Source: Cupriavidus sp. EM10
GTDB lineage: Bacteria; Pseudomonadota; Gammaproteobacteria; Burkholderiales; Burkholderiaceae
Length of the DNA: 64,000 nucleotides
Assembly (NCBI RefSeq): GCF_018729255.1
Contig: NZ_CP076061.1
Coordinates: forward strand, 1,364,001 to 1,428,000
Direction of reading: 5' to 3'
This document shows positions 1 through 64,000 of the stretch, one piece after another (position 1 is the stretch's first letter; the number at the start of each line of letters is the position of its first letter). The notes under the pieces were generated by a model, which was not told the origin of the DNA, made no database searches, and saw only the letters and a program-made list of their open reading frames with translations. Position numbers and translations under genes: made by a program.

Positions 1-1414
1 GCAGCACGGTCAGCGTCAGGATCACCTTGCCCACGCGCGACAGGAAGATGCGCGCACGTTCCCACAGCCCGATGCCGATATCGCGCGGATTCGGCACGCG
101 GTACGACGGCAGTTCCATGAGCAGCGGATGGTCGGTGCGGTCGCGGCGGAACCACTTCAGCACGTAGGCCACCAGCAGCGCGCTGACGATGCCGGCCACA
201 TACAGCACGAACAGCACCAGGCCCTGCAGGTTGAACAGGCCGGCGACAGTCCGTTCCGGGATGAACGCGCCGATCAGCAGCGCATACACGGGCAGGCGCG
301 CCGAGCAGGTCATCAGGGGCGCCACCAGGATGGTGGTCAGGCGGTCGCGCGGGTCCTGGATCGTGCGCGTGGCCATGATGCCCGGAATCGCGCAGGCAAA
401 GCTCGACAGCAGCGGGATGAACGACCGGCCCGACAGGCCCGCGCCCATCATCAGGCGGTCCAGCAGGAATGCGGCGCGCGGCAGGTAGCCCGATTCCTCC
501 AGCGTGAGGATGAACAGGAACAGGATCAGGATCTGCGGCAGGAATACGATGACGCTGCCAAGGCCGGCGATCAGGCCGTCAACCAGCAGGCTCTTCAGCA
601 TGCCGTCGGGCATCATGCCGCCCAGCCACTCGCCGAAGAAATGCACGCCGCCCTCGATGCCGTCCATCATCGGCTCGGCCCACGAGAACACGGCCTGGAA
701 CATGAAGAACAGCAGCACGGCCAGGATCACCAGGCCGAACACCGGATGCAGCACCACGCGGTCCACGGCGTCGTCGAAGCGCGCGGTGCGCGTCGGCATC
801 GTCACGGCGGCGTCCAGCAGGCGCTTGACCTCGGCGTGGGTATCCAGCTCGGATACGCTGTCGAGTGCCTGCGCCGGCGGCGCGGGCGGCAGGGTCTGGT
901 CGAACAGTTTCACCAGCGCCGCCGCGCCGTCACGCTTGACGGCCACGGTCTGCACCACGGGCACGCCCAGCGCGCGCGACAGGGCGTCGCGGTCGATCAC
1001 GATGCCGCGGCGCGCCGCCGCATCGCTCATGTTGAGTACCACCACCATCGGCAGGCCCAGGCGGCGCAGTTCCAGCACGAAGCGCAGGTGCAGCCGCAGG
1101 TTGGTGGCATCGACCACCGATACCAGCAGGTCGGGGCGCGCCTCGCCGGGCCGCTGGCCCATGCAGACTTCGCGCGTGATGGCTTCGTCCAGGCTGGCCG
1201 AATGCAGGCTGTAAGCGCCGGGCAGGTCCAGGATGCGCACGGTGCGGCCGGCGGGTGAGACGAACTGGCCTTCCTTGCGCTCGACGGTCACGCCGGCGTA
1301 GTTGGCCACCTTCTGGCGGCTGCCGGTCAGGCGGTTGAACAAAGCGGTCTTGCCGCAATTTGGATTCCCGACCAGCGCGATGCGCAAGGCGGAGGCATTC
1401 TGGGCAACTGACAT
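1..1414 (-). CDS. feoB: Ferrous iron transport protein B (C-terminus beyond window)
   Basis: Inner-membrane Fe(II) permease with an N-terminal GTPase domain. I translated the minus strand from ATG 1414 and found about 471 codons open to the window edge, so the C-terminal part is missing. Residues 16-23 form the G1 P-loop GNPNCGKT, the G3 motif DLPG follows near residue 70, and hydrophobic helices begin after residue about 270. A second gate-like hydrophobic block with a conserved SSFACAIPG stretch is present. It lies 34 bases downstream of feoA in the same direction, so the two form a feoAB operon. The upstream region of feoA carries a possible Fur site. Confidence 0.95.
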   Translation of the reverse strand, partial: MSVAQNASALRIALVGNPNCGKTALFNRLTGSRQKVANYAGVTVERKEGQFVSPAGRTVRILDLPGAYSLHSASLDEAITREVCMGQRPGEARPDLLVSVVDATNLRLHLRFVLELRRLGLPMVVVLNMSDAAARRGIVIDRDALSRALGVPVVQTVAVKRDGAAALVKLFDQTLPPAPPAQALDSVSELDTHAEVKRLLDAAVTMPTRTARFDDAVDRVVLHPVFGLVILAVLLFFMFQAVFSWAEPMMDGIEGGVHFFGEWLGGMMPDGMLKSLLVDGLIAGLGSVIVFLPQILILFLFILTLEESGYLPRAAFLLDRLMMGAGLSGRSFIPLLSSFACAIPGIMATRTIQDPRDRLTTILVAPLMTCSARLPVYALLIGAFIPERTVAGLFNLQGLVLFVLYVAGIVSALLVAYVLKWFRRDRTDHPLLMELPSYRVPNPRDIGIGLWERARIFLSRVGKVILTLTVL

Positions 1415-1448
1415 GATGGGATAGGGTCAGGCGAAGGCGGGCGGGCCC

Positions 1449-1766
1449 TCAGGCAATGCGCTGGGCGCCGGAACCGGCGGTGTCGGCCAATTCGGGCTGG
1501 CTTGCCGGCGCGATGCTGGAAACAGAGGCGGTGGCCACTTCCACGACAATGCGGTCGGCCTCCGAGCGGCGCAGCGCAAAGCGCGTGTAGCCAACCTGGG
1601 CGACCAGCGGGTCCTTGCCGAATGGGCCGAAGGTGACGATCTGCACGGATTCGCCGGGCACGAAGCCAAGATCGCGCAGGCGTCGCGCTACGGGGTCGTT
1701 GGGGGTGGAATCGTCCACCGACTTCACGATGGCGACCGTGCGCCGGGGCAGTTCAGACAACCGCAT
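1449..1766 (-). CDS. feoA: Ferrous iron transport protein A (SH3-like)
   Basis: Small cytoplasmic partner of FeoB, 105 residues. The start is set at the ATG that gives MRLSELPRRT; an upstream extension in frame exists but does not look like FeoA. The protein has the family's typical order: an N-terminal MRLSEL start, a central RRLRDLGFVPGESV stretch characteristic of FeoA beta strands, and a C-terminal FALRRSEADRIVVE segment. The tail after residue about 80 is longer than in many FeoA proteins. It sits directly upstream of feoB and is divergent from the ECF sigma gene. Confidence 0.93.
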   Translation of the reverse strand: MRLSELPRRTVAIVKSVDDSTPNDPVARRLRDLGFVPGESVQIVTFGPFGKDPLVAQVGYTRFALRRSEADRIVVEVATASVSSIAPASQPELADTAGSGAQRIA

Positions 1767-1827
1767 ATGCTTCCAGTCCAGGGGCGGGATCGCCGCCACG
1801 CGACAGGGAAATCCTGTCGGGGTACGT

Positions 1828-1850
1828 AAATAGAAATCGTTCTCGATTGT
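1828..1850 (-). promoter_or_regulatory. Possible Fur box upstream of feoAB
   Basis: On the minus strand the bases read GAGAACGATTTCTATTT, an A/T-rich island in GC-rich DNA about 65-85 bases upstream of the feoA start. It resembles a degenerate Fur 7-1-7 site. Fur control of feo operons is well known, but the match is imperfect and this is an inference. Confidence 0.4.
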
Positions 1851-1910
1851 ATAGCATTCACGCCAATTGCGCGCTGAAGCCACACCGTTGTTAACTGTTT
1901 GTCATGGGGA

Positions 1911-1938
1911 GGGAATATTTACGCCGGCCAGCCGTATA
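1911..1938 (+). promoter_or_regulatory. Putative ECF-type promoter of the sigma/anti-sigma operon
   Basis: GGGAAT at 1911-1916 and CGTATA at 1933-1938 are separated by 16 bases and end 38 bases before the sigma factor ATG. A GGAAT-type -35 with a CGTAT-type -10 is a pattern recognised by several ECF sigma factors, so autoregulation is likely. It is inferred from motif form and position only. Confidence 0.45.
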
Positions 1939-1976
1939 CCGTGTAACGACATTCCCGCCCTGCTGCCCCGCGACCG

Positions 1977-2495
1977 ATGGACAACGATTTCTCAGACGAC
2001 GCGCTGCGTGAAGTGATTCCCAGGCTGCGCCGCTTTGCGGTGTCGCTGACGCGGAACGAAGCCAGCGCCGATGACCTGGTACAGGCGTGCCTGGAACGCG
2101 CGCTGTCGCGCCGTGTGACGCGGCAGGCCGGCGGCGACCTGCGCGCCTGGCTGTTTTCGATCCTCTATCGCCTGTTCGTCGACGGGCAGCGCCGCGCCAA
2201 GCGGTATGCGGGGTTGCTGACGCTGTTCGGGGTCGGCAGCGACGAGGACAGCGCGCCTTCCACCGAGGATGTGGTGCTGACCCGCTCGGCGCTGGACGGC
2301 TTCAACCGGCTGTCGGCCGAACAGCGCGCGCTGCTGATGCTGGTCACCGTGGAAGGACTCAGCTACCAGGAAGCCGCCGATGCGCTCGACGTGCCAATTG
2401 GCACCGTCATGTCGCGTATCTCGCGGGCGCGCAAGGCGCTGCGTGAACTCACGGACGGCAAGGTCGTCCAACCACCGCTGCAGGTCCTCAAATGA
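1977..2495 (+). CDS. ECF-family RNA polymerase sigma factor
   Basis: A 172-residue sigma-70 family protein of the short extracytoplasmic function type. The N-terminal half has region 2 features (ASADDLVQACLERAL, then DLRAWLFSILYRLFVD). The C-terminal half has region 4 with the helix-turn-helix stretch LSYQEAADALDVPIGTVMSR. Its stop codon overlaps the start of the next gene, an anti-sigma factor, by four bases (ATGA), so the pair is translationally coupled. A possible self-recognised promoter lies just upstream. The inducing signal cannot be read from the sequence. Confidence 0.92.
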   Translation: MDNDFSDDALREVIPRLRRFAVSLTRNEASADDLVQACLERALSRRVTRQAGGDLRAWLFSILYRLFVDGQRRAKRYAGLLTLFGVGSDEDSAPSTEDVVLTRSALDGFNRLSAEQRALLMLVTVEGLSYQEAADALDVPIGTVMSRISRARKALRELTDGKVVQPPLQVLK

Positions 2496-3259
2496 ATACC
2501 CTGATGCCCACCGAACCGGAACTCCACGCCTACGTCGACGGAGAACTGGATGCGACACGGCGTGCGCAGATCGACGCACTGGTCGCCAGCCATCCGGAGC
2601 TGGCGCGCGACGTGGAGCAGATCCGTCAGGACATGCAGCGCCTGCGCGCCAGCATGGAACCGCCGCCGCCCGACACGCCGGCCAGGCTCGACCCGTTCCG
2701 CATCCGCCGCGGCCTGCGCGACCGCCTGCGGCACCGCGCAGCCATCGCCGCATCGCTGGTGATGGCGCTGGCGGTTGGCGGCATGGGCGGCTGGCAGACG
2801 CGCGAGATCGCGCTGCGCCAGAGCTATCCGCCGATGGCCGATGCCATGTCGGCCTATCGCCTGTTCGCGGTCAGCGCCACGCCGCAGATGGTCGACGTGA
2901 AGGTCGATGCCGGGGCCAACGATGCGCGCGAGCTTCAGGCATGGCTGAATCGCCATTTTGTGCAGCCGGCGCAGTTGCCAGATTTTTCGACCTACGGATT
3001 CCGCCCCGTGGGCGGACGCCTGATGTCGACCGAGCAGGGCCCGGCCGCGATGATCCTGTACCAGAACCCGCAGATGCAGGCGATTGTTTACTACGTGCGT
3101 CCGCAGGGTGACCTGCGTCTGCGTAACGGCTCGCGCACCGAGGGCAACCTGATGGCGCAGTACTGGCGCAATGGCCGCTACCTGTATGCCGTGGTAAGTC
3201 CCACCGACAACCCGGCCGCGCTGCCCGTGCAGCGTGCCGTTGCGCCGGGCGATACCTGA
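2492..3259 (+). CDS. Transmembrane anti-sigma factor
   Basis: A 255-residue single-pass membrane protein that follows the ECF sigma gene with an ATGA overlap. Residues 1-60 form a short cytoplasmic helical domain (ELHAYVDGELDATRRAQI) typical of sigma-binding anti-sigma domains. A hydrophobic helix follows around residues 88-105 (AAIAASLVMALAVGGMGGW), and about 145 residues remain outside. I see no HxxxCxxC zinc motif, so it is not a classic ZAS-type factor. It presumably sequesters the upstream sigma factor at the inner membrane until an envelope signal releases it. Confidence 0.85.
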   Translation: MNTLMPTEPELHAYVDGELDATRRAQIDALVASHPELARDVEQIRQDMQRLRASMEPPPPDTPARLDPFRIRRGLRDRLRHRAAIAASLVMALAVGGMGGWQTREIALRQSYPPMADAMSAYRLFAVSATPQMVDVKVDAGANDARELQAWLNRHFVQPAQLPDFSTYGFRPVGGRLMSTEQGPAAMILYQNPQMQAIVYYVRPQGDLRLRNGSRTEGNLMAQYWRNGRYLYAVVSPTDNPAALPVQRAVAPGDT

Positions 3260-3440
3260 TAAGCGCCGACGCGACCGTTCACCGACGGCGCTTAATCTAA
3301 GGGATTACCCCGCGTGGCGCATGAATCGCCTCCGTGACGGGGTTTTCCTTGCGAATAACACGTTTGCGGTATTGGTACGGCGCACCCCGCCGGCATACAG
3401 TTCAAGCACGCTGAACACCCCGTTCCACGCGTACTTCAGA
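3260..3440 (+). other. Structured intergenic region, possible small RNA or long 3' leader
   Basis: No gene is seen between the anti-sigma stop and the next terminator. The stretch is rich in potential hairpins: AAGCGCCG at 3261-3268 with its complement at 3286-3293; a GC-rich stem at 3308-3342 followed by TTTT; and GTTCA/TGAAC arms around 3401-3418. It ends at the strong terminator at 3441. It may be the 3' untranslated end of the sigma operon or a separate small RNA; the sequence does not decide. Confidence 0.3.
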
Positions 3441-3469
3441 GCCACTGGTCCCTGGACCGGTGGCTTTTT
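3441..3469 (+). terminator. Rho-independent terminator
   Basis: GCCACTGGTCC at 3441-3451 pairs with GGACCGGTGGC at 3454-3464 (one G-U pair), followed by TTTTT on the plus strand. It ends transcription from the sigma/anti-sigma side and faces the convergent LysR gene, which stops at 3489. Confidence 0.85.
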
Positions 3470-3488
3470 CTTTGGCCGGTGCCTGCAG

Positions 3489-4382
3489 CTAGATGCCGGC
3501 CTGCGCGGCTGCCGTCCTGACCGTCGCCACGAAGTGGTCGCGCGCCGGATGGTCGGGCGCCTGCTTCCACACGCAATAGACCTCCGACGGCACCGTGGCG
3601 TCGGCCAGAGGCCGGAACGCCGCCCCCGCCATGCCGGACCGTGCCATCGCGGCCGGCACCACGGCCACGCCCATCCCTTGCGATACCAGCGACACCACTG
3701 ACAGCCAGTGGCGCACTTCATGGCGGATGCGCGGGTAGAAGCCTTGCGCGGCGCACATGTCGAAGATGCGGCTGTAGTAGTCGGGCGATGCCTTGCGCGA
3801 GAACAGCACGAACGGCTCGCCGCGCAAGTCCGTCAGCGCGACGGAGGCTTGCCCGGTCAGCGGATGGTCGGCCGGCATGCAGCAGACGAACGGTTCGGAA
3901 TGCGCCAGCGTGGCCGCCAGTCCATCTGGCACCCGGCTGGTGTGGACGAAGCCGGCATCGAGTTCGCCGTGCAGCAGCGCGTCGATCTGTTCCTGCGAAT
4001 TGAGTTCGGTCAGGGCCACATGGATGCCCGGATAGCGACCCTGGAATTCCTGTAGCCGCTGCGGCAGCCCCCGATACAGCATCGATCCGACAAATCCCAC
4101 CCGGAGCCTGCCCACTGCGCCGGCCTCGATCTCACGTGCCAGCAGCCGCGCCGATTCGGCCTGCGCCAGCAACGCAATGGCCGATTCCTGAAAAGCGCGT
4201 CCGGCGGCGGTCAGGCGCACGCCCCGGCTATCGCGCTCGAACAGCCGGGCCCCGACCGAGGCCTCAAGCTGCTGGATGTTGAGCGACAGCGGCGGCTGGG
4301 AAATCGACAGGCGCCGGGCGGCGCGGCCGAAGTGCAGTTCCTCAGCCAGAACGAGGAAGTAACGCAGGTGACGAAATTCCAT
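3489..4382 (-). CDS. LysR-family transcriptional regulator
   Basis: A 297-residue LysR regulator. The winged helix-turn-helix is at residues 1-60 (FGRAARRLSISQPPLSLNIQ), followed by the linker helix and the effector-binding fold (GRLRVGFVGSMLYRG, SQGMGVAVVP). It is divergent from the acyl-CoA dehydrogenase/Bug receptor/CoA-transferase operon, the usual arrangement for a LysR activator and its target. A perfect palindrome of T-N11-A type begins only five bases upstream of its own ATG, which suggests autoregulation. The effector is unknown but is probably an intermediate of the adjacent pathway. Confidence 0.9.
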   Translation of the reverse strand: MEFRHLRYFLVLAEELHFGRAARRLSISQPPLSLNIQQLEASVGARLFERDSRGVRLTAAGRAFQESAIALLAQAESARLLAREIEAGAVGRLRVGFVGSMLYRGLPQRLQEFQGRYPGIHVALTELNSQEQIDALLHGELDAGFVHTSRVPDGLAATLAHSEPFVCCMPADHPLTGQASVALTDLRGEPFVLFSRKASPDYYSRIFDMCAAQGFYPRIRHEVRHWLSVVSLVSQGMGVAVVPAAMARSGMAGAAFRPLADATVPSEVYCVWKQAPDHPARDHFVATVRTAAAQAGI

Positions 4383-4386
4383 GGCG

Positions 4387-4424
4387 ATACAAATTTTGTA
4401 TTGATCAAGTCAATTTTAGAATTG
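4387..4424. promoter_or_regulatory. Putative LysR operator pair
   Basis: ATACAAA at 4387-4393 and TTTGTAT at 4395-4401 form a perfect palindrome around one base and contain the LysR T-N11-A pattern. A second, shorter palindrome (CAATT at 4411-4415, AATTG at 4420-4424) follows. Both lie in the A/T-rich divergent intergenic region, the normal place for a LysR-controlled promoter. Confidence 0.6.
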
Positions 4425-4507
4425 GACGCGAATCGTTGGCGATCAAATAATGGATCCCAAACCATCCCGCCCCGTTCTGCAGGGCAGGGAGTCTCCGGAG
4501 ACACCGC

Positions 4508-6313
4508 ATGCCGACCCGCGCCACCCGCCCCGCCGCATCGCAACCCGCGCCTCACATGCAGGCCCAGCCAGACGCCCATCCCGTGCCCGATCGCCACGGA
4601 TCGAGCCTGTTCGCGGCGGACCCCGACCTGCGCGCGCTGCTGCCGCTGTACCTGCCCGCCGACCTGTTCAACCACCTGCTGCCGCATCTGGAACGCATGG
4701 GCGCGCTGGCCGGCGGCGTGCTGGACGAACTGGCCAATGTGGCCGATCACGAGCCGCCCACGCTGTCGCACCGCACACGCACCGGCCTGGACGCCCAGCG
4801 CATCCACAAGCATCCGGCCTACGTGGAACTGGAACGCGTGGCGTTCTCGGAATTCGGCCTTGCCGCCGCGTCGCATCGCGGCGGGGTGCTGGGCTGGGAC
4901 AAACCGATGCCGCCGGCGGCCAAGTACGCGCTGACCTATCTGTTCGTGCAGGCCGAGTTTGGCCTGTGCTGCCCGCTGTCGATGACCGATTCGCTGACGC
5001 GCACGCTGCGCAAGTTCGGCGATCCGGCGCTGGTCGACCGCTTCCTGCCCAACCTGACCACGCAGGTGTTCGACGACCTGTACCAGGGCGCGATGTTCAT
5101 GACCGAACAGGGCGCCGGCTCCGACGTGGCCGCCACCGCCACGCGGGCGATCCGCGACCCCGAGGCCGAAGGCGGCTGGCGACTGGTGGGCGACAAGTGG
5201 TTCTGCTCCAACCCCGATGCCGCGCTGGCCATGGTGCTGGCGCGCGTGGAAGAAGCCGATGGCTCGGCCATCGACGGCATCAAGGGCGTGTCGCTGTTCC
5301 TGCTGCCGCGCAACCTGGCCGATGGCAGTGCCAACCACTACCGGATCATCCGCCTCAAGGACAAGCTCGGCACCCGCTCGATGGCCAGCGGCGAAATCCG
5401 CCTCGAAGGCGCGCACGCCTACCTGGTGGGCGAGCCCGGCCGCGGCTTCGTGCAGATGGCCGACATGATCAACAATTCGCGGCTGTCCAACGGCGTGCGC
5501 GCGGCCGGCCTGATGCGCCGCGCGCTGACCGAGGGCCAGTTCATCGCCCGCGAACGCCGCGCCTTTGGCAAGCGGCTGGCCGACATGCCGCTGATGCGCC
5601 GCCAACTGCTCAAGCTCACGCTGCCCACCGAGCAGGCGCGCACGATGGTCTTCCAGACCGCCGAAGCACTGCGCCGCGCCGATGCCGGGGAGGCCGACGC
5701 CTATCCGCTGATGCGCGTGCTGACGCCGCTGATCAAGTTCCGCGCCTGCCGCGACGCCCGCAAGGTAACGGGCGATGCGATGGAGATTCGTGGCGGCTGC
5801 GGCTATATCGAGGAATGGAGCGATCCGCGCCTGGTGCGCGACGCCCATCTGGGATCGATCTGGGAGGGCACCAGCAATATCGTCGCGCTCGACGTGCTGC
5901 GCGCGATTCGCCGCGAAGGCTCGCTGCCGGTGCTGCAGGCCCATCTGGCCGGGCTGCTGCAGGACACCCCGATGCAGGCGCACGCGCGCGAGGTCTTCAC
6001 CGCCGCCATCGCCAATGCCGCGGCCCTGGCCGCGCGTGCGGCCGATGCCGGCGCCGATGGCGACGTGCTGGCCCGCCAGGCGGCGTCGGCGCTCTATCAC
6101 GTGACCAGCGCGGTGGCGATGGCCTGGGAAGCTGGCCGTATCGGATCGGTGCGCCGCATGCGGCTGGCGCAGCTGGTGCTGGTGCATCGCGTGCTGCCGC
6201 AGGACCCGCTGGGCGGCGGCACCGAGCCCGAGTGGCTGGCCGACACCGTGGCAGCGCCCGCCGATGGCGCGGTGCGCGCGGCGGGCGCCGTCGACCAGGT
6301 CAACGTGTTCTGA
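4508..6313 (+). CDS. Acyl-CoA dehydrogenase, AidB/long C-terminal type
   Basis: A 601-residue flavin-dependent acyl-CoA dehydrogenase. The length and the order of parts match the AidB-like group rather than the 380-residue short forms: an N-terminal helical domain, the FAD/substrate motif MTEQGAGSDVAATATRA near residue 200, and the C-terminal signature GGCGYIEEWSDPRLVRDA followed by WEGTSNIVALDVL near residue 455. A further C-terminal helical extension follows. The start follows a CCGGAGA ribosome site; an in-frame ATG at 4556 is an alternative. It is the first gene of an operon with a Bug receptor and a CoA-transferase, so it probably oxidises a CoA thioester made in that pathway. Confidence 0.9.
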   Translation: MPTRATRPAASQPAPHMQAQPDAHPVPDRHGSSLFAADPDLRALLPLYLPADLFNHLLPHLERMGALAGGVLDELANVADHEPPTLSHRTRTGLDAQRIHKHPAYVELERVAFSEFGLAAASHRGGVLGWDKPMPPAAKYALTYLFVQAEFGLCCPLSMTDSLTRTLRKFGDPALVDRFLPNLTTQVFDDLYQGAMFMTEQGAGSDVAATATRAIRDPEAEGGWRLVGDKWFCSNPDAALAMVLARVEEADGSAIDGIKGVSLFLLPRNLADGSANHYRIIRLKDKLGTRSMASGEIRLEGAHAYLVGEPGRGFVQMADMINNSRLSNGVRAAGLMRRALTEGQFIARERRAFGKRLADMPLMRRQLLKLTLPTEQARTMVFQTAEALRRADAGEADAYPLMRVLTPLIKFRACRDARKVTGDAMEIRGGCGYIEEWSDPRLVRDAHLGSIWEGTSNIVALDVLRAIRREGSLPVLQAHLAGLLQDTPMQAHAREVFTAAIANAAALAARAADAGADGDVLARQAASALYHVTSAVAMAWEAGRIGSVRRMRLAQLVLVHRVLPQDPLGGGTEPEWLADTVAAPADGAVRAAGAVDQVNVF

Positions 6314-6425
6314 TCGCCTGAGATTTGAAGTTCTGATGTTCTGAATCAGGCGCGGCCCCGATTTGCGCCTACCAGCGCCCACCCGCGCCCACACCTATAA
6401 GAAGCTTCACCGGAGACAACGCATC

Positions 6426-7424
6426 ATGCCCCAATGGCACCGCCGCGCGGCCCTGGCCGCCTACGCCTCGATGGCCGCCTGCACGCTGTTCGCAACGGCT
6501 ACCCCCGCCTTCGCGCAAAAGGATTTCCCGAGCAAGCCCATCATGCTGGTGGTGACCTACCCGCCGGGCGGCCCCACCGATGCCATGGCCCGCACGCTGG
6601 CCGCCGCGCTGAAGAACAGCCTGGGCCAGCCCGTGGTGGTGGAAAACCGCGCCGGCGCCGGCGGCAATATCGGCGCCGAGGCAGTGGCGCGGGCCGAGCC
6701 CGACGGCTACACGCTGATGTTCGGCACGTCGGCGCCGCTGGCCATCAATGTGAGCCTGTATCGCAAGATCAACTACGACCCGGTCAAGAGCTTCGCGCCG
6801 GTGATCCAGATCGGCCAGCTGCCCAACGTGCTGGTGGTGAACGCGGCCGTGCCCGCGAAGAACGTGCAGGAGCTGATCGCCTACGGCAAGGCGCATCCGG
6901 GCAAGCTGAGCTATGCGTCGTCGGGCAACGGAGCGTCGTCGCACCTGGCCGGCGTGCTGTTCAACAACCTGGCCGGCACCGACTTCCAGCATGTGCCCTA
7001 CAAGGGCACCGGCCCGGCGCTGAACGACCTGCTGGGCGGCCAGGTCAGCATGACGTTCACCGACGTGCTGACGGCGCTGCCGTTCATCAAGAGCGGCAAG
7101 GTGCGCGCGCTGGGCGTGACCACCAAGGGCCGCTCGCAGGCGCTGCCCGACGTGCCGACCGTGGCCGAGCAGGGTGTTGCCGGGTTCGATGTTTCGGTAT
7201 TCTTTGGCGTGGTGGCACCGGCGGGAACGCCGCCCGCCGTCATCGGCAAGCTGAACCATGCGTTCGCCGATGCGCTGCAGCAGCCCGAAGTCCGCAAGAC
7301 GCTGCTGGCGCAGGGGTTGGAACTGGCGCCGTCCACGACGCCGGAGCAACTGGGCAACTTCGTGAAGGCCGAGGTCGGCAAGTGGCGTACCGTCGTGCAG
7401 AAGTCCGGCGCCCAGCTGGACTGA
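6426..7424 (+). CDS. Bug-family tripartite tricarboxylate transporter receptor (TctC-like)
   Basis: A 332-residue periplasmic solute-binding protein. The start is placed at ATG 6426, behind a CCGGAGAC ribosome site. A signal peptide runs to about residue 35, ending in ATPAFAQ. The mature part begins KDFPSKPIMLVVTYPPGG and contains VENRAGAGGNIGAEAVA and VPTVAEQGV, all hallmarks of the Bug family that is greatly expanded in Bordetella and Cupriavidus. No tctA/tctB membrane genes are adjacent, so it may work with a distant transporter or act in sensing. It likely binds the carboxylic acid used by the flanking CoA-transferase. Confidence 0.92.
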   Translation: MPQWHRRAALAAYASMAACTLFATATPAFAQKDFPSKPIMLVVTYPPGGPTDAMARTLAAALKNSLGQPVVVENRAGAGGNIGAEAVARAEPDGYTLMFGTSAPLAINVSLYRKINYDPVKSFAPVIQIGQLPNVLVVNAAVPAKNVQELIAYGKAHPGKLSYASSGNGASSHLAGVLFNNLAGTDFQHVPYKGTGPALNDLLGGQVSMTFTDVLTALPFIKSGKVRALGVTTKGRSQALPDVPTVAEQGVAGFDVSVFFGVVAPAGTPPAVIGKLNHAFADALQQPEVRKTLLAQGLELAPSTTPEQLGNFVKAEVGKWRTVVQKSGAQLD

Positions 7425-7456
7425 CATAACGACAAGCAGCATCACAAGGAAGAGAC

Positions 7457-8605
7457 ATGACGCCATCCCAATCCGGCAAGAGCGGCGCGCTGGCCGGCAT
7501 CCGCGTAGTGGATTTGTCACGCATCCTGGGCGGCCCGTTCTGCGGCCAGATCCTGGGCGATCACGGGGCCGACGTACTGAAGATCGAACCGCCCCAGGGC
7601 GACGACACGCGCACCTGGGGGCCGCCGTTCCGCGACGGCGTGGCGTCGTACTACTTCGGGCTGAACCGCAACAAGCGCGTGATGAAGCTGGACCTGACCG
7701 CCGACGCCGACCGCGAGGTGCTGATGGCCCTGCTGGCCGACGCCGACGTGCTGGTCGAGAACTTCAAGACCGGCACCATGGAGAAGTGGGGGCTGGGCTA
7801 CGACACGCTGTCGCAGCGCTTTCCGCGCCTGGTGCATTGCCGCGTGTCGGGCTTCGGCGCCGATGGCCCGCTGGGCGGCCTGCCCGGCTATGACGCGGCG
7901 ATCCAGGCCATGGCCGGCATCATGAGCATCAACGGCGAGCCCGACGGCGACCCGCTGCGCGTGGGTTTGCCGGTGGTCGACATGGTGACGGGCCTGAACG
8001 CCGCGCTGGGCGTTCTGCTGGCGCTGCAGGAGCGCGAGCGCAGCGGGCGCGGGCAGTTTGTCGAGGCGGCGCTGTACGACTCGGGCCTGTCGCTGCTGCA
8101 TCCGCATGCGGCCAACTGGTTCATGAGCGGCAAGACGCCGGGCCGCACCGGCAACGCGCATCCGAACATCTATCCGTACGACACCGTGGCCACGGCCACC
8201 GATCCGATCTTCCTGGCGGTGGGCAACGACCGGCAGTTCCGCATTTTCTGCGCACACATCGGCGTGGCCGAACTGGCCGATGACGAGCGCTTTGCCACGG
8301 CTGGCGCGCGCTCGGTCAACCGGGCGCAACTGAAGGGCACGCTGGAATCGAAGCTGGCGGCGTGGGACGGCAAGGCGCTGGCCGACGAACTGTCGGCGGC
8401 CGGCGTGCCGTGCGCCCCGGTGCTGTCGGTGCCCGATGCGCTGACGCATCCGCACACGGCCCACCGCGAGATGGTGGTGGAGATGCCCGGCGGCTACAAG
8501 GGCCTGGGCGCCCCGGTCAAGCTGAGCCGCACCCCGGCGACATACCGGTTTGCGCCGTTGACCGAGGGGAATGCTTTCCTGCCGAGGGAAGCAGCGAACG
8601 ATTGA
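7457..8605 (+). CDS. CaiB/BaiF family CoA-transferase
   Basis: A 382-residue class III CoA-transferase, which moves CoA between carboxylic acids through an aspartyl-CoA anhydride. The start ATG follows a GGAAGAGAC ribosome site. Family signatures include IRVVDLSRILGGPFCGQILG near the N-terminus, the ADVLKIEPPQGDDTR stretch, and the GYDAAIQAMAGIMSINGEPD region holding the expected active-site Asp. It is the third gene of the operon with the acyl-CoA dehydrogenase and Bug receptor, and probably activates the imported acid. The substrate cannot be named. Confidence 0.93.
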   Translation: MTPSQSGKSGALAGIRVVDLSRILGGPFCGQILGDHGADVLKIEPPQGDDTRTWGPPFRDGVASYYFGLNRNKRVMKLDLTADADREVLMALLADADVLVENFKTGTMEKWGLGYDTLSQRFPRLVHCRVSGFGADGPLGGLPGYDAAIQAMAGIMSINGEPDGDPLRVGLPVVDMVTGLNAALGVLLALQERERSGRGQFVEAALYDSGLSLLHPHAANWFMSGKTPGRTGNAHPNIYPYDTVATATDPIFLAVGNDRQFRIFCAHIGVAELADDERFATAGARSVNRAQLKGTLESKLAAWDGKALADELSAAGVPCAPVLSVPDALTHPHTAHREMVVEMPGGYKGLGAPVKLSRTPATYRFAPLTEGNAFLPREAAND

Positions 8606-8621
8606 GCGATTACCCGGGTTT

Positions 8622-8654
8622 GCTCCCCTCTCCCATTGCATGGGAGAGGGGAGC
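8622..8654. repeat. Perfect 14-bp inverted repeat between convergent genes
   Basis: GCTCCCCTCTCCCA at 8622-8635 pairs perfectly with TGGGAGAGGGGAGC at 8641-8654 around TTGCA. It lies between the convergent CoA-transferase and lldP genes. It lacks a T-run, so it is either a bidirectional termination or mRNA-stability hairpin or a copy of a dispersed REP-like element. Confidence 0.7.
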
Positions 8655-8671
8655 TGACCAGCAGCGATCGA

Positions 8672-10369
8672 CTACCCCGGAATCATCCCCGTCAGCCAGT
8701 ACGCCTGCACCATCGTGATCACCCCCACGATGAACGCGAACAGCAGGCTGTGCTTGACCGTGAAGCGGAACAGTTCCGATTCCTTGCCGACCAGGCCGGT
8801 TGCCGCGCAGGCCACGGCGATCGACTGCGGCGAGATCATCTTGCCCGTTACGCCGCCCGTGGTGTTGGCGGCCACCAGCAGCGTGTCAGACACGCCGATC
8901 TGGTGCGCCGTGGTGTGCTGCAGCGAGCAGAACAGCGCGTTCGACGACGTATCCGATCCGGTCAGGAACACCCCGAGCCAGCCCAGCAGCGGCGAGAAGA
9001 ACGGGAAGGCAGCGCCCGTACCAGCCAGCAGCAGCGCCAGCGTGGACGACATGCCCGAGTAGTTCGCCACGAACGCGAAGGCCAGCACGAGGCCAATCGA
9101 CAGCACCGGGCGGCGCAGTTCCAGCAGCGTTTCGAAGAACGTCGCGACGGCATCGCGCGGCTTCATGCGCAGCAGCGCCACCGAGATGATGGCCGTCAGC
9201 AGGATCGCCGTGCCGACGGCCGACAGCAGATCCAGCTTCAGCACCGCCTCGTAGGGCTTGGGCGACGCCACGATCGGGGCGGCCTTGATGACCAGCTGGT
9301 CCAGCATCGGCACCTTGAACTTCAGCACGGACCCGGCCAGCGCGCCGTTGCCGGTGAACAGCGCCTTGAACGACGGCAGGCTCCAGACCGTGACGATGGC
9401 CGTCAGGATGCCGAACGGCGCCCAGGCGCGCACGGTCTGGCCGAACGTGTACGGCGATGCCTCGCGGCGCGACGGTGCGCCCATGCCGCCGCCAAAGCCG
9501 GCCATGGCGACCGTACCGCCGGATACGCTGCCTCCAGCCGCCTGCGACGCCGTACGCGGCTGCCACACGCGCAGGAACGACGCCAGCGCGATCAGGCTGA
9601 CCAGTGCCGAAGTGATGTCCGGCAGCTCGGGGCCGATATGGTTCGACGTGAAATACTGCGTCACCGCGAAGCTGCCGCCCACGACGAACGCGGCGGGCCA
9701 CGTCTCGCGCACGCCCTTCCAGCCATCCATCATGAACACCAGCCAGAACGGCACCGCCAGCGACAGCAGCGGCAGCTGGCGGCCCGCCATCGCGCCAATG
9801 TGCATCGGGTCGATCCCTGTCACCTGGCCGGCCACGATGATGGGGATGCCCATCGCGCCGAAAGCCACCGGCGCCGTGTTGGCGATCAGGCAGAGCCCCG
9901 CCGCGTAGAGCGGATTGAAGCCCAGGCCCACCAGCAGCGCGGCCGTGATGGCCACCGGCGCGCCGAAGCCGGCCGCGCCTTCCAGGAAAGCGCCGAAGGC
10001 AAAGCCGATCAGCAGCATCTGCAGGCGCTGGTCGTCGGTGATCGACAGCACCGATGCGCGGATCACGTCGAACTGCCCGGTCTTCACGACGATCTTGTAC
10101 AGGAACACCGCCGTGACGATGATCCACGCGATTGGCCAGAGCCCGTAGGCAAAGCCGAAGCCGGCGGCGGCCAGCGCCTGGGGCGCGGGCATGCCGTAGG
10201 CGAAGATCGCCACGACCAGGGCCAGCGCCAGCGTGACGGCGGCCGCCACGTGGCCCTTCATGCGCAGAACGGCCAGCGCGACGAAGAAGAACAGGATGGG
10301 TACCGCCGCAGCGAGCGCGGACAGCCAGAGGCTGCCCAGCGGCGTGTAGAGCTGGGTCCAGGGTTGCAC
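8672..10369 (-). CDS. lldP: L-lactate permease
   Basis: A 565-residue inner-membrane lactate:H+ symporter of the LctP family, with about 12-14 hydrophobic segments. Diagnostic stretches include [39 protein letters not shown] and the C-terminal [19 protein letters not shown]. The start is a GTG behind a GAGGAGA ribosome site. It is the last gene of lutA-lutC-lutB-lldP, 79 bases after lutB with no terminator between, so it is presumably co-transcribed with the lactate oxidation genes. Confidence 0.95.
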
Positions 10370-10448
10370 GGGATGTCTCCTCGTTGGTGTTTGGATTCTT
10401 GTATGCCGGCACGGCGGCCGGCTGGTTTGCTTCGGGCTAGCCGGGGGC

Positions 10449-11894
10449 CTATTCGGGCTGGTCGCGCTCGGCCAGCAGGTCGGACAGGCTCTTCGGCGCG
10501 GGCATCAGCGGCTTGCGGTGCTGCGTCCAGCCCATCTGCGACGACGGCGTGAACGCGCGCAGCCGCGTGGCGGCCCAGCGGAACACGCGATAGGCGGCCG
10601 GATGCGCGAACGCACCGCTCCAGAACCGCCAGACCAGGTGTTCGCGCTTGCTGTACTTCGCGCCCTGCCCCTTGAGGGGGTGAGGCACGGCCTCGTCGGG
10701 ATCGCGGTTGGCCTCGGTACGCAGGCGCACCAGCAGTTGCGGAATCGGAATGCGCACCGGGCACACCTCGCCGCAGGCGCCGCACAGGCTCGATGCGGTG
10801 GCCAGGTCGGCCGTGGCGTCTAGGCCCAGCAGGTGGGGCGAGATGATCTTGCCGATCGGGCCCGGATAGGTGGTGCCGTAGGCGTGGCCGCCGATGCGCG
10901 TATAGACCGGGCAATGGTTCATGCACGCGCCGCAGCGGATGCACTGCAGCGTGGCGCGCAGCTGGGCGTCGGCATAGGCCTGGCTGCGGCCGTTGTCGAG
11001 CAGCACCAGGTGCACCTCGCGCGGGCCGTCCTGCTGGCCGGGCTGGCGCGGGCCGGAGATCAGGTTGAAATACGTGGTGATGGCCTGGCCCGTGGCCGAA
11101 CGCGTCAGCAGGCTCGACAGCGGCACGATATGCGCCAGGCTGGCAACCACCTTTTCCATGCCCATCACGGCAACGTGCACGTTGGGCACGGTCGTCGACA
11201 GGCGCCCGTTGCCCTCGTTTTCCACCAGCCACAGCGTGCCGGTATCCGCCGCCGCGAAGTTGACGCCCGACAGCCCGATATCGGCTTCGACGAACGCCTG
11301 GCGCAGCGCGCGCCGGCCGGTCTGGATCAGCGCGTCGACGTCCTCGGTGTAGGGCGTGTCCGGGATGTTCTGCTCGAACAGCGTGGCGATATCGGCCTTG
11401 GTCTTGTGGATCGCCGGCATCACGATGTGCGACGGCTTCTCGCCGGCCATCTGGACGATGTACTCGCCCATGTCCGATTCGATGCAGTCGATGCCGCGCT
11501 CGGCCAGGTAATGGTTCAGCTCCATTTCCTCGCTGGCCATCGACTTGCCCTTGATCACGCGTTTCGCGGCGTGGGTCTGGGCGATGCGATGGATGATCGC
11601 GTTGGCTTCGTCTGCCGTCTCGGCCCAATGGACCTGCACGCCCGCCTTCGTCAGGTTGGATTCGAGTTGCGTGAGCAGGTCGGGCAGGTTGGCCAGCGCG
11701 TGCTGGCGCACCGCTTCGCCCAGGTCGCGCAGATGTTCCAGCTCGTCGCCGTCGGGAAACTGCACGGCGCGCTTCTGCTGCAGGAAATCCATCGCGCCGC
11801 GAAAGCTCTTGCGCAGCTTGGAGTCGTCCAGCGCCTCGCGCGCGCGGGCGCGGAAGTCGGCGGTGGGCACGAAATGAAGGGGCTGCTGGCTCAT
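10449..11894 (-). CDS. lutB: Lactate utilization iron-sulfur protein B
   Basis: A 481-residue subunit of the LutABC L-lactate dehydrogenase complex, which oxidises lactate to pyruvate. The N-terminal two thirds is the LUD domain ([16 protein letters not shown], then [20 protein letters not shown]). Two ferredoxin-type 4Fe-4S motifs follow: [14 protein letters not shown] at residues 318-331 and [13 protein letters not shown] from 371. The ATG overlaps the lutC stop (ATGA), so the subunits are translationally coupled. Confidence 0.95.
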
Positions 11895-12607
11895 TGCGCA
11901 TGGCCTCCGGCCAGGTCGTCGACGATCCCCACCCACAGCTGGCGCGGGCCATGGGCGCCGTAGGCCAGCGTCTGCTGGATGTCGGAGGTCTTGGACGGGC
12001 CCGAGACCATCACCAGATTGGTCGGCATGCCCGCGGTCCAGCGTTCGGCGCGCGCGGCGCTGTGCAGGTCGGGATGCAGCGTGGACGCATAGACCAGCGC
12101 GACATGGATGGGCGGCACCAGCGACATCGTGCGCGGCGACCCGGCGTCGGGCGCCAGCACCAGCGTGCCGGTGGCCGCCAGCCCCGAGCGCGCGACCGTA
12201 AAGCCGGCGTCGACGGTATCGAACAGCTCGGCCTTCCAGGCTTCGATGGGGCGGTCGAAACCGATGGCGGCGATGCCGGCCGGCAACGCGCGGGACAGCG
12301 CGGCGCCCTCGGGGCGCGCCGTGTCGAGCAGCAGCCGACGCACGCCTTCCCTGGCCAGCCGTTCTGCTACCCAGGCAGGCCAGTCGGCGGTGCTAGGGCA
12401 GGCCACCTCGGCATGCGATGCGCTCAGCGCGGCCTGCATCGATGCAACCATGGCGGCCACCGACGGGCGCTCGCCGCGCCGGCTGTCGAAATGTTCGTCG
12501 ATGCGGCGGTCCAGCGCGGCGGTGTCCGTGGCCAGCGTCGATCCGGAAGTGGGCACGGCGGCGCGCAGGCGGCCGAGCATGCGCTCGCGGGAAGTCATGG
12601 CGGTCAT
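11891..12607 (-). CDS. lutC: Lactate utilization protein C
   Basis: A 238-residue LUD-domain subunit of the LutABC complex. The C-terminal half carries the family core: GFTVARSGLAATGTLVLAPD, then RTMSLVPPIHVALV and NLVMVSGPSKTSDIQ. Two ATG codons, at 12607 and 12598, can start it; the first overlaps the lutA stop as ATGA and is preferred. The order here is A-C-B rather than the Bacillus order A-B-C. Confidence 0.92.
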   Translation of the reverse strand: MTAMTSRERMLGRLRAAVPTSGSTLATDTAALDRRIDEHFDSRRGERPSVAAMVASMQAALSASHAEVACPSTADWPAWVAERLAREGVRRLLLDTARPEGAALSRALPAGIAAIGFDRPIEAWKAELFDTVDAGFTVARSGLAATGTLVLAPDAGSPRTMSLVPPIHVALVYASTLHPDLHSAARAERWTAGMPTNLVMVSGPSKTSDIQQTLAYGAHGPRQLWVGIVDDLAGGHAQ

Positions 12608-13377
12608 GCGGCACCTCCGGTCCGGCGCCAGAGGAACGACGCCAGATGTTCCACCGGCAGCGGCGCGCCGGCGTGGGCGGCTGCATGGCCAATATTGAGC
12701 AGGCAGCCGCAGTCGGCGGAAACCAGCCGGTCGCAGCCGGTGGCGCAGGCGGAGGCCACCTTGTCGCGCACCATGGCGCCCGAGATATCGGCGTGCTTGA
12801 GCGAGAACGTGCCGCCAAAGCCGCAGCATTCCGATTCGCGCGCGTGCTCGACGCGGGTCACGCTGGGCAAGGCATCAACCAGCGCCACGCCGTGAACACG
12901 CGTACCCATTTCTCGTCGCGCGGCGCAGGACGTGTGCAACACCACGCGCTCGTGGTCGCCAGCCGGCACTTCGTCAAAGCGTACATGCAGCACATTGAGC
13001 AGGAATTCCGCCAGTTCGTAGACCCGGCCAGCGATGTCGCTGGCCAGCCGTGCGGCCTCCGGGTCGTCGGCGAACAGCGTTGGCCAGTGATGGCGCATCA
13101 TGCCGCCGCACGAGCCGGACGGCACGATGATCGGCCAGGGCTCGCGGAACAGGTCCAGCTGGGCGCGCGCCACCTTGCGGGCCTGCTCGGGGTTGCCGCT
13201 GCTATAGGCAGGCTGGCCACAGCAGCTCTGGCCGCGCGGAAAGTGGACGGTCAGGCCTTCGCGTTCCAGCAGGCGCACGGCATCGAGGCCGGCTTGCGGA
13301 ACGAACAGGTCGACGAGACAGGTGCCGAACAGGTAGACCTGTTGCGGGACGGTCGTGGGGTATTGCCTGGATTGCAT
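12604..13377 (-). CDS. lutA: Lactate utilization protein A (CCG-domain Fe-S protein)
   Basis: A 257-residue subunit with two CCG (DUF224) domains that bind Fe-S clusters, as in glycolate oxidase GlcF and heterodisulfide reductase. The cysteine motifs are visible as RGQSCCGQPAYSSGN and ESECCGFGGTFSLKH, with SGSCGGMMRHHWP and SADCGCLLNIG as their partners. The start ATG follows a GGAGGC ribosome site and opens with MQSRQYP. It is the first gene of the lactate operon and is divergent from the GntR-type regulator across a 143-base region containing a palindromic operator. Confidence 0.93.
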   Translation of the reverse strand: MQSRQYPTTVPQQVYLFGTCLVDLFVPQAGLDAVRLLEREGLTVHFPRGQSCCGQPAYSSGNPEQARKVARAQLDLFREPWPIIVPSGSCGGMMRHHWPTLFADDPEAARLASDIAGRVYELAEFLLNVLHVRFDEVPAGDHERVVLHTSCAARREMGTRVHGVALVDALPSVTRVEHARESECCGFGGTFSLKHADISGAMVRDKVASACATGCDRLVSADCGCLLNIGHAAAHAGAPLPVEHLASFLWRRTGGAA

Positions 13378-13464
13378 TGTCTGCCTCCGGTATGGCGCCG
13401 CCGCAAGCGACACGCGTCGCGGCATTTTTTGGCGCATAATTCCCGCTCTCGCGCCGGAGTACAA

Positions 13465-13479
13465 ATTGGTTGGACCAAT
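13465..13479. promoter_or_regulatory. Operator palindrome of the FadR/LldR type
   Basis: ATTGGT at 13465-13470 and ACCAAT at 13474-13479 form a perfect palindrome around TGG in the divergent lutA/regulator intergenic region. The TTGGT-N3-ACCAA form is that of FadR-subfamily GntR operators, including lactate regulators. A second copy lies just past the regulator gene. Confidence 0.75.
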
Positions 13480-13520
13480 CCGGCGTTCGGGATCGAAGAC
13501 AGGGGACTGGGAAGGGATCG

Positions 13521-14228
13521 ATGGCGGGCAGCGCACGCAACCGCGTGGAAGACATCATGCGCAGGATGGAGACCGCGTTGCTGGACGGCACATGGCCTGT
13601 CGGCACCCGGCTGCCGGCCGAACGCGTGCTGGCCGAGCAGTTCGCCGTGGCGCGCAACACGATCCGCGAGGCAATCCAGCGCCTGGCGGCGCGGGGGCTG
13701 CTGCAAAGCCGGCGCGGCGCCGGCGTATACGTCACCGATCAGCTGCGGACCGGCATCGCCTCGCCCTGGGGCCAACTGGTGGCCGACCACCCGGCGCTGC
13801 GCGACGACATCCTCGAATTCCGCCGCGTGCTGGAAGGCGCCACGGCCTACTTTGCCGCGCTGCGCGCCGATGCCACGGACCTGAAGCGTATACGTACCCT
13901 GCTGAAGGAGCTGGAGCGCTCGCGCAAGACCGACGACATGGCCGCCGAGGCCGATGCCGATGCCAAGCTGCATGACGCCATCGCGCAGGCGTCGCACAAC
14001 ACCATGTTCCTGCACCTGCATACGAGTGTGATCGGCATGTTGCGCGAACACATCACCATCAACGGCACCGGCCTGCGCGAAGCCGACGGCGAATCGTCGG
14101 ATCTGCTGCTGCGCCAGCACCGCACGCTATGCGAGGCGATCCTGGCGCGGCGGCCCGAAGAGGCCCGCACGGCCATGCAGACCCATATCGACTTCGTGCG
14201 CAGCAAGGTGGACGGCGAAGGCGCCTGA
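13521..14228 (+). CDS. lldR: GntR/FadR-family regulator of lactate utilization
   Basis: A 235-residue GntR-family regulator; the start ATG follows a GGGAAGGG ribosome site. The winged helix at residues 1-75 includes LPAERVLAEQFAVARNTIRE and LQSRRGAGVYV. The C-terminal helical FCD domain holds metal-binding positions seen as DDILEFRRVLEG, DAKLHDAIAQASHN and the final MQTHIDFV. Divergent from lutACB-lldP and next to two matching operators, it very probably represses the lactate operon and itself until lactate binds. The gene name is given by context. Confidence 0.85.
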   Translation: MAGSARNRVEDIMRRMETALLDGTWPVGTRLPAERVLAEQFAVARNTIREAIQRLAARGLLQSRRGAGVYVTDQLRTGIASPWGQLVADHPALRDDILEFRRVLEGATAYFAALRADATDLKRIRTLLKELERSRKTDDMAAEADADAKLHDAIAQASHNTMFLHLHTSVIGMLREHITINGTGLREADGESSDLLLRQHRTLCEAILARRPEEARTAMQTHIDFVRSKVDGEGA

Positions 14229-14249
14229 GTGGCGCCGCCGGTGGAAGGG

Positions 14250-14276
14250 GCAGCAATTGGTCGTACCAGTTGCTGC
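14250..14276. promoter_or_regulatory. Second LldR-type operator, 12-bp arms
   Basis: GCAGCAATTGGT at 14250-14261 and ACCAGTTGCTGC at 14265-14276 form a near-perfect inverted repeat (one mismatch) around CGT. Its core TTGGT-N3-ACCAG matches the operator at 13465-13479. It starts 22 bases after the regulator's stop codon. It could also fold as a hairpin in RNA but has no T-run. Confidence 0.6.
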
Positions 14277-14338
14277 GTACCCGTTCCCAATGGAATCAGT
14301 GACTTGGCGGGGCGGCTTACATCAGCACCGCGCGAGCG

Positions 14339-15439
14339 CTACACCAGCTCGGACGTCGTCAGCTCGCGCTTCACGTACGCGTAGAAGATCGGGCCGGCAA
14401 TCACGCCGGGGATGCCGTACAGCGTTTCCATCACCAGCATCACGGTCAGCAGCTCCCACGCGGCGGCCTGTATACGCGCGCCGATGATGCGCGCGTTCAG
14501 GAAGTATTCGAGCTTGTGGATCACCACCAGGAAGAACAGCGACACGACGGCGATTGGCAGCGACACCGACAGCGACGCGATCACGATGGCCGTGTTCGAG
14601 ATCAGGTTGCCCAGCACCGGCAGCAGCCCGGCGATGAACGTGATGGCCACCAGCGTCTTGGACAGCGGCAGGTGCTGGTGGAACAGCGGCAGCGCCACCA
14701 GCAGGTAGATCGACGTCAGGATCGTGTTGATCGACGAGATCTGGATCTGGGCGAAGATGAACTGGGCAAACGACTGCTGCAGCGTGCGGGCCCGGTTGAT
14801 CAGCGCGCCGGCCAGCGGCCGGCGGTTGGGGCGCGAGATGGCGCGGTACAGCGCCACCATGGCGCCGATGATCAGGCCCAGCACGATATGCAGCAGCGTG
14901 CGGAGGATATCGGTGCCCAGTCGCTGCGCCATCTGGGCATGCTCGCGCATCGCCCCCAGCAGCGTCGTGACCAGTTCCTCGGCGCCGCTGGGCAGGTAGT
15001 CGCTGAGCCAGGTGGGCAACTGGCTGCGTGACTGGTCGATGATCTCGGCGGCGTGGTCCAGCAGCCGGTCTACCGTGGCGCTGTCGACGTTCAGGAAATG
15101 CACCAGCGCCCAGATGCCGCCAGTCAGCGCCAGCAGGATGATGGCCGACAGGATGGCCACGGCCAGCGCGTCGCGCCGGGAATGGGTCAGGCGCGGCGCC
15201 AGCACGTCGACCAGCGAATACAGCAGCAGGCCGGCCAGCAGCGCCGCCACCAGGTTGGCGTGCATGACCAGCAGCAGCGCGCCGGCGGTCAGCACATATG
15301 ACACGGCCGTGACGCTAAACCAGCCGGGGGGCGTCAGGCGGGGGCGCGCCGGCGAGCCGGTAGTGCGGGAGGATGGGGACGCGGCGTCATAACTTGCGCC
15401 GTGGTCGGCGCGGTCTTCCGGATTTTCCAGCTGCGGCAT
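14339..15439 (-). CDS. AI-2E family transporter (membrane permease)
   Basis: A 366-residue polytopic inner-membrane protein of the PerM/AI-2E transporter family. About eight hydrophobic segments are visible, with the usual long amphipathic region between the third and fourth (DRLLDHAAEIIDQSRSQLP). The C-terminal block includes FIAGLLPVLGNLISNTAIV and GIPGVIAGPIFYAYVKREL. The start is placed at the ATG opening MPQLENPED. Family members export small molecules or Na+(Li+); the substrate here is not known. It is convergent with the lactate regulator and divergent from eutB. Confidence 0.85.
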   Translation of the reverse strand: MPQLENPEDRADHGASYDAASPSSRTTGSPARPRLTPPGWFSVTAVSYVLTAGALLLVMHANLVAALLAGLLLYSLVDVLAPRLTHSRRDALAVAILSAIILLALTGGIWALVHFLNVDSATVDRLLDHAAEIIDQSRSQLPTWLSDYLPSGAEELVTTLLGAMREHAQMAQRLGTDILRTLLHIVLGLIIGAMVALYRAISRPNRRPLAGALINRARTLQQSFAQFIFAQIQISSINTILTSIYLLVALPLFHQHLPLSKTLVAITFIAGLLPVLGNLISNTAIVIASLSVSLPIAVVSLFFLVVIHKLEYFLNARIIGARIQAAAWELLTVMLVMETLYGIPGVIAGPIFYAYVKRELTTSELV

Positions 15440-15620
15440 GTCTGGGCGGAGCACGATTGAATTGGAATGAGTAGGCGGATTGTCGACGTGGCGCGTAACA
15501 ATGGCAAGACAGCTTGAGCAGACAAGCGATCCTGCCCGGCCGGGCGCGGAACTTGCGTCGCCGCGTTGGCCTATATTTGGGAGCAGAAGATGGCGCCGCC
15601 GCGCCAGGAGACCGCCTGCC

Positions 15621-17020
15621 ATGGCCTTTGTCCCCGCAGCACCCTTTACTCACACCGTCGGCGTCCGCCGGCATGTGTTTGCCGACCTGCGCACGCTGCT
15701 GGCCCGCGCCAGCCCGGCCCGCTCGGGCGACGCGCTGGCCGGCATCGCCGCCGCCAGCGAGGAAGAAAGGATGGCGGCGCGCATGGCCCTGGCCGACATG
15801 CCGCTGGCCCGCTGCCTGTCGGAGGCGCTGGTGCCCTACGAGGACGACGAGGTCACGCGGCTGATCGTCGACAGCCACGACGCGGCGGCGTTTGCCGAAG
15901 TCGCCAGCCTGACCGTCGGCGATTTCCGCAACTGGCTGCTGCGCCACGAGACCGACTCGGCCACGCTGGCCCGGGTGGCGCCCGGCATCACCCCCGAGAT
16001 GGCGGCGGCCGTCAGCAAGCTGATGCGCAACCAGGACCTGGTGGCAGTAGCGTGCAAGTGCCGGGTGGTCACGCGCTTTCGCGGCACCATCGGGCTGCCG
16101 GGCCGGCTGGCGGTGCGGCTGCAGCCAAACCATCCGACCGACGATCCGCGCGGCATCGCGGCGTCCATCGTGGACGGCTTGCTGTACGGCTGCGGCGACG
16201 CCACCATCGGCGTCAATCCGGCCAGCGACAACCTTGGCGCCATCGTCACGCTGCTAAAGCTGATAGACGATATCCGGGCCCGCTACGACGTGCCGACCCA
16301 ATCCTGCGTGCTGACCCACGTCACCAACACGCTGCGGGCCATGGAGCAGGGCGCACCGGTCGACCTGGTGTTCCAGTCCGTGGCCGGCAGCCAGGCCGCC
16401 AACGCCGCGTTCGGCATCTCGCTGGCGCTGCTGGACGAGGCCCGCCAGGCGGCCCTGTCGTTGGGGCGCGGCACGGTAGGCACCAATGTCATGTACTTCG
16501 AAACCGGCCAGGGCAGCGCGCTGTCGGCCAATGCCCACCATGGCGTGGACCAGCAGACCATGGAGGCGCGCGCCTACGCCGTGGCACGGCGCTTCGAGCC
16601 GCTGCTGGTGAACACGGTGGTCGGCTTCATCGGTCCGGAGTATCTGTACGACGGCAAGCAGATCATCCGCGCCGGCCTGGAGGACCATTTCTGCGGCAAG
16701 CTGCTGGGCGTGCCGATGGGCTGCGACGTCTGCTACACCAACCACGCCGAGGCCGATCAGGACGACATGGACACGTTGCTGACCCTGTTCGGCGTGGCCG
16801 GCATCAACTTCATCATGGGCGTGCCCGGCGCCGACGACATCATGCTGAACTACCAGAGCACGTCGTTCCACGACGCCCTGTACCTGCGCGAGGTGCTGGG
16901 CCTGCGGCCCGCCCCGAGTTCGAGGCGTGGCTGCAGCGCATGGGCATGCTCGACGGCGCCGGCCGGCTGCTGCCGCCTTCGGCGCGCCAGCCATTGTTGA
17001 CGATGGCGGAATCGCTCTGA
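15621..17020 (+). pseudogene. eutB: Ethanolamine ammonia-lyase large subunit, frameshifted as read
   Basis: The large subunit of the B12-dependent enzyme that splits ethanolamine into acetaldehyde and ammonia. ATG 15621 follows a CCAGGAGA ribosome site, and the frame is clean for about 430 residues: VACKCRVVTRFRGTIGLPG, FQSVAGSQAANAAFGI and FGVAGINFIMGVPGADDIML are EutB signatures. Near 16905-16915 the frame slips. The expected C-terminus EFEAWLQRMGMLDGAGRLLP continues in another frame to a stop at 17020. One missing base in a G/C-rich stretch explains this; with it the protein would be 466 residues, normal for EutB. As read, a stop at 17000 gives a similar length with about 30 wrong residues. 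eutC follows after 20 bases. Confidence 0.88.
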
Positions 17021-17040
17021 TCCCGACCCAGGAGACGCCG

Positions 17041-17850
17041 ATGCCGGATCGCCCAGCGCCCCCCGACAACCCGGTAGGCCCCGCCGACGCAGCCGACGCA
17101 GCCAACGCCGCCGACCCCTGGCACCGCCTGCGCCAGTTCACCCGGGCCCGCGTGGCCATCGGCCGCACCGGCCACGCCCAGACCACCGAGACCGTGCTTG
17201 CGTTCGGTCTGGCCCATGCGCAGGCGCGCGACGCGGTACACCTGCCGCTGGACGCCCAGGCCATCGACACCGCGCTGCGGGCGGCCGGCCTGGACGTGGT
17301 GCATGCGCACAGCGCCGCGCCCGACCGGGACCAGTACTTACGCCGGCCTGACCTGGGCCGCCGGCTCGACGATGACAGCCGCGCCGCGCTGATGCCCGCC
17401 GACCATCCGCATGACGTGGTCTTCGTGATTGCCGATGGCCTGTCGGCGCTGGCGGCGCAACGCCACGGCGTGCCGTTGCTGCAGGCGGTGCTGGCACGGC
17501 TGCCGTCATGGCGCATTGGCCCGGTGGTGGTGGCCCGGCAGGCGCGCGTGGCGCTGGGCGATGAGATCGGCGAACGGCTGCAGGCGCGCCAGGTTGTGAT
17601 GCTGATCGGCGAGCGGCCGGGGCTCAGTTCGCCCGACAGCCTGGGCATCTACCTGACCTACGATCCGCGCGTGGGACGCACCGATGCGCAGCGCAACTGC
17701 ATCTCCAACGTCAGGCCGGAAGGGCTGGCCTATGCCCCGGCGGCTGATCGTCTGGCGTTCTTGCTACGTGGGGCGGTGGCGCTGGGCAGGTCCGGGGTGG
17801 ACCTGAAGGACAACAGCGCCGCCATTGCGGCGACGCTGCCAGGGACATGA
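17041..17850 (+). CDS. eutC: Ethanolamine ammonia-lyase small subunit
   Basis: A 269-residue light chain of ethanolamine ammonia-lyase, which helps bind adenosylcobalamin. The start follows AGGAGAC. Family stretches include LRQFTRARVAIGRTGHAQTT near residue 35, PHDVVFVIADGLSALA, IGERPGLSSPDSLGIYLTY and RNCISNVRPEGLAY. The N-terminal 30 residues are a low-complexity AADAADAANAAD run encoded by 9-base repeats. It forms an operon with eutB; no other eut genes (reactivase, shell, aldehyde dehydrogenase) are seen in the window. Confidence 0.93.
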   Translation: MPDRPAPPDNPVGPADAADAANAADPWHRLRQFTRARVAIGRTGHAQTTETVLAFGLAHAQARDAVHLPLDAQAIDTALRAAGLDVVHAHSAAPDRDQYLRRPDLGRRLDDDSRAALMPADHPHDVVFVIADGLSALAAQRHGVPLLQAVLARLPSWRIGPVVVARQARVALGDEIGERLQARQVVMLIGERPGLSSPDSLGIYLTYDPRVGRTDAQRNCISNVRPEGLAYAPAADRLAFLLRGAVALGRSGVDLKDNSAAIAATLPGT

Positions 17851-17862
17851 AAACCAAGGAAA

Positions 17863-18339
17863 CTACGACATCATCACGCGCGAGAACCGGCCGCGCTGCG
17901 CGTCTTCCATCAGCATCATGAACTGGTCGCGGTCCATGTGTACCAGTTCCAGGTGATCGCCCGCCTCGAACCAGACTTCGGGCGCGTCGAACAGGCTTTC
18001 GTCGACGTAGGTCTGCATGCCGTACGACATCGCGCACGGCGGGATGGCGCCAAGATCGCAATCCTTGAAGACCTCGCGGATCTCGTCCTCGTGCGCCAGC
18101 ACCAGCTTGCGGCCCGTCATGTCGCAGAGCGTCGATAGCTGCAGATGGTGGTTCGACGGGATCACGGCGGCCACGTAGCCGCCTTCATCTTCCAGCAACA
18201 GCGTTTTGGCCAGACGATGTCCGGGTACATGGGCCGCGTGCGCCGTGGCCATGCTGCTGAGACAGTAGGGGTGACGAATGATGTCGAACCGGCTGTTCAT
18301 GCGGCTGAGCCGGCCAGCCAGGGTGCCTGCCATTGCCAT
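17863..18339 (-). CDS. YbaK/aminoacyl-tRNA deacylase domain protein
   Basis: A 158-residue stand-alone editing-domain protein of the YbaK/ProX family, which hydrolyses mischarged aminoacyl-tRNA. Recognisable stretches are VPGHRLAKTLLLEDEGGYVA, the central TGRKLVLAHEDEI, and DCDLGAIPPCAMSYGM, which holds the conserved G-x-x-P-P loop. An in-frame ATG 13 codons in (MNSRFD) is a possible alternative start. Which tRNA it edits is not determined. It is convergent with eutC, with only 12 bases between stops. Confidence 0.85.
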   Translation of the reverse strand: MAMAGTLAGRLSRMNSRFDIIRHPYCLSSMATAHAAHVPGHRLAKTLLLEDEGGYVAAVIPSNHHLQLSTLCDMTGRKLVLAHEDEIREVFKDCDLGAIPPCAMSYGMQTYVDESLFDAPEVWFEAGDHLELVHMDRDQFMMLMEDAQRGRFSRVMMS

Positions 18340-18372
18340 GATCGTCTTCCTTCCCGCGCACCGGGGCGCGGT

Positions 18373-19317
18373 TTAGTCCTGAGTGTTCTCACTATAGGCA
18401 CTGTCGCCGCGCATGCGAGGCCAGATTGCCTGCAGCTCGGTCTTGAGGAAGGTCAGCAGGTAGCGCGTGGCCATGGTCTGGTAGCGGTTGGGCATCGTCA
18501 GCATGTAGAGCTTGCTGCCGAACACGCTGATGCGGTAGTCCGCCAGCAGCGGGACCAGCGTGCCGTCCGCCAGGTCCTTGCCCACCGCATAGAGCGGAAA
18601 GATGCCGATCCCCAGCCCGCTGACCACGGCGTCCTTCAGGAAGGCGAAGTTCTCGGAACTCAGCGTGGGCGCCAGCACCACCTGTTCGCGCTCGCCGGTG
18701 GCGTGGCGGATACCCGAGGCCTTCAGCTTCTGGCCGATCGGTGATGCGCAGACGATGGCATGGGCGGCCAGGTCATCCAGCATCGCCGGCTTCGGCCGGC
18801 CCGCCAGATAGGCCGGCGCGCCGCAGACGATCCAGTCGACCGTGCCGATCTCGGTGGCCACTACCGAATCGGGCGGCGTGGAGATGATACGCAGCGCCAC
18901 TTCCACATCCTCCGACACCAGGTTGTGGATGCGGTTGTCGAACACCACGTCCAGCGTGATGTCGGGGTAGCGCTGCTTGAACTGCACCAGCAGCGGCGAC
19001 AGCATGGCGTGCCCCAGGCCGGTGGGTACCGACAGCCGCACATGGCCCTGCAGGCTCTTGCCCATGCTGCTGATCAGCGCATTGGCGGCGGCCACCTCGC
19101 CCAGGATATTGCGGCCATGCTCGTAGAGCCCGGCGCCTACGGGGGTAGGTTCCACGTGGCGCGTGGTCCGGCGCAGCAGTTGCACGCCCAGTTCTTCCTC
19201 CAGCGCCTTCAGGTGGTAGCTGACATTGGCGCGCGTCATCTTGAGCTTGCGCGCGGCGGCGCTGAGGTTGCCGGCGTCGACGATATCGACGAACAGGCGC
19301 AGGGCGTTGAGGTCCAT
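18373..19317 (-). CDS. LysR-family transcriptional regulator
   Basis: A 314-residue LysR regulator starting MDLNALRLFVDIV. The helix-turn-helix at residues 15-40 reads GNLSAAARKLKMTRANVSYH. The effector domain carries GHVRLSVPTGLGHAMLSPLL and SGLGIGIFPLYAV. The gene lies downstream of, and in the same direction as, the MFS transporter at 19392-20704, but a terminator-like hairpin at 19339-19360 separates them. Its target is therefore uncertain; the transporter is the obvious candidate. Confidence 0.88.
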   Translation of the reverse strand: MDLNALRLFVDIVDAGNLSAAARKLKMTRANVSYHLKALEEELGVQLLRRTTRHVEPTPVGAGLYEHGRNILGEVAAANALISSMGKSLQGHVRLSVPTGLGHAMLSPLLVQFKQRYPDITLDVVFDNRIHNLVSEDVEVALRIISTPPDSVVATEIGTVDWIVCGAPAYLAGRPKPAMLDDLAAHAIVCASPIGQKLKASGIRHATGEREQVVLAPTLSSENFAFLKDAVVSGLGIGIFPLYAVGKDLADGTLVPLLADYRISVFGSKLYMLTMPNRYQTMATRYLLTFLKTELQAIWPRMRGDSAYSENTQD

Positions 19318-19338
19318 GACAAGGCTGGCGCGGAAATG

Positions 19339-19360
19339 AAAAAGGGGCCCGAAGGCCCCC
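19339..19360 (-). terminator. Rho-independent terminator after the MFS gene
   Basis: On the minus strand GGGGCC and GGCCCC arms enclose TTCG, followed by TTTTT (plus-strand A-run 19339-19343). It is placed between the MFS transporter stop and the LysR start. Confidence 0.75.
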
Positions 19361-19391
19361 AGTTTGCCATGGCGGCAGGCGTGCGAGCGCC

Positions 19392-20704
19392 TTAGTGCTC
19401 GTGATGCAGGTACTTCGCCTGGCGCGGCAGCCGCAGGCTGACCAGGAAGGCGATGACCATCATGCCGGTGACATACCAGTAGAACACGTTCTCGTGGCCC
19501 ACCGACTTCAGGCCCAGCGCCACGTACTCGGCCGTGCCGCCGAACAGCGCGTTGGCGATGGCGTAGGCCAGGCCCACGCCCAGCGCGCGTACCTCGGGCG
19601 GAAACATCTCGGCCTTCACGATGCCGCTGATCGACGTGTAGAAGCTGACGATGGCCAGTGCCACGCAGATCAGCAGGCCGGCCATTTCGGGGCTGGACAC
19701 CGTCTTCAGCGCGGTCAGGATCGGTACCGTGGCCAGGGCGCCCAGCGCGCCGAACAGCAGCATGTTGGTGCGGCGGCCGATGCGGTCCGACAGCGCGCCG
19801 AAGAACGGCTGCATGCACATGTAGAGGAACAGGCAGACCGTCATCACGTAGCTGGTGGTCTTGATCGGCAGGTGGGCCGTGTTGACCAGAAACTTCTGCA
19901 TGTACGTGGTGAACGTGTAGAAGATCAGCGAGCCGCCGGCCGTATAGCCCAGCACGGTGAAGAACGCCGCCTTGTGATGGCGGAAGATCTCGGTCACGGT
20001 GCCCGCTTCCTTGCTGTTGCGCTGCTGCGCCGTGGTGGTCTCATGCAGCGTGCGGCGCAGCAACAGGGCCACCACGGCCGTGATGGCACCCACCACGAAC
20101 GGGATGCGCCAGCCATAGGATTTCAGGTCGGCCTCGGTCAGCAGCTGTTCCAGGATCACGATCACCAGCACGGCCAGCAGTTGGCCGCCGATCAGCGTCA
20201 CGTACTGGAACGATGAGAAGAAGCCGCGCCGGCCCTTGAGCGCCACTTCGCTCATGTATGTGGCGGTGGTGCCGTATTCGCCGCCGACCGACAGGCCCTG
20301 CAGCAGGCGGGCCAGCAGCAGCAGCGCCGGCGCCCAGTTGCCGATGGTCTCGTAGGTGGGCAGGCAAGCGATCAGCAGCGAGCCAAAGCACATCATGACC
20401 ACCGAGATCAGCAGCGAATTCTTGCGGCCGTTGCGGTCCGCGATGCGGCCGAACAGCCAGCCGCCGATCGGACGCATCAGGAAGCCCGCCGCGAACACGC
20501 CGGCGGTGTTCAGCAACTGCGCCGTGGGGTCGCCCTTCGGAAAGAAGGCCGGCGCGAAATAGATCGCGCTGAAGGCATAGATATAGAAGTCGAACCATTC
20601 CACGAGGTTGCCCGACGACGCGGCCACGATGGCAAAGACGCGCTTTCTGGTTTCTTCGGGGACGGTGCCGTGCCGGTGACGGCGGAGGAGGCGATGTCTG
20701 TCAT
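19392..20704 (-). CDS. MHS-family MFS transporter (KgtP/ProP-like), N-terminal frameshift as read
   Basis: A metabolite:H+ symporter of about 437 residues with 12 membrane segments. The MHS signatures are clear: [60 protein letters not shown] and the late [16 protein letters not shown]. The best start is ATG 20704 behind AGAAGG, giving [15 protein letters not shown]. That frame, however, is one base off from the transporter body, which enters at [14 protein letters not shown]. The slip lies at about 20655-20665, at a run of four C on the coding strand, where a fifth C would restore one frame. Likely substrates are dicarboxylates, proline/betaine or similar acids. Confidence 0.85.
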
Positions 20705-21088
20705 AGGACCTTCTGTTCTTGGCTTGGCGGCGGGGATGCCGCTGCATAACGGACGAGGAAAGCGAGGTGCGGCGGGACTGGCGAAACCGCCATGCCGGTC
20801 GGGGGCGTCGCACGTCGGGCCCGTGTGCCCGTCTAGCGTAGCGTGGAACGGCCGGGTAGCCCAAGGGGCTCGCTTTCGATTTTGCAGCACGCCTGTTGCA
20901 AATGCCTTGCCACCCATGGCTTTGCGGGCCATTGTCCGATCGTGTGGACACAGTTTTTACAAAGTGCCCCGTCCGGGCATGAAAATCCTGACGGGTTTGG
21001 CCTCCGTCACTGGGCCAGCTTGCATGGGCCCAACGGCTGCGCAATGATGCAGGTCGATTCCAAAACCGTGCCGTTCAACGCCTCGTCA
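20705..21088. other. Divergent intergenic region, nothing decisive
   Basis: About 380 bases separate the MFS gene from a small secreted protein gene. I see a TTTGCA...TGCAAA inverted repeat around 20880-20902 and a short TGCCC/GGGCA hairpin near 20963, either of which could be regulatory. No convincing gene or promoter was found. Confidence 0.3.
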
Positions 21089-21421
21089 ATGTCCTATCCG
21101 CGCTTCCTGCCATGCCTGCTGGCACCCTTGCTATGGCTGCCCGCCACGGCCGCCCTTGCCGAGGGCGACCCCAATCTCGTGCAGTGCCAGCGCATCAACC
21201 AGGCGCAACTGCGATCGGCATCCGAGGAAACGTTGCTGTTCCTGCGCTGCCGGGCACGGCAAATTTCGTACGACGCACCCCGGCTGCGGGGCGTGACGCA
21301 GAAATTCCGCGATGACCTGGTATTTGCCTGCCTGGACCAGGCCGACGAGATCGAGCATCAACTGCGAGTGGGCCACGGCTATACGCGCGAGACGCTGGCA
21401 CGCAAGAAATGCGACCAATAA
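21089..21421 (+). CDS. Small secreted protein of unknown function
   Basis: A 110-residue protein with a clear signal peptide (MSYPRFLPCLLAPLLWLPA, cleavage after TAALA). The mature part of about 85 residues has four cysteines (VQCQR, FLRCR, FACLD, KKCDQ), consistent with two disulfides in the periplasm. In-frame ATGs at 21044 and 21047 would add 14-15 residues before the signal peptide and are less likely. I do not recognise a family. It is divergent from the MFS transporter. Confidence 0.6.
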   Translation: MSYPRFLPCLLAPLLWLPATAALAEGDPNLVQCQRINQAQLRSASEETLLFLRCRARQISYDAPRLRGVTQKFRDDLVFACLDQADEIEHQLRVGHGYTRETLARKKCDQ

Positions 21422-21437
21422 AGCCTCTTTTGCGATT

Positions 21438-21483
21438 GTCAAATTATCTTGACGGTTCTGTCCAAGTTGACGTGGATTGTCAA
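21438..21483. promoter_or_regulatory. Cluster of GTCAA/TTGAC half-sites upstream of an acyl-CoA dehydrogenase
   Basis: GTCAA (21438-21442) with TTGAC (21449-21453) forms one inverted repeat with a 6-base spacer. TTGAC (21467-21471) with GTCAA (21479-21483) forms a second with a 7-base spacer. Four half-sites within 46 bases, ending 59 bases before the next start codon, suggest an operator for a dimeric regulator. The regulator is not identified. Confidence 0.45.
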
Positions 21484-21542
21484 AATTGATAGTCGGCGTA
21501 CCATTGGCGGCCATTGTTGTCGTGACTCACCCGGAGACTGCC

Positions 21543-22699
21543 ATGGCCCTCGACGCCGAATCCTTTTCCCTGCTGCGCGCCTCGGTGCAGCGTTTCATCG
21601 ATGAGCGCCTGAAGCCGGCCGAAGATACCCTCGAGGAAATCGATGACGTGCCGGCCGACATCGTGGCCGACATGAAGGAGATGGGCCTGTTCGGCATCTC
21701 CATCCCGGAAAACTACGGTGGCATCGGCCTGTCGATGTCGCAGGAATGCGATGTCGTCTATGACCTCGGCCATACGGCGTTCGCGTTCCGCTCGGTCTTC
21801 GGCACCAACGTGGGCATCGGCTCGCAGGGCATCCTGATGGATGGCACCGAGGAACAGAAGCAGACGTACCTGCCCAAGATCGCCAGCGGCGAACTGGTCA
21901 TCTCGTTCGCGCTGACCGAGCCGAATGCCGGTTCGGACGCCGCATCGCTGCAAACCCGTGCCGAACTCGACGGCGACCACTACGTAATCAACGGCACCAA
22001 GCGCTTCATCACCAACGCGCCGCGCGCCGGCGCCTTCACGCTGATGGCCCGCACGGGCGGCCAGGGCGCGTCGGGCATCTCGTCGTTCATCATCCCGGCC
22101 GATACCCCGGGCATCTCGCTGGGCAAGCCGGACAAGAAGATGGGCCAGCGCGGCACCAAGACCTGCGACGTGGTGCTGGAGAACGTGCGCGTGCCGGCCG
22201 CCAACATCATCGGCGGCGTGCCGGGCGTGGGCTTCAAGACCGCCATGAAGGTGCTGGACCGTGGCCGCCTGCATATCTCGGCGCTGGCTTGCGGCATGGC
22301 ACATCGCCTGATTACCGACGCCGTGGCCTACGCCAAGGAACGCAAGCAGTTCGGCAAGCCGATTGGCGACTTCCAACTGATCCAGGCCATGCTGGCCGAC
22401 AGCCAGGCCGAGCTGTACGCGGGCCTGTCGATGGTGCGCGACTGCGCGCAGCGCTACGATGCCAAGCCCGCCGGCCAGAGCGACCCGAGGTCAGCATGCT
22501 GGCGTCCTGCACCAAGATGTTCTGTACCGAAATGGTAGGCCGCGTGGCCGACCGCGCCGTGCAGATCCACGGTGGCGCCGGCTACATCGCCGAATACAAG
22601 GCCGAACGGTTCTACCGCGACGTGCGCCTGCTGCGCCTTTACGAAGGCACCACGCAAATCCAGCAACTGATCATCGCCAAGCAACTGCTGCGCGACTGA
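21543..22699 (+). pseudogene. Acyl-CoA dehydrogenase (short/medium type), frameshifted as read
   Basis: A flavin acyl-CoA dehydrogenase of normal family length (385 residues) if one missing base is restored. ATG 21543 follows CCGGAGAC. Signatures are SFALTEPNAGSDAASLQTRA near residue 125, KRFITNAPRAG, GIDDpositions expected in GQRGTKTCDVVLENV, and ERKQFGKPIGDFQLIQAM. At about 22484-22490 (CGACCCGAGG) the frame slips. The C-terminus EVSMLASCTKMFCTEMVG, with the cofactor loop QIHGGAGYIAEY and the catalytic-Glu region RLYEGTTQIQQLI, lies in another frame ending at 22699. Without the fix the product stops at 22538 and lacks the catalytic Glu. Confidence 0.85.
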
Positions 22700-22763
22700 A
22701 GCGACTGAAGCGACTGAAGCGACCGAAGCGACTGATGCGACTGATGCGGCCGACGCCGCCGAC
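22692..22763 (+). repeat. 9-bp tandem repeat across the acyl-CoA dehydrogenase stop codon
   Basis: About eight copies of a 9-base unit, GCGACTGAA and variants (GCGACCGAA, GCGACTGAT, GCGGCCGAC), begin in the last two codons of the acyl-CoA dehydrogenase and run into the intergenic region. Because the unit contains TGA in frame, the stop codon is itself repeated several times. Confidence 0.9.
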
Positions 22764-22800
22764 GATGGCGGCGGACTGAACCGAGGGGACAGGAGACAGG

Positions 22801-23310
22801 ATGGGCAAGATCCAGGTTGCGGCCCCAAAGGGAATGGGGAAGGAAATGAGGGTGGCCACTGCTGACCAAGGCCCCGTGCATCGGCTGCGCGCCGTGGTGG
22901 CCACGTACCGCACGGCGTTGCAGGCCTACACGCTGGTCGTGTCGGCTGACACGTTGATGGCGCTCTCGAACGGCCCGGAGCCCGCGCATTCGGCGCGCGA
23001 CTATCGCGCCCAGGCGCATCTGGACCGCCTGCGCCATGCCGTCCACGATTGCGGACTGGCGCTGCCCAGCGCCATCGTCGTGGCCGTGGCCGGCGGCACC
23101 ATGCGCTGCGAATGCGACCACCTCTATTCGCTCGACCTCGATCCGCGTGCCGGCGACAGCCTGATCGTGCTCGACGGCTATGACCGCCTGGCGGAGCTGG
23201 TGAACAGCGGACGCGGGCAAATCAAGACGCTGGTCACGGCGGTTCTGTGCTCCAACGTGTCAACCGCCGCCGAACCCCCACGCCCGCCACCGAAGCCGAC
23301 TGCGCGGTGA
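22801..23310 (+). CDS. Hypothetical protein
   Basis: A 169-residue protein with a good ribosome site (ACAGGAGACAGG just before ATG). It is predicted soluble, with a basic N-terminus, a helical middle (RLRAVVATYRTALQAYTLV) and a more beta-like second half with cysteines in TMRCECDHLYSLDLD; the tail is proline-rich. I do not recognise a family. It follows the acyl-CoA dehydrogenase and its tandem repeat in the same direction and may be co-transcribed. Confidence 0.6.
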   Translation: MGKIQVAAPKGMGKEMRVATADQGPVHRLRAVVATYRTALQAYTLVVSADTLMALSNGPEPAHSARDYRAQAHLDRLRHAVHDCGLALPSAIVVAVAGGTMRCECDHLYSLDLDPRAGDSLIVLDGYDRLAELVNSGRGQIKTLVTAVLCSNVSTAAEPPRPPPKPTAR

Positions 23311-23392
23311 TGCACGTGTCGGCGGCCGCGCGCTGGGCCGGCGCAACGCGCGTCTGGCAATAAGCCTGCCGTGAAGTCACGCCGGTCCGGGC

Positions 23393-23764
23393 TTACGCCC
23401 AGATCGTGTCGACTTCGCGCAGCAGGTGGCCCGCCAGGATGTAGTCGCCAAGGCGCGATGCCTTGGCCTCCAAGTCCAGCAGATCCCGATCCGCCAGCAG
23501 GCCCAGGTCGAACTGGCAGTACAGGTTGCGCTGCCGGAACGTGGTCTTGGGCCGGCCCAGCCCTTCTTCCAGGGCCTCGCGGGAGCGCACGGCGATACTT
23601 TCCTGCCCCCGATATTGCACCTTGATGCCGCGCTTCTCGCCAAGCCGGCCGAGCTCGATGGCGTCCTGCCATCCGTTCTCGTAATCCAGCTCCAGCCCTA
23701 GCGCCTGCTCCGAGGCCAGAAGCCTGAGCGCTTCCGCCTTGCTGCCAGCTCGCACAATTGACAT
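23393..23764 (-). CDS. Hypothetical protein
   Basis: A 123-residue soluble protein. The ATG at 23764 is preceded by GAGGTG at proper spacing. The sequence is mixed helical with many charged residues (SREALEEGLGRPKTTFRQRN, then LLDLEAKASRLGDYILAGHL). I do not recognise a family or active site. It lies between the convergent upstream hypothetical gene and the M16 protease, which reads in the same direction and stops 72 bases before... its position gives no functional clue. Confidence 0.55.
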   Translation of the reverse strand: MSIVRAGSKAEALRLLASEQALGLELDYENGWQDAIELGRLGEKRGIKVQYRGQESIAVRSREALEEGLGRPKTTFRQRNLYCQFDLGLLADRDLLDLEAKASRLGDYILAGHLLREVDTIWA

Positions 23765-23836
23765 CTACACCTCAAGTCTCCAGAAGTACTGTATGAATAT
23801 ACAGTGATCGGCAGCTTGTCTCAAGGGCTGCGTGCT

Positions 23837-26725
23837 TCAAGGCTTGCTCGCATCGGGGGACGCTGCCGCCGCCGTCGGGCCGGCTTCGGCGGGCGCCGCC
23901 GCTGGCGCCCCGGTGGCCGTGCCGAAATCGCCTGCAAACGCCTGCGTGAGCATGGCCGGGCCCAGATACCGGCGGATCGCGGCGTTGACCGCCGCCGGCG
24001 TGGCCGTGCGGATGGCTTCCTCGATTGCCGCCGTGTGGGCCATGGTCCGGCCCAGGTAGGCCTGGTTGGCCAGCGCGCCGGCCAGCGCGCCGTCGCGCGT
24101 CCGGCTCACGATGCCCTGTTGCAGCAGGCCGCTGGCGGCTTCCGCCAGTTCGGCCGCCGTAATGCCGTCGCGGATAAAGCGTGCCATTTCCTCGTCGACG
24201 GCCTTGCGCAGGCGGGGCAGGTTCTGCGGGGCATAGGCCGCCCACAGCCCGAAGCGGCCCGCGCGGTCGAGGGCGCCAATCGACAGCGAGCTGGACACCC
24301 CATAGCTGATGCCGTCGACCTGGCGCAGGCGGTCGGCCAGCCGGCTGCGCATGCCGGTGCCGCCAAACACGCGGCTCGCGATCAGCATCAGCGGATAGTC
24401 GGGCGAGTCGCTGACCAGATCCACGGGCTGCGACGCCAGATAGACCGCATTCGCCTTGCCGGGCGTATCGAGCGTGAATTCGTTGGCCGGAATGGCCACG
24501 AACGGGCGGTCCACCCGTTCGAACGGCACCTGGGCCCGCCAGTCGCCAAACAGGAATTCGGCCTGCCGGACCGCGTCATTGGCGTCGAAATCGCCAACAA
24601 TCGCCAGCTGCGCATGCTCGGCGCCATAAAAGCGCGCATGAAAGTCGCGCAGGTCGGTCGCCGAAACGGATCGCAATTCGGCCACGCTTTCGTCGAACGT
24701 GGGCGTGTAGCGCGGGTCGCCGCCCGGGTAAGGGTTGCCGTAGCGCCCCAGGGCGTTCGGCGCCAGCGCGTTGGGCTGCTTGCGCTGGCTCTCGATGCCG
24801 GCGATGCTGCTGGCCCGCAATGTCTCCAGTTCGTTGCCGGGGAAGGTCGGCAGGCGCAGCACCGTGCGCAGCAGCGCCAGCAGGTCGGGCAGGTATTCGC
24901 GCCGCGTGTCGAAGCGGACGGTCACCCGTTCGTCGCTGCCGGAAATCGAGACGTTGGCTTTCAGCGCCTCGAAACGGTCGGCGATCTGCTGCCGCGTGAA
25001 CGCGCCCGCGCCACGGTCGAGCATGGCGCCGGTCAGCGATCCCACCGAACCCTTGCCCCGCAGCGCCTCCAGGTTGCCGATGCGCAGGATCAGCGTGCCG
25101 TTGACCGCGCCGCCGCGTGTGGGCTTGGGCAGCAACGCCAGTTGCATGCCATTGGGCAGCGTCTGGCGCACCGTATGCGCGTCGATATTGGCCGGGCTTG
25201 GATCGAACGCCGCCACCGCCTGCGCGGCCGGCTTGCCCGTGTAGTGCTGAGTCAGCGCGGCCAGGTCGGGCGCGGCGGGAATGGCGGCCAGTTGCGGCTT
25301 GTCGCCCGGCACGAACTCGCCCACGGTGCGGTTGGCGGGCCGGAAGTAGTTCTCGGCCACGCGCTGCACGTCGGCCCGGGTGGTGGTTTCCACCCGGTCG
25401 CGGTTGATGAAGAACAGCCGCCAGTCGCCCTTGGCAATAGCGCCGGACAGCGCCACGCCATAGGCGGCCGGATCGTTCAGCGTTTTCTCGTAGGCATTGC
25501 GCAGCCTGACGCGCGCGCGCTCGACCTCCTCCTCGGTGACCGGCTGCGCCCCGACACCTTCCACCGTGGCGATCAGCGCGTCGCGCACGGGCCCGATCGG
25601 GCGATCCTTGCTGGTGCCCGCCGCAAACTGGATCACGCCCGGGTCCTTCATCGACGTGAAGAACGATCCCTGCCAGGCCGCCTTGCGGGTGTCCACGAGG
25701 CTGCGCTCCAGCCGGCCGCCCGGCGTGTCCGCCAGGATCACCGCCAGCATGTCCAGCGCCGTGATGTCGGCGTGCGCGCCCGGTGCCACGTGATACATCG
25801 TGGCCACGATGCTGCTGTCGCCGGGCCGCACCAGCGTCAGTTCGCGCGCGCCTTCCTGTGCTGGCTCGACCGTGTATTCGGACGGCAGCACGCGCGTCGG
25901 CCGCGGAATCGCCCCGAAAGCCTGTTCGATCCGGGCCAGCGTGCGCGCCGGGTCGAACTGTCCGGTCACCACCAGCACCGCGTTGTCGGGCTGGTAGTAA
26001 CGACGATAAAACGCCTGCAGGTTGTCGATGCCCACGCGCTCCACGTCGCTGCGTGCGCCGATCACGGCCTTGCTGTAGTTGTGCCAGCGGTAGGCGGCCG
26101 CGTACATCTGCTGCTGCAGCATGCGCATGGGATTGTTCTCGCCAATCTCCATTTCGTTGCGCACCACGGTCATCTCGCTGTCCAGGTCCTTGCGCGCGAC
26201 GAAGCTGTTGACCATGCGGTCGGCCTCCATGCGCAGGGCCCAGTCGAGGTTGTCCTCGCTGGCCGCGAAGGTCTCGAAGTAATTGGTCCGGTCCTGGTTC
26301 GTGGTGCCGTTGTACTGCATGCCGCGCCGCGCGAATTCGGTGGGAATGGTCTTGCCCGGCAGCGACGGCGTGCCCTTGAACAGCAGGTGTTCGAGCAGGT
26401 GCGCCATGCCCGTTTCGCCGTAGTTCTCATGACGGCTGCCCACCAGGTAGGTCATGTTGACCGTGGTGGTGGGCTGCGCGTCGTCGGGCGCCAGCAGGAT
26501 GCGCAATCCGTTGGGCAGCCGGTATTCGGTAATGCCTTCGACGGTGGTGACCGGCGTGGCGCGCGCCACGGGCGCGACGGCCGGCGGCGCCAGCGGGCCG
26601 GTGCGCGCGGCTTCGGCGGCGGGCATGGTCAGGCCGCAGACGATGGCCAGGGCAGCGGCGGCAATACCCGTCAGGCGGTTCATGTGGTTCATGTGGGTCG
26701 GGCGGACAGCGGAACGACGATCCAT
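23837..26725 (-). CDS. M16-family zinc metallopeptidase (pitrilysin-like), exported
   Basis: A 962-residue protein with two M16 halves. The start ATG 26725 has GGAG at good spacing; the next in-frame ATGs (26692, 26683) lack a ribosome site. A signal peptide lies at about residues 12-40 (MNHMNRLTGIAAAALAIVCG), ending AAEA. The zinc-binding inverted motif HLLEH is at residues 109-113, with the downstream Glu in TVVRNEMEIGENNPM. The second half lacks HxxEH, as is usual. It likely degrades peptides in the periplasm. Confidence 0.92.
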   Translation of the reverse strand: MDRRSAVRPTHMNHMNRLTGIAAAALAIVCGLTMPAAEAARTGPLAPPAVAPVARATPVTTVEGITEYRLPNGLRILLAPDDAQPTTTVNMTYLVGSRHENYGETGMAHLLEHLLFKGTPSLPGKTIPTEFARRGMQYNGTTNQDRTNYFETFAASEDNLDWALRMEADRMVNSFVARKDLDSEMTVVRNEMEIGENNPMRMLQQQMYAAAYRWHNYSKAVIGARSDVERVGIDNLQAFYRRYYQPDNAVLVVTGQFDPARTLARIEQAFGAIPRPTRVLPSEYTVEPAQEGARELTLVRPGDSSIVATMYHVAPGAHADITALDMLAVILADTPGGRLERSLVDTRKAAWQGSFFTSMKDPGVIQFAAGTSKDRPIGPVRDALIATVEGVGAQPVTEEEVERARVRLRNAYEKTLNDPAAYGVALSGAIAKGDWRLFFINRDRVETTTRADVQRVAENYFRPANRTVGEFVPGDKPQLAAIPAAPDLAALTQHYTGKPAAQAVAAFDPSPANIDAHTVRQTLPNGMQLALLPKPTRGGAVNGTLILRIGNLEALRGKGSVGSLTGAMLDRGAGAFTRQQIADRFEALKANVSISGSDERVTVRFDTRREYLPDLLALLRTVLRLPTFPGNELETLRASSIAGIESQRKQPNALAPNALGRYGNPYPGGDPRYTPTFDESVAELRSVSATDLRDFHARFYGAEHAQLAIVGDFDANDAVRQAEFLFGDWRAQVPFERVDRPFVAIPANEFTLDTPGKANAVYLASQPVDLVSDSPDYPLMLIASRVFGGTGMRSRLADRLRQVDGISYGVSSSLSIGALDRAGRFGLWAAYAPQNLPRLRKAVDEEMARFIRDGITAAELAEAASGLLQQGIVSRTRDGALAGALANQAYLGRTMAHTAAIEEAIRTATPAAVNAAIRRYLGPAMLTQAFAGDFGTATGAPAAAPAEAGPTAAAASPDASKP

Positions 26726-26863
26726 GCATACTCCAGAAGCGGCGCGCCTCGCCGCGGATGCGCAGATTCTAGCCCCAGCGGCGCGCCGTGCAACGCGGTC
26801 GACCGCACTTTCAGAATTGGGCCCAAACTGGCCTCGTAGTTCGTCCAAAAGGGTTCGAGGAGA

Positions 26864-28470
26864 ATGTCCGATTCCAGCGTATTCGAGGCGCCGCCCTGGC
26901 GTACGATGCAGGCCATGGAACTCGATCCCGATACCTGCTACAAGGCCGTTGCATCACACGACCGCCGCTTCGACGGACGCTTCTTCGTGGGCGTGTCGTC
27001 GACGGGCGTGTACTGCCGGCCGATCTGCGCGGTGCGCACGCCGAAGCGCGAAAACTGCACGTTCTACGAGTCCGCCGCGGCTGCGGAAAAGCATGGCTTC
27101 CGGCCATGCCTGCGGTGTCGGCCGGAACTGGCTCCGGGCCATGGCCTGGCGGATATCTCCGGGCGTCTGGCGCAAGCCGCCGCCACGCTGATCGACGAAG
27201 GCTTCATGGCCGGCGCTGGCGTGGCCCAGCTGGCCGCGCGCATCGGCGTGACGGAACGCCACCTGCGGCGGCTGTTCGACGCCGAGTTCGGCGTATCGGT
27301 GCATGAATACGCGCAGACGCAAAAGCTGCTGCTGGCCAAGCGCCTGCTGACCGACACCACGCTGCCGGTGACAGAAGTGGCGCTGGCGGCGGGCTTCGGC
27401 AGCGTGCGGCGCTTCAATGACGTGCTCAAGGACCGCTATGGCCTGACGCCGCTGGCGATGCGCAAGCGCGCGGCCGATGGCATGGCCGATCGCCTGGTTT
27501 CGAACTCGGATATCGGCCGCCGCTGGCCTGGGCCGAATGGCTGCGCTTCCTGGCCGTGCGGGCCGTCGACGGCATCGACCAGTGCCACGGCGCGGTCTAC
27601 ACGCGCTCGATTGCGATTGATGCGGGCGGCCATCGCCACCTGGGCTGGGTGCGGCTCGAACATGTGCCCAAGCGCACCGTGGTGCGGGTGACGTTGTCCG
27701 GATCGCTGGCGCACGTGATTCCGCAGGCGCTGGGCAAGGTGCGCCGCCTGTGCGACCTGGGCTGCCGGCCCGATATCGTCGACGCGCACCTGGGCGAACT
27801 GGCGGCGGGTACGCCGGGCATGCGCCTGCCGGGCACGTTCGACGGGCTGGAAATCGCCGTGCGGGCCATCGTCGGACAGGTGATTTCGGTGGTCCAGGCG
27901 CGTCGCATCCTGGCCAGGCTGGTGTGTATCGCCGGCGAGCCGTTGCCGGCGGAAGCCCTGTCGGGCCTGGTGCAGCCAACCGGCGACGACGGCCCGGCGC
28001 CCGTGACGCATGTCTTTCCGACCGCGCAGGCGCTGGCCGGGCTGCCCGATGCCGATTACCAGGCGGCCGGCGTGTCGGTGACGAAGGTGCGCGCGATCCG
28101 GGCGCTGGCGCGGCAGGTGGCGGCCGGCGAGATCCGGCTGGACCCGCACGCGGCGCCCGAAGACACGGTGGCGTGGCTTTGCGCGATCGACGGCATCGGC
28201 GACTGGACGGCGCAATACGTGGCCATGCGCGCGCTGGGCTGGCCCGACGCGTTTCCGGGCACCGACTACGCGCTACGCAAGGTGCTGGACGTCAGCACCG
28301 TGCGGGCGATGCAGGCCAGGACCGCGCAATGGGCGCCGTGGCGGGCCTATGCGGCGATCCACCTGTGGCATCGCTACGAGCAGATCAAGGATGGGGTGCT
28401 GGCAACAGACGCCGGCATCGACAGCAAAGACAGCAACGACACTCAGGACAGCGAGGAGCAAGCAGCATGA
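26864..28470 (+). pseudogene. Ada-AlkA fusion: regulator plus 3-methyladenine DNA glycosylase, frameshifted as read
   Basis: A bifunctional alkylation-repair protein, 535 residues if one missing base is restored. Part 1 is the Ada N-terminal domain with zinc-binding Cys51, Cys55, Cys82 and Cys85 (YCRPICAVRTP, FRPCLRCRPE), which repairs methylphosphotriesters. Part 2 is an AraC-type helix-turn-helix (GVAQLAARIGVTERHLRRLF). Part 3 is AlkA with the helix-hairpin-helix core LCAIDGIGDWTAQYVAMRAL. The frame slips at about 27495-27505 (GGTTTCGAAC), where one more base would give LGYRPPLAWAEWLRFLAV in frame. The stop overlaps the ogt start as ATGA. The C-terminal tail (DSKDSNDTQDSEE) comes from 9-base repeats. 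Confidence 0.88.
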
Positions 28471-29063
28471 ACAGCTATCGGATCATCGACAGCCCGCTGG
28501 GCAACATCCTGCTGCGCGCGCAAGACGGCCGGCTGACCGGCGTGTTCTTCGCGGGGCAGAAGTACCACCCGGCCCAGACGGGCGCCACGGCGCCGGAGTC
28601 CGAAGCCGACGCCCGCGTGCTGGCACAGGCGGCGGACGAACTCGGCGCCTATTTCGACGGCCAGCTGCACAAGTTCACCGTGCCGATCCGGTTTGCCGGC
28701 AGCGCCTTTCAACAACGGATCTGGCAGGCGCTGTGCGATATCGAATTTGGCGAAACGTCTACGTATGGCCAGCTCGGGGCCGGCCTGGGCCTGCCGCCGA
28801 GCCATTCCCGGGCGGTGGGCGGGGCAGTGGGTCGCAATCCGCTGTCGGTCATCGTGCCGTGCCACCGTGTGCTGGGGATATCGGGCGCGCTGACTGGCTA
28901 CGCGGGCGGGGTCGACCGCAAGCGGGCGCTGCTGGGGCTGGAAGGAGTGCTGCGCGAAGGCGCCAACAGCCCCGGCCGCGCTGGCGGCCGGGCTGCTGCA
29001 AACCCTTCGCGTATCGGCTTACCCCAGATTGCTGACCCCCAACGCCACGCCAAGTCCGCATAG
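28467..29063 (+). CDS. ogt: Methylated-DNA-protein-cysteine S-methyltransferase
   Basis: A 198-residue suicide methyltransferase that repairs O6-methylguanine and O4-methylthymine. The active-site motif PCHRV is at residues 131-135, Cys132 being the acceptor; FQQRIWQALCDIEFGETSTY and SRAVGGAVGRNPLSVIVPCH are classic Ogt/Ada stretches. It is translationally coupled to the upstream Ada-AlkA fusion (ATGA overlap, with GAGGAGC upstream), so the two form a compact adaptive-response operon. The C-terminal 35 residues after LLGLEGVLRE are an unusual Ala/Gly/Arg-rich extension whose last 45 bases overlap the convergent lysE-type gene. Confidence 0.93.
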   Translation: MNSYRIIDSPLGNILLRAQDGRLTGVFFAGQKYHPAQTGATAPESEADARVLAQAADELGAYFDGQLHKFTVPIRFAGSAFQQRIWQALCDIEFGETSTYGQLGAGLGLPPSHSRAVGGAVGRNPLSVIVPCHRVLGISGALTGYAGGVDRKRALLGLEGVLREGANSPGRAGGRAAANPSRIGLPQIADPQRHAKSA

Positions 29064-29642
29064 CGTCGTGCCGATGACCCGGTCGAGCATCCGCTGGCGC
29101 CTCAGCAAGGCCGCGCGTAGCGCCGGCGAGCCGAAGCACCAAGCCACGACGCCAAACCAGACCAGGTGCGCCAGCGACATGAACAGGCCATAGCCGAACT
29201 GCGCCGCCAGCGGCGTGTGGGGGCTGACCACCTGCGTATAGGTGCTGACCACGAACAGCGTGGTCTTCGGGTTCAGCGCGTTGGTCAGAAAGCCCATGCG
29301 GCAGGCGGCCAGGCCTGAGATGGCCGGCGCGGCCGTGGTGTCCACGGTCACGGCCGTGCGGTTGCGCAGCGTCTGGATGCCGATCCACACGAGATAGCCG
29401 GCGCCCAGCAGCTTGATGACCGACAGCACCCCATGGGCGTGCGCGATCAGCAGCGATACCCCGAACATCGTATAGGCCACATGCACCTGCACGCCCAGGG
29501 CGATGCCCAGCGCGCACAGCAGGCCGGTGCGCCGGCCGAACAGGTAGCTGTTGCGGGTGACCATGGCGAAATCGGGGCCCGGGCTGATGACGGCGAGGAT
29601 GGTGATGGTGGCAACGGCGGCCAGTTCGGCGAGCGGGGTCAT
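29019..29642 (-). CDS. LysE/RhtB-family amino-acid exporter
   Basis: A 207-residue inner-membrane protein with about six hydrophobic segments. The N-terminal family signature is ITILAVISPGPDFAMVTRNS, followed by RRTGLLCALGIALGVQVHV and the central MGFLTNALNPKTTLFVVSTY. It exports amino acids, typically threonine/homoserine lactone or lysine-like compounds; the substrate is not certain. It is divergent from a LysR regulator at 29771, a common pair. Its 3' end overlaps ogt by 45 bases. Confidence 0.9.
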   Translation of the reverse strand: MTPLAELAAVATITILAVISPGPDFAMVTRNSYLFGRRTGLLCALGIALGVQVHVAYTMFGVSLLIAHAHGVLSVIKLLGAGYLVWIGIQTLRNRTAVTVDTTAAPAISGLAACRMGFLTNALNPKTTLFVVSTYTQVVSPHTPLAAQFGYGLFMSLAHLVWFGVVAWCFGSPALRAALLRRQRMLDRVIGTTLCGLGVALGVSNLG

Positions 29643-29770
29643 TTATCGTCAGTTTTCGTTGTGGAAGCGGGCGCCTGGGCGTTCACGGCAGGCGCCATTC
29701 TGGCTCGCAGAAACGGGTACGGAAAGCGATTTATACTGTCGGAATTCCGTGATAAAAACTGACCGATCGC

Positions 29771-30694
29771 ATGGCTTCGATGCACTGGCTGGGCTGGATC
29801 CGCTTCTTCGAGGCGGCGGCGCGGCACCAGAATTTCGCCCGCGCGGCCGAAGAACTCCACCTGACGCACGGCGCCATCAGCCGCCAGATCCGACAGCTGG
29901 AGGACGCGCTGGGCGTACCGCTGTTCGAACGGCGCAACCGGGCGGTTTTCCTGACCGAAGCAGGCCAGACGCTGCATGCGGCGGCCACGCAATCGATCGA
30001 TCTGCTGGCGTCGGCGGCCGAGCGGATCCGCGCCCCGGCACCGAACGCGGCGCTGGTGGTGTCATGCGAACCAACCATTGCCATGCGCTGGCTGATTCCG
30101 AGGCTCGCACGGTTTTCGGCCATGCACCCCGAAATTCCCGTGCATCTGATGGCGGCCGGCGGCCCCGTGGACTTTGCCGCGCAAGGTATCGATGTTGCAC
30201 TGCGGCGAAACGATTTCGCGTTCGATCCGTCATGGCATACCAGCGAGCTGGCACCCGAACGTGTGGGGCCGGTCTGCCGTCCCGACCAGGCGTCGGCGGC
30301 CCTGGCCGATGCGGTCAGGCTGCACACCCGCACGCGCCCGGATGCATGGCAGCGCTGGGCCCGCAGCGCCGGCGTGGCGCTGCCCGGTTATCCGGACGTC
30401 ACGAAAGCTGCCTCGGGCGGCCAGCGGGACGCGTGGTACGAACACTTCTACCTGAGCCTGCAGGCCGCCGCCGCAGGGTTGGGTTGGGCCGTGGCATCGG
30501 AATGGATGGCCGCCGACGAACTGGCCGATGGCCGGCTGACCGCGCCGCGCGGGTTCGTGCCCGATGGCTCCGCGTATCACCTCATTTCGCCGGTGCCCTT
30601 TGCCCGGGACTCCCGTCGCGAGGCGCTATTGCAGTGGCTGCGCGCCGAACTGGCGCGGCCGGCACCCGGGGTGGCGGACACGTCCGACGGGTGA
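29771..30694 (+). CDS. LysR-family transcriptional regulator (GcvA-like)
   Basis: A 307-residue LysR regulator of the GcvA-like subgroup, starting MASMHWLGWIRFFEAAARHQ. The helix-turn-helix covers NFARAAEELHLTHGAISRQI. The effector domain has ALVVSCEPTIAMRWLIPRL and AQGIDVALRRNDFAF. It is divergent from the LysE exporter and probably controls it. A perfect CGGAATTCCG palindrome at 29740-29749 and a TATACT -10-like box at 29732-29737 lie between them. Confidence 0.9.
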   Translation: MASMHWLGWIRFFEAAARHQNFARAAEELHLTHGAISRQIRQLEDALGVPLFERRNRAVFLTEAGQTLHAAATQSIDLLASAAERIRAPAPNAALVVSCEPTIAMRWLIPRLARFSAMHPEIPVHLMAAGGPVDFAAQGIDVALRRNDFAFDPSWHTSELAPERVGPVCRPDQASAALADAVRLHTRTRPDAWQRWARSAGVALPGYPDVTKAASGGQRDAWYEHFYLSLQAAAAGLGWAVASEWMAADELADGRLTAPRGFVPDGSAYHLISPVPFARDSRREALLQWLRAELARPAPGVADTSDG

Positions 30695-30745
30695 CATCTT
30701 CGACGCGGAAAGCGTAGCGGAAGCTACCCCACGGAAGTCGGTTCC

Positions 30746-30772
30746 TAAAGTTACGTCGTATTTTGCCGAAGG
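30746..30772 (+). promoter_or_regulatory. Sigma-28 (FliA) flagellar promoter of the PilZ gene
   Basis: TAAA at 30746-30749, a spacer of exactly 15 bases, then GCCGAAGG at 30765-30772. The FliA consensus is TAAA-N15-GCCGATAA; the first five -10 bases match fully and the spacing is exact. It lies 130 bases upstream of the YcgR-like gene, which in enteric bacteria is a late flagellar gene. Confidence 0.8.
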
Positions 30773-30902
30773 CCAAGGCATATGCTTGCGCCGCCATGGT
30801 GGCGCGCTTACCATGCGGCGGCTGGCGCGCCGCGCGCTGACAGAACCATTGCGTCCCGCCCAGTCGATCCGCGGCGCAATCACTATTAGAAGTAGCGTAT
30901 CC

Positions 30903-31697
30903 ATGAGTCTTCAAGATCCCCGCGGGCCGCAGGCAGGCCAATCCTTGTCCCAGTTCGAGGGCGAGCCCGACGAGCACGACTCTGGGCAGTCGGATGAACG
31001 CTACCGGCTGACGCACAGTTCGCAGATTGGCACGGTGCTGCGCGACATGGCCTGGCAGAAGTGCCTGCTGAACGTGCGCTCGCGCAATGGCTCGGAAATC
31101 GTGACGTCGATCCTGCACGTCGATCCGGCCAACAAGACCTTCATTTTCGACTGGTGCCGCGCCGATGCCGAGCGCCAGGCGCTGATGGGCTCCGAGAAGA
31201 ACGCCTTCTCCGGCCTGCTGCGCGGTGTACCGGTGAATTTCACGGTGGGCACGCCGGGCGCCACGCGTTTCGAAGGCGGCCCGGCCTTTATCGCCGACTT
31301 CCCCGACAAGCTCTACCACTTCCAGCGCCGCCGCCACTTCCGTGCGCGCACGCTGCTGACCAAGGGCTATCGCTGCGAGATCGTGCTGCCGGATTCGGCC
31401 AACAAGTCCACGCTGCAACTCGATATCGCCGACCTTTCGCTGTCGGGCGTGGGCCTGCGCTCCCGCCAGGTGGGCGCCGACCAGTTGCCCGTGGGCACCG
31501 TCATCAAGAAATGCCGTCTCGATTTTGCCGAGCTGGGCCGGCTGGAGCTGGACATGCAGGTGGTGGGCCACTGGCTGGTCGGGTTCGACGACAACACCGT
31601 CCACCACTACGGCTGCGCCTTCCTGAACCCCGACGGCCGCATGGAAAACTTCCTGCAGCGCCTGGTGTTCCAGCTGGAACTGGCGCACCGGGGCTAA
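30903..31697 (+). CDS. ycgR: Flagellar brake protein, YcgR family (PilZ domain, binds c-di-GMP)
   Basis: A 264-residue cytosolic protein. The N-terminal YcgR domain covers residues about 35-135 (YRLTHSSQIGTVLRDMAWQK, ILHVDPANKTFIFDWC). The PilZ domain follows, with the c-di-GMP motifs RxxxR in RRRHFR (142-147) and DLSLSG (177-182). When bound to c-di-GMP, YcgR slows the flagellar motor. The start ATG is at 30903. A well-formed sigma-28 promoter upstream ties the gene to the flagellar regulon although no flagellar genes are nearby. Confidence 0.93.
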   Translation: MSLQDPRGPQAGQSLSQFEGEPDEHDSGQSDERYRLTHSSQIGTVLRDMAWQKCLLNVRSRNGSEIVTSILHVDPANKTFIFDWCRADAERQALMGSEKNAFSGLLRGVPVNFTVGTPGATRFEGGPAFIADFPDKLYHFQRRRHFRARTLLTKGYRCEIVLPDSANKSTLQLDIADLSLSGVGLRSRQVGADQLPVGTVIKKCRLDFAELGRLELDMQVVGHWLVGFDDNTVHHYGCAFLNPDGRMENFLQRLVFQLELAHRG

Positions 31698-31709
31698 GGC
31701 CCGGCCCGG

Positions 31710-32558
31710 TCAGCTGCCGACCAGCTTGCCGATCGCGGCTGCCGCCTCGCGCATGGGGCCGAGCAGCCGCGCGATCATTTCCGATTCCGATACCTTGTTG
31801 GCCTTCACGCTCACGCTGATGGCCGCCACCACCATGCCCGTCTGGGCGCGCACCGGCACGGCAATCGCCCGCAGGCCCGGCTCCAGTTCCTCGTCGATCA
31901 GCACGTAGTCCAGCTCGCGGGCGCGCTGGAACGCCGCTTCCAGTTCGGGCCGCGAGACCTTGGTCAGCAGCGTGCGCGGGCGCAGTTCGGCGTGTTCGAA
32001 GAACGCTTCCAGCACGGCATCGGGCTGGTGGGCCAGCAGCAGGCGGCCCGTGGACGTGCAATAGGCCGGCAGCCGGCTGCCCATGCCCAGCGCGTGGGTC
32101 AGCACGCGATGCACCTCGGAGCGCACCAGGTACAGGATATCGATGCCGTCCAGGATGGCCAGCGCCGACGTCTCGTGAACCCGCGCGCTCAGCGTGTCGA
32201 GGATGGGCTGCGCCGACGACACCAGCGACGTCGACGAGAAATACGCATGCCCCAGATGCAGCACGCGCGGCCGCAGGGCAAAGTGCCCGTCCTGCTGGCT
32301 GACGTAGCCCAGTTGCTCCAGCGTATAGAGACAGCGCCGCACCGAGGCGCGCGACAACTGCGTGCGCTGCGCCACCTGCGAGATAGTGAGCGGACGCTTG
32401 CGCTCCGAGAACGCCTCCAGCACCGTCAGGCCGCGCGCCAGCGACAGCATGAAGTTCGGATCCCCGGCAAAGCTGTTGAGAATGTCGGCCGGCGGATGGG
32501 CGGCGCGTACGGTATCGGCCTGGGCTGGCTTCAGGTGGATGGGGTTGGGGGCGTCCAT
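31710..32558 (-). CDS. IclR-family transcriptional regulator (PcaR/PobR-like)
   Basis: A 282-residue IclR regulator. The winged helix-turn-helix lies at residues 38-100 (FMLSLARGLTVLEAFSERKR, LTISQVAQRTQLSRASVRRC). The effector domain includes SALAILDGIDILYLVRSE, TSTGRLLLAHQPD and the C-terminal GLRAIAVPVRAQTGMVVAAI. Members of the PcaR/PobR/PcaU group control aromatic-acid catabolism through protocatechuate or related acids. No aromatic catabolic genes are adjacent, so its target is unknown. It is convergent with ycgR, with 12 bases between the stops. Confidence 0.9.
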   Translation of the reverse strand: MDAPNPIHLKPAQADTVRAAHPPADILNSFAGDPNFMLSLARGLTVLEAFSERKRPLTISQVAQRTQLSRASVRRCLYTLEQLGYVSQQDGHFALRPRVLHLGHAYFSSTSLVSSAQPILDTLSARVHETSALAILDGIDILYLVRSEVHRVLTHALGMGSRLPAYCTSTGRLLLAHQPDAVLEAFFEHAELRPRTLLTKVSRPELEAAFQRARELDYVLIDEELEPGLRAIAVPVRAQTGMVVAAISVSVKANKVSESEMIARLLGPMREAAAAIGKLVGS

Positions 32559-32798
32559 GGCAGGGGGCGATGCGCTGTTCGATAATCGCGCATCTTAACG
32601 CTCCGGCACGTAGTTTTCCGAATTCCGGGCAAAAAATGTCGCCGATTGGGGCGGCGACCGGGGAAGGGGTTGTCGCGCAGGACGGGGGTCCAGCCGACAT
32701 CGTCGAGTATAGAGAGGGCCACAGAGACATTACATACAACTAACGTGGGGGTTCGGTACGCCGCACTTTGTGTTGCAGGCGCATATCGATGGCCCGGA

Positions 32799-35139
32799 CT
32801 ACGGCTTGCCCAGGAACAGGTAGAAGGCGTAGTGCCCGCCGGCCGCCCGGCCGTAGGCCAGGTAGAGCGGCCCGATCGGACTATCGACACCCAGGAACAG
32901 CGAGCCGGACTTCAGCAGCCCCGTGGGACTGCCCGGCACCAGCGGCGCGCCCACACGGCCGGCTTCCACCGAGGCCCCCGCATAGACCCCTTCCAGCAGC
33001 GTCTGCTTGACGAGCTTGTTGTAGTAGACCAGCCGCGCGTACTGGATGTTGCCGCCGATCAGCTGCCCGGTGCTGTAGCCCGATTGCTGCAGGAAGCCGC
33101 CCCACTGGAACAGGTCGTAGCGGGGCAGCCCCGGGCCGCCGATATTGCTGCCGGCGCGCAGGCCCAGGCTCAGCGTGTTCGGGCCCCACGAATAGGCACC
33201 GGTGGCCGTGAACTCGCCCTTGGTGTACGTATCGGTGGCACCCATGCCGGCCTGCGACGAGAAGATGTTCAGCGTGCCGCCATAGCCGAAACGCGGGAAG
33301 TTGATGCTGTCGAGCTGGTCGAACAGCAGCCGGCCGGTGATGGCCCGCCGCTGCACGTCGCCGCCGGTGGTGGGCGCGAGCGATTGTGGGCCGGTGGACA
33401 GCGTCACGTTCTGGTGCCCGATCAGCACACCGAGCCGCGCTTCGCCGTACTTGGTGAACTGGCTGCCGACATCGAACGCGACATCGGTGCGGCGCAGGTC
33501 GTATTCGGCAATCTTGTTGTCGCCGCTGTAGACGTTGACGGGCCGCCGTTCCAGCTCGATGCGCGGCGCCACGAAGAACAGCTGGCGCGTATCGAGCGGC
33601 TGGTAGAACTCGCTGACCAGGCTCGATGTCTGGCCCATCTGCACGTCGTTGCGCCATTCCGCGCCCAGGCTGTTCAGCCAGGTACGTCGATAGCTGGCCA
33701 GCAGGTTGAAAAAGGCGTTGCCCCGGAAGTCCGAGCTGAGGCCGAGCCCGAAGCGGAGGTAGTCGGGGCCATAGGTCTTTTCGATGGCGTCGACGTTCAG
33801 CACACGCTTGCCGGGCTCTTCCAGGAAGCGGTAGTTCACATGCTCGAAATCTCCGGTGCCGAACAGCCGCCGCATGTCGCGGTCCAGCGTCCCTGGGTGA
33901 TCGGCTCGCCGGGGCGGGTCTCCATGGTGGCCGCCGCGAAGGCCGGGTTCACGCGTTCCAGCGGCGCGAACCGGATTTCGTCGACGGGCCGCAGGTCGGG
34001 CGGCGGCAGCGCGCGCTGCGCGACGCGCAAGGCCGCGTACTGGTCGTCGGGCAGCGCCAGCGCGGACAGTCGGGCGGCAGCCTGCTGCGCCGCCGCTTCG
34101 CCAATCGGAATGGTCTTGGGCAGGTGGTTGAAGTCGCTTGCCGAGAAATCGCCCAGGGCGGGTTCGATCAGGATGTCGGTCGGCCTCAGGGACCGCAGCG
34201 ACGTGCGCACGTTCTGCTCGGTCAGGATGTTCAGCATCTGCCCGGTCACGCCGATCAGCGACGTCAGCTCCTCGCGCTTCATCAGCGGCGTGCCAAGGTT
34301 CACGGCGATGACGATGTCGGCGCCCATGGCGCGGGCCACGTCGACGGGAAGGTTGTCGGTCAGCCCGCCATCGACCAGCAGCTTGCCCTGGTATTCGGTG
34401 GGCGCTACCGCGCCAGGCACCGACATGCTGGCGCGCATCACGTTGGCCAGTTCCCCTTCGGCAAAGACCACCGGCGTGCCGGCCACCAGGTCGGTGGCCA
34501 CCGCGCGATACGGAATGGGCAGGCGGTCGAAGTCCCGATAGCCGGGCGCGTTGGCCAGCTGTCGCAGCACGGTCTCCAGCTGCACGCCCGACACCACGCC
34601 CTTCGGCAGCAGCAGGCCGTCGGCGCGGACGCCGATCTCGGGCGTCACCAGGTTGGTGTGGTCCTCGATCTTGCGGCGGATCGCCAGGTCCTGGCGCGGT
34701 GGCCGTTCCTTGAACAGCGCATCGGTCGACAGGCCACCCACGAGTTTTTCCATATCGTCGGTACTCATGCCCGTGGCGTACGCGCCGCCGACCAGCGACC
34801 CCATGCTGGTGCCGGCGATGCAATCCACGGGCACGCGTAGCGATTCCAGCACCTTCAGCACGCCGATATGCGCCGCGCCACGCGCACCGCCGCCCGACAG
34901 CACCAGGCAGATGCGCGGCCGGCCGTCGGGATGGGGCGGCAGCGCCGGGCGGGCAACGGGCTGTCCGGGCGTGGCCGGGCCAGGACTGGCGGGGCGGTGG
35001 GGGCGGGATTGGGTGGCGGCAACAGCTGGCGGCCCGCCTCGGCGGCCAGGATTTGAGGGGCGGCGGCGCACGCCAGCATCGCCGCCAGACCTGCGGCGGC
35101 CCGATGCAATGCGGAAGTGACGCGCGTGGTTATGACCAT
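32799..35139 (-). pseudogene. PlpD-like type Vd autotransporter (patatin plus outer-membrane barrel), two frameshifts as read
   Basis: If two missing bases are restored this is one 780-residue protein. A signal peptide starts at ATG 35139 (MVITTRVTSALHRAAAGLAA). A patatin lipase domain follows, with the oxyanion motif LVLSGGGARGAAHIG, the nucleophile GTSMGSLVGG and the Asp motif DGGLTDNLP. Then come a POTRA-like segment (ERVNPAF... into FGTGDFEHVNYRFLEEPG) and a BamA-type beta barrel ending in LYLAYGRAAGGHYAFYLFLG. That order defines PlpD, a secreted phospholipase A1. Frame slips occur between about 34930 and 35030 and at about 33888-33896, both by one missing base. It may be intact in the organism. 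Confidence 0.85.
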
Positions 35140-35339
35140 GGCAATAGGCAGACCGCCGTGTCCCGGTTTGGCGCCCCAACACTATCAGCAGCACCCGGCC
35201 CGGCACAGGCATGTCGAAACAATTCAATATCGCCCCGGCTTCCTGCATATCAGGGATGGCGCCGGCGTGCATTGGACCAAAGACCCTGACCGGGTAGCCG
35301 TCTTATACTGGCGCGGTCTTGTGCTTCCACTGTCTTGCC

Positions 35340-35549
35340 GTGTCCGCTGCCGAGCCTGTCGCCGCCTCCTTCCCGCTGCCCGATGATCCCAAGCCCCAGC
35401 CGCCGGAGCGGCCCGGCGACAACGAGTGCTGCCAGAGCGGCTGCGATCCGTGCGTGTTCGACTTCTACAACGACGAGATGGACCGTTATCGCCAGGAGCT
35501 GAAGGCGTGGGAAGCGCGCCAGGCCGGCCGCGTCAAGGTGGACCCGTGA
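35340..35549 (+). CDS. Small Cys-rich protein with oxidoreductase-like domain
   Basis: A short protein of 69 residues from GTG 35340, or 76 from TTG 35319; neither start has a clear ribosome site, and a TATACT -10-like box at 35304-35309 would place the transcript start only about 20-25 bases upstream. The signature PERPGDNECCQSGCDPCVFD, followed by FYNDEMDRYRQELKAWEA, is that of the oxidoreductase-like N-terminal domain (PF09791 type), four cysteines likely holding a metal or disulfides. Its stop overlaps the GTG start of the sirtuin gene by three bases within GTGA, so the two are translated together. Confidence 0.75.
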   Translation: MSAAEPVAASFPLPDDPKPQPPERPGDNECCQSGCDPCVFDFYNDEMDRYRQELKAWEARQAGRVKVDP

Positions 35550-36400
35550 GCCACGCCCCGGGCCACGACGATGCCGCCGCGGCGCTGCTCGACCATGTCG
35601 AGCGCCATCCGCGGCTGTTCGTGCTGACCGGCGCCGGCATCAGCACCGATTCGGGCATCCCCGGCTACCGGGACGAACAGGGGCGCTGGCAACGATCCGC
35701 GCCGATGACGATCACGGCGTTCCTGAGCGGCCACCCGGCGCGCCAGCGCTACTGGGCGCGCAGCATGGTGGGCTGGCCCGTGGCCGACGCCGCGCAGCCG
35801 AATATCAGCCACCGGGTGGTGGCGCGGCTGGGCGATGCCGGGCGCGTGGCAGGGCTGGTCACCCAGAACGTCGATGGCCTGCACCAGCGCGCCGGCAGCC
35901 GCGACGTGATCGAACTGCATGGCAGCATCGGGCAGGTGGTGTGCCTGTCGTGCGCCACGCAGTATCCGCGCACGTATATCCAGCGCTGGCTCTGGCTGCA
36001 CAATCCCGAGTTCCGCGATGTGTCTGCGCTGCCGGCCGCCGATGGCGACGCGCACCTGGAATCGCCGCTGTTCGACAACTTCGCGGTGCCCGACTGCGAA
36101 CGCTGCGGCGGCGTGCTCAAGCCCGATGTGGTGTTCTTCGGCGAATCGGTGCCGCGCGAGCGCGTGGACGCCGGCCGCCAGGCGCTGGACCAGGCCGACG
36201 GCATGCTGGTGATCGGCTCGTCGCTGACCGTGTTCTCGGGCTACCGCTTCTGCCTGTGGGCCGCCGAGCGTGGCCTGCCCATCGCCGCGCTGAACCTGGG
36301 CACCACGCGCGCCGATCCGCTGCTGGCCTGCAAGATCTCCGCCCCCATCGGGCCGACGCTGGCGGCGCTGGCCGCGTCGCTGGAGCTCGATGCCGATTGA
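35546..36400 (+). CDS. Sirtuin, NAD-dependent protein deacylase
   Basis: A 284-residue Sir2-family protein that removes acyl groups from lysines using NAD. Motifs in order: LTGAGISTDSGIPGYRD near residue 27, TQNVDGLHQRAG near 108, catalytic His in ELHGSI, zinc cysteine pairs CLSC and CERC, then FGESVPRERVD and VIGSSLTVFSG. The GTG start overlaps the stop of the small Cys-rich gene (GTGA). The final codon and TGA are followed by two further in-frame copies of GAT-TGA within 12-base repeats. Confidence 0.93.
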   Translation: MSHAPGHDDAAAALLDHVERHPRLFVLTGAGISTDSGIPGYRDEQGRWQRSAPMTITAFLSGHPARQRYWARSMVGWPVADAAQPNISHRVVARLGDAGRVAGLVTQNVDGLHQRAGSRDVIELHGSIGQVVCLSCATQYPRTYIQRWLWLHNPEFRDVSALPAADGDAHLESPLFDNFAVPDCERCGGVLKPDVVFFGESVPRERVDAGRQALDQADGMLVIGSSLTVFSGYRFCLWAAERGLPIAALNLGTTRADPLLACKISAPIGPTLAALAASLELDAD

Positions 36401-36425
36401 ATCCCGGATTGAATCCCCGATTGAC
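36392..36425 (+). repeat. 12-bp tandem repeat across the sirtuin stop codon
   Basis: The unit GATTGAATCCCC (or ...CCG) occurs nearly three times, starting at the last sense codon. Since the unit is in frame, Asp-stop is repeated three times. Confidence 0.8.
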
Positions 36426-36758
36426 CCCACCGGCCCACCCGGCTAGGATCTGACCGTTGCCGGCGCAATCGCGCGCCTGGCACATCCGACACATCGATCA
36501 CACCATGACGCCCCGAGCCATCGCCACCATCGTTGTCGCTGCAGCCGCCGAACCGTGCGGCCTGCCAGCGCGCGAGCGCGGTCTGCTCGGAGCCGGTCCT
36601 GTCGCGCCTCCCATGGCGCCTCCGACGGCGCCCCCCATGGCGCCTCCACGCGGCTGATTTCCGCCGCTTCCCGTCCCCGGCCTTCCTGACTGATCTTGTG
36701 CTGACGCTTGCTGCGTGAGCACGGGCCGGGGCCTGCGTGGTTTCGACAGGACCCAACA
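36426..36758. other. Intergenic region with 12-bp repeats, no supported gene
   Basis: Four near-copies of a 12-base unit (CGCCTCCCATGG and variants) lie at 36605-36652. A 50-codon open frame from ATG 36505 translates these as Ala-Pro-Pro-Met/Thr repeats but has no ribosome site and no recognisable family, so it is not called a gene. The DMT gene starts at 36759. Confidence 0.4.
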
Positions 36759-37655
36759 ATGACTTTCCAGAAACATGCCGTGGCGGCAGGAACCGCCACG
36801 CAAACGACCGCGCGCCTGCTGGCTGCGCATGGCGCCACCCCGTTGTTCGTGCTGCTGTGGAGCGGCGGCGCGATCTTCAGCCGCTGGGGGCTGGCGCACG
36901 CCTCGCCCTTTGCCTTCCTGACCTTGCGCTTTGTCATCGCGCTTGGCGTGCTGGCGTCGATCGGACTGCTGCGGCGCCGATTGCTGCCCGCCGCCGGTAC
37001 GCGTGGCCGCGTGGCCCTGGCAGGCGCGCTGATGATTGGCGGCTATTCGATCTGCTACCTGCTGGCGCTGGACCACGGCATGACGCCGGGCGTGCTGGCC
37101 ACGGTGCTGGGCGTGCAGCCGATCCTGACGCTGCTGTGGTCGGAGCGGCGCGTGTCGCTGGTGCGGATGGCTGGACTGGCGCTGGCGCTGGGCGGCCTGG
37201 TCACGATCGTGGCGGACAGCCTGCTGGCTGCGCGGTTGTCGGCGGGTGGATGGGTTTGCGCCCTGGGCGCGCTGGCCTGCATGACGACCGGGGCCGTGTG
37301 GCAGAAGGGCGTGAAGCAGGCGCCGGCGGAGGTGCTGCCGCTGCAATACACGGTGGCGCTGCTGATGTGCCTGGCCTGCCTGCCGTTCCAGCCGTTCCGC
37401 TTCGAGCCCGTGGCGGGCTTCTTCATTCCGCTGCTGTGGATGGGAATCGTGATCTCGGTGGTGGCCACGCTGCTGTTCTACCGGCTGATCCAGCGCGGCA
37501 ACCTGGTCAACGTCACCAGCCTGTTCTACCTGGTGCCGCCGGCCACGGTGCTGCTGGACTACCTGTTCCTCGGCAATCGTCCGGCGCCCTTGGCCCTGGT
37601 GGGCATGGTGGCGATTCCGGTGGGGCTGGCGCTGGTGTTCCGGCCGGCACGCTAG
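36759..37655 (+). CDS. EamA/DMT-superfamily permease
   Basis: A 298-residue inner-membrane protein with about ten hydrophobic segments in two EamA repeats. Family stretches include LLWSGGAIFSRWGLAHASPF near the start, MTPGVLATVLGVQPILTLLW, and late LFYLVPPATVLLDYLFLGNR. The start ATG is preceded by ACAGGA. Family members export amino acids, nucleotides or other metabolites; the substrate is unknown. It follows the sirtuin after a repeat-containing gap of 358 bases. Confidence 0.88.
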   Translation: MTFQKHAVAAGTATQTTARLLAAHGATPLFVLLWSGGAIFSRWGLAHASPFAFLTLRFVIALGVLASIGLLRRRLLPAAGTRGRVALAGALMIGGYSICYLLALDHGMTPGVLATVLGVQPILTLLWSERRVSLVRMAGLALALGGLVTIVADSLLAARLSAGGWVCALGALACMTTGAVWQKGVKQAPAEVLPLQYTVALLMCLACLPFQPFRFEPVAGFFIPLLWMGIVISVVATLLFYRLIQRGNLVNVTSLFYLVPPATVLLDYLFLGNRPAPLALVGMVAIPVGLALVFRPAR

Positions 37656-37673
37656 CGCAGCCCGGGCACGGGC

Positions 37674-38258
37674 CTAGCGCAGGTCCACCTTCACGCTGAT
37701 CCCGTCCGGCGTCACGGTGATGGCGCCGGGCTGCACGTCCTTGCCGTTGAAGCGCAGTTCGTCGGGCTTGAACGTGTAGAGCGGATAGTCCTTGAGCAGC
37801 TGCTGGGCCACCACGGCGCCGATGGCGTTGAGCTGCTGCGTGTACTGGTTCATGCCCTGTACCTGCACGTCCTGGACGGTGGGATTGTCCAGCAGCACGG
37901 CGCGGCGCGTGGCGTCGTACTTCACGCCGCTGTTCAGCGACATCGTGCCGTTGACCGGTGGCGCCGGCAGGATCGTGTTGGACATGGCCGCGTCCATCTG
38001 CGTGGTCACGCGGTTGGTGGCCTGGTCGAGCACCAGCCGGGGATTGGACAGCTGCACGCTGACAAGCTCGCCATAGCGCAGCGTGGTCGGAAACTTCTTG
38101 TCCACGGCGCTCTGCAGCTCGGCCTTGGAAAACGTGTACTCGCCGGTCCAGACGTTGTAGCCGGCGTAGGCCGTGCCAACGGCGGCGGCGGCGATGGCCA
38201 CGGCCAGGAAATGCCTGACATGGCGGGGGCTGACGCGAGAAAGGACGGTTGGAAGCAT
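37674..38258 (-). CDS. DUF1439 family protein, exported
   Basis: A 194-residue protein with an N-terminal hydrophobic export signal (residues about 15-33, HFLAVAIAAAAVGTAYAGYN). The mature part has the DUF1439 pattern YTFSKAELQSAVDKKFPTT, NPRLVLDQATNRV and LKDYPLYTFKPDELR. There is no lipobox Cys at the cleavage point, unlike E. coli YceB, so it is probably periplasmic or membrane-anchored. Start is uncertain: ATG 38258 or 38300, neither with a clear ribosome site. Related proteins are thought to bind lipid-like ligands. Confidence 0.75.
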   Translation of the reverse strand: MLPTVLSRVSPRHVRHFLAVAIAAAAVGTAYAGYNVWTGEYTFSKAELQSAVDKKFPTTLRYGELVSVQLSNPRLVLDQATNRVTTQMDAAMSNTILPAPPVNGTMSLNSGVKYDATRRAVLLDNPTVQDVQVQGMNQYTQQLNAIGAVVAQQLLKDYPLYTFKPDELRFNGKDVQPGAITVTPDGISVKVDLR

Positions 38259-38343
38259 GGATGCGGAACGGTCTGTCGATAGCCGGTGTGACCCGGTCAT
38301 CGTGGCGAACGTTCCGGAATGTGATGCAGCCGATCCTTGGGGA

Positions 38344-38547
38344 TCAGTAATGCGGCGGGATCTCGTGCTGCGGCTGGGATTCGGTTCCCGTAGGTGCCGC
38401 AGCGCGCACTTGCTGGTAGAGGGCGCGGAACTGGGCCTGCAGCAGGTCCAGCTGTTGCTGCTGGCGGGCAACGGTCAGGTTGAGCGTCTCGATCAGGTCT
38501 TCCTGGAAGGCGACCTTGATCTCGAGATCGATCAGGCGGGATTCCAT
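38344..38547 (-). CDS. slyX: SlyX-family protein
   Basis: A 67-residue coiled-coil protein. The start ATG (MESRLIDLEIKVAFQEDLIE) follows GGAGA at seven bases. The heptad-rich stretch TLNLTVARQQQQLDLLQAQF and the C-terminal P-P-H-Y ending are typical of SlyX, a small conserved protein of unknown role in proteobacteria. It shares direction with the DUF1439 gene downstream. Confidence 0.9.
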   Translation of the reverse strand: MESRLIDLEIKVAFQEDLIETLNLTVARQQQQLDLLQAQFRALYQQVRAAAPTGTESQPQHEIPPHY

Positions 38548-38622
38548 CAGCGATTCTCCGGTTGGGTGCGGCATTGTAGGGGATGCTACGCCGCGCCCGC
38601 CCGGAGACCGATGGATGCGCCG

Positions 38623-39051
38623 CTATTCCTTGGGCGCAACCAGCACCATCCACGTGACGCCGAACTTGTCGGCCACCATGCCGAAGCGTTCGCTGAAGAA
38701 CGTCGGCGCGGCCGGCATCACCACGTGGCCGCCCTGCGACAGCGCGCCGATGGTCTTGTCGACTTCCGCCGCGCTGCCCACCGTGATCGACAGCGCAAAG
38801 CCCTTGAATTCGGCCTGGCCCTTGTTCTCGCCGTCCGATCCCATGATCGTCGTATCGCCAATCTGCAGGGCCATGTGCATGACCTTGTCGCCGCTGGGTG
38901 CGGCCGGGCCGCAGCCGGGGCCGGCGTCGGCCGGGGCGTCCTTGAAGCGCATCAGGCCTTCCACCTTCGCACCGATGGCGGTCTTGTAGAACTCGGCCGC
39001 TTCCTCTGCGCGACCATCGAAAAACAGGTACGACTGGACTTTCGAAGACAT
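38623..39051 (-). CDS. VOC-family protein (PhnB/glyoxalase-like)
   Basis: A 142-residue protein of the PhnB-like branch of the vicinal oxygen chelate superfamily. ATG 39051 is preferred because AGGAG lies at correct spacing; ATG 39057 directly abuts it. The order KVQSYLFFDGRAEEAAEFYK, VMHMALQIGDTTIMGSDG and FGMVADKFGVTWMV is typical. Most members lack a proven activity. It is divergent from argG. Confidence 0.88.
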   Translation of the reverse strand: MSSKVQSYLFFDGRAEEAAEFYKTAIGAKVEGLMRFKDAPADAGPGCGPAAPSGDKVMHMALQIGDTTIMGSDGENKGQAEFKGFALSITVGSAAEVDKTIGALSQGGHVVMPAAPTFFSERFGMVADKFGVTWMVLVAPKE

Positions 39052-39067
39052 CGACATCTCCTGCTGA

Positions 39068-40633
<1,566 letters not shown>

Positions 40634-40670
40634 GCCTGCCCAGCCGGATCACCGGCACGCTGAACCAGGA

Positions 40671-40701
40671 AACCGGCACGAGAAATCGTGCCGGTTTTTT
40701 T
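40671..40701 (+). terminator. Rho-independent terminator of argG
   Basis: AACCGGCACGA (40671-40681) and TCGTGCCGGTT (40686-40696) form an 11-bp perfect stem around GAAA and continue into a T-run of at least six. Confidence 0.95.
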
Positions 40702-40740
40702 GTGGTGCCGGCGCTGCCGGGGTTTGCCCCGGCCCCGCAT

Positions 40741-40784
40741 GACAGACATATGGCAGACATGCGGCAGACATGCGGCAGACATGC
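40741..40784. repeat. 11-bp tandem repeat
   Basis: Three perfect copies of GGCAGACATGC (40752-40784) preceded by a diverged copy at 40741-40751, in the space between argG and the aldo/keto reductase. Confidence 0.9.
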
Positions 40785-40898
40785 GGACGGCCGCTGCAAG
40801 GCGCGCCGCAACGCGGCACAATGCGCGATGCCGGCCCCGATGGTCATCGGGGCCGGCAGCCTTTTCTGCTTCGGCTTCGCTAATCGGGGATTCTCGTC

Positions 40899-41924
40899 AT
40901 GCCAGATTTCACCATGCAGTACCGCCGCCTGGGCGCCAGCAACCTGAACGTATCCACCCTGTGCCTTGGCACGATGATGTTCGGCGACCAGACCGATGAA
41001 GCCGAGGCGGGCCGCATCGTCGCCAGCGCCCGTGCGCACGGCGTCAACTTCATCGACACGGCGGACGTGTACACCAAGGGGGCGTCCGAATCGATGGTGG
41101 GCCGGCTGCTGCAGTCGCAGCGGCATGACTGGGTGCTGGCCACCAAGCTCGGCAACCAGATGGGCAGCGGCCCGAACCAGCAGAACTACTCGCGCACCTG
41201 GATCATCCGCGAAGTGGAAGAGAGCCTGCGCCGCCTGGCCACGGATTTTGTCGACATCCTGTATCTGCATCGCGACTTCTCCGGCGCCAACCTGGAAGAG
41301 CCGGTGCGCGCGATGGGCGACCTGATCCGCGCCGGCAAGATCCGCTATTGGGCCGTGTCGAATTTCCGTGGCTGGCGCATTGCCGAGATCGCCGCGCTAT
41401 GCGACAAGCTGGGCGTGCCGCGTCCCGTCGCATGTCAGCCGTATTACAACCTGCTGAACCGCATGCCCGAGGTGGAAATCCTGCCGGCCTGCCAGCATTT
41501 CGGCCTGGGCGTGGTGCCCTACAGCCCGATCGCGCGCGGCGTGCTGACCGGCAAGTACCTGCCCGGCCAGGCGCCGCAGGCAGACTCGCGCGCCGGCCGC
41601 GCCGACCGCCGCATGATGGAAACCGAATTCCGCGAGGAATCGCTGGTCATCGCGCAGACGCTGAAGGCGCATGCCGAAGGGCGCGGGCTGACGCCGGGCC
41701 AGTTCGCCACGGCCTGGGTGCTGGCCAATCCGATCATCAGCTCGGTCATCGCCGGCCCGCGCACGCTGGCGCAGTTCGAGGACTATTTTGGTGCAGTCGG
41801 CGCGGTGATCACGGCCCAGGAAGAAGCGATGGTCGACGCCCTGGTGCCGCGCGGCCACGCGTCCACGCACGGCTACAACGATCCAAACTATCCGTTTGGC
41901 GGGCGACCAGTCGCCGCCGCCTGA
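40899..41924 (+). CDS. Aldo/keto reductase
   Basis: A 341-residue NADPH-dependent oxidoreductase with the (beta/alpha)8 fold. Motifs: MQYRRLGASNLNVSTLCLGT at the start, the catalytic Asp/Tyr region FIDTADVYTKGASESMVG near residue 50, Lys in WVLATKLGNQ, His in YLHRDF, and the cofactor loop near VIAGPRTLAQFEDYFGAV. It resembles the YajO/Tas-type or K+ channel beta-like AKRs. The substrate is unknown. The 3' end runs into an 11-base tandem repeat that duplicates the stop codon. Confidence 0.92.
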   Translation: MPDFTMQYRRLGASNLNVSTLCLGTMMFGDQTDEAEAGRIVASARAHGVNFIDTADVYTKGASESMVGRLLQSQRHDWVLATKLGNQMGSGPNQQNYSRTWIIREVEESLRRLATDFVDILYLHRDFSGANLEEPVRAMGDLIRAGKIRYWAVSNFRGWRIAEIAALCDKLGVPRPVACQPYYNLLNRMPEVEILPACQHFGLGVVPYSPIARGVLTGKYLPGQAPQADSRAGRADRRMMETEFREESLVIAQTLKAHAEGRGLTPGQFATAWVLANPIISSVIAGPRTLAQFEDYFGAVGAVITAQEEAMVDALVPRGHASTHGYNDPNYPFGGRPVAAA

Positions 41925-41945
41925 CCGCCGCCTGACCGCCGCCCG
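41916..41945 (+). repeat. 11-bp tandem repeat across the aldo/keto reductase stop codon
   Basis: GCCGCCTGACC occurs at 41916-41926 and 41927-41937, followed by a partial copy. The first copy contains the stop TGA at 41922-41924. Confidence 0.85.
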
Positions 41946-42147
41946 GGCGCCGCCACCCTCGCGTAAAAACGACAACGGCAGCCGGTATCCCACACCTGAA
42001 ATACACCAGCGTGTGATGCCCAAGCTGCCTGTTGCGCGGCGCGCACGCTGGTGCGTTTGAATACGTGCGGGCGCCAACTTCCGTCGCGCATTCCGCAGCC
42101 GATACGCGTAATATAAATACACGCGGTGGCCCTCGAATGAGGGCCAT

Positions 42148-45100
42148 GTGGCGCAGGCTTTGAGCCGGCGACGCCTGCCGAAACGGCAGGCCCGGCGCAA
42201 CCGGATGCGAAACGTGTCTCGTCGTGGCTGGATCCTTGCAGGGATGGCAGTCGCCGTATGCGGCGGCGCGTACATTGTCGTGAGCCTCGTCGCCAACGAG
42301 GCACAGACCTCTCAATGGCAGGCTCGCTACATGAGCCGGCTGGGCAAGTCGTTGACGTACGAAATCCTGCCCGGCCCCAGCGACAGCATCCGCTATCCAC
42401 ACTCCGGTCCGTACGATCTGCGCCTCGGCTACGAACGCCTTGGCGAATTTGGCGAACGGCTGCTCCGGGAAGGCTATGTCACGACGGCGCAGGCGCGCAT
42501 GTCGTATGACATGGTCCGGCTGATGGATCAGGGCATCTTCCCGCCTTACCGTGAAAAGACCCAGGCCGGGTTGCTGATCCGTGACTGCAACGCGCTGACG
42601 ATGTCGTATGACCGCTATCCGCAGCGGCAGTACGAGAACTTCGATTCGATCCCGAAGGTGCTGGTCGCGTCGCTGCTGTTCGTCGAGAACCAGAACCTGC
42701 TCAACCCCGAATATCCGATGATGAATCCGGCGCTGGACTGGCGCCGGTTCTCGCGTGCGGTGATGGACCAGGGCATCCGCCTGGTCGACCGCGGCCACCG
42801 CCAGCCCGGCGGCAGCACGCTGGCCACGCAGATCGAGAAATACCGGCATTCGCCCGAAGGCAAGACCCAGTCGATTGGCGACAAGCTGCGGCAGATGACC
42901 TCGGCTTCACTGCGCGCCTACCACGACGGGCCGGACACGCAGCGGGCGCGCGAGAACATCGTGGTTGACTACGTCAACACGGTGCCGCTGTCGGCGCGCT
43001 CCGGCCATGGCGAGATCGAGGGCGTGGGCGACGCGCTGTACGTCTGGTACGGCGAGGACTTCGCCGAAGCCAACCAGCTGCTGCGCGAGATGGATCCGCG
43101 CAATCCGTCGCCCCGTGCGGCGCAGGTCTACAAGCGGGTGCTGTCGCTGATCATCTCGCAGCGGCGCCCGTCGTACCACCTGCGGCGCGACGACACGAAT
43201 CTTGACGCGCTGACCGGCAGCTACCTGCGCCTGCTGGCGTCGGCCAACGCCATCACGCCGGAACTGCGCGACGCCGCGCTGGCGCAGTCGCTGGACAAGT
43301 CGGCCCCGCCCCAGCGCCCCCGGCCCGAGCCGTGGGTCACGCGCAAGGCCATCAACCAGGTGCGCAACGACGTGCAGCACATGCTGCATGTGGACAGCCG
43401 CTACGACCTGGACCGGCTCGACCTGACCGTCGACAGCACCGTCAACCGCGAGGCACAGCGCAAGGTTACCGAGACGCTGCTACGCGTGGGCACCAAGGAC
43501 GGCGCCCGCGAGATGGGCCTCTATGGCAAGAACCTGCTCAAGGACAACGACGACCCGTCGCGGCTCGTGGCCAGCTTCACGCTGTTCGAGCGCGTGGGCA
43601 ATGCGGCCGTGGTGCGGGTGCAGGCCGACAACGTCGACCAGCCGTTCGACATCAACGCCGGGGCGCGGCTGAACCTGGGGTCCACCGCCAAGCTGCGCAC
43701 GCTGGTGACGTACCTGGAAGTCATCAACGAGCTGCACGACCGCTATGCGGGCATGAGCGTGGCCGAGCTGAAGGCGCTGCAGGTGCCGCGCCAGGATGCG
43801 CTGACGCGCTGGGCCGTCGATTACCTGATCAAGGCCAAGCCGGCCGAGCGCGACCGCGCCGCCATGCTGGACGCCGCGATGGAACGCAAGTACTCGGGCA
43901 ATCCCGGCGAGGCGTTCTACACCGGCGGCGGCATGCAGAGCTTCACGAACTTCGAGAAGTGGGAAGGCGAGCGGCAGATGACCGTGCGCGTCGGGTTCCA
44001 GCATTCGGTCAACCTGGTGTTCATCCGCATGATGCGCGACATCGTGCGCTACGAGGTCTACCTGGCCCACCCCGAGGCCGCCACGCTGATCGAGGACCGC
44101 ACCGACCCGGGCCGCCGGCCCTACCTGGAGCGTTTTGCCGACGAGGAAGGCAGTTCGTTCATGCTGAACTTCTGGCAGCGCTACCGGGGCAAGACCAACG
44201 ACGAGCGGCTGCAGGTGCTGCTGGGCCGCGTGAAACAGCCCACGCCGCATCTGGCGGCGGTGCGGCTGGCGGTGACGCTGCTGAGCGTGCGTCCCAACAC
44301 CGACTACGACACCTTCGCGCGCACGCTGCGCCAGTGGATGCCCAGGCAGAAGCTCGACGACGAGGACCTGCAGAAGCTCTACGCCAAGTACGGCCACGAC
44401 AAGTTCAACCTCAACGACCGTGGCTACCTGTCGCGCATCCATCCGCTGGAACTGTGGATGGTGGAGTATCTGGGCACCCATCCCGACGCCCAGCTGAAGG
44501 AAGTGCTGCAGCAGAGCGCGCCCGAGCGGCAGACCGTGTATGCCTGGCTGTTCAAGACCCGCAGCAAGCTGGGGCAGGATGGCCGCATCCGCACGCTGCT
44601 GGAGCGCGAGGCCTTCGAGAAGATCGCCCGGCGCTGGCAGCGGGTGGGATATCCGTTCGACACGCTGACGCCGTCGTACGCCACGTCGATCGGCGCCTCG
44701 GGCGACCGGCCGTCGGCGCTGGCGGAGCTGGCCGGCATCATCCTGAACAATGGCGTGGATGCCCAGCCGTCCACGGTTCGCACGTTCGCGTTCGCGGCCG
44801 CCACGCCGTACGCCACCACGTACAGCCTGCAGCCCAGCCCGGGCAAGCCGCTGATCGCGCCTGAGATCGCCATGCTGGTACGGCAGTCGATGCTGGATGT
44901 GGTGCAGCGGGGCACGGCCAAGTCGATCAACGGCGCGTTCGTGCCGCTGAACCGCAAGGGCCAGCCACAGGGGGCGCCGCTGCAGATCGCCGGCAAGACC
45001 GGCACGGGCGAGCAGGTCTTCCAGACCTACGGGCCGGGTGGGCGCGTGATTGCGTCGCGCACGGTCAACCGCTCGGCGACGTTCGTGTTCCTGGTGGGGA

Positions 45101-45384
45101 ATCGCTATTTCGGCACGGTCACGCTGCACGTGCGGGAACCGTACGCCGCGCGCTATTCGTTCACCAGCGCGCTGGCGGTGCGGGTGCTGCGGGCGCTGGC
45201 GCCGCAGATCACGGCCATGGCCGCGCCGGGCAGCGATGCCACGCTGCTGCGCTGCCAGGACAGCACCGCGATGGCGATCCAGCCGTCAACGGCGTGGACG
45301 GCGCCGGCGACCGATGTACCGGCCACCGATACCCCGGCGCCCGGGCGCCTAGCGCTTGCGGCGGACCGCGTCGTAAATAAATAG
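42148..45384 (+). CDS. Atypical class A penicillin-binding protein (GT51 plus transpeptidase-like)
   Basis: A 1078-residue inner-membrane peptidoglycan synthase-like protein. A hydrophobic anchor (WILAGMAVAVCGGAYIVVSL) lies at residues 28-47. The glycosyltransferase GT51 region has SLLFVENQNLLNP and RQPGGSTLATQIEKYRHSPE, then ENIVVDYVNTVPLS. The C-terminal part has a serine SxxK-like motif in LNLGSTAKLRTL and KTG in IAGKTGTGEQVFQ. It is longer than typical PBP1 and diverges around the active sites. GTG 42148 is chosen because GAGGG precedes it; ATG 42205 is the alternative. Confidence 0.85.
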   Translation: MAQALSRRRLPKRQARRNRMRNVSRRGWILAGMAVAVCGGAYIVVSLVANEAQTSQWQARYMSRLGKSLTYEILPGPSDSIRYPHSGPYDLRLGYERLGEFGERLLREGYVTTAQARMSYDMVRLMDQGIFPPYREKTQAGLLIRDCNALTMSYDRYPQRQYENFDSIPKVLVASLLFVENQNLLNPEYPMMNPALDWRRFSRAVMDQGIRLVDRGHRQPGGSTLATQIEKYRHSPEGKTQSIGDKLRQMTSASLRAYHDGPDTQRARENIVVDYVNTVPLSARSGHGEIEGVGDALYVWYGEDFAEANQLLREMDPRNPSPRAAQVYKRVLSLIISQRRPSYHLRRDDTNLDALTGSYLRLLASANAITPELRDAALAQSLDKSAPPQRPRPEPWVTRKAINQVRNDVQHMLHVDSRYDLDRLDLTVDSTVNREAQRKVTETLLRVGTKDGAREMGLYGKNLLKDNDDPSRLVASFTLFERVGNAAVVRVQADNVDQPFDINAGARLNLGSTAKLRTLVTYLEVINELHDRYAGMSVAELKALQVPRQDALTRWAVDYLIKAKPAERDRAAMLDAAMERKYSGNPGEAFYTGGGMQSFTNFEKWEGERQMTVRVGFQHSVNLVFIRMMRDIVRYEVYLAHPEAATLIEDRTDPGRRPYLERFADEEGSSFMLNFWQRYRGKTNDERLQVLLGRVKQPTPHLAAVRLAVTLLSVRPNTDYDTFARTLRQWMPRQKLDDEDLQKLYAKYGHDKFNLNDRGYLSRIHPLELWMVEYLGTHPDAQLKEVLQQSAPERQTVYAWLFKTRSKLGQDGRIRTLLEREAFEKIARRWQRVGYPFDTLTPSYATSIGASGDRPSALAELAGIILNNGVDAQPSTVRTFAFAAATPYATTYSLQPSPGKPLIAPEIAMLVRQSMLDVVQRGTAKSINGAFVPLNRKGQPQGAPLQIAGKTGTGEQVFQTYGPGGRVIASRTVNRSATFVFLVGNRYFGTVTLHVREPYAARYSFTSALAVRVLRALAPQITAMAAPGSDATLLRCQDSTAMAIQPSTAWTAPATDVPATDTPAPGRLALAADRVVNK

Positions 45385-45600
45385 CAGGACGATGGCGCCG
45401 ATGATCGACGCGATCCAGCCTACCGGCTCGCCGGCCTGGTAGAAGCCCATCGCGCGGCCTACGTAGCCGGCCAGCAGGGCGCCCAGCACGCCAAGCAGGA
45501 TCGTCATGATCCAGCCCATCTTGTCGTCGCCGGGCTTGATGGCCCGCGCAATCAGTCCAACGACCAGGCCAACGAACACCGTACCGAGAAATGCCATCAT
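45349..45600 (-). CDS. GlsB/YeaQ/YmgE family (transglycosylase-associated) membrane protein
   Basis: An 83-residue protein with three hydrophobic helices rich in Gly (MAFLGTVFVGLVVGLIARAI, GWIMTILLGVLGALLAGYVG, VGWIASIIGAIVLLFIYDAV). ATG 45600 follows AAGGAG. The family is stress-associated and of uncertain function. Its 3' end overlaps the convergent PBP gene by 36 bases. Confidence 0.9.
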   Translation of the reverse strand: MMAFLGTVFVGLVVGLIARAIKPGDDKMGWIMTILLGVLGALLAGYVGRAMGFYQAGEPVGWIASIIGAIVLLFIYDAVRRKR

Positions 45601-45733
45601 GAAGCGCTCCTTCCGTTGCGAAGAGGGACCGGCGGCACATCGTGCCACCGTCATGTGACGAACCGGGGTACATCGGCGGCGCACCGGCCGGCGGCGCGCC
45701 GCACTGCCTTCGGGCGCGCACGCCCGGCGCAGT

Positions 45734-47839
<2,106 letters not shown>

Positions 47840-47934
47840 GGTGTTTCTCCTGGTTCGGGCACCACGGGCCGATAAGCGTAGCACTTCCGCCAATCACGCG
47901 TATTTCCCCATGCCGCATAAGGCATGGCGGGTCA

Positions 47935-48807
47935 TCAGGGCCAGCTTTGGCGCGCATACACGCCTGCGGCGGCGCGCGCCAGGGCGGCACGCTCCGCTGC
48001 CTGAGTATCGGTATAGAACGGCGGATCGGCCAGTGGCAAGCCGTTGTCGCGCGCGGTCTCCACCAGGATGCGCAGGTATTCCGTCATGTGCAATGCCGTG
48101 AAGCCGTTTGGGTCGTGGAATGCCACGATCACCGGCGTCACGCCGTCCACGGACGGCAGGCGGCGCGCCACCATCGCCTGGCCCACGTGCTCCAGTTCAT
48201 GACGCATGTGCGGGCGTCGGCGCAGGCTGATGGTCCAGCCGTAGAACTTGCCGTCGCGGGCGTTGGCATCGGCCATCAGCATGCCCAGCCCCACCTGCCC
48301 GTAGATGGCCTGCGTGCGGGCGTCGTACGCCCAGTTCGGCGGCCGGACCACGCCGGCGACGCGGCCACACTGCGCCACGATGTCTGCCTGGCCCCGCCGC
48401 AGCGACGCCGCCAGGACGTCGGACGCCAGCCTGGTGTGGGAAACATGCCCGCCTACCACGCCGCTATGCACGGCCATCAACTGCCCCTGCGCACAGGTTT
48501 CGTGCATCTGCGCACGGCCCTCGGGGCCACCGCCTCGGCGCGGGTGTTCGGTCTGGACAAAGAAGATCGCCTTGATGCCCGGCGCAATGGGGTTGTCGGC
48601 CAGCTGGCGCAGGATCAGCGGTGTGCCGCCGTAGTCGCCGGTGTCGGGGCCATCGTCGAACGTCAGCAGGAAACGCACCGGCGGCAGGCTGGCGGCGGTG
48701 TCGGCGGGCAGCGGGGTAACGGGGCCCAGCGCGCAGCCCGACAGGGTGAGCGCCGCCATGGCCGTCGCAGCGGCAAAGCAGGTAAAGCGGGACAAACGGT
48801 GATGCAT
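47935..48807 (-). CDS. Polysaccharide deacetylase family lipoprotein
   Basis: A 290-residue NodB-type carbohydrate esterase. A lipoprotein signal ends in the lipobox LSGC (Cys at about residue 25). The catalytic motif 1 is LLTFDDGPDT near residue 47; motif 2 appears as HSGVVGGHVSHTRL, a variant of the usual H(S/T)xxH; motif 3 lies in RPPNWAYDARTQ. It probably removes acetyl groups from a cell-surface polysaccharide at the envelope. Its start lies 12 bases past the stop of a small membrane protein in the same direction, so they may be co-transcribed. Confidence 0.87.
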   Translation of the reverse strand: MHHRLSRFTCFAAATAMAALTLSGCALGPVTPLPADTAASLPPVRFLLTFDDGPDTGDYGGTPLILRQLADNPIAPGIKAIFFVQTEHPRRGGGPEGRAQMHETCAQGQLMAVHSGVVGGHVSHTRLASDVLAASLRRGQADIVAQCGRVAGVVRPPNWAYDARTQAIYGQVGLGMLMADANARDGKFYGWTISLRRRPHMRHELEHVGQAMVARRLPSVDGVTPVIVAFHDPNGFTALHMTEYLRILVETARDNGLPLADPPFYTDTQAAERAALARAAAGVYARQSWP

Positions 48808-48819
48808 AAAAAGTGATTC

Positions 48820-49038
48820 TCAAGACATTTTAAAGGCGATGACGACGACCACGATCGTGAAGAGCAGTCCGGCAAAGCCAACCAGCTCGGCGTCGTTCAG
48901 GCTGTCGGGGCCGCGCCAGGCGCCCGGATAGCGCCCGAAGGTTGCAGCCATGAGGACTGCCCAGCCGATGGCATAGAACACGCCGTAGAAAATCAGTTCC
49001 ATGAACAGCCAGCCGATGGCCTCGATCAGCAATCCCAT
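48820..49038 (-). CDS. Small two-helix membrane protein, unknown
   Basis: A 72-residue protein starting MGLLIEAIGWLFMELIFYGV behind a GGGAGAAACGGGGG ribosome region. Two hydrophobic helices are visible (residues about 5-30 and 50-70) joined by a short charged loop (GRYPGAWRGPDSLNDAE). I do not recognise a family. It directly precedes the deacetylase lipoprotein gene. Confidence 0.65.
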   Translation of the reverse strand: MGLLIEAIGWLFMELIFYGVFYAIGWAVLMAATFGRYPGAWRGPDSLNDAELVGFAGLLFTIVVVVIAFKMS

Positions 49039-49201
49039 CCCCCGTTTCTCCCTCTCTCGCCTGTGCCCGGGTTGTGTCAGCGCGCGTCCGATCGCGCAAT
49101 CAGCCACCGGCTCACGGCACGTTACCGCCAGGCTACCTAGAATGATGGGGATTCGCAGAATTCCTACGAACTCTATCCACCCTGATCAGGAAGGCCGTCC
49201 C

Positions 49202-49921
49202 ATGGTGCGCCCCCCCATAGCTGTCCTGCTGTCTGCCGTGCTGAGCTGCGCCGCGTTGCCGGCTCTGGCGGATGGCCCCGGTGTCTCGTTTTCGGAAGCC
49301 AAGCCCGGCGGCGCGCTGCCCGACGGCTGGCAGAACCGGCCGGTGGTGTCCGGCAAGAAGCTGACCCGCTATTCGCTGGTGGCCTCGAAAGGTACCACGG
49401 TGCTCCAGGCCGACGCCGCCGGGGCCGCGTCGGGCCTGATCCATGAAGGCGATGTCGATCTGGCCAAAACGCCGGTCGTGGAATGGCGCTGGAAGGTGGC
49501 GGCGGCCATACCGGGCGCCGACAACAGCGTGGGCGACAAGGAAGACGCCCCGGCCCGCCTGGTGTTCTTCTTCGATGGCCGCAGCAGCAACCTGTCGATC
49601 GGCGAACGGGCGGAGGCCCTGGCGGCCGGCGTGGCTGGCGACAAGCTGCCCTATGCCACGCTGATGTATATCTGGACCAGCAGCGCGCCGGTCGGCACCG
49701 TCATCGCCAATCCGCATACCAGCCGGGTACAGATGATCGTGGTCGGCAGCGAACCCGGTAAATGGCAGACCCTGCGCCGCAACGTGGCCAGCGACTTCCA
49801 GAAGGTATTCCACGAGGCGCCGGGCAAGCTCACCGGCTACGGCATCCTGACCGATACGGACAACACCGGCGCCACGGCGCGGGCCTGGTACGGCGATATC
49901 ACCTTCCAGCCGGGCAAGTAG
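49202..49921 (+). CDS. DUF3047 family protein, exported
   Basis: A 239-residue protein with a signal peptide ending at LPALADG. The mature part has the DUF3047 features VVEWRWKVAAAIPGADNSVG, KEDAPARLVFFFDG and TLMYIWTSSAPVGTVIANPH, then ATARAWYGDITF at the end. The fold is expected to be beta-rich and periplasmic; no enzyme activity is known. The start follows AGGAAGG. It is convergent with the lipoate ligase-like gene, with 14 bases between stops. Confidence 0.85.
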   Translation: MVRPPIAVLLSAVLSCAALPALADGPGVSFSEAKPGGALPDGWQNRPVVSGKKLTRYSLVASKGTTVLQADAAGAASGLIHEGDVDLAKTPVVEWRWKVAAAIPGADNSVGDKEDAPARLVFFFDGRSSNLSIGERAEALAAGVAGDKLPYATLMYIWTSSAPVGTVIANPHTSRVQMIVVGSEPGKWQTLRRNVASDFQKVFHEAPGKLTGYGILTDTDNTGATARAWYGDITFQPGK

Positions 49922-49935
49922 TTTCGCGGGGAACG

Positions 49936-50703
49936 CTAGAAGCCGGGCGGGCTGGTGGCCGCGATGGCCGCCTGTATCGCCAGCGACACGCGCGCGGTCA
50001 GGCCACTGGCGTCGTCCAGCCCGGCGGCTTCCCGCACGCTGACCACCTTGGCCGGATCGTAGTGGCGGCCGCTGCCGATGGCTGCTTCGAAGGCATTGGC
50101 GCGGGCGTTGATCTCTTCCGGATCGGCATCCACCAGCAGGATCGCGTGCGCCAGCACCAGATGGCGCTGGCCGTCGGGCGTCTGCGCGTCGGCGGGCGCC
50201 CGCCGCCAGTACTGGGCGGTGCCGGCGATCTTGCGCGCCCGGTCGCACGGGCCCCACGCCAGGTTGTAGCGCCCGTCGCAGAACGATCCCTCCACGGCCT
50301 GCCAGTGCGTTTCCACGTCCACCTGGCGCAGGCCGGCCGCGATCACCTCGCACAGGTGCAGGTAGACCGCCTCCATCCACGTGGCGGCGCCCTTCGGCAC
50401 CGCGTAGGCCAGGCTGACATTGAGGATGCCCGGCCCCTGCGGCACCAGGCCGCCGCCTGACATGCGCAGCCAGACCGGGCAGCCTTTGGCGGCAAAGTCG
50501 GCGCGGGCCGCGTCGATGCCCGGCTGGCGCAGGTAGCTGCGCGGGATCACCAGCGATAGCGGCGCCTCCCACAACTGCGCCACCGGGCCGGAGCGGGCGG
50601 CGTGGTCCAGCAGCGCCAGTTCGCCCTGCAACGGATCGGTCTCGGCCGGGTCCGGGTCGACAAACGAAAACGTCGGGGCTTGCGGCAGGGTCTTCAGGGT
50701 CAT
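49936..50703 (-). CDS. Lipoate-protein ligase A-like (BPL/LPL domain) protein
   Basis: A 255-residue protein of the biotin/lipoate ligase fold. Family stretches: LALLDHAARSGPVAQLWEAP, SLVIPRSYLRQPGI, the conserved loop RMSGGGLVPQGPGILNVSLA near residue 80, and the Lys region in NLAWGPCDRARKIAGTAQYW, the lysine of which (RKIAG) is expected to bind lipoyl-AMP. It attaches lipoate or octanoate to 2-oxoacid dehydrogenases or GcvH; sequence alone does not separate ligase from octanoyltransferase activity. Confidence 0.8.
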   Translation of the reverse strand: MTLKTLPQAPTFSFVDPDPAETDPLQGELALLDHAARSGPVAQLWEAPLSLVIPRSYLRQPGIDAARADFAAKGCPVWLRMSGGGLVPQGPGILNVSLAYAVPKGAATWMEAVYLHLCEVIAAGLRQVDVETHWQAVEGSFCDGRYNLAWGPCDRARKIAGTAQYWRRAPADAQTPDGQRHLVLAHAILLVDADPEEINARANAFEAAIGSGRHYDPAKVVSVREAAGLDDASGLTARVSLAIQAAIAATSPPGF

Positions 50704-50780
50704 GGCAGCTCGAAGGGTTGGCCTGGCAGGGTCGGATCGCGGATTCCACGTGCAGCTTACGCCATGCGTCTGGGTGGTGC

Positions 50781-50808
50781 TAAAAAGCGGCGCCGCAAAT
50801 GCCGTTAT
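50781..50808 (+). promoter_or_regulatory. Sigma-28-like promoter of the chemoreceptor gene
   Basis: TAAA at 50781-50784, 16-base spacer, GCCGTTAT at 50801-50808, against the FliA consensus TAAA-N15-GCCGATAA. The spacer is one base over the optimum. It lies 69 bases upstream of a chemotaxis receptor, a usual FliA target. Confidence 0.6.
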
Positions 50809-50876
50809 CTCTGAGGCAACGAAGTCCCGCCGCGAAGCTAGTCCCGCGAAGCTCCCTTACCTCAGCCTGTCGCATC

Positions 50877-52439
50877 ATGAACCGACTTACCCTCAATGCC
50901 AAACTCTGGGCGGCACTCGCCGTCATGTGGGTGCTGCTGCTTGCCCTGGGCGCCTGGAACGCCTTCCACACCAAGTCCGTGATGATGGCCGAGCGCCGCG
51001 ACGGCCTGCAGTCGCTGGTGGCCACGGGCGAAGGCATCGTCAAGCTGTACGCCGAGCGCGCGGCAAAGGGCACGATGTCGAAGGAAGACGCCCAGAAGGC
51101 GGCCAAGGACGCGCTGCGCGCCATGCGCTTCGGCCAGAACGGCTACCTGTTCATCGTCGATTCGAAGCCGCAGGTGGTTTTGAACCCGGGCCTGCCCCAG
51201 ACCGAAGGCAACCAGGTGGGCGAGTTCAAGGACCCCGACGGCGTGTACGTGTACCGCGCCATCATCGAAGGCGCGCGGCGCACCACGGGCGAGGACGCAG
51301 GCTTTTCCACCTACCGCGGCCGCCTGCCCGGCACCGAGAACCCCCAGCGCAAGCTGACCTACGGCCGCTACGTGGCCGACTGGGACTGGTTCGTCTGCAC
51401 CGGCGTGTTCCTGATCGATATCGAGGACGCCTTCCGCGCCAACCTGATCAACGCCTTCCTGAGCACCCTGCTGATCGGCGCGCTGATCGCCGCCGTGATG
51501 GGCATGATCATGCGTACCGTCAAGCGCAGCCTGGGCGGCGAGCCGGCCTACGCCGTGGAAGCCGTGTCGCGCATTGCCGGCGGCGACCTGACCGTGCCGG
51601 TGCAGGTGCGTGCCGACGACGACCACAGCGTGCTGGCCGCGATGCAGCAGATGCAGCACCGCCTGTCGGCCACGCTGGGCGATATCCGGGGTGCGGCCAG
51701 TTCGATTGCCACGGCGACCAACCAGATCTCGGCGGGCAACCACGACCTGTCCCAGCGTACCGAGGAACAGGCTTCGGCGCTGGAGCAGACCGCGTCCAGC
51801 ATGGAAGAACTGACCGGCATCGTGCGCCAGAATGCCGACAACGCACGCCAGGCCAGCGCGCTGGCCGTCAATGCATCGGAAATCGCCAACCGGGGCGGCG
51901 AGGTGGTCAGCGAGGTGGTGGCCACGATGGGCGAGATCAACGACGCCTCGCGCAAGATCGTCGACATCATCGGCGTGATCGAGGGCATTGCCTTCCAGAC
52001 CAACATCCTGGCCCTGAATGCGGCGGTGGAAGCCGCGCGAGCCGGCGAGCAAGGCCGTGGCTTTGCCGTGGTGGCCGGCGAGGTGCGCAGCCTGGCGCAG
52101 CGCAGCGCCAACGCCGCCAAGGAAATCAAGACGCTGATCGACAACTCGGTGGCCCAGGTGGACAACGGTTCGACGCTGGTGACCAAGGCTGGCGAGACCA
52201 TGCACGAGGTGGTCAGCGCGGTACGCCGCGTGACCGACATCATGGGCGAGATCAGCGCGGCGTCGGCCGAGCAGAGCACCGGCATCGAGCAGGTGGGCCA
52301 GGCCGTGACGCAGATGGATTCGGTGACGCAGCAGAACGCGGCGCTGGTGGAAGAAGCGGCCGCGGCCGCGCAGTCGCTGGCCGAGCAGGCCGACTCGATG
52401 ATGCGCGCGGTGTCGGCATTCCAGCTGGCCCGGGTCTGA
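50877..52439 (+). CDS. Methyl-accepting chemotaxis protein with Cache sensor
   Basis: A 520-residue chemoreceptor. The first helix is at residues 8-28 ([17 protein letters not shown]). A periplasmic single Cache domain follows, with the signature [20 protein letters not shown] and [15 protein letters not shown]. The second helix is near residue 195, then a HAMP segment, then the cytoplasmic signalling coiled coil with the conserved tip [20 protein letters not shown] and [20 protein letters not shown]. Tsr-type NWETF is absent at the C-terminus. The ligand is unknown; Cache receptors of this form often sense small organic acids. Confidence 0.93.
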
Positions 52440-52478
52440 GCCGGCACGACGGCGCGCCGTCGTCGTCGTTTCGCCAAA

Positions 52479-52502
52479 AAGAACCGCGGCCGAGGCCGCG
52501 GT
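52479..52502. terminator. Bidirectional rho-independent terminator
   Basis: AACCGCGGCC (52479-52488) and GGCCGCGGTT (52491-52500) form a 10-bp stem. The plus strand continues TTT; the minus strand continues CTTTTTGG (plus-strand A-run 52473-52477). It serves the convergent chemoreceptor and monooxygenase genes. A second GC palindrome lies at 52448-52463. Confidence 0.85.
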
Positions 52503-52538
52503 TTTGCATTGGAGCGAACCGTTACGGGTTTGCCGCCA

Positions 52539-53549
<1,011 letters not shown>

Positions 53550-53663
53550 GGCTTGCCACGTGCGGTGCATGCCGCACGTCGTTGGATTCGGAGATGGGCT
53601 ATGGTAGTCACACCTGCCCGATCGTGCTGGCGCCGCGCAAGAGGCCATGCTGCGCGTGGGGCC

Positions 53664-56146
53664 TCATGAAACCTGGGCGAACAGCCGCGCACCGATGGGC
53701 CCCGCCGTCACTCGCCGGCCAAGCGCCTGGCCCAGGAGGCGGTAGTCTTCCCATCGTATTTCCCCTGAAAAGCCGTCGGATGCCGCGACAGGCAGGCGCG
53801 GCTGGATGACGATGATGCGGGCCAGGGGCGTGCGGCTGGCCGAATTTGCCTCACGAACGTTCAGCAGCATGGCGAACCTGTCGTCGGCCTTGGCCTCGCC
53901 TTCAAAGTCTGCCGGCGTGCCGAAACACTCCCCCAGCACCGCGTCGTGCGCCGCCGCGTGGTCGACCTCGATCTCCAGCCCGAAATCCGCACGTGCGCGC
54001 CAGATCAGATTGACCAGATGGCCGCCGCCATCGCACAGCACGATCAGACCCACGCGCCGTTCGGGACGCAGCAGTTCGTAGACCGCCGTGTCGTCAAAGT
54101 GTCCGCCGTCAGACAGGTACTGCCAGTCGCCCCGCATGCCATGGAAGCGCGCGGTCAGTTCGCAGAGCAGCTGGTACTGCGTGCGAAAGAGTCTGCCAGC
54201 CCAGCCGGGATGGGACGGAGGGCCGTTGGCGGCTGCCATGCGGCCCTGCCACCAGATGCCGGGACGCAGATTGGCCAGTCCCACCAGCAACGAGGCGCCC
54301 GGCGCGCTGGAAGTGGCCGGCACGATGGGCAGGGCGCCGCCGGAGAGGGCAATCCAGTAGCCGATGCCGTGCAGGGCTCCTTCTGGCTGGCTGACGGCCT
54401 CGCGGCATGGCTTGCCATCGACGCTGAACCGGACATGGCGGCCGTCGGCCTCGACCGACCCGGGGCCGACGCACAGCGGCCGGGCGCGGCGATGGGGTGG
54501 CATCCGCTGCCCGGCGGCATCGATCGTCTCGTTCAGGGTCACGTTGACCAGGTGCAACGGCGCCAGGGTGCGTGGATCGTAGTACGTCTCTAGGGTCAGG
54601 GCGTCGTCGGGTGCGGGATCAGCACCATCCATATCGTGCCGGTTCGACGCCCGCAGGAAGGCCCGCGTGATCCGTGCAGCGTGCAACGGTTGCAGGGACG
54701 ACAGGTTCAGCAGGCCGGACCCGCGCCCCACGGCGATGGCGAGTGCCAGGGCGGCCAGCGCCAGGGCCAGCAGCGACGGCGTCGTCCATGCCTTGCCGAA
54801 CACCAGCCAGTCCACGGGTTCGCCACCATCCCACCGCACCCAGAGCACAATCCATGACCACAGCGCGACAAGCAGCAGCGCCAGCGTCGTTGCCGCGGCG
54901 ACTGTCAGCAGCGAGGTCAGAAACGGGGTGCCCCGGCGCCATCGCGGGCCTGCCGAGCCGGCGGTCGCCCCTTGCAGGACGGCGTCGCGGTGCGCCGCGC
55001 GGTGGTGAACCACCCAGGCGAGCGCCACGGCCGCCATGGCCGGGCCGGCGACGCTCCACGGCCGCGCCGCCATCGATCCATATAGGTACCAGCTGCGGGC
55101 GATGGTGTCGGCCACGCCCAGCGCCGTCAGCGCTATCGTCAGCGTGGCCGCGCCGCGCAACGCCCGCGTGGCGCGCGCCCTGTACATGGCGACGGTGCGC
55201 GGCGCGGGCAACAGGATAACCAGGCAGGTGGCCAGGGCCAGCCAGACCAGGATGACGCTCTTGAAGGTTTCCAGCAGCACCAGCGCCCCGGCGATGCCCG
55301 TCAGCAGCGCGGCCCGGCCCAGCACGTGGGTCCGCTGCCGGGCCTCGGCCGGACGCGAAAACGGATACACGAGCCAGCAGGCCAGGGCCGGCGGGACGGC
55401 CAGCAGCAGCGCCGACACGATCGGCAGCCACAGGTATTCGCTCCACCAGATCGCGGGCAGGCTTTCGTTGAAGGCGCGCCGGGCGGCGTACAGCAGCGCC
55501 ATCTCGTCGCGGCCCACGCCGGGCCACACGCCGATGACCAGATGCAGCGCCAGCGCCAGCACGGCCAGTACCGCCAGCAGCATGCTGCCGAGGATGCACT
55601 GCATCGCCAGCCAGTTGCGCACGACCACGGCGGCGGCCAGCAGGCGGTCGCCGATGCCTGTCACGCCCGGCGCGCCGCCGTGCCTACGTAGCCAGGCCAT
55701 GGCGTCGCGCCCAACGCTGGGGGCGGTCCGTCCTGCAAGACACGATAGGCCGACTCGGCGGCTTCCCGAGGGCTGCTCCCCGGCACCAGCCGGCCCGGCA
55801 CGAACAGGCTGACGAAGAACGCGCCGATGTGGCCGCCGCTGCCAACGGTGGACAGGTAGTCGACACGGGCCAGCAGCGATCGGCCAGGCGATTGGCCGGC
55901 CGGCGTCGCGGGTGGCGTTCCAGGTTCGGTGGCAGTGGCCGACGCAGGGCAGGTCGCCTCGGCGAGTGCCTGCATGACGCCGAGGGAAAACGCGGCGCTG
56001 CGCAGGCCGCCGCCGGACAGGGCCAGCGCAAGGCGCGTACGTCCGGGCGGCGCTTCGGGCAGTTTCAGCGCGCGACGACGGCGCGCCACGCGGGCAGCTT
56101 CCTCGTCCCCGCCGAAATCGGCCCAGTCGTCGTCGTCGTCCGGCAT
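53664..56146 (-). pseudogene. Large membrane patatin-like phospholipase, frameshifted as read
   Basis: If one missing base is restored this is an 827-residue fusion. ATG 56146 follows GAGAGGGG. An acidic N-terminus (PDDDDDWADFGGDEE) leads into a patatin start with the glycine-rich motif LALSGGGLRSAAFSLGVMQA and the nucleophile region DYLSTVGSGGHIGAFF. The frame slips at 55719-55723 (GGGGG). The continuation AMAWLRRHGGAPGVTG leads into about eight membrane helices, then a large soluble domain with YLSDGGHFDDTAVYELLRPE, a DGG-type motif that would supply the catalytic Asp. The patatin halves thus flank the membrane block. It is likely a membrane lipase; its role is unknown. Confidence 0.75.
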
Positions 56147-56240
56147 GCCGCCCCTCTCGCGCACAAACCGTCTGCTGCCAGTATAGGAATTGGCGACCCG
56201 CAGCAGGACGGAAGCTGCGGTTGGGCGGAGGGCTTCGCGC

Positions 56241-57212
56241 CTAGTGCGCGGCGGCCTGTGTCGGGGCGTCGTTGGCGGCTTGCGGGTTCAGCGCGCCTTG
56301 CAGTCGCTTCCATTCGTCGAAACCGCCGGCCAGCGCCCAGGTGTTCGGGTATCCGGCCGTGCGCAACCGCTCGGCCAGCACGGCTGCCGACATTTCGTGG
56401 GGGCAGGCACAGTAGACGACGATGTCCGTCCCCTTGTCGTGATCGGCCAGCGCACTGAACGGGGCATGCATCTCCATGACCAGGGCCCCGGGAATGCGCT
56501 CGATCGGCGACGCGCCGTGCGCCCTGACATCGACCACCACAATTGGACGATCTGCCACGCCCCGGCGCTGTTCCATTTCCATCACGGTCATGCGCGGAAT
56601 GCGTCCCGTGCGGCGCAGCAGGCGCCAGCGCTGCCAGAAGCGCCAAACAATGAACAGCGCGAATCCGCCCAGCGCAATCAACACCGCGATATGGCCATAG
56701 GCGCTGAACGCCGCCAGGATCGTATCGACAAAGTCGCTGAAGACCACCCCGGCCAGCAGCGCCCCGCCGGCCCAGACCAGCGCGCCGAGCGCGTCGTAGA
56801 ACAGGAAGGTCAGGAAGGGAGTGGCCGTCATGCCCGCCATGGCCGTGGACAGCGCGCCCGCGCCCGGCAGCAGCTTGGCGAACACCAGCGAACGCGGCCC
56901 CACCCGCAGATACAGCGACTGGGTCTGGCGGATACAGGTGTCCGGGGACAGCGAGACCTTGCAGATCGTGCGCAGCATAGGCTGGCCAATGCGCTTGCCG
57001 GCGAAGTACCAGGCGGTATCGGCGATCAGGCAGGCGGCGATCACCGCGAACAGCACCGCCCCGATCGACGGGCCGCTTTCCTGCATCGACAGCGCGCCGG
57101 CCACGAACAGCATCGGATAGGCCGGCACGGGCAGACCTGCCTGTTCGGCCAGCACATTCAGGAATACCAGACTCAATCCATGGCCATCGAGCAAGGCCTG
57201 CAGATCACCCAC
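56241..57212 (-). CDS. DedA-family membrane protein fused to a rhodanese domain
   Basis: A 323-residue fusion. Residues 1-195 form a DedA/SNARE-associated membrane domain (GLPVPAYPMLFVAGALSM, FAKLLPGAGALSTAMAGMTA, several helices); DedA proteins move undecaprenyl-phosphate or phospholipids. Residues about 215-310 form a cytoplasmic rhodanese domain (RPIVVVDVRAHGASPIERIP) with an active-site Cys268 in VVYCACPHEMSAA and WALAGGFDEWKR at the end. The start is GTG 57212 behind GGGAG; ATG 57236 lacks a ribosome site. Confidence 0.85.
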   Translation of the reverse strand: MGDLQALLDGHGLSLVFLNVLAEQAGLPVPAYPMLFVAGALSMQESGPSIGAVLFAVIAACLIADTAWYFAGKRIGQPMLRTICKVSLSPDTCIRQTQSLYLRVGPRSLVFAKLLPGAGALSTAMAGMTATPFLTFLFYDALGALVWAGGALLAGVVFSDFVDTILAAFSAYGHIAVLIALGGFALFIVWRFWQRWRLLRRTGRIPRMTVMEMEQRRGVADRPIVVVDVRAHGASPIERIPGALVMEMHAPFSALADHDKGTDIVVYCACPHEMSAAVLAERLRTAGYPNTWALAGGFDEWKRLQGALNPQAANDAPTQAAAH

Positions 57213-57325
57213 GACATGTCTCCCGCGTTTGGTCATTGCCGGCGGCGTGCAGCAAGGGGGCACCACCGGACCGATGCACAGTGTGCCAGCGCGCCGCACC
57301 GCTTGCACGCGGCGAAAGCGCTGGC

Positions 57326-57760
57326 TTACTTCACTTTCGTTGAAGGTGACGCGCCCGGCGTGTGCGCGTCAGCGCATTGGCACTGGGCCGGTCGCAAAGC
57401 CAGTAGTGTGTCATCGAATTCCTTCAGGATAGCGGTGTAGCGCGGCAACAGTGTGTTGACGACGGCGGCATTGCCCTGTCCCGCCGCGGATTCCAGCGAT
57501 TTGCCGGCGGTGACGAGCGTGTTGCAGCGCGCCAACGCCGCGCTGCCTTTGATGCGATGCAGGCTCCGCTGCACCGTGGGCCAGTCCCGCAGGGCGACGG
57601 CCTTGCGCAGCGTGCGCAGGTCGGAGGCATTGCCTTCCAGCAGCCGGGACACGAGCATGGCCTGCACGGTGGCGTCATGGCATGCCGCGCCCCGGACCGC
57701 CACGGCGATGGCATGGCGTTCTTCGGCGGACAGATGGGGGCAGGTGCCGCCAGCGGTCAT
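57326..57760 (-). CDS. Hpt domain phosphotransfer protein
   Basis: A 144-residue four-helix phosphorelay protein. The phospho-accepting His68 lies in SLHRIKGSAALARCNTL, the Hpt signature HxxKGxA. Its ATG overlaps the stop of the response regulator gene upstream (ATGA), so the two are co-translated and presumably work together. No kinase gene is adjacent. Confidence 0.88.
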   Translation of the reverse strand: MTAGGTCPHLSAEERHAIAVAVRGAACHDATVQAMLVSRLLEGNASDLRTLRKAVALRDWPTVQRSLHRIKGSAALARCNTLVTAGKSLESAAGQGNAAVVNTLLPRYTAILKEFDDTLLALRPAQCQCADAHTPGASPSTKVK

Positions 57761-58401
57761 GGCACCAGCCTGCAGCGGCGCGCGAAGTCGACCAGATCGA
57801 CCAGGGATTCGGCGCCGAGTTTGGTCATGATGCGCGTCTTGTAGCTGCTGACGGTCTTGTTGCTGATGAACAGGGCCTTGCCGATGGCCTTGTTCGTCAT
57901 GCCGCGCGTCAGCATGCGGAGGATTTCCATCTCCTTGTCGGTGAGCTTGCCCAGCCCTTCCGTGTCAGAGGGCGATTGTCCGTCGCGGGGCGGGTCGCGC
58001 GGCATGTCACGGGGCGTGCAGGACGGGAACACCGTAAATCCGCCAAGCACGCTCTGCACGCATCGCACGATGGCTTCCAGGTCCTGGGTCTTGCTCACAA
58101 AGCCATGGGCGCCCGCCTGCATGGCCCGGGCGGCGAACGGCACGGCATCCTGCGCAGTGAGTATCAGCACGCGCACGGCCGCATGCACCGCGCGCATGCG
58201 CGGCACGGCGTCCAGGCCGCTCATGCGCGGAATGTCGAGATCCAGGACGACCAGGTCGATCCTGAACTGCCTGACGATATCGACGGCGGTCTGGCCGTTG
58301 TCGGCTTCCCATATATGGTGGATGCCCGGCAGTTTCGACAGTTGGGCCTTCAGGGCCAGCCGCAGCGCCGGGTGATCGTCGACGATCAGGATGGATGTCA
58401 T
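57757..58401 (-). CDS. Response regulator, NarL/BvgA type
   Basis: A 214-residue two-component regulator. The receiver domain has the acidic pair in ILIVDDHPALRL, phospho-Asp54 in LVVLDLDIPRMSG, Thr/Ala at LILTAQDAV and Lys in HGFVSKTQDLEAI. A LuxR-type helix-turn-helix at the C-terminus reads LTDKEMEILRMLTRGMTNKA, then KTVSSYKTRIMTKLG. The start ATG opens MTSILIVDDH. It is coupled to an Hpt gene downstream. Its similarity in form to BvgA/EvgA suggests a phosphorelay with a distant hybrid kinase. Confidence 0.93.
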   Translation of the reverse strand: MTSILIVDDHPALRLALKAQLSKLPGIHHIWEADNGQTAVDIVRQFRIDLVVLDLDIPRMSGLDAVPRMRAVHAAVRVLILTAQDAVPFAARAMQAGAHGFVSKTQDLEAIVRCVQSVLGGFTVFPSCTPRDMPRDPPRDGQSPSDTEGLGKLTDKEMEILRMLTRGMTNKAIGKALFISNKTVSSYKTRIMTKLGAESLVDLVDFARRCRLVP

Positions 58402-58729
58402 GCCTTGCTCGCACGGCCGATCGCGGTGGGCCTGCTGTTGCACATGGCGAGTCAGTATAAGGACGGCTCAGGCCGCCGAAAATGCGACGCTTCCGCAAAT
58501 GCTGTGGGAAATTTCCGCAACCAGTCTGAAAGTTGCGCCCGGCCTGCGTCGGGTCAGGCTGCGGCAGCGGCCATGGCGTTGCGCCGGCCAAAAAATAGCG
58601 ACCCGCCGTGCGTCACGGGGGTCGCAAATCGGGAATGCGAGGAGGTCAGATTCCTCAAGTAGAGATATCGACGCTTTGCCGGTGGGCTAATCCCCACAAA
58701 GGTGGGAGTACGGCACAAAACGGCTTGGC
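58402..58729. other. Intergenic region, no gene seen
   Basis: About 330 bases between the response regulator start and the stop of the next minus-strand gene. GCGACCC and GGGTCGC arms at about 58598-58625 could form a hairpin, as could CCCAC/GTGGG at 58693-58706. Neither has a T-run. The promoter of the response regulator operon should lie here, but no clear hexamers were found. Confidence 0.35.
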
Positions 58730-59611
58730 CTAGGCGATCAGCTGGTCGGGCTGGCTGGTGGGCGCCGCTGCCGCGCGCACGCGGCGGACGCCGGCTTCCA
58801 CCTCTGCGTGGGCCGCGTCGAGCCAGTCGATACGATGCCGTACCGGATCGTTGGGCGAAAGGTCTCGCTCGCTGATCTCCCGCAGGAAGTAGCGCACCAT
58901 GCTGCCAGCCCGCGCCGGCACCGGCATCATGCCGAGCAACTGGTCGCGCTTGAGCATCCCCTGGGTGGCCGCCTGCAGCAAGGCGGCCCAGGCCGTACGA
59001 CCCAGCGCGACATACAGGGCGTCGGGCGGGCATTGCCGCAGGGCTGCCAGGAACAGGTTATCGAACACCATGCGCAACATGGGGGCTCCCAGCAGGTCAT
59101 CGAGCGTGCCGTCGAAAGCCAGGCCGCGCCGCGTGGTGGCATGGGGCAGCAGGGCGAGCGGCTGGATGGCCTGGAATCCCTCGTGCCAGAGCGCGGCGGC
59201 GTGGGGCTGGCCGATCAGTTCGGGAATCCGGAAGTGATCAAGCATCCGTATCAGGTTAGGCCGGACCATGCGGCCGCCCAGCTCCACCTGTCGCTTGTGC
59301 TCGCGCTGGATCACGCGCCCGGGCGTGTGCGCGCGCAGCAGTTCGTCGGTCACCGTAGCCGCCAGCTGCACGTGTGAATGGCCCGGCGTCGTGCTGACCA
59401 GCACCAGCCTCGCGTTCTCGTTCCGATGCTCGAACGGAACGTACTTCATGACATAGGTCCCGTCCTGATCCACAACGACTGGCTTTTCCGCGATCCCGCG
59501 AATGCCGCCCCTGCGGATCCGCGCGCAATACTCTTCTAGGTAGTTCGCCAAGATGTCCCCGCTCCCGATGCTTCCCTGAATTGAGCAACCGACGTTCTTT
59601 TTTGGGTCCAT
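58730..59611 (-). CDS. Hypothetical protein, possible uracil-DNA-glycosylase-like fold
   Basis: A 293-residue soluble protein; start ATG opens MDPKKNVGCSIQGSIGSGDI. I do not recognise a family firmly. Two stretches recall the uracil-DNA-glycosylase-like superfamily: ENARLVLVSTTPGHSHVQLA (a beta strand ending in a G/P-rich loop) and QCPPDALYVALGRTAWAALL (a late strand ending ALGxTA). Charged helices surround them. This resemblance is weak. The 5' region contains a terminator and, further up, a Fur-box promoter, so the gene may be under iron control by read-through. Confidence 0.6.
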   Translation of the reverse strand: MDPKKNVGCSIQGSIGSGDILANYLEEYCARIRRGGIRGIAEKPVVVDQDGTYVMKYVPFEHRNENARLVLVSTTPGHSHVQLAATVTDELLRAHTPGRVIQREHKRQVELGGRMVRPNLIRMLDHFRIPELIGQPHAAALWHEGFQAIQPLALLPHATTRRGLAFDGTLDDLLGAPMLRMVFDNLFLAALRQCPPDALYVALGRTAWAALLQAATQGMLKRDQLLGMMPVPARAGSMVRYFLREISERDLSPNDPVRHRIDWLDAAHAEVEAGVRRVRAAAAPTSQPDQLIA

Positions 59612-59768
59612 GTTAAGCCCCGATGAAGGACCGAGAAAGCGCGTATGTGATCAATGCGTTTCATGGATGCGCCGACTTCGTGGGCCATCGAACAAACGCG
59701 GAGGGGCAGGAAGAAGACGAACTGCCAGGCGGGAGGCAGTCAAAAACGGTAGACGGAGGAACTGGGTG

Positions 59769-59796
59769 AAAAAAGGCCGGACACAAGCGTGTCCGG
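59769..59796 (-). terminator. Rho-independent terminator, minus strand
   Basis: On the minus strand CCGGACAC and GTGTCCGG pair perfectly around GCTT, followed by CC and six T (plus-strand A-run 59769-59774). It lies about 90 bases past the osmC stop and 40 bases past a Fur-box promoter. Confidence 0.92.
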
Positions 59797-59835
59797 TAAC
59801 CCATTTGCTGACTCAGGTCGTGTCAAAACCCGAGA
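59769..59835 (-). ncRNA. Candidate Fur-regulated small RNA, about 67 nt
   Basis: A strong minus-strand promoter covered by a perfect Fur palindrome (59836-59870) predicts a transcript start near 59835, and a rho-independent terminator ends at 59769. No open frame of useful length fits between them. The layout matches iron-responsive sRNAs such as RyhB, PrrF and NrrF, although I see no sequence match to them. The alternative is that the terminator belongs to osmC or is an attenuator for the downstream gene. Confidence 0.5.
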
Positions 59836-59870
59836 GCACAAATGATAACCATTATCATTTGTGCGGTCAA
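59836..59870 (-). promoter_or_regulatory. Fur box on a sigma-70 promoter
   Basis: GCACAAATGATAA (59836-59848) and TTATCATTTGTGC (59852-59864) form a perfect 13-bp-arm palindrome whose core matches the Fur consensus (GATAATGATAATCATTATC). On the minus strand, TTGACC (59870-59865) and TATCAT (59847-59842) are separated by exactly 17 bases, each matching five of six consensus bases. Bound Fur would block both elements. Confidence 0.85.
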
Positions 59871-59884
59871 TCGCAAAGTTGCGG

Positions 59885-60274
59885 TCAGCCGGCCAGCGTG
59901 GTGTCGATCGTGATCTGCGCGCTCAGTGACTTGTGCACCGGGCACTTGTTGGCCACGCGCAGAAGATCCTCGCGCACGTTCGGCGCCAGCTCGCCGCGCA
60001 ATGCAATATGCCGGATCAGCTTGTAGGATCCCGGCGTCTCTTCATGCGCCACGCTTACCTCGATCTCCTGAAGATCGTAACCCTTGCGCTTGGCGTAGAT
60101 CTGCAGCGTCAGGGTGGTGCAGGCGGCCAGGGCGGAATCCAGCAGATCGTGAGGGTTTGGAATCGACGGGTTGCCCATCGGCGCATCGAGGTCGGCCTGC
60201 CATTGCGCGGTGCCGTTGCCGAGGTCACAGACGCTGGAGCCGGAGCCGGCCAGCCATTTGGCTTGAATTGTCAT
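59885..60274 (-). CDS. OsmC/Ohr-family peroxiredoxin-like protein
   Basis: A 129-residue thiol peroxidase-like protein that detoxifies organic hydroperoxides. The two family cysteines are visible in DSALAACTTLTLQIYAKRKG and RVANKCPVHKSLS. It opens MTIQAKWLAGSGSSVCDLG, and NPHDLLDSALAACTTLTL is diagnostic for OsmC. It lies between a Fur-controlled promoter region and the rRNA operon, divergent from the latter. Confidence 0.9.
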   Translation of the reverse strand: MTIQAKWLAGSGSSVCDLGNGTAQWQADLDAPMGNPSIPNPHDLLDSALAACTTLTLQIYAKRKGYDLQEIEVSVAHEETPGSYKLIRHIALRGELAPNVREDLLRVANKCPVHKSLSAQITIDTTLAG

Positions 60275-60565
60275 CGGTAATGTTCCTGGATTCCTGAAAG
60301 GGAAGGCCTTGCGGGCCGGGGAGTATTGATTCTATACAGGCGAAACGTGGGCTGCCCGCCAGGTGATGCAATCCAGTCTTTGCGGATTTTTTAACGGTTT
60401 GATGACAAAGGGCTTGCACACCCTGCGAATCCCATCTAATATTCGCCCCCTCGCAACACGAACCGCGCTGCAAACGCAGCAGCGACAAGGGTTGCGGGGC
60501 GACAGTGGTCGGTAGTGCGGAGGATTGCAGCGCTGACCGGCAGAAAAAAAGTTCTGCAAAAACTG

Positions 60566-60594
60566 TTGACGAAACGCTGAATGCTCTGCATAAT
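60566..60594 (+). promoter_or_regulatory. rRNA operon promoter
   Basis: TTGACG at 60566-60571 and CATAAT at 60589-60594 with a 17-base spacer, preceded by an A-rich stretch (60543-60563) that could be an UP element. It lies about 270 bases upstream of the 16S gene. The 586-base gap from osmC (60275-60861) otherwise holds only the leader and boxA. Confidence 0.8.
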
Positions 60595-60656
60595 CTCGTT
60601 TCTCCGCTGCGACGAAAACAACGCAGCGACAGCGAACGGCAAAGCCGGCCGCTGGA

Positions 60657-60666
60657 GTTCTTTAAC
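60657..60666 (+). promoter_or_regulatory. boxA antitermination site in the rRNA leader
   Basis: GTTCTTTAAC followed by an A/C-rich tract, the usual boxA form that recruits NusB/NusE. Confidence 0.75.
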
Positions 60667-60861
60667 AAACAAACAACCGATAAGTGTGGGCGCTTGATGG
60701 CGAACGCCACGGAGATTTCGGTCTTCGTGATGCTTCAAAAGTTATCAGTGCTCGCACAGTAAAACATGTTGGTTCGGCGTCGCGAGACGCCGGGCCAGTC
60801 AGTTTTCTGAGAGTGAGCGACCGCTCGAAAGAGCGAGGTGCTTCGGCACCACACAGAGATT

Positions 60862-62391
<1,530 letters not shown>

Positions 62392-62453
62392 CAGAGGCTT
62401 GTGTTCACAAGTCAAGCGTTCACACTTATCGGTTTGTTTGCTGTTACAGCCAA

Positions 62454-62530
62454 GGGTCTGTAGCTCAGGTGGTTAGAGCACCGTCTTGATAAGGCGGGGG
62501 TCGTAGGTTCAAGTCCTACCAGACCCACCA
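62454..62530 (+). tRNA. tRNA-Ile (GAT)
   Basis: A 77-base tRNA with acceptor GGGTCTG pairing CAGACCC, anticodon GAT in CTTGATAAG, T-loop TTCAAGT and encoded CCA. It is in its standard place in the 16S-23S spacer. Confidence 0.96.
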
Positions 62531-62542
62531 AGCTTATCGTGC

Positions 62543-62617
62543 GGGGATTAGCTCAGCTGGGAGAGCACCTGCTTTGCAAGCAGGGGGTCGTCGGTTCGAT
62601 CCCGTCATCCTCCACCA
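62543..62617 (+). tRNA. tRNA-Ala (TGC), one acceptor base apparently missing
   Basis: A spacer tRNA with anticodon TGC in CTTTGCAAG, D-arm GCTCAGCTGGGAGAGC, T-loop TTCGATC and encoded CCA. As read the acceptor begins with four G (62543-62546), only 75 bases in total. The 3' strand ATCCTCC needs five G on the 5' side to pair all seven positions, including the G3-U70 pair that marks tRNA-Ala. One G seems lost from the run. Confidence 0.93.
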
Positions 62618-62708
62618 CTTACCTTGGGGTTGTAGCTAAAGAAAAGCGCTCGCACGAGTGTTTCTCTTTGGCTGTTGCCATCGAGCGCGAATGCAATTCG
62701 CCTCGGCT

Positions 62709-62718
62709 GTTCTTTAAC
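62709..62718 (+). promoter_or_regulatory. boxA in the 16S-23S spacer
   Basis: GTTCTTTAAC followed by AATATG, a second copy of the leader boxA, upstream of the 23S gene. The rest of the 62618-62908 spacer shows processing-stem sequence but no gene. Confidence 0.7.
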
Positions 62719-62908
62719 AATATGGGATGTAGTAAAGGTGTCGCGAGGCGTTGATGAGACGCTGCAGTACAAGCGCGATACCGGGTTGTGATTGTATCAA
62801 CCAAATGTATTTAAGTGATCGAAAGATGACTTGGAATACGGCACAAACGCGAGAACTCAGACCTGTAGCCAGAGGGTAGGACGGAAACGTTAGACTCACT
62901 CGTTATAG

Positions 62909-64000
<1,092 letters not shown>

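Follow-up and report, generated by a model that had tools for sequence, protein, structure and literature searches.

Results and discussion

A small RNA locus between osmC and a 293-aa gene

The locus studied here is situated on the minus strand, flanked by an OsmC-like gene and a gene encoding 293 aa, within a window of 64 kb (the whole stretch of DNA that was analysed). It comprises the following features:

59885..60274, minus strand: upstream gene, OsmC-like protein of 129 aa (PF02566, E 2.8e-15)
59865..59870, minus strand: –35 hexamer TTGACC (promoter scan; TTG at least 90% in alignment A2)
59836..59864, unstranded: Fur-box palindrome GCACAAATGATAA-TGG-TTATCATTTGTGC (complementary arms; best match to TGATAATNATTATCA in the genome)
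59842..59847, minus strand: –10 hexamer TATCAT, inside the Fur box (promoter scan)
59834, minus strand: presumed transcription start, placed by homology (aligned with the TSS published for C. metallidurans CH34)
59769..59834, minus strand: small RNA of 66 nt (CH34-based start, terminator, 25-sequence alignment, model matches)
59812..59834, minus strand: 5′ stem-loop CUCGGG / CCUGAG (98.7% of cells pair, 25 sequences)
59798..59811, minus strand: linker UCAGCAAAUGGGUU of 14 nt, presumed pairing region (conservation; mostly unpaired in folds)
59777..59796, minus strand: terminator stem-loop CCGGACAC-GCUU-GUGUCCGG (terminator scan; 99.0% of cells pair)
59769..59774, minus strand: T6 tract (sequence; CC stands between the terminator stem-loop and T6)
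58730..59611, minus strand: downstream gene, 293 aa (ORF; no Pfam or NCBIfam match)

The two arms of the palindrome (59836–59848 and 59852–59864) are 13 nt long, 100% complementary and separated by a gap of 3 nt, and the palindrome spans most of the promoter spacer plus the –10 hexamer. These coordinates agree with the original prediction of a palindrome with 13-bp arms over the spacer and –10 of a minus-strand promoter (TTGACC-N17-TATCAT). Its terminator (8-bp stem, T6), placed about 67 bases from the start, was likewise recovered and ends 66 nt from 59834. Scanning the window for promoters yielded two hits compared with 0.6 ± 0.8 in shuffled sequences, while a terminator scan gave five compared with 2.7 ± 2.0. 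Taken alone, both scans barely exceeded the shuffles; the evidence that carries the locus is its Fur site together with its conservation. An rRNA operon (16S, two tRNAs, and a 23S gene cut by the end of the window) occupies 60862–64000 on the other strand, about 1 kb from the small RNA; related loci were often located near contig ends, as expected from assemblies broken at rRNA.

The genome's best match to the Fur motif overlaps the promoter

To score the operator we used the 7-1-7 motif of Fur, which we take to be TGATAATNATTATCA. The window contained a single match at up to three mismatches, having one mismatch, where 0.21 were expected. At least one match of this quality also turned up in 20 of 100 window shuffles, so that the count in the window alone is weak evidence. 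Across the 6.66-Mb genome, eight sites matched the motif with at most two mismatches, and the site at the small RNA was the only one with a single mismatch. Two of the seven next-best sites were situated beside genes for TonB-dependent receptors and a third beside a PepSY membrane gene, which are the kind of genes under Fur control. No such neighbour was evident in the ORF list for the remaining four, on one of which Pfam was run. The box was also retained in the 25 loci aligned below, with one mismatch in 15 of them, two in five, three in four and four in one. A predicted Fur operator thus overlaps the promoter, as in the class of Fur-repressed small RNAs.

Conservation and distribution of the unit

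A 120-nt query was searched in 60 genomes, of which 28 matched, one of another genus. In three genomes (G006, G028 and G048) the match was confined to the terminator or the Fur box; these were dropped, leaving 25 full units for alignment. The aligned sequences shared the order CUCGGG-loop-CCUGAG, UCAGCAAAUGGGUU, and CCGGACAC-loop-GUGUCCGG followed by a U tract, with small variations and RNA lengths of 64–69 nt across the 25 genomes. In the 23 loci that share their neighbouring genes, the majority identity, averaged in steps of 10 nt, was 1.00 and 0.97 in the linker. It dropped to 0.35 immediately before the promoter and to 0.41, 0.33, 0.15 and 0.30 in the steps that follow the T tract; towards the downstream gene it recovered to 0.59–0.87. 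The linker, positioned between two hairpins, was the most conserved part of the RNA, being identical in 24 of the 25 sequences and differing by two bases in L023.

A covariance model was then searched in 398 genomes of the family, namely 59 listed genomes of the same genus and 339 others. Matches with E ≤ 1.1e-10 (the E-values being rough) were obtained in 41 of the 59 listed congeners, 25 of which had built the model and 16 of which were outside it; three more congeners gave weak matches (G006, G020, G202) and 15 gave none. None of the 339 genomes from outside the genus that were searched produced a strong match. Matches at E 8e-4 to 0.1 in 31 of them were about the number expected by chance and were not counted as relatives. 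An exact pattern, which misses diverged copies, retrieved 24 stretches from the GTDB species collection, 22 of them titled Cupriavidus; the other two belonged to 'Ralstonia sp. 25mfcol4.1' and 'Burkholderiaceae bacterium 16'. The copy in G006 has decayed: osmC and the downstream gene are kept and the terminator hairpin is recognisable, while the Fur box is gone (seven mismatches at best) and the linker is changed, so that both decayed together. The original prediction had made its case depend on conservation in other Cupriavidus genomes, and many of these do carry the unit; its weakness or absence in 18 of the 59 listed congeners counts against the proposed RNA. To judge from these sequences, conservation places the predicted promoter–RNA–terminator unit far beyond chance.

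The 5′ end corresponds to an unnamed start in C. metallidurans CH34

In 2020, tagRNA-seq of C. metallidurans CH34 under copper revealed an orphan TSS on the minus strand of the chromid at nt 147,562, which was reported without a name, was differentially expressed with copper and for which 3′ RACE pointed to roughly 450 nt (PMC7563307, in the part of the paper at hand). That part of the paper contains no link of this start to Fur or iron that we saw, nor a conservation analysis. The RNA of the window matched the CH34 chromid NC_007974.2 (2,580,084 b, a size likewise stated for CHR2 in the available part of PMC2864759) at 147498–147587 on the minus strand. Base 147,562 corresponds to the initial C of CUCGGG and lies 8 nt beyond TATCAT; its equivalent in the window is 59834. 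The unnamed start known from copper exposure (PMC7563307) thus belongs to the same gene, its TSS base being the first base of the small RNA. Accordingly, the RNA has its own promoter with a mapped primary 5′ end, the mapping having been performed in another strain than that of the window. The original prediction knew of no named small RNA at this place; no name was found in the open-licence literature either, but the 5′ end had been published. Beyond this CH34 start, the open-licence literature yielded no description of the RNA, nor of any stand-alone Fur-controlled small RNA for Cupriavidus, and the terms 'sRNA' and 'small RNA' do not occur in the main text of a transcriptome study of CH34 with EDTA and metals (PMC11647585).

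A length of about 450 nt is at odds with an RNA of 65 nt. At face value, it would carry the CH34 transcript past the terminator and approximately 155–175 nt into the downstream gene, the frame of which begins at +275 (ATG) or +294 (TTG) from the TSS. The figure may stand for the main 3′ end, for a minority of read-through transcripts or for the size of an amplicon. An intrinsic terminator is present and conserved, yet the 3′ RACE result indicates that read-through beyond it is possible in CH34. One outcome that the original prediction had named as refuting, a transcript reading through into 59611, is partly present.

Stand-alone gene or leader of the downstream gene

The long CH34 transcript bears on an alternative reading, according to which the RNA is a Fur-controlled, attenuated leader of the 293-aa gene that would start at 59834, mostly stop at the terminator and read through conditionally. 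Such a leader would explain a transcript that passes the start of the gene's frame (PMC7563307, part at hand), as well as the gene order: among 37 genomes compared, the RNA was flanked by osmC and the downstream gene in 32, with the gene on the same strand behind the RNA. Furthermore, two blocks between RNA and gene (59716–59707 and 59696–59677, approximately GTCATCnTCCTG and TGTTSGnTGGCCCACnAA) showed 0.86–0.89 identity in the 23 loci, which leaves room for a leader role. However, the remaining five genomes (G021, G023, G345, G387 and G419) carry the unit with neither osmC nor the downstream gene detected within about 1.5 kb. In C. basilensis KF708 (G021), for instance, the RNA is located between an MFS transporter and a same-strand OPT-like transporter, the latter scoring below its NCBIfam cut-off. 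By eye, none of the five relocated copies is followed by the two blocks, so they travel with the gene rather than with the RNA. As the unit persists without gene and blocks, the latter seem to form part of the region upstream of the gene itself and probably belong to its promoter or leader. Conservation is, moreover, poor in the 40 nt that follow the T tract, and the terminator is kept. We regard the leader as an unlikely explanation. A small RNA gene of its own, putatively under Fur control, is well supported at the level of sequence by the genome's best Fur-motif match, the conserved unit, the CH34 TSS and the persistence without the usual neighbours.

Near the relocated copy in 'Burkholderiaceae bacterium 16' (L033), an ORF at 2420–2959 resembles, by eye, a group II intron reverse transcriptase; it sits between the small RNA and an OPT-like transporter.

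Predicted fold and linker

The 68-nt sequence 59769–59836 folded with –25.9 kcal/mol compared with –16.7 ± 2.5 kcal/mol in 200 shuffles (z –3.6), that is, better than all 200 of them. Over the 25 sequences, 98.9% of the stem cells could pair, a value that fell to at most 43% when the structure was slid. Covariation was thin because the stems hardly vary, and the terminator stem-loop contained one pair with changes on both sides. The percentage of paired cells and the covariation score beat all but one of 500 shuffles, and the number of stem cells with changes on both sides beat all but three. Two of the five covariation measures failed to beat the shuffles: the number of pairs changed on both sides was reached by 242 of the 500 and the number of pair types by 220. 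RNAalifold, applied to alignment A1, proposed an alternative helix in the 5′ half. This helix arises because A1 shifts some sequences by one position; alignment A2 aligns them and pairs CUCGGG with CCUGAG in the great majority of cells (98.7%), and the alternative was set aside. The covariance model (R1) derives from the structure of A1, and its 5′ helix thus differs from the favoured one.

The linker had a mean unpaired probability of 0.69 over 25 folds. When folded singly, L005 and L023 adopted other structures, and a small hairpin formed in the linker of L016, L017 and L020. In the 5′ loop (59828–59818), the GACAC of the terminator 5′ arm is repeated and could pair with the terminator 3′ arm; it stays where the terminator changes (L020, L021), and L024 and L025 read GACAA.

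The linker contains an AUG in 24 of the 25 sequences, raising the question of a small protein. Indeed, a frame of 47 aa runs from this AUG through the terminator (59661–59804), at variance with the wording of the original prediction that no protein fits. The frame enters the terminator, however, and the number of nucleotides immediately behind GGUU ranges from 1 to 3 across the 25 sequences, which shifts the frame, so that it is not kept. We thus judge it highly improbable that the AUG starts a protein.

Relation to known iron-linked small RNAs

RyhB, PrrF and NrrF share a layout in which a Fur box at the promoter is followed by a short RNA and a rho-independent terminator. The Cupriavidus RNA resembles these RNAs of E. 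coli, Pseudomonas and Neisseria in layout; no sequence relation to them was detected, as no Rfam family reached its gathering cut-off. PrrF (RF00444) scored 16 bits against a cut-off of 90 over 59824–59870, mainly the Fur box. The weak matches to SNORD82 (twice), PrrF and SECIS_3 were all far below cut-off and were rejected.

A closer candidate in taxonomic terms is BrrF, an iron-linked small RNA of the same bacterial family (Burkholderiaceae), so that our RNA might be conceived as its Cupriavidus form, both being Fur-linked. In Burkholderia cenocepacia, BrrF is processed from the 3′ UTR of the hemP transcript and has no Fur box directly before it (PMC7377471, part at hand), whereas the Cupriavidus RNA possesses a promoter and a Fur box of its own and is not located behind hemP. 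The BrrF core GACTTTTGTGGGGACC was found behind hemP in G000 (L095, contig C1), 42 nt past the end of the hemP match and on another contig than the small RNA; by eye, the linker and stems of the latter show no sequence similarity to this core. Because both RNAs are present in G000, an identity of the two is refuted, with hardly any residual chance of being correct. Of the 12 Cupriavidus genomes looked at, nine (G000 included) contained the BrrF core, which was not found within 700 nt of hemP in G001, G005 and G007. The two RNAs also occur separately: G005 has the Cupriavidus RNA without the BrrF core in that range, G006 has BrrF and the decayed copy, and G001 and G007 show neither.

Proposed mode of action

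The locus as a whole is probably best explained as a stand-alone, Fur-switched gene for a trans-acting regulatory RNA of 66 nt. Iron-loaded Fur would bind the palindrome over the –10 hexamer and block RNA polymerase; when iron is short, Fur would leave and the RNA would be made from 59834. It would fold into a 5′ stem-loop, the open 14-nt linker and the terminator hairpin. Its action would most likely be in trans, the linker and perhaps also the 5′ loop pairing with mRNAs, probably with Hfq bound to the U tail. Taken at the level of sequence, the small RNA is real and specific to Cupriavidus, and it is very probably under Fur control. It would thus be a probable regulator for iron shortage in this genus.

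Metal resistance, hydrogen use and bioplastic production are studied in Cupriavidus as a model, and each of them relies on iron enzymes. The published CH34 start would gain a likely repressor and a boundary, together with a structure and a conserved region for pairing. Somewhat more tentatively, Cupriavidus may possess two unrelated iron-linked small RNAs of opposite build, namely BrrF, derived from the hemP message, and a genus-specific, free-standing, Fur-switched cassette that has held or changed its seat. The linker of the latter would act as a seed for a separate set of targets and might connect copper stress with iron control. We consider this picture possible, though somewhat less likely than not.

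Candidate targets

Linker duplexes were calculated against 62 translation starts from nine gene sets (sodB, sod2, sdhC, two leuC-like, acnA, two bfr-like and dps), with gene labels and start codons assigned by us. A tenth set of five acnB-like loci, whose starts could not be fixed, was left out. Only two of the 62 duplexes, both with sodB, reached a shuffle p ≤ 0.05, where three were expected. Mean z values were –0.96 for sodB and for one bfr set, and +0.36 for sdhC. Pairing with these nine iron-related gene sets was no more than chance. A search for the complement of the linker 14-mer at up to two mismatches gave 200 matches in 10 genomes, the small RNA genes included. We examined 39 of them (20 listed matches and the 19 of G000, one of which was the small RNA gene itself), and the majority were located within genes or antisense to them. 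Among these 39 matches from the 10 genomes, no leader site proved to be conserved. One CH34 site (L110), a complement with one mismatch, precedes an ORF by about 150 nt in sense orientation; the 39 matches showed it in no second genome. The complement was commoner than a reversed control pattern in all 10 genomes, an excess that we would attribute to codon usage. Given their narrow scope, these tests would overlook most real targets.

For the original prediction of a Fur-repressed, iron-sparing RNA, this means that the Fur-controlled small RNA is well supported by sequence, whereas nothing found here supports the iron-sparing part, on which the pairing tests remained at chance level. An iron-sparing role would be plausible. 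Alternatively, the RNA could act in trans with a different main role, e.g. in copper or oxidative stress, Fur being one input among others, a reading that overlaps with the stand-alone Fur-switched RNA preferred here. It would agree with the selection of the CH34 start as differentially expressed with copper (PMC7563307, part at hand), the expression change known for this RNA being one with copper and not with iron. The pairing of sodB, sdhC, acnA, leuC-like, bfr-like and dps sequences, overall no better than in shuffles, points in the same direction. Against this, the Fur box is the only operator recognised. Copper, moreover, disturbs iron homeostasis, so that a copper effect fits Fur control as well. 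On balance, a main role other than iron sparing seems possible but rather doubtful. What silences iron enzymes in iron-poor Cupriavidus has become a directly testable question.

Two apparent hits, L117 and L118, were rejected as targets since the sdhC leader reads in the same sense as the small RNA and is not its complement. Several sdhC leaders (L133, L134 and L136–L141; e.g. L139 of G000) carry GCAAATGGGG or a close variant just before the start codon, and the corresponding sequence in G004 and G009 is ACAGCAAATGGGGT. This element has the sense of the linker and is not complementary to it, a likeness that may be due either to chance or to a shared binding site.
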